Positions 1 through 24,208 of a stretch of 24,208 bases of DNA are shown in pieces. Where the stretch lies: IMG/VR virus record IMGVR_UViG_3300025301_000112, positions 1-24,208 of that record; one strand, given 5' to 3'. The position numbers and the translations under genes were made by a program. This stretch comes from a virus. The notes beneath the pieces were generated by a model. That model had not been told where the DNA came from and did not search any database. It saw nothing but the letters and a program-made list of their open reading frames with translations. Position 1 is the first letter of the stretch; each line of letters opens with the position of its first letter.

Positions 1-345
1 GCCGTACTTCATGTTTTCTATGCGCCTAGAGCACACACCGTAAGTCCTACGGGTGTCCTCATGCTCGCCACTTCTAAAGTCATCATAACCAATCCACCCC
101 ATGCACAAGGGTTTGTTCGGATGGTATACAAAAAGTCTACCCCTCCGATAGTGTCGTGAAAATTTACACAGTGGGAAAGCCTTCTGAACTGCATCTACGA
201 ACAACGCTAACAAACAGGGGTCTGCGCCGCGAGCAGACAGTTCTCTCGGGTCTCTTACATTTTCCCACCCTCCTACACTTAGCTGACCACCATCATTCTT
301 GAGCCGAGTAAGTGGTTCACACTCCGCAGTCCATTGATGCTGCAT
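1..345 (-). CDS. Hypothetical phage protein, 3' end cut by window edge
   Basis: The frame is open from ATG at 345 down to base 1, giving at least 115 residues, so only the N-terminal part is visible. The start follows the TAAGGAGAG run that also contains the stop codon of the preceding gene (358-360), which is a strong Shine-Dalgarno site and implies coupled translation. The protein is soluble-looking and rich in Arg, Cys and aromatic residues (for example CKFSRHYRRGRLFVYHP near residue 61). I see no membrane segment and recognise no family. It is the last visible gene of the leftward operon that contains the MoxR/VWA pair. The reading frame is well supported by the ribosome site and tight spacing; the function is unknown. 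Confidence 0.75.
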   Translation of the reverse strand, partial: MQHQWTAECEPLTRLKNDGGQLSVGGWENVRDPRELSARGADPCLLALFVDAVQKAFPLCKFSRHYRRGRLFVYHPNKPLCMGWIGYDDFRSGEHEDTRRTYGVCSRRIENMKYG

Positions 346-357
346 ACCGTTCTCTCC

Positions 358-1290
358 TTATTTTCTTATTGTTTGATTGAAACCCAATACCTTATTCGTC
401 CATTTGTTGAACGCTGCTCGGAACTGCGTTGTTGTGTCGAACTCCCCACGTAGATTTGCCAGAAAGTTACAAGCAAGGTGTATACGTAGTGGATGATTAT
501 AATTCTTCATAATCTCTAACGCAAGTTTTGGCGGTATAACGCGCCCCCCGTTATTATAAGGTACGGGCTGTACCTTGCTTTTGAGGATATTATCAGCAGC
601 AAGATTTGTAACATAATCACGAACTTCATTACGTAACTTGTTCTTGTACTCCCAGTTTTCAGCGGGGAGCACTGGGCCTATCGCGCAGAGCCACCTGTAG
701 AAAGAAGCTATATGTTCTTTAGCAGCCGCTTTCTTTCTCTGGTTCACCCGTACTTTGGGAATTTCGTATTTATGACTTACAAGTTCCCAATCACCAATGG
801 GTTCGTCCTTTTCAAATGTCAGGAAGTAGTCGCGGTTATCGTTTCTATCTATAGGTCGCGGGAGATAATACTTCTTACCATCGACTGCACCACGATGACC
901 CATATCAAATACGTGAACGTAATGGACCCCCAACTTACTCCAGTTATCGAACCTCAAACCTAATGGGAGCCACTCCCGCAGGAAATTGTATCTACTCGTA
1001 TCGTGCGCGGGAGTGGTAGCACCACGCACGGTAACACGTTCTCTCTTACCTTTACGCTTCCATGTAATCGGTGGACAGTCCAACGCTTTGGCAACATAAG
1101 GATTACGATGATGATACGGCAACATGTCATACAGTATGTACTCACGATCACTCACGCGTGCGATACGTCTCCACTTGCACCGCCGTTTACCCAACGGGCG
1201 GATGTCATCTTCCTTGGTATGATTGCAACTTACCATCGGACGGGTTTCGGCGTAGTGTTTCGCCACCTCGGCAAATGTATCTAAAGACAT
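358..1290 (-). CDS. Hypothetical phage protein (310 aa)
   Basis: The start is ATG at 1290, preceded by AAGGAGAACGAA, the same ribosome-site wording used before the MoxR gene. The product is basic and hydrophilic, with many Arg, Lys, His, Tyr and Trp residues and no membrane segment or signal peptide. The C-terminal third looks helical. I do not recognise a domain. It lies between the 44-aa gene, separated by palindromic repeat 1, and the edge-truncated gene, whose ribosome site overlaps this gene's stop. High charge and aromatic content would fit a nucleic-acid-binding protein, but no motif supports a specific role. Existence as a gene is secure; function is open. Confidence 0.85.
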   Translation of the reverse strand: MSLDTFAEVAKHYAETRPMVSCNHTKEDDIRPLGKRRCKWRRIARVSDREYILYDMLPYHHRNPYVAKALDCPPITWKRKGKRERVTVRGATTPAHDTSRYNFLREWLPLGLRFDNWSKLGVHYVHVFDMGHRGAVDGKKYYLPRPIDRNDNRDYFLTFEKDEPIGDWELVSHKYEIPKVRVNQRKKAAAKEHIASFYRWLCAIGPVLPAENWEYKNKLRNEVRDYVTNLAADNILKSKVQPVPYNNGGRVIPPKLALEIMKNYNHPLRIHLACNFLANLRGEFDTTTQFRAAFNKWTNKVLGFNQTIRK

Positions 1291-1308
1291 TTCGTTCTCC
1301 TTGATTTT

Positions 1309-1325
1309 GTTAGTGTCGCACTAAC
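1309..1325 (-). repeat. Palindromic repeat 1 (GTTAGTG-TCG-CACTAAC)
   Basis: This is the 17-base element GTTAGTGTCGCACTAAC, with 7-base perfect arms around a 3-base centre. It begins 3 bases after the stop codon of the 44-aa gene and lies just before the ribosome site of the 310-aa gene. It is one of seven copies at 1309-6044. In the direction of transcription it reads GTTAGTGCGACACTAACA. It has no U-run, so it does not look like a terminator. Confidence 0.9.
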
Positions 1326-1328
1326 GTT

Positions 1329-1463
1329 TCAGCCATTCCTTATTTTGTTGAAGGCTTCGTTGATCTCAGCCATATCAAAATCGACGACCCCTTTTTGTTC
1401 GAGGCACCATTTATAATGCGATATAACTCGTTCTATAATCTCTACTGCTTTTTCGTATTCCAT
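1329..1463 (-). CDS. Small hypothetical protein (44 aa) after the SleB gene
   Basis: ATG at 1463 directly follows the TAA of the cell-wall hydrolase gene (1464-1466), with the strong site GGAGGAATAAATG, so the two are translationally coupled. The frame runs 44 codons to TGA at 1329-1331. The product is acidic to neutral and helical, starting MEYEKAVEIIERVISHYKW and ending in a short Asn/Lys/Arg tail. It has no membrane segment and no recognised family. Palindromic repeat 1 follows 3 bases after the stop. Ribosome site, coupling and lack of free space make this a real gene; its role is unknown. Confidence 0.8.
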   Translation of the reverse strand: MEYEKAVEIIERVISHYKWCLEQKGVVDFDMAEINEAFNKIRNG

Positions 1464-1886
1464 TTATTCCTCCAACTTGTAAAAGATGTGTTGCCCAATC
1501 TGGATGGTCATCTGCATTGTGTGCCGCCATGACGGTGACACGTTAGTAGTGTGGTAGAACATCGCACCCTCCGATATGTCGATGGGGAGGGAGGAACTGG
1601 TCTCCGTGACAATGGTGGCGATCCGCAACGCGGTTTGCCACGCCTCATAATCATGCACGTTCTCCGGCTTACCATCACACCAAAAAGAGAATTGACATTT
1701 GTGCCGTACAGGGTGACCGGAGGGGTGGGTTGGCCCCTCCATGATAACTTCACACACGGTGTCGGGGTAACGCTCGTCAACTACTCGATTGAGTATGACT
1801 TGCGCCACCGCCAACTGCCCTGCTATCGGTTCAGATCTAGCCTCAAAGTAGATAGCTAGAGCCAAACAACTTATGGTGGATAGCAC
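1464..1886 (-). CDS. Cell wall hydrolase, SleB/CwlJ family (putative endolysin)
   Basis: This predicted 140-aa protein matches the Hydrolase_2 (SleB/CwlJ) family of peptidoglycan hydrolases. The diagnostic stretch is LALAIYFEARSEPIAGQLAV (residues 8-27), with the family Glu in the YFEAR motif followed by QVILNRV, and later AMFYHTTNVSPSW. In phages such proteins serve as endolysins or virion-associated peptidoglycan-cleaving enzymes. The whole protein is the catalytic domain, with no added wall-binding domain. The first 15 residues are mildly hydrophobic but overlap the catalytic fold, so I do not call a signal peptide. GTG at 1886 overlaps the TAG of the VWA gene by one base (TAGTG), indicating coupled translation, and the 44-aa gene follows without a gap. 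A lysis-type enzyme joined to a MoxR/VWA pair rather than to a holin gene is unusual. Confidence 0.88.
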   Translation of the reverse strand: MLSTISCLALAIYFEARSEPIAGQLAVAQVILNRVVDERYPDTVCEVIMEGPTHPSGHPVRHKCQFSFWCDGKPENVHDYEAWQTALRIATIVTETSSSLPIDISEGAMFYHTTNVSPSWRHTMQMTIQIGQHIFYKLEE

Positions 1887-3097
1887 TACAACTCACTCGA
1901 ACTTACATGGATAACCGTACCTACGTCAGGCTTGGCATCTTCGTTATCGATGACAACCCATAGAACAGGACAGTTCCAATTACCCCAACCGCCGTAGAGA
2001 TCCCCATCTGTTATGATAATGGTAGCTTGCGGTTGTATATTCTTCTCGGTGAGATACGGCGGTATGCACTCAACATCCGTGCCGCCGCCACCACGTGGTT
2101 TGGTAGTTTTTGCAAAATCATCAAGCTGATCTTGCGTGTACTTTTCATCCCCCACTACCTCGGTACCCCAATACAACATACGAACCCAATCGGGTTTGAC
2201 CGTATCGAAACACGCCTTGGCTTCAGTGATTATAACTGATTGCTCACGTTGTCCAATTGACCCAGACATATCACCACCAACAACCACACCTTCCACGCTT
2301 TCCGATATGCCACTCGGCATGAAGATGCCATCCCGTGTGAATATCTCTATGAAACGCCTGTTAGGTCGTCTGTATGTGGAGAAATCATTGCCCGCGCAGG
2401 TAGCGGTAATGAACTCACGCATTACCTCGTGCCAGTCTACTTGCGGCTTCAACAATTCTTGGAACTCACGATCCGTACCCGTGCCTAACTTACCCGCGAT
2501 CAACGCGCCCTGTCGTATGGCCTCGTCAACATCACGATCAAGTTCACGCTTCTCATCATCCGTGAATTCTTTTGCGCCTTTCCAATCATGGTCATCAAGT
2601 CCCTGTGGGCCACCACCGTTGGGAGGCGGGCATTTACCACCACCACCCTTCTTCTCTTTCTTGAGAATGTTGAACACCTGTGCGGTATCCATACCGCGGA
2701 ACCGCTCGTCCAACAAAGCTAGCTTCGGTGCGACAGCAAACCCATCCCTGTTGTCATCTGAAATTTTTATGTTGATGACATAATCCGCGGACTTGTTCGC
2801 CAAGTCTGGGTCTTCCAACCACAAATGAAACCACGTGACGAGATGCTTGTAGAGTTTGTGGTAGTTCTCATGCAGTACCAGATACCGCAGTTCAGGATCA
2901 TTGAGACCGTCCACAAACTCCCTACCGTACATTTCATCACGACCATTGGTGCAGGCAGTCGGTACATCATCTTTAACAAGCCGATCACCGATCATCAATA
3001 TACCAGCCAACGCCACGTATTTTTCTTTAGCCATTATATCGACCACCGCCTTCGATAGACGCTGTTCGACGGTAAGTTCTTTTCCTAATGTTAACAC
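1886..3097 (-). CDS. VWA-domain protein with N-terminal HExxH metallopeptidase-like domain
   Basis: This 403-aa protein has two recognisable parts. The N-terminal half carries HENYHKLYKH (residues 76-85), an HExxH zinc site with further His residues, and downstream ADYVIN (104-109), matching the putative metallopeptidase domain of the DUF2201 family. A Gly/Pro-rich linker lies at about 150-166. The C-terminal half is a VWA-like fold with an intact MIDAS: DMSGS (276-280), GGGGTD (336-341) and ITDGD (362-366). Such proteins typically work with a MoxR-type AAA+ ATPase, and the gene for one lies directly upstream. The start is GTG at 3097, with AGGAGAA nine bases before it; no better ATG lies near. 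SleB overlaps its stop by one base. Partnership with the ATPase is well grounded; the substrate is unknown. Confidence 0.9.
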   Translation of the reverse strand: MLTLGKELTVEQRLSKAVVDIMAKEKYVALAGILMIGDRLVKDDVPTACTNGRDEMYGREFVDGLNDPELRYLVLHENYHKLYKHLVTWFHLWLEDPDLANKSADYVINIKISDDNRDGFAVAPKLALLDERFRGMDTAQVFNILKKEKKGGGGKCPPPNGGGPQGLDDHDWKGAKEFTDDEKRELDRDVDEAIRQGALIAGKLGTGTDREFQELLKPQVDWHEVMREFITATCAGNDFSTYRRPNRRFIEIFTRDGIFMPSGISESVEGVVVGGDMSGSIGQREQSVIITEAKACFDTVKPDWVRMLYWGTEVVGDEKYTQDQLDDFAKTTKPRGGGGTDVECIPPYLTEKNIQPQATIIITDGDLYGGWGNWNCPVLWVVIDNEDAKPDVGTVIHVSSSEL

Positions 3098-3122
3098 TGT
3101 CTTGTTCTCCTACGTTGGTGGA

Positions 3123-3143
3123 AGGTGCAGGACTCCTGCACCT
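3123..3143 (-). promoter_or_regulatory. Perfect 21-base palindrome / hairpin upstream of the VWA gene
   Basis: AGGTGCAGGACTCCTGCACCT is a perfect inverted repeat with 10-base arms around a single base. It lies between palindromic repeat 2 and the ribosome site of the VWA gene. It could fold as a hairpin in the leader RNA or bind a dimeric protein. No U-run follows, so it is not a typical intrinsic terminator. I saw this sequence only once in the window. Confidence 0.7.
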
Positions 3144-3149
3144 CCCGTT

Positions 3150-3166
3150 GTTAGTGTCACACTAAC
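3150..3166 (-). repeat. Palindromic repeat 2 (GTTAGTGT-C-ACACTAAC)
   Basis: This copy, GTTAGTGTCACACTAAC, has perfect 8-base arms. Its edge overlaps the last base of the stop codon (TAG, 3166-3168) of the MoxR gene. On the transcribed strand it contains GTGACACTA, which is identical to the core of the SP6 promoter. It is followed by the 21-base palindrome and the VWA ribosome site. Confidence 0.9.
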
Positions 3167-4269
3167 TATTTCTTGTCCGCTGCGAACATGTAGTTGTTCG
3201 TCATAGCCCACTCGGTGAACTTCTTGTTCGTCATAACGAGTGACTGTTTGCTGTACTTCGGAGCGCGGACGCCGTTGGCGAATAGCCCCTGCGCTTCCTT
3301 GTCGAGACGAACCATGTACTCCATCCAAGGAGTGACCCACTCCTTGTCCAAACTCGCTAACGTGCGGTACACAACCATACACACGGCGGAGGCACTGTCT
3401 GGCACCTTGGCGTTGTGCGGGTCTTTCTTGATACTTTCCAGCGTCGGCAACTGATCTGCCAACTTGACGAAAGCCATCAGGTCCATCGCCCCGCGATCAC
3501 CAATGGTACCCATGAGCAAACACGTTAACGTTTGATCGTCGTAGTGTTCCCTCTGCTTGAGCCAATCACTAGCCGCCTCACCCGAACGTGGGGTGAAGAA
3601 GGCGGTTCTTTGCGCCCGTGGATGGAAGATGTAAGGATTTTCGTCTGGGTCTTTGACATCCTCGAACGAGGCGAACAACTGTGGATTATCCTTGCACCAA
3701 CCGAGCATCGTATGGTCGATCTCATTGTTAACCCCCCATTCAATGAATTCGATGTTATTCGGTTTCCGCATTGGTGTAACGGTGATGCGATTTCGTGCGT
3801 GAGGCGGGAGTAGATCACCCACCCCCTCTGCGCCAAGATTAGTAGTGGCAAACACTAACGACTTCTCATGTAGTGTGTACCCACCGATCTTCCGCTCCAA
3901 CATAAGCCGCAGCATCGCGTTCTTGACGGACGGGTTAGCCTTCCCGTACTCATCGATCATCAGGATGATTGGCTTATTAAGGTGGACCCCCAACTCTTCG
4001 TTGGTGGCATATTCTACATAGTCACCACCTTCGGCATCGTTGAGGGTAGCGAGTTTCGGTATCGTGATGTCACCAAGGTCTTTCGTGGTGCAATCAAAAT
4101 AACAGGGGGTATGGGTTGGCAACTCATCTGCTAAGATGTTAAGGATTGATGACTTACCTGATCCCATGTGCCCTTGAAGTAGGACGGTACGTTTGTGACC
4201 ACCGTTTTTGATAGCCCCAACGGCTTGGGGTATATTTAACGCGTACATTGATTTGGCTGAATTTGCCAT
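3166..4269 (-). CDS. MoxR/CobS-like AAA+ ATPase
   Basis: This 367-aa protein has a single AAA+ module: Walker A GHMGSGKS (33-40), Walker B IILMIDE (101-107), sensor 1 TTN (142-144) and a likely arginine finger in HARNR (157-161). MoxR-family ATPases act as oligomeric remodelling chaperones with VWA-domain partners, and the next gene downstream encodes exactly such a protein. The CobS branch, common in marine phages, is a close alternative label. The C-terminal region (about 200-367) matches nothing I know. ATG at 4269 is preceded by TAGGAGAACGAAATT. Flanking intergenic gaps each hold one palindromic repeat. The ATPase activity and VWA partnership are firm; the phage role (virion maturation, host takeover or replication) is not known. 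Confidence 0.9.
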   Translation of the reverse strand: MANSAKSMYALNIPQAVGAIKNGGHKRTVLLQGHMGSGKSSILNILADELPTHTPCYFDCTTKDLGDITIPKLATLNDAEGGDYVEYATNEELGVHLNKPIILMIDEYGKANPSVKNAMLRLMLERKIGGYTLHEKSLVFATTNLGAEGVGDLLPPHARNRITVTPMRKPNNIEFIEWGVNNEIDHTMLGWCKDNPQLFASFEDVKDPDENPYIFHPRAQRTAFFTPRSGEAASDWLKQREHYDDQTLTCLLMGTIGDRGAMDLMAFVKLADQLPTLESIKKDPHNAKVPDSASAVCMVVYRTLASLDKEWVTPWMEYMVRLDKEAQGLFANGVRAPKYSKQSLVMTNKKFTEWAMTNNYMFAADKK

Positions 4270-4297
4270 AATTTCGTTCTCCTACAAACGAGTTATT

Positions 4298-4314
4298 GTT
4301 AGTGTCGCACTAAC
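4298..4314 (-). repeat. Palindromic repeat 3 (GTTAGTG-TCG-CACTAAC)
   Basis: This copy is identical to repeats 1 and 4 and in the same orientation. It begins 3 bases after the stop of the 307-aa gene, exactly the spacing seen for repeat 1, and precedes the ribosome site of the MoxR gene by about 20 bases. Confidence 0.9.
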
Positions 4315-4317
4315 AGA

Positions 4318-5241
4318 TTAAACATCCAGACTTGGTAGTGATTTGATGATGTCGTCCACGTTTCGTTTTGTTTCGCGGCGCAGATGATCATCGTCGCGTA
4401 ATGCCTCGGGTGTTATACCGTGCATAGTTTCTTCCAGCTTGCGCTTCATCTCCGACATCTGACTGCTGCCCGTGACGTTGAACGTGTCCAACAGGGGGGT
4501 GATTTCAAGCACATTCTCCACAAGACTATCGCGGAATGTTTTCTTGTCCTCCTTGCCCGTGTAGTCCAGACGTTCCGACATCTTGCTGAGTGCCGTGTAC
4601 ACACGCGTCCAGACTTCTTTGTACGAGTTCTCTATACGGTCAGCGTAGAATGTCTGGTAGTGATCCGCCAACTGGGTGTTACCCTGATTTCCGATGTCCA
4701 GACGGAAGTCACCACTCTCGGGCATCGGTATATAGTTGATGCTGAAACTGAATTTACCCGAAAGCTGATCCGCTGTCGGATACTCGGCACGGTTAAACAA
4801 GTCACCGAGCCTTGCTTCAGCCTGTGAGATTTCCCAGTCGTATGCCGTTAGGAACGTGCTGACTTTGTTATGCCAATTCTGTTCATGCTCGGTCATCATC
4901 TTGTGGTAATCGAAATACGCTTTCGTTGGGAGAAGGCGTACCCCCGTGTCGAGCCACGGCATTGTCAGTCTGTAGTGCTCGTTGCGGATGTTGCCCGTGA
5001 GATCATGTACCGCCTCCAACTCGACACAACCCCCAAGCAATTTCTTGTGGACGTTGGCTACACCCGTTTCGGCATTGTTGTCGTCGGTCACCTGCTTGGA
5101 TGCCTTGCGATCTTTCTTCTTTCCAAGCCACTGTGATATGGATAACTCAACCATCATCGCTGACGATGATATCGACGGAACCTCAATCTCGGGTGCCGTA
5201 TTTGTTAGTGTCGCACTAACACTTTCTGGGATTTTTTCCAT
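4318..5241 (-). CDS. Hypothetical protein of the MoxR/VWA operon (307 aa, DUF3150-like?)
   Basis: I choose ATG at 5241, because AAGGA lies nine bases upstream and overlaps the TAA of the 37-aa gene. The longer frame to 5322 runs back through that gene and lacks a ribosome site. The protein is hydrophilic, with a variable Ser/Lys-rich N-terminus (about 1-60) and a mostly helical body containing Glu/Lys-rich segments near the C-terminus, suggestive of coiled coil. It has no membrane segment. Its place directly before a MoxR ATPase and a VWA gene recalls DUF3150-type proteins that accompany such pairs, but that match is from memory of gene order and weak sequence impression. Oddly, palindromic repeat 4 lies inside the reading frame and encodes SVSATLTN near residue 7. 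Confidence 0.82.
   Translation of the reverse strand: MEKIPESVSATLTNTAPEIEVPSISSSAMMVELSISQWLGKKKDRKASKQVTDDNNAETGVANVHKKLLGGCVELEAVHDLTGNIRNEHYRLTMPWLDTGVRLLPTKAYFDYHKMMTEHEQNWHNKVSTFLTAYDWEISQAEARLGDLFNRAEYPTADQLSGKFSFSINYIPMPESGDFRLDIGNQGNTQLADHYQTFYADRIENSYKEVWTRVYTALSKMSERLDYTGKEDKKTFRDSLVENVLEITPLLDTFNVTGSSQMSEMKRKLEETMHGITPEALRDDDHLRRETKRNVDDIIKSLPSLDV
5204..5220 (-). repeat. Palindromic repeat 4, inside a coding frame
   Basis: This exact copy of GTTAGTGTCGCACTAAC lies about 20 bases downstream of the start codon of the 307-aa gene and is translated in frame. It has the same orientation and centre as repeats 1 and 3. Retention of the exact 17 bases in a coding position suggests DNA-level or RNA-level selection, or recent insertion. 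Confidence 0.88.
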
Positions 5242-5252
5242 CTCGGGTTTCC

Positions 5253-5366
5253 TTATTTGATTGTGGGTACGATGAGTTCTGCTAGTACCTCGCCGGTTTC
5301 GGCGTTGGTGTACACAACCCATGTGTTGTCGTGTCTTGTTTCCGTGCGTCTATTTATCTTCAACAT
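5253..5366 (-). CDS. Small hypothetical protein (37 aa), first gene of the operon
   Basis: ATG at 5366 follows GAGAGAACAATAC, the same style of ribosome site used in this operon. The frame runs 37 codons to TAA at 5253-5255, and that stop overlaps the AAGGA site of the 307-aa gene. The product starts MLKINRRTETRHDNTWVVYT, is basic at the N-terminus and ends in a hydrophobic/acidic stretch (ETGEVLAELIVPTIK). This looks like a small single-domain beta protein, but I do not recognise it. Palindromic repeat 5 lies about 20 bases upstream of the start, so this is probably the first gene of the leftward transcript. Confidence 0.72.
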   Translation of the reverse strand: MLKINRRTETRHDNTWVVYTNAETGEVLAELIVPTIK

Positions 5367-5384
5367 GTATTGTTCTCTCTTTCT

Positions 5385-5401
5385 GTTAGTGTGACACTAA
5401 C
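5385..5401 (-). repeat. Palindromic repeat 5 (GTTAGTGT-G-ACACTAAC)
   Basis: This variant has perfect 8-base arms and a central G on the + strand. It lies just upstream of the first gene of the leftward operon, with no gene before it, which is the position expected of a promoter or operator. The transcribed-strand continuation CTAACAGAAAGAG resembles the initial region of an SP6-type promoter (CTATAGAAG). Confidence 0.88.
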
Positions 5402-5520
5402 GTTTTGGTAATTTTTTTAACTCCAAAAAAACATACTATTTCTGATTATCACTAGTATACCACATCTATCAGATGAGATCAAATGTTACAGGAACGTGTT
5501 TATACGTGGCAGAACGTGTA

Positions 5521-5560
5521 TTGTTCTGTATTGTTCTGTATTGTTCTGTAATGTTCTGTA
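5521..5560 (+). repeat. Tandem 10-base iterons TTGTTCTGTA
   Basis: Three exact consecutive copies of TTGTTCTGTA (5521-5550) are followed by the variant ATGTTCTGTA (5551-5560). The flanking AGAACGTGTA is a diverged copy. The 10-base period places the boxes on one face of the helix, as for a cooperatively bound initiator or repressor. Confidence 0.9.
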
Positions 5561-5816
5561 CGTAGGGTCGGTAACGCGCTGAAAAACCTAGAATGTTCTA
5601 ATGTTCGCTTTTTCGGGAAATTGGAGAGGGAGATTTTGGATTTACTTTTTGCTTCTGAAATTAATCCGCGGAAGGGAAGGTCTTAAATGTTTCTTTATAC
5701 TTTCTCTAAAAAAGAACATTATCATTATTATTATATATACACATGAAACACAATAAGTTGATAGGCATTTCTTCTCACAGTCTCACATGCGTTACCACGC
5801 ATTGCTACAAAAACAT

Positions 5817-5872
5817 AATGTTCTCGGGGTACCGAACATTGTACGAACATTACGAACATTAGAAAGAACATT
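5817..5872. repeat. Cluster of GAACATT boxes
   Basis: AATGTTC (5817-5823) faces GAACATT (5834-5840) as an inverted pair, then GAACATT recurs at 5845-5851, 5854-5860 and 5866-5872, spaced 9-12 bases. Further boxes lie at 5714-5720 (same strand) and at 5550-5556, 5592-5598 and 5600-5606 (opposite strand). The ATGTTC core is shared with the last tandem iteron, so one protein may bind both sets. Confidence 0.85.
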
Positions 5873-5938
5873 AGTCGCTATAGGATACACCTTGGTTGAA
5901 GGTTTTATTCTTACTGAGTGCGGATCCACGACGCGGAT

Positions 5939-5955
5939 GTTAGTGTCACACTAAC
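5939..5955 (-). repeat. Palindromic repeat 6
   Basis: This is GTTAGTGTCACACTAAC, identical to repeat 2, lying in the gene-free region more than 570 bases from the nearest leftward start codon. Its transcribed strand contains GTGACACTA. Confidence 0.88.
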
Positions 5956-5975
5956 AAGTTATGGTGTGTCAATGG

Positions 5976-6024
5976 CTCGCCGCTTCTCCGAGACTCGCCG
6001 CGCTCGGAAGAACTGGTTTCAAAA
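5976..6024 (+). repeat. CTCGCCGCG...GAACTGGTTTCAAA repeat, copy A
   Basis: CTCGCCGC at 5976-5983 and CTCGCCGCG at 5994-6002 are followed by GAACTGGTTTCAAAA at 6010-6024. Related copies lie at 6089-6132, 7127-7157 and 7169-7212, with an isolated CTCGCCGCGCC at 7097-7107. This copy runs straight into palindromic repeat 7. Function unknown. Confidence 0.75.
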
Positions 6025-6025
6025 T

Positions 6026-6044
6026 GTTAGTGACACGCACTAAC
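6026..6044 (-). repeat. Palindromic repeat 7, variant with wider centre
   Basis: GTTAGTG-ACACG-CACTAAC keeps both 7-base arms but has a 5-base centre instead of 3, making it 19 bases. Conservation of the arms with a changed centre argues that the half-sites matter. It is the rightmost copy; I saw none beyond this point. Confidence 0.85.
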
Positions 6045-6088
6045 CTAGAACCCCACGGTGACAGCGGCGGAAAAAAATAGGAAGTTGG

Positions 6089-6132
6089 CGTAAATCTTCG
6101 CTCACCGCGGCCTCGAGAACTGGTTTCAAAGG
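6089..6132 (+). repeat. 44-base repeat, copy B (next to terminator)
   Basis: This block aligns without gaps to 7169-7212 (consensus begins CGYARATYTYCRCTCRCCGC and ends GAACTGGTWTCAAAGG). In both places it ends right beside a UUCG-loop hairpin that terminates leftward transcription, so repeat and terminator appear to be one duplicated unit. Confidence 0.78.
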
Positions 6133-6135
6133 CAC

Positions 6136-6168
6136 AAAAAAAAGGAGACAGAGCCGAAGCCCTGCCTC
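6136..6168 (-). terminator. Intrinsic terminator with UUCG loop and U8
   Basis: Read leftwards, GAGGCAGGGC-TTCG-GCTCTGTCTC forms a 10-base-pair stem with two G-U pairs, then CTTTTTTTT. On the opposite strand the two wobbles become A-C mismatches, so it is built for leftward transcripts. It starts just after the stop codon of the 58-aa gene and shields the gene-free region. Confidence 0.93.
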
Positions 6169-6171
6169 TTG

Positions 6172-6348
6172 TTAGAATTCGTAGCCACGCCCGTAGGGAT
6201 TTGCTATCGGGTGGTCTTTGGATACTGGGGTCGTTGGGTAGTATGTGGTTTCTGCTATAAGATATTTTATAAACTGATCAATTTCGGGTGCTTCATCAAA
6301 ACTTGGATCTATTAGACGGATAGGTATGATGTTTTTCCAGTTAAGCAT
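6172..6348 (-). CDS. Small hypothetical protein (58 aa)
   Basis: I choose ATG at 6348, because AAAGGAAAAACA precedes it. An in-frame upstream start would run into the terminator hairpin of the previous gene. The product starts MLNWKNIIPIRLIDPSFDEA and ends in a Pro/Tyr-rich stretch (TTYYPTTPVSKDHPIANPYG). It is soluble and not recognised. It lies between two intrinsic terminators (6362-6398 and 6136-6168), so it is either read through from the 174-aa gene or has its own weak promoter. Terminator framing and ribosome site support it as a real gene. Confidence 0.75.
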   Translation of the reverse strand: MLNWKNIIPIRLIDPSFDEAPEIDQFIKYLIAETTYYPTTPVSKDHPIANPYGRGYEF

Positions 6349-6361
6349 TGTTTTTCCTTTT

Positions 6362-6398
6362 AAAAAAAGTGGGGGGAGAAACTGCAGTCTCTCCCCCC
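6362..6398 (-). terminator. Strong intrinsic terminator after the 174-aa gene
   Basis: Read leftwards, GGGGGGAGA and TCTCCCCCC form a 9-base-pair stem, extended by the self-complementary ACTGCAGT between them, followed by AC and seven T (6362-6368). It lies 10 bases after the TAG of the 174-aa gene and partly overlaps the leader of the 58-aa gene. Confidence 0.93.
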
Positions 6399-6408
6399 GA
6401 GTTAACAA

Positions 6409-6933
6409 CTAGCGCTTGTTGACTACAGTGGCCAGCTCTTCTAATTTTTCGAGAGCTATGACCAAGTCGAATTCTGCTGACTCAGCAGCCTCCAACCGTT
6501 TCTTGAGAGCAACACAAGTCTCCGAAGCGAAAGTCTCTATGGACTTAACATTCCGGGGATTTGTTATCCCAGCCGCAATATCTTCACGACGTTGGAGTTG
6601 TGTTCCAAAATCGTTTCGGCGTGCGCCGATTTGCATCTGTAAGTAGCGCTTTGTAACCTTCTGAGCCTCTGACAGAGACTTAGTTGGCTTGTCCAGAGTT
6701 TTACGGTTTGTCTCCGTAAATCCCAGGACAATAGCTGCAGTCACAGCATCAAAACGCTCTTTGTGCTCCGCGTATCCTTCGCTGCCCTTTTTAGGAGCTT
6801 TGCAGAAACGCGCCTCGAAACCACCGCTGTATAGAACGTCAACGGCTGTAGTCGTTGCAGTATCAGACGTACGACGTTTCGACACTGCATTAGAAATGGC
6901 TCGCACCATTTCTGTCGGCATTACATAAGACAT
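6409..6933 (-). CDS. Hypothetical phage protein (174 aa)
   Basis: ATG at 6933 is preceded by AAAGGCTAAGACATC, a moderate ribosome site. The protein is soluble and predicted mostly helical, with many Ala, Thr, Glu, Lys and Arg residues. The middle carries SLSEAQKVTKRYLQMQIGAR and the C-terminal 40 residues look like an amphipathic Leu/Ala/Glu helix. I recognise no domain. A promoter-like 55-base repeat lies about 100 bases upstream (7031-7085) and a strong terminator follows, so this appears to be a monocistronic or two-gene unit that may be highly expressed. Composition would fit a nucleoid- or ssDNA-binding protein, but nothing specific supports that. Confidence 0.83.
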   Translation of the reverse strand: MSYVMPTEMVRAISNAVSKRRTSDTATTTAVDVLYSGGFEARFCKAPKKGSEGYAEHKERFDAVTAAIVLGFTETNRKTLDKPTKSLSEAQKVTKRYLQMQIGARRNDFGTQLQRREDIAAGITNPRNVKSIETFASETCVALKKRLEAAESAEFDLVIALEKLEELATVVNKR

Positions 6934-7030
6934 GATGTCTTAGCCTTTCTGGCACCCTGACGACGCCAGAGCGCCGGTTGAACGAACAGCATGATCGCCG
7001 TTCGATGATTGAAGTAGACCACATGTGAAC

Positions 7031-7085
7031 GAGTTATACTATGGCTGAAATATAAAAACGCATATAATTTGATAAAAAATGATAG
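7031..7085 (-). promoter_or_regulatory. Promoter-like 55-base repeat R1
   Basis: This block matches 8176-8230 at 45 of 55 positions with no gap. Both lie upstream of a leftward gene. Read leftwards it contains TATCAAATTAT, TTTATATT and then AGTATAACTC, where TATAAC can serve as a -10 box. No good TTGACA lies at -35, so a phage-modified polymerase or an activator may be needed. Confidence 0.6.
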
Positions 7086-7126
7086 CTATTGGTAGGCTCG
7101 CCGCGCCATCACTATAAAAATATACA

Positions 7127-7157
7127 CTCGCCGCGCCACATAGAACTGGCATCAAAA
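7127..7157 (+). repeat. CTCGCCGCG...GAACTGG repeat, copy C
   Basis: CTCGCCGCG (7127-7135) and GAACTGGCATCAAAA (7143-7157) keep the order and spacing of the other copies, with one change in the GAACTGGTNTC half. It lies 42 bases before copy D in the same orientation. Confidence 0.72.
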
Positions 7158-7168
7158 CGCAGACGCAC

Positions 7169-7212
7169 CGCAGATTTCCACTCGCCGCGACCTTGAGAAC
7201 TGGTATCAAAGG
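7169..7212 (+). repeat. 44-base repeat, copy D (next to terminator)
   Basis: This is the partner of 6089-6132, differing mainly by transitions. It ends against the UUCG hairpin at 7211-7232. See copy B for the consensus. Confidence 0.78.
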
Positions 7213-7232
7213 GTAGAGCCGAAGCCCTACCC
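7211..7232 (-). terminator. UUCG-loop hairpin terminator after the 30-aa gene
   Basis: Read leftwards, GGGTAGGGC-TTCG-GCTCTACCC gives a 9-base-pair stem with one G-U pair, followed by TTTGA. The wobble is only tolerated in leftward RNA. The short U-run makes it a weaker terminator than the one at 6136-6168. Confidence 0.8.
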
Positions 7233-7241
7233 CCTGAGATG

Positions 7242-7334
7242 TTAGACTATAACAACGTAGAGTATCGCCAGCATACAAGGACCAAGGATACATCCTACAA
7301 ACAAACCACGAATGAATGCAGAGCTATCACTCAT
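7242..7334 (-). CDS. Tiny membrane protein (30 aa)
   Basis: The start ATG at 7334 overlaps the TGA of the preceding 67-aa gene (ATGA), and the frame runs 30 codons to TAA at 7242-7244, 9 bases before a terminator hairpin. The product has a short polar head (MSDSSAFIRG) and then about 20 hydrophobic residues with two Cys, ending VVIV. This is a single membrane span with almost no soluble part. Overlap-coupled translation and exact fit between stop and terminator make it a convincing gene despite its size. It could be a lysis helper or inhibitor, but I do not recognise it. Confidence 0.72.
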   Translation of the reverse strand: MSDSSAFIRGLFVGCILGPCMLAILYVVIV

Positions 7335-7534
7335 GGGATGTCCTTCCAACTTCTGATCTTGCGCCGTAACTCCGTATTACGTGCTTTCCGTGTGGCCTCA
7401 CGTCTACGTAACTCCGCATTAGTGGAGTTGATGTAAGGATCTTGTGATCTAAACCGTGTGCCTAGATAGAAGAAGAAGCCATGTGATATAAGACCGAAAA
7501 AAGTAATCCACAGAACAGGTGTTAATCCTTCCAT
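7331..7534 (-). CDS. Small single-pass membrane protein with charged tail (67 aa)
   Basis: I prefer ATG at 7534 (preceded by AAAGGAAAGATC) over the TTG five codons upstream. One hydrophobic span covers about residues 6-25 (VLWITFFGLISHGFFFYLG), followed by a strongly charged Arg/Glu-rich helix at 39-61. That topology, with the coupled 30-aa membrane protein overlapping its end, superficially recalls spanin pairs. However, it is much shorter than Rz-type spanins and the partner lacks a clear lipobox. It belongs to a run of small membrane-protein genes at 7242-8126, each separated by a UUCG hairpin. Confidence 0.78.
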   Translation of the reverse strand: MEGLTPVLWITFFGLISHGFFFYLGTRFRSQDPYINSTNAELRRREATRKARNTELRRKIRSWKDIP

Positions 7535-7555
7535 GATCTTTCCTTTCAAAGTTGG

Positions 7556-7575
7556 GGGGGAGCCGAAGCTCCCCC
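7556..7575 (-). terminator. GGGGGAGC-UUCG-GCUCCCCC hairpin
   Basis: This is a perfect 8-base-pair stem with a UUCG tetraloop, 7 bases after the TGA of the 64-aa gene. Only CC and AACTTT follow leftwards, so there is no real U-run. It may be a weak terminator or an mRNA-stabilising or processing hairpin between co-transcribed genes. Confidence 0.8.
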
Positions 7576-7582
7576 GAGGTTG

Positions 7583-7777
7583 TCATTTACCCATCTGTCG
7601 AACAACCAAGCTGGCAACTATCATAAGCACGCCAAACAAGGTTATGCAGAACCCAAGGATAAGGTGCGAGGTCTCACCTGCTGCAGCATTAGCGCCGAAC
7701 AGGTCTGATATTAGGTGACCACTAAGAGCAGTGAACGCACCTAGCGCTAACAGTATGGTGCTATATACATATCGCAT
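7583..7777 (-). CDS. Two-span membrane protein, holin candidate (64 aa)
   Basis: The protein has two hydrophobic spans, about residues 4-25 and 39-59, a short polar turn (GANAAAGETSH) and a basic end (RQMGK). Size, topology and charged C-terminus fit class II holins, which form membrane lesions that release an endolysin. ATG at 7777 is preceded by AAGGACC about ten bases upstream. It lies among other small membrane-protein genes and is bracketed by two nearly identical UUCG hairpins. No endolysin is adjacent; the SleB-type gene lies about 6 kb further along the same strand. The holin call rests on topology only, and the 100-aa and 53-aa proteins are competing candidates. Confidence 0.78.
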   Translation of the reverse strand: MRYVYSTILLALGAFTALSGHLISDLFGANAAAGETSHLILGFCITLFGVLMIVASLVVRQMGK

Positions 7778-7799
7778 TGTACTGTGGTCCTTATGTTGT

Positions 7800-7819
7800 G
7801 GGGGAGCCGAAGCTCCCCC
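7800..7819 (-). terminator. GGGGGAGC-UUCG-GCUCCCCC hairpin, second copy
   Basis: The stem-loop is identical to that at 7556-7575, lying 4 bases after the stop of the 100-aa gene and before the ribosome site of the 64-aa gene. It lacks a U-run. Both copies share the flanking CGAGGTT on the + strand, so hairpin and flank look duplicated. Confidence 0.8.
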
Positions 7820-7823
7820 GAGG

Positions 7824-8126
7824 TTATGCGCGGTATGCGCGGTACTTAGCGATAAGCGGGATAAGAAGCATCGGTATCATACATCCAAGTATGATGCCCA
7901 GCACAGCGACCCGTGTGTATGGGTCAACTACTGCACCGACGCCATCGCTTACTGTGTTACCTACTGCACCACCTAACACTGCACCGATGCCACGTTCGGC
8001 ACCGAGTAATGTTGGGAAGCGTGCGAGTAGCACGTCATCCATTGACAATCCCTTGAATGCGAAGGCAATGAGTATGCCATTATCCAAGAGACCGAATAGC
8101 AAACCGTTTGGTATGAGATCAAACAT
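7824..8126 (-). CDS. Small membrane protein, possible holin (100 aa)
   Basis: I choose ATG at 8126 because GGAGGTGATTG is a near-perfect ribosome site; the TTG one codon earlier is not needed. The protein has hydrophobic segments at about 7-24, a Gly/Ala-rich stretch at 41-67 (GAERGIGAVLGGAVGNTVSD) and a strong span at 73-93, with a basic tail KYRAYRA. It could be a holin or another membrane-active protein; the Gly-rich middle is unusual for either. It is the first gene after promoter-like repeat R2, so it heads the small membrane-protein unit. Confidence 0.8.
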   Translation of the reverse strand: MFDLIPNGLLFGLLDNGILIAFAFKGLSMDDVLLARFPTLLGAERGIGAVLGGAVGNTVSDGVGAVVDPYTRVAVLGIILGCMIPMLLIPLIAKYRAYRA

Positions 8127-8333
8127 CAATCACCTCCATGTTGCTGTCGATGATTGTATTAGAACACAGTGTAATGAGTTATACTACAGATGGAATATAA
8201 ACACTGACATAATTTGATAGAAAATAATAGAATTCGGTAAACTAATATGGGGCGACCATACCCACCCCCTATGCCCCCTTTGGCTTCAATGGACCCAGTG
8301 TGCTTCTCTATAATAGTAATATACTCAAATATT
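8127..8333. promoter_or_regulatory. Intergenic region with promoter-like repeat R2 (8176-8230)
   Basis: R2 is the ungapped partner of R1 (45 of 55 identical). Read leftwards it contains TATCAAATTAT, TTTATATTC and AGTATAACTC, with TATAAC about 50 bases upstream of the 100-aa start codon, a natural promoter distance. The remaining part (8231-8333) is AT-rich near 8310-8333 and holds no gene I can support. Confidence 0.6.
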
Positions 8334-8702
8334 TTACGTTTTTTTGCGTTCCAGAACATTCAGGTTTTCACCCCTGATAGCGGGGACTATATGCACTTCG
8401 CGGGTATCCATGTTTACATAGGCTATACGAACCCCCAGTACTTTTTGTGTTTTTGATCGCACACGATGTATCCTGTGTGGTCCGTATCTTATTCCGCGCC
8501 CTTTGGCGTTCTTTACTTTGAAATATCGTAGACGTTCTTTTTTTGCGTCCAGCAGATAGACCTTCCCTGTTTTACCGGATATAGCTATTACATCTACAGG
8601 ACCGAAAGATGCTTGGGGTCTGAATATGTAGAATCCTTTGTACAATAAATATTCTGTGAGTATTGTTTCGCATATTTGTCCTTCTATATGTCTTTTATCC
8701 AT
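8334..8702 (-). CDS. PD-(D/E)XK nuclease, Holliday-junction-resolvase-like
   Basis: This 122-aa protein has the order of a compact PD-(D/E)XK nuclease: an early Glu (IEGQICETIL, residues 6-15), GPVDVIAI with Asp37, then YLLDAKK with Asp52 and Lys54, and a basic stretch RGIRYGPHRIHRVRSKTQK (69-87). Size and layout recall Hjc-type resolvases and VRR-NUC/endonuclease VII substitutes that clear branched DNA before packaging. The ExK position holds Asp (DAK), which is allowed in the superfamily. ATG at 8702 lies after a G-rich run; an in-frame upstream TTG is less likely. It is transcribed away from terS, so the window's two arms diverge between these genes. Confidence 0.82.
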   Translation of the reverse strand: MDKRHIEGQICETILTEYLLYKGFYIFRPQASFGPVDVIAISGKTGKVYLLDAKKERLRYFKVKNAKGRGIRYGPHRIHRVRSKTQKVLGVRIAYVNMDTREVHIVPAIRGENLNVLERKKT

Positions 8703-8798
8703 ATATAGAACACCCCCCCTTTGGAGTCCCAAACGTCTTGTGGAAACTTTTTATATTTGGTACGTTGCAATACGGTTGACTACCTGCGGAAGAAATTA
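8703..8798. promoter_or_regulatory. Divergent intergenic region between nuclease and terS
   Basis: This 96-base gap separates the leftward and rightward arms and must hold, or follow, a rightward start of transcription for the virion genes. TTTTTATATTT at 8748-8758 resembles the TTTATATT part of R1/R2 but in the rightward orientation, followed by GCAATAC; a promoter is possible but not proven. No palindromic repeat is present here. Confidence 0.4.
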
Positions 8799-9410
8799 AT
8801 GACTTTAGTCATAGAAGCTGAACTGGGAGTTCCCTTCTCCCCCGACACCCCATATGTAGATTTACAAGCGCGAGCCGAATCCGCCTGCAATACTGCTTTA
8901 AGGTTATCCGAACACGGGTTAGATGTACAACCTACAAAAGAGGATAAGGATATAGCAGCTAAACTTACGCTGGCTTACGCAAATGACCCTGAGAAGACTT
9001 CTAAAAAAGTTACGGCGAAAAAAGCAGCTACGCTGACCCCCGCATCCCTGCTGATGACCAACAGTATATTGCAGGAGTTTGGTCAGTCCGTGGTGGAGAG
9101 TGCCAGACAGATACGGCACCTCGTGACAAACAAGCTGGTACTGGAAGCCGATAATCCTGATCCACGGGTGCGTATACGTGCTTTGGAGTTATTGGGAAAA
9201 ATATCGGATGTGGCTTTGTTCGCGGAAAAATCGGAAGTGACTATAACTCACCAGTCTACGGATGATATAAGGGACAAGCTGCGGTCCAAGCTGGCGAAAC
9301 TTATAAATCCCGAAGATGAAAACGAGGTTATCATTATAGACGGCGAAACTACGGACGTGGATACCGCGCTGGAGTTGAAGAAGGAGAAAGATACCCCCGA
9401 TGCCCCCTGA
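8799..9410 (+). CDS. terS: Terminase small subunit (putative)
   Basis: The call rests mainly on position, as it overlaps terL by 11 bases. The protein (203 aa) also looks like a small terminase subunit: a helical N-terminus, a central segment with LLMTNSILQEFGQSVVESAR, then NPDPRVRIRALELLGKISD, a repeat-like motif common in phage TerS-like proteins, and an acidic tail. TerS recognises phage DNA and loads it onto the TerL motor. I choose ATG at 8799 because GGAAG lies seven bases before it. The longer TTG start at 8721 would run through the divergent promoter region. No classical helix-turn-helix is evident by eye. Confidence 0.78.
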   Translation: MTLVIEAELGVPFSPDTPYVDLQARAESACNTALRLSEHGLDVQPTKEDKDIAAKLTLAYANDPEKTSKKVTAKKAATLTPASLLMTNSILQEFGQSVVESARQIRHLVTNKLVLEADNPDPRVRIRALELLGKISDVALFAEKSEVTITHQSTDDIRDKLRSKLAKLINPEDENEVIIIDGETTDVDTALELKKEKDTPDAP

Positions 9411-10962
9411 TACGGCGTTGAACAAGGATTTCACGGAAGAGGAAGTCCGGTTTATGCTGGGTAATCTCGACAAATATACGTCGGAAGAGATAACGGAGAT
9501 AGACAGCCTTGTAGAAGAGTTGTCAGTCAGGAAATATAAGCAAAAAGTATATGATGACCTTATGGAATTCTGCAAACATATGCAGGCAGACTATAAGGTT
9601 GGCAAACATCATAGAATGTTGGGCGATATGCTCATGGATATCGAGGCCGGAAATAAGGATCGTATATGTGTCAACATACCACCCCGGCATGGTAAGTCCC
9701 AGTTGGTGTCAATCATGTTTCCGGCATGGTTTTTAGGTAGAAATCCCGGCAAAAAAGTTATGATGGTTTCCCATACCACCGATTTGGCTGTGGATTTTGG
9801 CCGTAAAGTACGAAATATGATTGCAACAGACGACTATAAGGCCATTTTTCCTACGGTTTCGCTCGCGGTTGACTCGAAATCTGCCGGTAGGTGGAACACA
9901 AGTACGGGTGGTGAGTATTATGCGTGCGGTATAGGCTCATCTATCGCCGGTCGTGGTGCGGATTTATTGATAATTGACGATCCGCACTCGGAACAGGACG
10001 TTATTAATGGTAATTTCGAGGTTTTCGAGAAAGCGTATGAGTGGTTCACTTATGGTGCCCGTACTCGTCTTATGCCGGGAGGAAGTGTAGCGATTATACA
10101 GACCCGATGGCACATGGATGACCTGACTGGTCGTGTTGTCACCGATATGTCCCAGAATGCGAAGGCTGATCAGTACGATATAGTGGAGTTCCCTGCCATA
10201 TTGGAAATACCCGACGAAGAAAACTCCGGTTACACGCAAAAACCGTTATGGCCCGAGTTTTTTGACCTTGACGCACTGCTTCGCACCAAGGCTTCCATGC
10301 CTTCGTTCCAGTGGAATGCACAATATCAACAGGAACCAACGGCTGAAGAAGCCTCCATTGTAAAACGGGAATGGTGGCAGTCATGGGGGGATAAGAAACC
10401 ACCGATATGCGAATATATAATAATGTCTCTCGATTCAGCGGCGGAATCACATAACCGGGCTGATTTCACAGCACTTACTACGTGGGGAGTTTTCTTAAAC
10501 GAGGAGACTAGCGCGTATAATATTATATTGTTGAACAGTATTAAGAAGCGTTTGGAGTTTCCCGAATTAAAAGAGATGGCTATGGAGGAATACGGAGAAT
10601 GGAACCCGGATTCTTTCATTGTGGAGAAGAAAAATTCAGGCACTGCATTGTATCAGGAAATGCGTAGAATGGGGTTGCCGGTACAGGAGTATACTCCTCA
10701 TAGAGGTTCAGGAGATAAACTTGCGCGGTTAAATTCTGTTTCCGATATTGTATCTTCGGGTCTGGTTTGGGTTCCCACTACACGTTGGGCGGAAGAAGTG
10801 GTAGAAGAGATTGCTGGATTCCCGTTTATGAGCCATGATGATCTGGTTGACTCCACTATTATGGCTCTTATGAGATTCAGACAAGGTGGGTTTATAAAAT
10901 TACCCACTGATGAACAGGAGCCAATACGATATTTTAAACAGCGTACTGGCGGGTATTATTAG
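9400..10962 (+). CDS. terL: Terminase large subunit
   Basis: This 520-aa protein is a complete TerL. The ATPase domain has PPRHGKSQ (95-102) as Walker A, LLIIDDP (189-195) as Walker B with the catalytic acidic pair, and QTRWH (234-238) as the coupling segment. The C-terminal RNase-H-like nuclease shows Asp345 (SLDSA), Glu409 (VEKK) and HDDLVDS (479-485). It powers DNA packaging through the portal and cuts the concatemer. All motifs are intact. ATG at 9400 overlaps terS by 11 bases and follows AAGGAGAAAG. The packaging type (cos, pac or terminal repeat) cannot be told by eye. Confidence 0.96.
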   Translation: MPPDTALNKDFTEEEVRFMLGNLDKYTSEEITEIDSLVEELSVRKYKQKVYDDLMEFCKHMQADYKVGKHHRMLGDMLMDIEAGNKDRICVNIPPRHGKSQLVSIMFPAWFLGRNPGKKVMMVSHTTDLAVDFGRKVRNMIATDDYKAIFPTVSLAVDSKSAGRWNTSTGGEYYACGIGSSIAGRGADLLIIDDPHSEQDVINGNFEVFEKAYEWFTYGARTRLMPGGSVAIIQTRWHMDDLTGRVVTDMSQNAKADQYDIVEFPAILEIPDEENSGYTQKPLWPEFFDLDALLRTKASMPSFQWNAQYQQEPTAEEASIVKREWWQSWGDKKPPICEYIIMSLDSAAESHNRADFTALTTWGVFLNEETSAYNIILLNSIKKRLEFPELKEMAMEEYGEWNPDSFIVEKKNSGTALYQEMRRMGLPVQEYTPHRGSGDKLARLNSVSDIVSSGLVWVPTTRWAEEVVEEIAGFPFMSHDDLVDSTIMALMRFRQGGFIKLPTDEQEPIRYFKQRTGGYY

Positions 10963-10965
10963 AAA

Positions 10966-11211
10966 ATGGATATTCTCTATTACGCTATTATCACGCTTTG
11001 TCCCGCAGACACAATTTGTAATACATCTGATAATTTTATAAGGTATTTTTCCGAGCCGTATGTTATTGAGCAAGAAGAAGCGAAAAATGGTTGGTTAATG
11101 GGTGAACGGTGTAAGGAAGCGGCCAGAGAATTACAAAAGAATATCACCATTGACGGTAGGCAATCTGTTCTTTGTGTCCAGAAAGATGTTTGGGACCGAA
11201 TGCACCGATGA
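10966..11211 (+). CDS. Small hypothetical protein after terL (81 aa)
   Basis: ATG at 10966 follows the terL stop by three bases with no clear ribosome site, so it is probably translated by coupling. The product has a hydrophobic N-terminus with Cys residues (MDILYYAIITLCPADTICNT) and a charged helical remainder. The N-terminus might be a signal-like or membrane segment of about 12 residues, too short for certainty. Its stop overlaps the next start (ATGA). I do not recognise a family. Compact spacing supports it as real. Confidence 0.75.
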   Translation: MDILYYAIITLCPADTICNTSDNFIRYFSEPYVIEQEEAKNGWLMGERCKEAARELQKNITIDGRQSVLCVQKDVWDRMHR

Positions 11212-11429
11212 AAACTTATGTCCATGTCAACCAACATGTTATAAAACGCAATAACAAGACAGGTGAACGTGAACCTGTTATTACTGCTAAAACATACAAA
11301 GATAATAGATATGGGCATGAAGTGTTAATTGATGGTCCCTGTAAGGTAATATACAGACCCGATAAACCTTTATCCTGTGGTGCCAAGGTATGGATAGAGA
11401 CAGAAGCAGAAGTAGAAGTACAAGGATAG
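11208..11429 (+). CDS. Conserved small phage protein before the portal (73 aa)
   Basis: ATG at 11208 overlaps the TGA of the previous gene (ATGA). The frame start 12 codons upstream lies inside that gene and is not used. The product begins MKTYVHVNQHVIKRNNKTGE and looks like a small beta-rich domain (short alternating strands, EVLIDGPCKVIYRPDKPLSC, acidic end). Genes like this commonly lie just before the portal in uncultured marine phages, as far as I recall. Function unknown; it could be a minor head protein. Confidence 0.8.
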   Translation: MKTYVHVNQHVIKRNNKTGEREPVITAKTYKDNRYGHEVLIDGPCKVIYRPDKPLSCGAKVWIETEAEVEVQG

Positions 11430-11432
11430 ATC

Positions 11433-13901
11433 ATGGCTATTGATAAAGCGTTAACTCCTCTTTCTAACGGAGCCGGTGTTCCTCCTACCGGAGCTGACCT
11501 TGAGATTGAAATTGTCAACCCTGATATGGTTACACTTGATGACGGTAGTGTTGAAGTAACACTTATTCCCGGCAAGGAATCCGGGGATGATTCTTTTGAT
11601 AGCAATCTTGCTGAAACATTAGAAGAAGATGTTCTGCAAAAGTTGACTGACGAAGTTATCGGTCTTGTTGATGCTGATATCGAAAGCCGTAAGGATTGGG
11701 CTGATACCTTTGTCAAGGGGCTGGATGTATTAGGATTCAAATACGAAGAACGTACAGACCCGTGGGATGGTGCCTGCGGTGTATACTCCACCATATTGGC
11801 GGAAGCAGCTATTCGTTTCCAAGCGGAAACAATGAGTGAAACCTTCCCTCCTTCGGGGCCGGTGAAAACAAAAATTCTTGGTGAGGAGACGAAGGAAAAA
11901 GAAGAAGCGGCTACTCGTGTTCAAGCAGACATGAACTATGAACTTACTGAACGTATGGTTGAATATCGACCTGAACATGAAAGACTTTTATATAGTCTGG
12001 GACTCGCAGGTTCTGCTTTTAAAAAGATTTATTACGACCCCAACATAGGTCGTCAGGCAGCTATCTATATTCCTGCTGAAGATGTGATAGTGCCTTATGG
12101 TGCATCCCATATAGAGAGCGCGGAACGTGTTACGCATATTATGCGTAAAACAAAAAATGACCTGAAGAAACTTCAGGCTAACGGATTTTACCGTGAAATA
12201 GATCTTGATGATCCACAACCGTTTCATACTGATATAGAGGAACGTAAAGCTAAAGAAGGCGGTTATTCCATAACGGATGATGACCGTTATGCAGTATACG
12301 AGATCCATGCCGATCTTGTTATAGAGGGTATCGACGATTCCGATGAGGAAATTGCGAAACCGTATGTAGTAACTATAGAACGGGGAACATCCGAAGTACT
12401 GGCAATACGCCGAAACTGGGATCCTGATGATGAACTCAGATTGAAGAGACAGCATTTTGTACATTACGTATATGTGCCGGGGTTCGGGTTTTACGGTCTT
12501 GGTTTGATTCACATTATTGGTGGTTACGCTAAAGCAGGTACAAGCCTGATACGGCAACTTGTCGATGCTGGTACTTTGGCGAATCTGCCGGGTGGATTAA
12601 AATCAAGAGGGTTGCGGATCAAAGGTGACGACACTCCCATAAATCCGGGTGAGTGGCGCGATGTGGATGTACCGTCAGGTAGTATCCGCGACAACATTAC
12701 ATTCCTCCCTTACAAAGAACCAAGTCAGACACTTTTGGCGCTGCTTAACCAGATAACGACTGAAGGTCGTAGGTTAGGCGCTATCAGCGATATGAATATC
12801 TCTGATATGTCGGCCAATGCCCCTGTTGGTACTACGTTGGCATTGCTTGAACGTACTCTTAAACCTATGGCCGCAGTACAAGCTCGTGTTCATTACGCCA
12901 TGAAGCAGGAGTTCAAACTCCTTAAAGCGATAATGTCCGAGTATGCGTCGGAAGAATATGACTACCAACCTCTTCGTGGGGAAGTCGGAGCGCGTCGGGA
13001 AGATTATGATTCTGTAGATGTAATTCCTGTAAGCGATCCGAATAGTTCTACTATGGCGCAGCGGGTTGTGCAGTATCAGGCTGTCTTGGCGATGGCTCAG
13101 TCTGCACCACAGATATATAACCTGCCGCAACTTCATAGGCAGATGATTGAAGTATTAGGAATCAAGAATGCGGATAAACTTGTTCCTACGAAGGACGATG
13201 TAAAAGCTGTAGATCCTATAAGCGAGAATATGAGTGCACTTATCGGGAAACCGATAAAAGCATTTATATATCAGGATCACGACGCCCACATCAGTACGCA
13301 TATGTCGTTTATGCAAGATCCTATGGTTGCTCAATTGATCGGGCAGAATCCACAGGCCAAACAGATTATGGCATCATTGCAGGCACATATAGCGGAGCAT
13401 CTAGGGTTCAACTATAGAAGGCAGATAGAAGAACGTCTTGGTGTTGACTTACCACCGCCAAATGAAGAGCTACCCGAAGAGATTGAAGTTGATCTTGCGC
13501 GTCTTGTTGCCAAGGCAGCTAAACAGCTTACACAATCTCATCAGCAACAGGCCGCACAACAGAAGGCACAGCAACAGGCTCAAGATCCTGTACTCCAGTT
13601 ACGGCGTCAGGAAGCACAGACTAAACAGGCTGATGTACAGCGTAAAGCCCAGAAAGATGCAGCGGATACACAGTTGCAGCAGGCTGAACTGCAGCGGAAA
13701 GCCCAGAAAGATCTTGTTGATGCTGCTGTTAGTACCCAACGGGTTGAACTTGAAAAGGTTAAAACGGTAGTAGATGCCAAACAGGATCAGATTAAACTGG
13801 ATGCTGATGTAAAGAAAGAAACCGATAAACTTGATCTTGAGATATTCAAAACAGTAACTACTCCACCTCCTACCCCGTCTTCTAACAACAAGAAAGAATA
13901 G
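11433..13901 (+). CDS. Portal protein, large P22-like type
   Basis: The 822-aa product is a portal by position after terL and by content: an acidic N-terminus, a conserved block DPWDGACGVYSTILAEAAIR (about 109-128), FPPSGPVKTKI, later GLGLIHIIGGYAKAGTSLIR and TTLALLERTLKPM in the stem/wing region, and a very Gln/Ala/Lys-rich C-terminal coiled coil (about 680-800). Twelve copies form the ring through which DNA is packaged and the tail attaches. Length exceeds many portals; the C-terminal coil may form an extended barrel as in P22-type portals. ATG at 11433 follows AAGGATAGATC. The DNA in the Gln-rich part is repetitive but open throughout. Confidence 0.92.
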   Translation: MAIDKALTPLSNGAGVPPTGADLEIEIVNPDMVTLDDGSVEVTLIPGKESGDDSFDSNLAETLEEDVLQKLTDEVIGLVDADIESRKDWADTFVKGLDVLGFKYEERTDPWDGACGVYSTILAEAAIRFQAETMSETFPPSGPVKTKILGEETKEKEEAATRVQADMNYELTERMVEYRPEHERLLYSLGLAGSAFKKIYYDPNIGRQAAIYIPAEDVIVPYGASHIESAERVTHIMRKTKNDLKKLQANGFYREIDLDDPQPFHTDIEERKAKEGGYSITDDDRYAVYEIHADLVIEGIDDSDEEIAKPYVVTIERGTSEVLAIRRNWDPDDELRLKRQHFVHYVYVPGFGFYGLGLIHIIGGYAKAGTSLIRQLVDAGTLANLPGGLKSRGLRIKGDDTPINPGEWRDVDVPSGSIRDNITFLPYKEPSQTLLALLNQITTEGRRLGAISDMNISDMSANAPVGTTLALLERTLKPMAAVQARVHYAMKQEFKLLKAIMSEYASEEYDYQPLRGEVGARREDYDSVDVIPVSDPNSSTMAQRVVQYQAVLAMAQSAPQIYNLPQLHRQMIEVLGIKNADKLVPTKDDVKAVDPISENMSALIGKPIKAFIYQDHDAHISTHMSFMQDPMVAQLIGQNPQAKQIMASLQAHIAEHLGFNYRRQIEERLGVDLPPPNEELPEEIEVDLARLVAKAAKQLTQSHQQQAAQQKAQQQAQDPVLQLRRQEAQTKQADVQRKAQKDAADTQLQQAELQRKAQKDLVDAAVSTQRVELEKVKTVVDAKQDQIKLDADVKKETDKLDLEIFKTVTTPPPTPSSNNKKE

Positions 13902-13906
13902 GCTGA

Positions 13907-14104
13907 ATGGCAAAAACCGTCTTTGACGTGCTTAAACAACGTATAGGGGAACATAAATCCTCTGCGGTGGAATTCCTTGCTGATGGTGGTCCGAAAGATT
14001 ACGCCGAGTACAGGAATGTGTGTGGTTTGCTTCGGGGTCTGCAAGTCGCGCTGTCTCATATAGAAGACCTCTCGCGCAATTATTTAGGGGATGACGATGA
14101 CTGA
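13907..14104 (+). CDS. Small hypothetical protein (65 aa)
   Basis: ATG at 13907 lies five bases after the portal stop. The product is helical (MAKTVFDVLKQRIGEHKSSA), with GGPKDYAEYRNVCGLLRGLQ in the middle and an acidic end (GDDDD). Its last codons overlap the start of the GroES-like gene. It is a typical small protein between portal and scaffold; function unknown, possibly a minor head or assembly factor. Confidence 0.8.
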   Translation: MAKTVFDVLKQRIGEHKSSAVEFLADGGPKDYAEYRNVCGLLRGLQVALSHIEDLSRNYLGDDDD

Positions 14105-14480
14105 ACCTTCCATAAAGCCAGAACCCAATAATGATGAAGAGTTGGAAGCACAACTTCCCGTTCCAGTTGGATATCATATTCTTATAGCGATGCCGGAAAT
14201 TGAGGATACTTACGACGATACAGAAATCCTTAAAACGGTGTCTGCAAAACAGCATGAAACTATTCTGTCTATTATAGGACTTGTGCTGGATATGGGGGAA
14301 CAAGCGTATAGTGATGAAGATAGATTCCCTTCAGGGGCATGGTGTGATGTAGGGGATTACGTTATGTTTCGTGCTAATTCAGGAACACGATTTACAATCG
14401 ACGGCAAGGAATATCGTCTTATGAATGATGATTCCATCGAAGCTATTGTAAACGACCCCCGCGGTATTTCGCGTGCATAG
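14097..14480 (+). CDS. GroES-like co-chaperonin (Cpn10 fold), putative
   Basis: The 127-aa protein follows the Cpn10 layout: PVPVGYHILI (21-30) as the first strand, a flexible polar segment with TEILKT (42-47) in the place of the GroEL-binding mobile loop, then IIGLVLDMGEQA (59-70), VGDYVMFRANSGTRFTIDGK (85-104), EYRLMNDDSIEAIV (105-118). In GroES the equivalent parts read GEVLAVG, VGDIVIF and a final LIMSESDILAIV. Phage co-chaperonins such as T4 gp31 help the host GroEL fold the capsid protein, and this gene lies in the head cassette. I choose the second ATG (14097), which has AGGGG six bases before it. Confirmation needs profile comparison or a structure model. Confidence 0.8.
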   Translation: MTEPSIKPEPNNDEELEAQLPVPVGYHILIAMPEIEDTYDDTEILKTVSAKQHETILSIIGLVLDMGEQAYSDEDRFPSGAWCDVGDYVMFRANSGTRFTIDGKEYRLMNDDSIEAIVNDPRGISRA

Positions 14481-14491
14481 GAGTTAAATAT

Positions 14492-15523
14492 ATGCCCTTC
14501 AAAAAAGTTGAATTCACATTCCCAGACGATGAAGAAGGCAGCAAAAAAATAGAAATAGAACCTTCTAGTGCTGTTGAAGTTGATATATCTGGTAAGAAAG
14601 CGGCAAAAGAGGATGAACCTGTCGAGGTTGTAGAGGCAGAAGATTCTAATGATGGTTTTGAAGTTGAAGTTATTGATGACACGCCAAAAGCTGACCAAGG
14701 TCGCAAGGCTTCTGAGCCTCCAGAGGAGATTACTGATGAGGAACTTGAAGACTACTCTGAAAAAGTTCGCAGAAGAATTAAACACTTCAGTAAGGGATAC
14801 CACGATGAGCGTCGTGCTAAAGAACAAGCATTTCGTGAACGTCAAGAGCTGGAAACCTACGCTCAAAAACTTGTTGAAGAGAACAAGAATTTAAAGACTT
14901 CCGTTGGAAAAAACCAAACGGTACTTCTTGATCAGGCCAAACGTACAGCCGAAAGTGAATTAGCACAGGCTAAAAATGCTTACAAAGAAGCATATGAAGC
15001 TGGTGAGGCAGATGCAGTTGTTGAAGCACAGGAAAAGTTAACATCTGCTAAAATAAGAACTGATCGGTTAAACAACATACAATTACCTTTACAGGAAGAT
15101 CAAACAACTGTAAAAGAAGCTAACACACAAGAATCCGCCCCGGTGAAAGTCGATGAGCGGGCCAGTGAATGGGCAAAAACCAACACATGGTTCGGTTCAG
15201 ACGATGAAATGACAAGTTTCGCGTTGGGGTTGCATAACAAACTTGTCAAACAGGGTATGAACCCGCAAAGCGATGAGTACTATGAGGCCATTGATGGCCG
15301 TATGCGAGAAATATTCCCCGGTAATTTCGGGGATGTCGAAAAACCAGATAGGAAGACGTCTAAGCGTCAGGCGAACGTGGTTGCACCCGCTACGCGGAGC
15401 ACTTCACCAAAGAAAGTGGTGTTAACGCAAACACAGGTAAACCTAGCGAAGCGTTTAGGGGTTCCTCTTGAAGATTACGCCAAACAGGTTGCGATAGAGA
15501 TGAGGAAAAGTGCAAATGGCTGA
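14492..15523 (+). CDS. Scaffold protein, putative
   Basis: This 343-aa protein lies between portal/GroES-like and capsid genes and has scaffold-like features: a highly acidic N-terminal 95 residues, a long charged coiled coil (about 85-200, ELEDYSEKVRRRIKHFSKGY onward, rich in Glu, Lys, Gln and Ala), and a basic C-terminal part (about 280-343) suitable for contacting the capsid shell. Scaffolds guide procapsid assembly and then leave. Sequence conservation among scaffolds is low, so the call is by order and composition. ATG at 14492 has GGAG eight bases upstream. Its end overlaps the next gene by 8 bases. Confidence 0.8.
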   Translation: MPFKKVEFTFPDDEEGSKKIEIEPSSAVEVDISGKKAAKEDEPVEVVEAEDSNDGFEVEVIDDTPKADQGRKASEPPEEITDEELEDYSEKVRRRIKHFSKGYHDERRAKEQAFRERQELETYAQKLVEENKNLKTSVGKNQTVLLDQAKRTAESELAQAKNAYKEAYEAGEADAVVEAQEKLTSAKIRTDRLNNIQLPLQEDQTTVKEANTQESAPVKVDERASEWAKTNTWFGSDDEMTSFALGLHNKLVKQGMNPQSDEYYEAIDGRMREIFPGNFGDVEKPDRKTSKRQANVVAPATRSTSPKKVVLTQTQVNLAKRLGVPLEDYAKQVAIEMRKSANG

Positions 15524-15965
15524 TAATCGAATTAATCGTGAACAGACTACACGTGATAAAACGGCCCGTAAAAAGGGTTGGCAGCGCCCGGAAATGTTAC
15601 CTTCTCCTAATCCTGAAGAAGGGTATAAGTTTCATTGGGTGCGTGTGTCTACACATGGTCAGGTTGATGCCACGAATGTTTCCTCAAAATTACGCGAAGG
15701 TTGGGAGCCAGTTAAGGCAAAAGATCACCCGGAAATTACAATGGTCACCGTCGAGAACGAGCGTTTTAAAGACAATGTTGTAATTGGGGGGTTGATGCTT
15801 TGCAAAGCTCCGGCTGAACTGGTCAAAGAGCGTAATGATCATTACGCAGAGCAGAGTAAAGCTCAGATTCAGTCAGTTGATAACAACCTGATGCGAGAAA
15901 ATGATCCTCGTATGCCGCTCTTCAATGATCGGACATCGAAGGTCACTTTCGGTAGCGGAAATTAA
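15516..15965 (+). CDS. Conserved phage head-module protein (149 aa)
   Basis: I choose ATG at 15516, with GAGGAAAAG upstream, over GTG two codons earlier. It overlaps the scaffold gene end. The product is hydrophilic with a basic start, then YKFHWVRVSTHGQVDATNVS (about 38-57) and SKLREGWEPVKAKDHPEI, a pattern I recall as conserved in marine phages directly before capsid genes. It has no membrane segment and no enzyme motif. The C-terminus (MRENDPRMPLFNDRTSKVTF) may be flexible. It could be a minor capsid or assembly protein. Confidence 0.82.
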   Translation: MADNRINREQTTRDKTARKKGWQRPEMLPSPNPEEGYKFHWVRVSTHGQVDATNVSSKLREGWEPVKAKDHPEITMVTVENERFKDNVVIGGLMLCKAPAELVKERNDHYAEQSKAQIQSVDNNLMRENDPRMPLFNDRTSKVTFGSGN

Positions 15966-15985
15966 TCTTAACGGGAGAATAAGCT

Positions 15986-16579
15986 ATGGCTTATCCTACA
16001 GTAGATGCCCCTTATGGGCTAAAGCCAGTTAAGATGGTTAGCGGTACCCCCTATGCTGGTGTTACCCGACAGTACACAATTGCTAGCGCGTATAACACTA
16101 ACATTTTTTGCGGGGATGCTGTTAAACTCGTAACTGCAGGCACTATCGAGCGGGACACCGCCGATGCTGCTATGATATCTATTGGTATTTTTATGGGGTG
16201 TTCTTACACTGACCCCGGTACCAATCAGAAAACGTTCAAACAGTATTGGCCCGCTAGCACTGTTGCTAGTGATGCTAAAGGCTATGTGGTCGATGCTACG
16301 GATGTGTTGTTTAAGGCTGCGGTTGTATCCTCTGGTACTACCATTGGCGATTTAGCACTTACTGATCTTGGCGCTAATATAGCTGGGGTTGATAATACAG
16401 GTAGTACTACTACCGGTAATTCTAAAATTGCCATTTTGGATACTTCTGCCACTACCAATACTCTACCTTTCCGAATTGTAGAGTTGGTGGATGAGACCAA
16501 AAATTCATCTGGCGGCTTCACTGAAGCTCTCGTCAAATGGAATGCTGGTCACCTTATGAGCAACACAACCGGCATTTAG
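15986..16579 (+). CDS. Putative capsid decoration/head protein (197 aa)
   Basis: ATG at 15986 follows GGGAGAATAAGCT. The product is rich in Thr, Ala, Gly, Ser and Val, predicted beta, starting MAYPTVDAPYGLKPVKMVSG. This composition and location just before the major capsid gene suit a decoration or stabilising protein, similar in position to lambda gpD. There is no signal peptide or enzyme motif. The name is inference from order. Confidence 0.75.
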   Translation: MAYPTVDAPYGLKPVKMVSGTPYAGVTRQYTIASAYNTNIFCGDAVKLVTAGTIERDTADAAMISIGIFMGCSYTDPGTNQKTFKQYWPASTVASDAKGYVVDATDVLFKAAVVSSGTTIGDLALTDLGANIAGVDNTGSTTTGNSKIAILDTSATTNTLPFRIVELVDETKNSSGGFTEALVKWNAGHLMSNTTGI

Positions 16580-16592
16580 GGGAGTAACGTAA

Positions 16593-17495
16593 ATGGCTAT
16601 TTCACGTGCCCAATTACTAAAAGAACTCCTCCCCGGACTCAATGCTCTGTTTGGCATGGAGTATGCTAAGTACGGTGAAGAACATAAGCAGATTTTTGAA
16701 CAAGAATCTTCTGACCGTTCTTTTGAGGAAGAAACGAAACTGTCTGGTTTCTCTGCTGCACCTGTCAAAGACGAAGGCTCTGCCATCGAGTATGACAATG
16801 CACAGGAAGCATGGACGGCTCGTTACAATCACGAAACCATTGCGATGGGATTCTCAGTTACTGAGGAAGCCGTTGAAGATAACCTGTATGACTCTTTGTC
16901 TGCTCGTTATACAAAGGCTCTTGCCCGCGCTATGGCTTACACTAAACAGGTTAAGGCGGCGACTATTCTTAATGACGCCTTCTCCACCACACATGGGGAC
17001 GGTGTTGTACTTTGCTCCACCGCTCATCCGCTTGTTTCTGGTGGTACCAACGCAAACACACCATCTACAGCCGCTGATCTTAACGAGACTTCTCTTGAAG
17101 CCGCCGTTATATCAATTGCTGGTTGGACGGATGAGCGTAGCCTGTTGATTGCCGCCAAACCACGTAAACTGATTATCCCACCTGCACTGCAATTCGTTGC
17201 TACGCGGTTGTTGGAAACTCAGGGACGTGTCAGCACTGCGGATAACGATATCAATGCTCTCAAGAACAACGGTTCTGTTCCTGAAGGGTATGCAGTAAAC
17301 CATTATCTAACAGATACAGATGCATGGTTTTTGATGTCGGACGTTCCGAATGGCTTGAAGCACTTTGTTCGTACCCCGATGTCTACATCTATGGATGCTG
17401 ATTTCGATACGGGCAATAGCCGCTATAAGGCTAGAGAACGTTATTCATTTGGTGTTTCCGATCCTCTTGGGGTTTATGGATCACCCGGTGCATAA
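16593..17495 (+). CDS. Major capsid protein, Mu gpT-like
   Basis: The 300-aa product resembles the Mu gpT-type HK97-fold capsid family: N-terminal helical LLKELLPGLNALFGMEYAKY, YNHETIAMGFSVTEEAVEDN (about 78-97), KQVKAATILNDAF (117-129), LCSTAHPL (139-146), ERSLLIAAKPRKLIIPPALQ, and the C-terminal PMSTSMDADFDTGNSRYKAR then SFGVSDP. It builds the icosahedral shell. GGGGAG precedes ATG at 16593. A strong terminator follows directly, so head genes may end a high-level transcript here. The protein appears full length without a fused protease domain; no separate maturation protease is visible. Confidence 0.92.
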   Translation: MAISRAQLLKELLPGLNALFGMEYAKYGEEHKQIFEQESSDRSFEEETKLSGFSAAPVKDEGSAIEYDNAQEAWTARYNHETIAMGFSVTEEAVEDNLYDSLSARYTKALARAMAYTKQVKAATILNDAFSTTHGDGVVLCSTAHPLVSGGTNANTPSTAADLNETSLEAAVISIAGWTDERSLLIAAKPRKLIIPPALQFVATRLLETQGRVSTADNDINALKNNGSVPEGYAVNHYLTDTDAWFLMSDVPNGLKHFVRTPMSTSMDADFDTGNSRYKARERYSFGVSDPLGVYGSPGA

Positions 17496-17502
17496 AATTG
17501 AG

Positions 17503-17533
17503 GAGGGGGTACTTGTTGCCCCCTCTCTTTTTT
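17503..17533 (+). terminator. Intrinsic terminator after the capsid gene
   Basis: GAGGGGG (17503-17509) pairs with CCCCCTC (17519-17525), followed by TCTTTTTT. It is 7 bases after the capsid stop. The 60-odd bases that follow contain GTTATACAATAATTTATCC, which could hold a weak promoter for the next block, but I cannot support a specific one. Confidence 0.88.
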
Positions 17534-17596
17534 GTTATACAATAATTTATCCCTGACAGTCTTAATGACTGACACTAGCCGCGACAGGAGATACAC

Positions 17597-18145
17597 ATGG
17601 CTAACACAACATTTAACGGTCCCGTCCGTTCTGAAAACGGTTTCAAAGTTATAAATATTGCTGATAATACCGGGGTCGTTACTGAAACTTCTTCCCAAGC
17701 GTCTACAGGTATTTTTACCAACAAATATATCAAGCATGTTGGTTATGCCACAGGCGTTACAGTTAATACCACTGCTGGCGATAGCCCTGCGATTGGTGAG
17801 TTTACGCAACCCGCTAACACAATTATAACCAATATCAAAATATTCTGTGCCACGGCTCCAGTAATTGGAACGGGCGACATTGGTTATGAGGTCGGAACGT
17901 CTAGTTCTGGTGCTCAGATTGTAGCGGCTGTTACTGATCAGATTCTTGATGGCGGTACTACGGTTGTTGTAGGTAACGTGACATTACCTTCGTTAGTAAC
18001 TCAGACTGAGAGTGGCACTACTGCTCCGGCTTCTGTTCAGTATACTTCTGCTGCACGGACTATTTATTGCAATATCACGAATACCGTGGACGCAACTACT
18101 GCTGGTTCCTTCACCTTCATCATAGAATATGTACAGATTGCGTAA
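17597..18145 (+). CDS. Putative virion structural protein (182 aa)
   Basis: AGGAGATACAC precedes ATG at 17597. The product is Thr/Val/Ala/Gly/Ile-rich, with alternating predicted beta strands and no charged helices, and ends FTFIIEYVQIA. It looks like a jelly-roll-type surface or head protein. It is the first gene after the capsid terminator. I do not recognise a named family; a head fibre, decoration or minor capsid role is possible. Confidence 0.75.
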   Translation: MANTTFNGPVRSENGFKVINIADNTGVVTETSSQASTGIFTNKYIKHVGYATGVTVNTTAGDSPAIGEFTQPANTIITNIKIFCATAPVIGTGDIGYEVGTSSSGAQIVAAVTDQILDGGTTVVVGNVTLPSLVTQTESGTTAPASVQYTSAARTIYCNITNTVDATTAGSFTFIIEYVQIA

Positions 18146-18185
18146 TTGGAGGGTCTGTTTTTCTAATCATTATAGGGAATAAGAT

Positions 18186-18791
18186 ATGTCCTCTGATATT
18201 CAATCCACATTTATAGAAGCTGCAACGGCAGATACTGATGGTATTTCCACTGCAGCGGCGGTTGGTGATGGTGCTAATCTGGTCCTTGGAGGTGCTTTAG
18301 CCTCTGGAGGAGCAGTTACTTTTGATCAGCCACGCAATATAACTATCCTGAGTGCCGGTGATGACAGCGGGATTTCCTTTACTGTCACAGGGACAGATGA
18401 AACGGGAACGTCTGCAACTGAATCTATCACGGGTGCTAATGCTGGTACGGCAACAGGTACGGCTTATTTTGCAACTATCACTCAAATAGCTGCGGTAGGA
18501 GACCCTGCCGGAAATGTAAGTGCTGGTTCTGGTACATCTATCGCTGCACCTATGTTCAGGGGTAGAATGAGACTTCGTGGCATTTATGCTGTGAATACTG
18601 GTACTGCAGGTACGACTACCTTTAGACAGACTTCTTCATCTGGTGCGGTAGCAATGCAGTTTAATACCGTGGCTTCCGCGAATACCACACAGTACCCTGA
18701 TATTCCTGATGACGGGATTCTGTTCGCGGCTGGTGGTTATGTTCTGTACACGCAAACTACTTTGTCTTCCATAACGGTGTTTTACAGTTAG
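18186..18791 (+). CDS. Putative virion structural protein (201 aa)
   Basis: AGGGAATAAGAT precedes ATG at 18186. The product is Ala/Thr/Gly/Ser-rich and predicted beta throughout, with RNITILSAGDDSGISFTVTG in the first half and RGRMRLRGIYAVNTGTAG in the second. Composition resembles the preceding 182-aa protein, and the two may be related surface proteins, though I see no clear alignment. It is probably virion-associated; exact role unknown. Confidence 0.75.
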   Translation: MSSDIQSTFIEAATADTDGISTAAAVGDGANLVLGGALASGGAVTFDQPRNITILSAGDDSGISFTVTGTDETGTSATESITGANAGTATGTAYFATITQIAAVGDPAGNVSAGSGTSIAAPMFRGRMRLRGIYAVNTGTAGTTTFRQTSSSGAVAMQFNTVASANTTQYPDIPDDGILFAAGGYVLYTQTTLSSITVFYS

Positions 18792-18794
18792 GGT

Positions 18795-19364
18795 ATGCCT
18801 AGTAGAAGTCCTCAACAGCGCAGGTTTATGGGTGCTGTCGCTAATAATCCGGAGTTCGCCGCAGAAGTTGGCGTTCCTCGATCTGTAGGAGCTGAGTTTA
18901 TGGCTAAAGATAAAAAGAAGAAACGGGTACGTAAGTACGAAGTTGGCGGGGTTGCAACAGGTCTTCCGATTCCAGAAGAATTAGCAGTCGATGAACGGGC
19001 TAACCGACAAAGGCCACGTGGTATGCGGCCAACGGGTTCTCCTAGGAGTTCTCCTGATGCGGGAGCGCAGGGAAGAAATATATTAAGCGCACTTGGGGCT
19101 GTTGGTACGGGGCTGTCGCCGGGCACGGGAGCGCTAGGTGGAATACGTGAGGCACTTTCTGCACGCAAACGCAAAACCGAAGCTGCTGCTGCTGGAGAAC
19201 GTCCGATGGGTTTCACGGCTGAAGAAATTAAACCTCGAAAAAAGAGGAAGAGGAAGGGCAGGCCCGGTACAAAATCATATTATCATGGTGGTAAGATCCG
19301 TGGTTGCGGCAAAGAAACGCAGGGTCGTCGTAAGGCCAAGATGATACGCATGAAGGGTTCCTGA
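18795..19364 (+). CDS. Basic protein with DUF3008-like N-terminus (189 aa)
   Basis: The first 40 residues (MPSRSPQQRRFMGAVANNPE then GVPRSVGAEF) resemble the small DUF3008-type motif, in which a Ser-x-x-Gln-Arg-Arg helix precedes a K/P-x-x-VG-EF motif. The middle is Gly/Pro/Ala/Arg-rich and low complexity. The tail (about 146-189) is very basic, with RKKRKRKGRPGTKS and YYHGGKIRGCGKETQGRRKA. The whole suggests a DNA- or RNA-contacting virion protein. ATG at 18795 lies three bases after the previous stop with little ribosome site, so coupling is likely. Its stop overlaps the next start (TGATG). Confidence 0.8.
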   Translation: MPSRSPQQRRFMGAVANNPEFAAEVGVPRSVGAEFMAKDKKKKRVRKYEVGGVATGLPIPEELAVDERANRQRPRGMRPTGSPRSSPDAGAQGRNILSALGAVGTGLSPGTGALGGIREALSARKRKTEAAAAGERPMGFTAEEIKPRKKRKRKGRPGTKSYYHGGKIRGCGKETQGRRKAKMIRMKGS

Positions 19365-19516
19365 TGGAGGGTAGAACTAGTTTCATGGTCAGGCGCAGAA
19401 TAAAAGATTTTGTGCAGAAGAAAAAGAAAATGAAACAGGTACTCAAAGGTACATGTAGTGACCACGCCAACAGGAATATCGAGGATTGCTGCAAGAAAAC
19501 AGCGAGGGAAGATTAA
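19364..19516 (+). CDS. Short basic protein (50 aa)
   Basis: ATG at 19364 overlaps the previous TGA, with AAGGGTT upstream, and the frame runs 50 codons to TAA at 19514-19516. The product has RRRIKDFVQKKKKMKQ near the N-terminus and three Cys residues in the C-terminal half (GTCSDH, DCCKK), which could bind a metal or form disulphides. It is the first of two consecutive short basic genes joined by TAATG overlaps. Not recognised; nucleic-acid binding is plausible from charge. Confidence 0.75.
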   Translation: MEGRTSFMVRRRIKDFVQKKKKMKQVLKGTCSDHANRNIEDCCKKTARED

Positions 19517-19632
19517 TGCCTTATGTAGGAAAAAAGAAATTTTCGTACGGTAAAGCCGGTAGGAAGAAGGCTATGCAGTACGCCAAAAAAACCGGTAAGA
19601 AACTCAAGAAAAAGAAGAGTAGAACAGCTTAA
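19516..19632 (+). CDS. Very basic mini-protein (38 aa)
   Basis: ATG at 19516 overlaps the previous TAA (TAATG), and its own TAA overlaps the start of the connector gene at 19632 in the same way. The product starts MPYVGKKKFSYGKAGRKKAM and ends KKLKKKKSRTA; about 16 of its 38 residues are Lys or Arg and none are acidic. I recall similar Lys-rich peptides at this place in marine phage genomes. It is likely a nucleic-acid-binding or DNA-condensing virion component, or an RNA-binding regulator. Confidence 0.78.
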   Translation: MPYVGKKKFSYGKAGRKKAMQYAKKTGKKLKKKKSRTA

Positions 19633-20318
19633 TGGCTACTTCGGGTACAACAGCATTTAATATGGATTTCGCGGAAATTGCTGAAGAAGCATGGGAACGT
19701 GCTGGCCGCGAAATGCGTTCGGGGTTTGACCTAAGAACTGCTCGCAGATCTATGAATTTACTTACTCTGGAATGGCAGAATAGAGGTATAAATCTCTGGA
19801 CGATAGATTCTGATACCGTAAGTCTTGTAACAGGTACTTCCCAATATACCTTACCTGCTGACACTATAGATTTATTGGAACAGGTAATACGTACTGATAG
19901 TGGTGATACGACTAAACAATCTGATCTTAATATGAGTAGAATCAGTGTGAGTGATTATTCGTCGATACCCAATAAATTAACACGTGGAAGACCTATACAG
20001 GTGTGGATAGAACGTCTTATTACTGCTCCTCGTATAAATGTATGGCCGGTACCTGATAGTAATGATTACACATTTGTATATTGGCGTATGAGGCGTATTG
20101 AGGACGCCGGGAATGGTGTTGAAACAGCGGATATGAATTATCGTTTCCTACCTAGTTTGGTAGCAGGACTAGCTTATGGAATTGCTATGAAGGAACCGGA
20201 ACTCGCTCCCAGACTTCAGATGTTAAAAACCGAGTATGAGTCCCAGTTTCAATTAGCAGCACAAGAAGACAGGGACAAAACTTCAGCGAGATTTGTCCCT
20301 CGTGCTACCAGAATATAG
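19632..20318 (+). CDS. Head-tail connector / head completion protein (gp4-like, 228 aa)
   Basis: The product resembles the head-completion adaptors of short-tailed phages (P22 gp4 type): an N-terminal helix (FAEIAEEAWERAGREMRSGF), LRTARRSMNLLTLEWQNRGI (about 34-53), then LPADTIDLLEQV and a conserved PDSNDYTFVYWRMRRIEDAG (about 140-159) before a helical C-terminus with MLKTEYESQFQLAAQEDRDK. Such proteins form a ring beneath the portal and hold DNA in the head. ATG at 19632 overlaps the mini-protein stop. The assignment rests on motif impression plus position. Confidence 0.82.
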   Translation: MATSGTTAFNMDFAEIAEEAWERAGREMRSGFDLRTARRSMNLLTLEWQNRGINLWTIDSDTVSLVTGTSQYTLPADTIDLLEQVIRTDSGDTTKQSDLNMSRISVSDYSSIPNKLTRGRPIQVWIERLITAPRINVWPVPDSNDYTFVYWRMRRIEDAGNGVETADMNYRFLPSLVAGLAYGIAMKEPELAPRLQMLKTEYESQFQLAAQEDRDKTSARFVPRATRI

Positions 20319-20337
20319 ATAACTGGAGTTTAATAGA

Positions 20338-20499
20338 ATGAGATGGATTACCGATAGAATAATCGAACCAACTTCGTGGCTCGCGGTTGGTGTTGGGGCA
20401 TTGATCCTTTCGATGATCATGCCGGGAAGTGCCTTTTATTTCTTGCTTGCAGCCGCTGTAATGGCCGTAGCAGGGATTATTATGAGGGAAAGAGGTTAG
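20338..20499 (+). CDS. Two-span small membrane protein (53 aa)
   Basis: ATG at 20338 has GGAG nine bases upstream; the frame runs 53 codons to TAG at 20497-20499. The product has a short amphipathic head (MRWITDRIIEPTS), two hydrophobic spans (about 14-28 and 32-48) separated by PGS, and ends MRERG. This is a compact hairpin membrane protein. A holin-like role is possible, as is an inner-virion or tail-channel role given its place among connector genes. Not recognised. Confidence 0.75.
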   Translation: MRWITDRIIEPTSWLAVGVGALILSMIMPGSAFYFLLAAAVMAVAGIIMRERG

Positions 20500-20511
20500 A
20501 GGCTTTGTTGT

Positions 20512-20865
20512 ATGGCTGGAAGATTTGCATCTAGTAAAAATGCCATCGCGGAATGCGATGTTTGTGGATTTAGATACAAATTGCATGAATTACGTAATTT
20601 AATCCGAAAGGATAAAGTCACAAATATAATGGCATGTCCCACATGTTGGAACGAGGATCACCCACAGCTTAAATTAGGTATGTATCCTGTGGATGATCCT
20701 CAAGCCATACGAAACCCAAGACCGGATTTTACAGGTTATGCACAAAGTAGAGCGCAAATAGTTGTTATAAATGCATCAGGAGGTATTAATCCTGCAGGCA
20801 AACAGGAAATATCTCCTATCATCAGTGCTGGAGTTATAGGTCAGGTTACAGTAACTACCTCTTAA
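20512..20865 (+). CDS. Zinc-ribbon virion-module protein (117 aa)
   Basis: The N-terminal half carries a CxxC pair at Cys15/Cys18 (ECDVCGF) and a second at Cys42/Cys45 (MACPTCW), with His50 nearby, a typical four-cysteine zinc ribbon. The C-terminal half is Ile/Ser/Gly-rich and beta-like (QIVVINASGGINPAGKQEIS). I recall such genes between connector genes in marine phages, but no role is known to me. ATG at 20512 follows GAGG at nine bases. It is likely a minor structural or assembly protein. Confidence 0.82.
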   Translation: MAGRFASSKNAIAECDVCGFRYKLHELRNLIRKDKVTNIMACPTCWNEDHPQLKLGMYPVDDPQAIRNPRPDFTGYAQSRAQIVVINASGGINPAGKQEISPIISAGVIGQVTVTTS

Positions 20866-20879
20866 TAATTTGGTTTGAT

Positions 20880-21509
20880 ATGAATTATACAGAATTAAAA
20901 ACAAACATAGCGGATATCTGTGAGAATACATTTACAGATGATCAGTTAGCTTTGTTCGCTGATCAAGCCGAACAGAATATTTATAACAGTGTACAAATAC
21001 CTGCTTTACGAAGGAATGTTACCGGCACGTTAACATCAGGTAATAAGTATTTAGCAACACCTACGGATTTTTTGTACACTTATAGTTTGGCAGTTTTAGA
21101 CAGTGATGGTGTTTATACATTCCTGCTGAACAAAGATGTTAACTTTATACGGGATGCGTATCCTAATCCTGCTACCACAGGATTTCCTGCACATTATGCG
21201 TATTTTGACGATACTAGCTTTATATTAGGCCCGACTCCGAATAGTGCGTATACTTCTGAATTACATTATGGCTACTATCCTGAGTCTATTGTCACTGCGG
21301 GCACTACATGGTTAGGAGATGAATTTAGTTCCGCTTTATTGAACGGTTCTCTAGTTGAGGCTATACGTTTTATGAAGGGTGAACCAGATGTAGTAGCTAT
21401 ATATGATAAGATGTATCTACAATCTATAGGGCTGCTAAAAAATCTTGGTGATGGTAAGTTACGTGAAGATTCTTACCGCGCAGGACAATATAGACAAGCT
21501 GTAAGTTAG
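20880..21509 (+). CDS. Phage adaptor / tail connector protein (209 aa)
   Basis: The product begins MNYTELKTNIADICENTFTD and continues DQLALFADQAEQNIYNSVQI, a pattern of the short-tail adaptor family (SU10-type adaptor, gp11-like). The middle is beta-rich with TPTDFLYTYSLAVLDSDGVY and PAHYAYFDDTSFILGPTPNS; the C-terminus is helical (VVAIYDKMYLQSIGLLKNLG). Adaptors join portal to nozzle in podovirus-like tails. ATG at 20880 has a poor ribosome site. Together with the gp4-like gene it suggests a short, non-contractile tail. Confidence 0.83.
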   Translation: MNYTELKTNIADICENTFTDDQLALFADQAEQNIYNSVQIPALRRNVTGTLTSGNKYLATPTDFLYTYSLAVLDSDGVYTFLLNKDVNFIRDAYPNPATTGFPAHYAYFDDTSFILGPTPNSAYTSELHYGYYPESIVTAGTTWLGDEFSSALLNGSLVEAIRFMKGEPDVVAIYDKMYLQSIGLLKNLGDGKLREDSYRAGQYRQAVS

Positions 21510-21518
21510 GAGTAAATT

Positions 21519-21947
21519 ATGGCAATTACACAAGCGATGGCAACTTCTTTCAAAAAAGAACTTTTGGAAGCAGTGCATAACTTTAAAAACAGTGGCGGTG
21601 ATACTTTCAAGATTGCCTTGTACACTTCCAGTGCGACTTTAAGTGCTGCTACAACGGCGTATAGCACAACTAATGAAGTATCTGGAACGAATTATACTGC
21701 TGGGGGAAATACCCTTACCAGAGTTGATCCATCAAGTAGTGGTACCACCGGGTTTACCGATTTTGCTGATACTACTTGGAGTACTGCAACAATTACGGCT
21801 CGGGGCGCATTGATTTATAATGATACTGATTCCGATAAAGCAGTTGCTGTGCTTGATTTTGGGGCTGATAAGTCATCTTCCGGTGGTGATTTCACCATCA
21901 CGTTCCCTGCGGCAGATGCGAGCAACGCAATTATTCGTCTCGCGTAG
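21519..21947 (+). CDS. Conserved phage structural protein (142 aa)
   Basis: TTAGGAGTAAATT precedes ATG at 21519. The product has a short helix (SFKKELLEAVHNFKNSGGDT) and then beta-rich sequence with FKIALYTSSATLSAATTAYS, EVSGTNYTAGGNTL and ARGALIYNDT. This is a widespread pattern in phage genomes, next to tail and fibre genes. It is probably a virion surface or tail-associated protein; biochemical function is unknown. Confidence 0.82.
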   Translation: MAITQAMATSFKKELLEAVHNFKNSGGDTFKIALYTSSATLSAATTAYSTTNEVSGTNYTAGGNTLTRVDPSSSGTTGFTDFADTTWSTATITARGALIYNDTDSDKAVAVLDFGADKSSSGGDFTITFPAADASNAIIRLA

Positions 21948-21956
21948 GTTGTAGTT

Positions 21957-22715
21957 GTGGCCCTGTTATACGGTTGGGGTAGAAGTACTTGGGGTAGTGG
22001 AGCGTGGGGGGCAGCCGCCCCTGTAGCTGTTACTGGAGTATCTTCTACTACTGCCCTTGGTTCTGAAACTACTACAGGGGCTGTAAATGTTTCTGTTACA
22101 GGTGTTTCTGCTACAGGTGCTATAGGTTCTGAAACCGTAGTTACAAATTTTACTGTAACTGTTACAGGAGTATCTTCTACTACTGCCCTTGGTTCAGTTA
22201 CAGTCGTAGCTACAGAAGGTAGTGGTGGTTGGGGTAGAGGTAGTTGGGGTGAAGGCCCGTGGGGCGCAGAAATTCCTGAAGTTGTTACAGGAGTATCTTC
22301 TACTACTGCCCTTGGCTCAGTTACAGCCACCGGAATTGCGAATGTTTCTGCCACAGGTGTTTCTGCAACAGTTACGTTGGGTTCTGCAAGTGCCGGAGCT
22401 GGCACAACATTCGCAGTAACAGGCGTTTCTGCGACAGGCGCGTTAGGTTCTGAAGCAGTCACCGGAGGCGCAACAATCGCAGCAACAGGTGTTTCTGCGA
22501 CAGGCGCGTTGGGTTCTGAAACAGTTACTGGAATCGCAAATGTTGCGCCTACAGGTGTTTCTGGGACAGGACAAGTAGGCAATGTAGTTGTAGCTTTAAG
22601 TGCTAATGTGGCACCCACAGGAGTAAGTGCTACTGGAAGTATAGGTGACCCATTACTTTGGGGTGATGTAGATACTAGTCAAACTCCTGATTGGCAGCTT
22701 GTTGTTGGATTTTAA
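21957..22715 (+). CDS. Repeat-built Gly/Thr/Val-rich surface protein (252 aa)
   Basis: Starting at GTG 21957, the product opens with a Trp-Gly motif block (GWGRSTWGSGAWG, residues 6-18) and continues with nine 22-residue repeats beginning VTGVSSTTALGS or VTGVSATGALGS (about residues 25-230). A second Trp-Gly block (GWGRGSWGEGPWG, 91-103) interrupts the array, so the N-terminal half appears duplicated. The end is WGDVDTSQTPDWQLVVGF. No charged helices or enzyme motifs are seen; a beta-stacked surface or fibre-associated protein is likely. Its long antisense frame is a by-product of repetitive codon use. Confidence 0.82.
   Translation: MALLYGWGRSTWGSGAWGAAAPVAVTGVSSTTALGSETTTGAVNVSVTGVSATGAIGSETVVTNFTVTVTGVSSTTALGSVTVVATEGSGGWGRGSWGEGPWGAEIPEVVTGVSSTTALGSVTATGIANVSATGVSATVTLGSASAGAGTTFAVTGVSATGALGSEAVTGGATIAATGVSATGALGSETVTGIANVAPTGVSGTGQVGNVVVALSANVAPTGVSATGSIGDPLLWGDVDTSQTPDWQLVVGF
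22029..22646 (+). repeat. 66-base (22-residue) tandem repeats
   Basis: Nine units of 22 residues run through the protein, with a 19-residue Trp-Gly insert between units 3 and 4. Units 1, 3 and 4 share near-identical DNA (GGAGTATCTTCTACTACTGC), while 5-9 are more diverged, consistent with recent duplication of the first part. Confidence 0.85.
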
Positions 22716-22766
22716 ATAAGTATAGAGTAATATATTATAGCATCGTGATTATAGGGAATTGTTCAA

Positions 22767-24208
22767 ATGGCAACTACATATACTACCCTTCTTAAAATAG
22801 CTAAACCCACCGCAGGAGAACTGGATGGGTCTTGGGGACCGGTAGTAAATGATAATATTACCTCCATGCTAGAGGAGGCTATTGCTGGACGAAGTGTCAT
22901 TAACACTTGGTCTGGTAATTCGGCCACACTTTCAACAGCTAACGGTACTACCGCTGAATCTCGTTCGGCTATGCTTAGTCTCACTGATACTGGTACTAAT
23001 TTAAGCGGAGCAGCTACCGTTATATGCCCAGCTTTGTCCAAAATATACATTGTGACAAATGGAGCCGGGCAAATAGCTACATTAAAGACAGCTTCCGGTA
23101 CAGGAATAGCCATACCTAACGGAGCTACCATGTTGCTGTTCTGTGATGGTACGAATGTAGTAGAAGCCGTAAGTAATGTTACCGGAACACTCACTGCTAC
23201 TGCCATAACTGCTTCAGGTGTAATAACAGGAGCAACTGTTGAAGCCACCGGGGATACTTCTGCTAGTGATAATGCTGCAATGGGGTACACCTCTGCAGAA
23301 GGTCTTATTCTTACAGGACAAGGTTCTACCAACGATATAACCGTTAAAAACGATGCTGATGCTATTGTTATTGCAATCCCAACAGGTACTACGAACGTAG
23401 ATATTGTCGGTACGGCAACAGCAGCTTCTTTTGAACCTGATGGGGATACTGCCGCTGGGGATAATGCTGCCATAGGTTATACCTCGGCTGAAGGTCTTAT
23501 TCTTACAGGACAAGGTTCTACTAACGATATAACCGTTAAAAACGATGCTGACGCAGATGTACTGGTTATTGCTACAGGGACGACAAATGTAGATATTGTC
23601 GGGGATGCTACAGCCGCTACGTTTAAGCCGGATGGAGACACCGCTTCCAATGATACTGCCGCCATAGGTTATACCTCGGCTGAAGGTATTATTGTTACTG
23701 GGCAAGGTTCAACCAACGATGTAACCGTTAAAAACGATGCTGATACTATTGTTATTGCAATTCCAACAGGCACCACGAATGTAGATATTGTTGGTGTGGC
23801 AACTGCTGCCACTTTTGAGCCAGACGGAGACACTTCTTCCGGAGATAACGCTGCAATAGGCTATACCTCGGCAGAGGGAATTATTGTTACAGGACAAGGC
23901 AGCACCAACGATGTAACTATCAAAAATGATGCCGACGCTGCAGTAATTTCTATTCCTACAGGAACGACGAACGTAACGATTGCAGGAGATTTGACCATAT
24001 CAGGTGATGACCTGACGATGGGCACAAATACAAGCGGCGCGGCGTTAATCGCTGACGGAACAAACTTTAATCCCGTAGTTATTTCAGGCGATGCAACGAT
24101 AGCTACAGACGGCGCACTGACGATAGCGAATAACGCTGTAAGTCTGGCAAAGATGGCGGGATTGGCGCGAGGTAAAATAATCTATGGCGATAGTTCTGGC
24201 GATCCCGC
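22767..24208 (+). CDS. Tail fibre/tail spike protein, N-terminal part (cut by window edge)
   Basis: ATG at 22767 follows AGGGAATTGTTCAA, and the frame stays open for 480 codons to the window end. Residues 1-50 (MATTYTTLLKIAKPTAGELD, then GSWGPVVNDNI) look like a fibre attachment region. Residues 163-418 are four exact 64-residue repeats containing GYTSAEGLILTGQGSTNDIT and VKNDADAIVIAIPTGTTNVD. After these comes TISGDDLTMGTNTSGAALIA and then ALTIANNAVSLAKMAGLARG plus KIIYGDSSGDP, a motif I recall from many marine phage fibres. Such proteins bind the host surface. The receptor-binding end lies beyond the window. Confidence 0.88.
   Translation, partial: MATTYTTLLKIAKPTAGELDGSWGPVVNDNITSMLEEAIAGRSVINTWSGNSATLSTANGTTAESRSAMLSLTDTGTNLSGAATVICPALSKIYIVTNGAGQIATLKTASGTGIAIPNGATMLLFCDGTNVVEAVSNVTGTLTATAITASGVITGATVEATGDTSASDNAAMGYTSAEGLILTGQGSTNDITVKNDADAIVIAIPTGTTNVDIVGTATAASFEPDGDTAAGDNAAIGYTSAEGLILTGQGSTNDITVKNDADADVLVIATGTTNVDIVGDATAATFKPDGDTASNDTAAIGYTSAEGIIVTGQGSTNDVTVKNDADTIVIAIPTGTTNVDIVGVATAATFEPDGDTSSGDNAAIGYTSAEGIIVTGQGSTNDVTIKNDADAAVISIPTGTTNVTIAGDLTISGDDLTMGTNTSGAALIADGTNFNPVVISGDATIATDGALTIANNAVSLAKMAGLARGKIIYGDSSGDP
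23253..24020 (+). repeat. Four 192-base repeats in the fibre gene
   Basis: Units start at 23253, 23445, 23637 and 23829, each exactly 192 bases (64 residues). The core ACCAACGATRTAACCGTTAA is nearly constant; flanks vary mostly at third positions and at a few residues (for example LILTG versus IIVTG). Exact length keeps the frame and suggests unequal recombination could change copy number. Confidence 0.92.

Follow-up and report, generated by a model that had tools for sequence, protein, structure and literature searches.

The locus raises the question of what an AAA+ ATPase, a VWA protein with a peptidase-like HExxH site and a third protein of obscure family do together in a phage, and whether they serve the virion or act inside the host cell. 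In the window, meaning the whole stretch of 24,208 nucleotides of viral DNA that was analysed, the three genes are arranged as follows:

1886-3097, minus strand: VWA protein with DUF2201_N and DUF2201, 403 aa, GTG start, PHROG_1314
3166-4269, minus strand: AAA+ ATPase of MoxR type, 367 aa, PHROG_1297 (E 1.4e-43)
4318-5241, minus strand: 307-aa protein, remote DUF3150 relative and putative third subunit

All three reading frames are intact and lie where a preliminary description had placed them. The ATG of the 307-aa gene at 5241 is preceded by AGGAAA, and an alternative, longer reading from 5322 is possible, which would give 334 aa. In comparison with L004, dN/dS is 0.11 for the VWA protein, 0.04 for the ATPase and 0.12 for the 307-aa protein, which indicates purifying selection on all three genes. 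A 37-aa leader ORF is present in the closest relatives only and thus stands outside the conserved module.

The linkage of the three genes is strict. In 53/53 viral loci with enough sequence, the DUF3150-like, ATPase and VWA genes follow each other in the same order and on the same strand, with median intergenic gaps of 53 and 47 bp, and in loci found with the ATPase as query, partner genes are missing only where the contig ends. Absence of co-occurrence in relatives had been named beforehand, beside a fold unable to bind metal, as an outcome that would refute the three-gene remodelling module first described, and the linkage and order found here bear that module out. Its assignment to a phage proved too narrow, since the trio is common to hundreds of other phages and to bacterial plasmids. 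The block of ATPase, DUF3150-like and VWA genes occurs on plasmids of Burkholderia, Cupriavidus, Robbsia and Variovorax (Burkholderiales) and of Rhodovastum, and a Simplicispira plasmid carries the DUF3150-like and VWA genes together, with the ATPase gene 3.6 kb away. In profile searches of whole genomes, run besides a query from Rhodovastum, the trio was rare, at 3/399 and 1/398 genomes with the entry genomes counted in. Its presence on both phages and plasmids implies that it is probably a conserved machine inside the host cell, with a role beyond virus assembly only.

The ATPase carries the following motifs:

4150-4173, minus strand: Walker A GHMGSGKS, residues 33-40, Lys invariant in 121/121
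3949-3969, minus strand: Walker B IILMIDE, residues 101-107, read from the sequence
3838-3855, minus strand: sensor 1 VFATTN with Asn144, Asn invariant in 121/121
3787-3795, minus strand: candidate arginine finger RNR (Arg159 and Arg161, presumed role), Arg161 in 120/121

These motifs are nearly invariant across 121 distinct relatives, in agreement with the intact AAA+ ATPase (Walker A, Walker B and sensor 1) described earlier. In Pfam, the protein matches the AAA family above the cut-off and reaches 14.5 bits with the AAA_3 (MoxR) model, below the cut-off of 27. Its relatives are annotated MoxR, and it is filed here as MoxR type on account of this annotation and of its VWA partner, not as a member of Pfam AAA_3.

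Two sites stand out in the VWA protein:

2843-2872, minus strand: HENYHKLYKH, an HExxHxxxxH motif at residues 76-85 (H76, E77, H80 and H85), kept in most relatives and lying in a predicted helix
2258-2272, minus strand: MIDAS DMSGS, residues 276-280, with D, S and S invariant

The protein scores 71.1 bits with PF13203 (DUF2201_N; curated cut-off 23.2) and 39.9 bits with PF09967 (DUF2201; curated cut-off 26.4), so the earlier hint at DUF2201 was correct; the Pfam name of PF13203 is 'putative metallopeptidase domain'. The HExxHxxxxH motif is intact in 97/104 distinct relatives, as counted on raw sequences because alignment columns hid insertions. In the other seven, it is disturbed by a one-residue insertion (HEDEGH, five cases), by an H to D replacement (one) or by loss of H and E (one plasmid copy), and cleavage therefore cannot be essential everywhere. 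In hand-picked alignments, H76, E77, H80, H85 and D105 are invariant even in very distant members. The predicted model places strands between residues 39 and 58, followed by the HExxH helix at 67-82, residues 61-80 having a local pLDDT near 97; the site would thus lie in a helix after a beta-sheet, as in gluzincins of the M48 type. The third metal ligand may be H85 or D105, the latter in helix 97-115 of the model, and as far as the model shows, the fold around HENYH, a confidently predicted helix, is compatible with metal binding. The DUF2201_N profile also aligns weakly (E 0.0016-0.011) to the solved MJ1213/selecase, M48, BepA and projannalysin structures, over 45-60 residues that cover the HExxH helix and the preceding stretch. 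Foldseek with the whole model returned VWA-containing proteins, with no peptidase among the best 50. The nearest solved folds include the midasin MIDAS (E 8e-5) and the CLCA1 VWA domain, and the DxSxS, Thr and Asp of a MIDAS are all in place within a VWA fold, with D276, S278, S280, T340 and D364 invariant in an alignment of 41 sequences. The intact MIDAS and HENYH of the preliminary description are therefore both conserved, and residue conservation, the family name and the profile matches to solved gluzincins lend support to the zinc peptidase that it had proposed as a possibility: the DUF2201 N-domain looks like a candidate zinc peptidase, as judged from sequence and model.

The label 'HNH endonuclease', attached to PHROG_1314 and used in many GenBank annotations, was rejected, as no HNH family matches in Pfam at E<=1. 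The VBP47 ORF 5431-6732 was likewise rejected as a VWA protein, its conserved sites being unaligned and no VWA match being found there; the alignment that contains it gives weakened counts, and two other alignments were relied on instead. Searching the PDB with single sequences gave no useful match.

The 307-aa protein is the least familiar member of the trio. It had been described as helical; its AlphaFold model (pLDDT 86.7) predicts an alpha/beta protein with long helices rather than a purely helical one. The hint at DUF3150 holds at a remote level, with PF11348 matched by 17/25 family members at E<=0.01, and fails for this phage's own copy, which gave no match to PF11348. When ten members were scanned against the PF11348 cut-off, three fell below it and one, from a Manganitrophus plasmid, above. 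The profile gave no match on two genomes that carry a DUF3150-like gene, implying that phage-like members escape the Pfam model. A PDB fold search with the model gave no match, and a search of BFVD found an annotated DUF3150 protein of similar fold (TM 0.79). Profile and fold comparison together thus suggest a remote relative of DUF3150.

The pairing of ATPase and VWA protein could be seen as soon as phage N4 had been sequenced. N4 gp24/gp25 and other Schitoviridae have a homologous, adjacent ATPase and DUF2201 VWA protein (PHROG_1297 and PHROG_1314, with N4 gp25 aligned), and the N4 VWA protein keeps HExxHxxxxH as HELWHVGLLH. The likeness to gp24/gp25 that had been suggested thus stands for these two proteins but not for the DUF3150-like gene, which was not found in the whole records of N4, Presley and QDWS595. 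PA5oct and CRP-7, like N4 and Presley, have the ATPase and the VWA protein with DUF3150 not detected, and the third subunit is consequently not universal.

In group 2.2 jumbo phages, a MoxR AAA+ ATPase next to a vWA protein whose N-terminal domain is a metallopeptidase domain has already been described (Iyer et al. 2021, PMC7824862). The accessible part of that source mentions no third protein, whereas the locus described here has a linked DUF3150-like gene, occurs on plasmids and lies on the replication side. Plasmid pCAR1 encodes an AAA+ ATPase, a DUF3150 protein and a VWA protein consecutively (ORF101-103), and the VWA protein, annotated NorD, has HECSH upstream of DKSGS; however, the sequences are barely comparable, the VWA protein has 604 aa and the ATPase is CobS-like. 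Blocks of this type are also reported in R478, Rts1, SXT and R391 (PMC2642839). MoxR-vWA ternary systems (VMAP, iSTAND, FtsH) serve biological conflict (PMC7159879) and share the MoxR-vWA core with a dedicated third component, but that component is otherwise named, with no relationship detected, and here no effector domains were seen and carriage is by phages and plasmids. In E. coli, RavA-ViaA, likened by description, is also a MoxR ATPase with a VWA co-chaperone, but is chromosomal and has two components. With the minigluzincins (MJ1213/selecase, projannalysin) and M48 (BepA), the HExxH helix aligns, while the phage domain has only candidates for the third ligand. No demonstrated role of the ATPase-VWA pair was found in the literature.

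In this phage, the trio lies on the strand opposite to the terminase, portal and capsid genes. Downstream of the trio, the related locus L030 has Hydrolase_2 and unknown genes and then, at about 4-5 kb, DNA polymerase A, and L013 has an ORF of similar size at the corresponding place. The pair in Presley neighbours DNA helicase and polymerase genes, that in N4 adjoins dCTP deaminase, and in MinM2 a primase lies near the module. Plasmid carriage and this replication-side position argue, at the level of gene arrangement, for an intracellular target over virion assembly, although the position is no proof of early expression.

A 17-bp palindrome recurs at the gene boundaries:

1309-1325, no strand: copy 1, 19 nt before the start of a 310-aa gene
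3150-3166, no strand: copy 2, junction of the ATPase and VWA genes
4298-4314, no strand: copy 3, junction of the DUF3150-like and ATPase genes
5204-5220, no strand: copy 4, within the first codons of the DUF3150-like gene
5385-5401, no strand: copy 5, upstream of the 37-aa leader ORF
5939-5955, no strand: copy 6, long upstream intergenic region

Unexpectedly, each phage has its own palindrome sequence, uniform within the phage and differing between phages, which suggests a co-evolving regulator. In 51/104 distinct site patterns, a palindrome lies at the place of copy 4. The arms are perfect at 594/641 sites, and the mismatches, compared to tell an RNA hairpin from a DNA operator (G-T 8, A-C 2), are too few to favour either.

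We propose, with about an even chance of being right, that the trio is one ATP-driven protein-remodelling machine whose work would be done early and within the cell, on a complex of the host or one associated with replication, and not in virion assembly only. By analogy with its family, the AAA+ ATPase would form a ring; the VWA domain, as in known MoxR-vWA pairs, would capture a substrate peptide via its MIDAS, and ATP hydrolysis would pull or reshape the captured protein. In most members, the M48/minigluzincin-like N-terminal domain of the VWA protein may then cut the substrate. The DUF3150-like protein, which accompanies the pair in many mobile elements though not in every one, would be a dedicated third subunit, most likely a substrate adaptor or regulator.

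Virion assembly, in which the pair would fold or assemble structural proteins as a chaperone and trim them as a processing peptidase, was proposed for the jumbo-phage pair by analogy with the tail chaperone of Acidianus two-tailed virus (PMC7824862), and the PA5oct ATPase record bears an ESI-MS/MS note. However, plasmids make no virion, and the trio lies opposite the structural genes and, in relatives, on the DNA polymerase side; we consider this role unlikely. The HExxH site could instead be vestigial, in which case the proteins would be a common chaperone pair plus a third subunit, as the seven disturbed motifs might suggest, but its retention in the other 97 relatives and the five residues invariant in distant members make this distinctly unlikely.

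Insertion of a metal or cofactor (chelatase/CoxDE/NorQD type), with a metalloenzyme being activated and HExxH acting as a metal carrier and not a peptidase, would fit the NorD annotation in pCAR1, the match of the pCAR1 ATPase to TIGR01650 CobS (2.8e-36, yet far below the curated cut-off) and a marginal BchI match of this phage's ATPase. The latter has no match to the CobS equivalog at E<=0.01, so the suggested CobS/CobT likeness applies to the distant pCAR1 ATPase and not to this phage's own proteins; moreover, the N-domain resembles peptidases, and among the inspected phages and plasmids the trio has no obvious client metalloenzyme as a neighbour. This reading is very unlikely. Counter-defence, a narrower form of the intracellular role in which a defence complex of the host or a rival mobile element would be dismantled, accords with carriage by phages and conjugative plasmids, with rarity in whole genomes and with the conflict role of MoxR-vWA ternary systems (PMC7159879). 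It is nonetheless improbable: the trio is conserved throughout the sampled phage group, not patchy like most anti-defence genes, and PADLOC models, which cover defence and not counter-defence, gave only marginal P-loop matches. A fuller version of the remodelling machine, which we put forward tentatively and as improbable in its entirety, would be an unnamed three-part, ATP-powered disassembly protease common to phages and conjugative plasmids. Its DUF3150 subunit, with a new fold, would pick the target, a host complex would be dismantled in early infection or plasmid establishment, and a phage-specific repressor or RNA-binding protein would act at the boundary palindromes.

The strict linkage of a third protein in many elements, the same block on plasmids and a peptidase-like site kept across very distant elements together recast what had been a question about phage assembly as one about a function inside the cell that can be tested. 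Laboratory work could start from pCAR1 in Pseudomonas putida and from phage N4 in E. coli K-12, both ready for use, and the phage-specific palindromes offer a way to find out when the module is turned on.

The minus strand of the 24.2-kb virus record carries a trio of three consecutive genes:

4318-5241, minus strand, 307-aa DUF3150-like protein
3166-4269, minus strand, AAA+ ATPase, matching PHROG_1297
1886-3097, minus strand, 403-aa VWA protein with PF13203 (DUF2201_N) and PF09967 (DUF2201), matching PHROG_1314

In the 403-aa protein, both PF13203 ('putative metallopeptidase domain') and PF09967 (VWA-like domain) score far above the cut-off. The label 'HNH endonuclease', attached to DUF2201 VWA proteins by PHROG_1314 and many GenBank phage records, was rejected for the window copy, in which no HNH domain was found. 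The terminase, portal and major head protein genes lie on the plus strand in the right-hand remainder of the window; therefore, the trio lies on the other arm. Compared with the relative locus L004, dN/dS is 0.04-0.12 for the trio genes. Across 121 distinct ATPases, the Walker and sensor residues show little or no variation, and the MIDAS residues do not vary in 41 VWA proteins. A cell wall hydrolase gene (Hydrolase_2, PHROG_938 endolysin; 1464-1886) shares one base with the stop codon of the VWA gene, and such a Hydrolase_2 gene likewise follows the trio in the relative locus L013. Elsewhere, 8334-8732 encodes a 132-aa protein whose match to the archaeal Holliday junction resolvase Hjc scores slightly under the cut-off.

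Viral contigs yielded 351 relatives of the ATPase and at least 587 of the DUF3150-like protein. The ATPase and VWA genes are present in identical order and strand in all 53 loci that were retrieved by DUF3150-like queries and have at least 3.5 kb of downstream sequence, the intergenic distances having medians of 53 and 47 bp. A few loci retrieved by ATPase queries lack a partner, at places where the contig ends. The confident model of the 307-aa protein (pLDDT 86.7) has a mixed N-terminal part and two long helices. A fold search of the PDB found nothing similar (best E 0.36), and the top match in BFVD is a protein annotated as DUF3150 (E 2.8e-19, TM 0.79). The Pfam DUF3150 profile, PF11348, is matched at E≤0.01 by 17 of 25 relatives, with several scores under the cut-off, and the window's own copy gives no match at that threshold; the term "DUF3150-like" is used here.

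The HExxHxxxxH motif (HENYHKLYKH in the window) is unbroken in 97 of 104 distinct VWA proteins. Five of the seven disturbed motifs are phage copies with one additional residue (HEDEGH); the other two are one HEVYD and a Variovorax plasmid copy lacking the H and E. The HEDEGH copies (loci L130, L149, L153, L156 and L169) form a natural phage subgroup and retain H, E and both later H. In the AlphaFold model (mean pLDDT 80; 97 for residues 61-80), three short strands precede the HExxH, which lies within helix 67-82, and the subsequent helix 97-115 holds the conserved N101, D105 and N109. A profile from the N-terminal 140 residues, searched against solved structures, reached MJ1213/selecase (E 0.0016), an M48 peptidase (E 0.0029), BepA (E 0.0034) and projannalysin (E 0.011), with alignments covering the HExxH helix, and individual family members also reach Pfam M48 and SprT-like. 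When the whole model was submitted to Foldseek, the best 50 matches held VWA-containing proteins and no peptidases. Sequence and model fit a zinc site of minigluzincin or M48-like type in the N-terminal domain, a putative peptidase, for which H85 and D105 are candidate third metal ligands.

Another finding is that the palindrome GTTAGTG-N3-CACTAAC occurs in six copies in the window, all within 1309-5955 and located at gene boundaries or just within the 5' end of the DUF3150-like gene; a search of both strands with at most three mismatches gave 14 matches against 0.84 expected. Among the relatives, nearly all distinct site patterns (99/104) contain a repeated palindrome with at least three copies. 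It lies 5' of the DUF3150-like gene in 83 patterns, between the DUF3150-like and ATPase genes in 70, within the initial codons of the DUF3150-like gene in 51, and between the ATPase and VWA genes in 50; intragenic copies occur in only nine. The sequence varies by phage (GTTAGTC, TTAGGGA, GTAGTGA, TTATCCA, TATACAT, CCTTACA and others) and is uniform within any one phage (window and relative loci L002-L170, leftward operon), which is the pattern expected from a co-evolving regulator. DNA operators and RNA hairpins are both candidates. The long intergenic region at 5322-6172 contains iteron-like repeats, namely 4.4 copies of TGTATTGTTC (5517-5560) and repeats around GAACATTA (5833-5873), and may serve as an origin of replication or a control region. 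A 37-aa leader ORF, MLKINRRTETRHDNTWVVYTNAETGEVLAELIVPTIK (5253-5366), is present in the closest relatives only.

Beyond this phage group, Synechococcus phage MinM2 has all three genes with small genes interspersed, and the order ATPase, DUF3150-like, VWA recurs on plasmids of Burkholderia, Cupriavidus, Robbsia, Variovorax and Rhodovastum; in Simplicispira, the DUF3150-like and VWA genes are present and the ATPase gene sits 3.6 kb upstream. A DUF3150-like relative is found in 44 plasmid records, 16 of them typed conjugative, and rarely in whole genomes (3/399 and 1/398, entry genomes included). On the Burkholderiales plasmids L089, L182 and L183, a PRTRC cassette (ThiF-related) lies several genes from the trio, which in L089 and L183 adjoins type IV secretion genes. 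On the Manganitrophus plasmids L179 and L180, DUF3150 adjoins another AAA protein, DUF1257 and DUF2997, and a VWA match was not found at these loci. The phages N4, Presley, PA5oct, QDWS595 and CRP-7 share the ATPase and VWA protein with the trio, whereas DUF3150 was found in their whole records neither by PF11348 nor by A1, a profile from our own alignment. Plasmid pCAR1 has a similar AAA - DUF3150 - VWA row, with HECSH and DKSGS, but is very distant in sequence, since A1 misses its DUF3150, to which PF11348 assigns 309 bits, and our alignments match the pCAR1 sequences weakly in profile comparisons.

Parts of this picture are already known: PMC7824862 describes an ATPase and metallopeptidase-vWA pair in jumbo phages, and the MoxR and VWA genes of pCAR1 were noted in 2009, with ORF100-103 conserved in R478, Rts1, SXT and R391 (PMC2642839). 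Our literature search, limited in coverage and thus no proof of novelty, found no paper that mentions DUF3150, links the three components to one another in phages and plasmids alike, or reports the palindromes.

In known MoxR-vWA pairs, the vWA domain is thought to capture a substrate peptide, and the substrate is reshaped via ATP hydrolysis, according to PMC7159879. By analogy, the captured protein may be handed to the peptidase-like domain of the same chain, and the DUF3150-like protein would act as an adaptor. For the jumbo-phage pair, a role in virion assembly with processing has been proposed (PMC7824862). The phage trio is located upstream of a family A DNA polymerase gene on the same strand, 4-5 kb apart, and in other phages the trio or pair neighbours a helicase, polymerase, primase or dCTP deaminase gene. 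Because the block also occurs on plasmids and the genes lie upstream of a same-strand DNA polymerase, we rank an early intracellular role above virion assembly.
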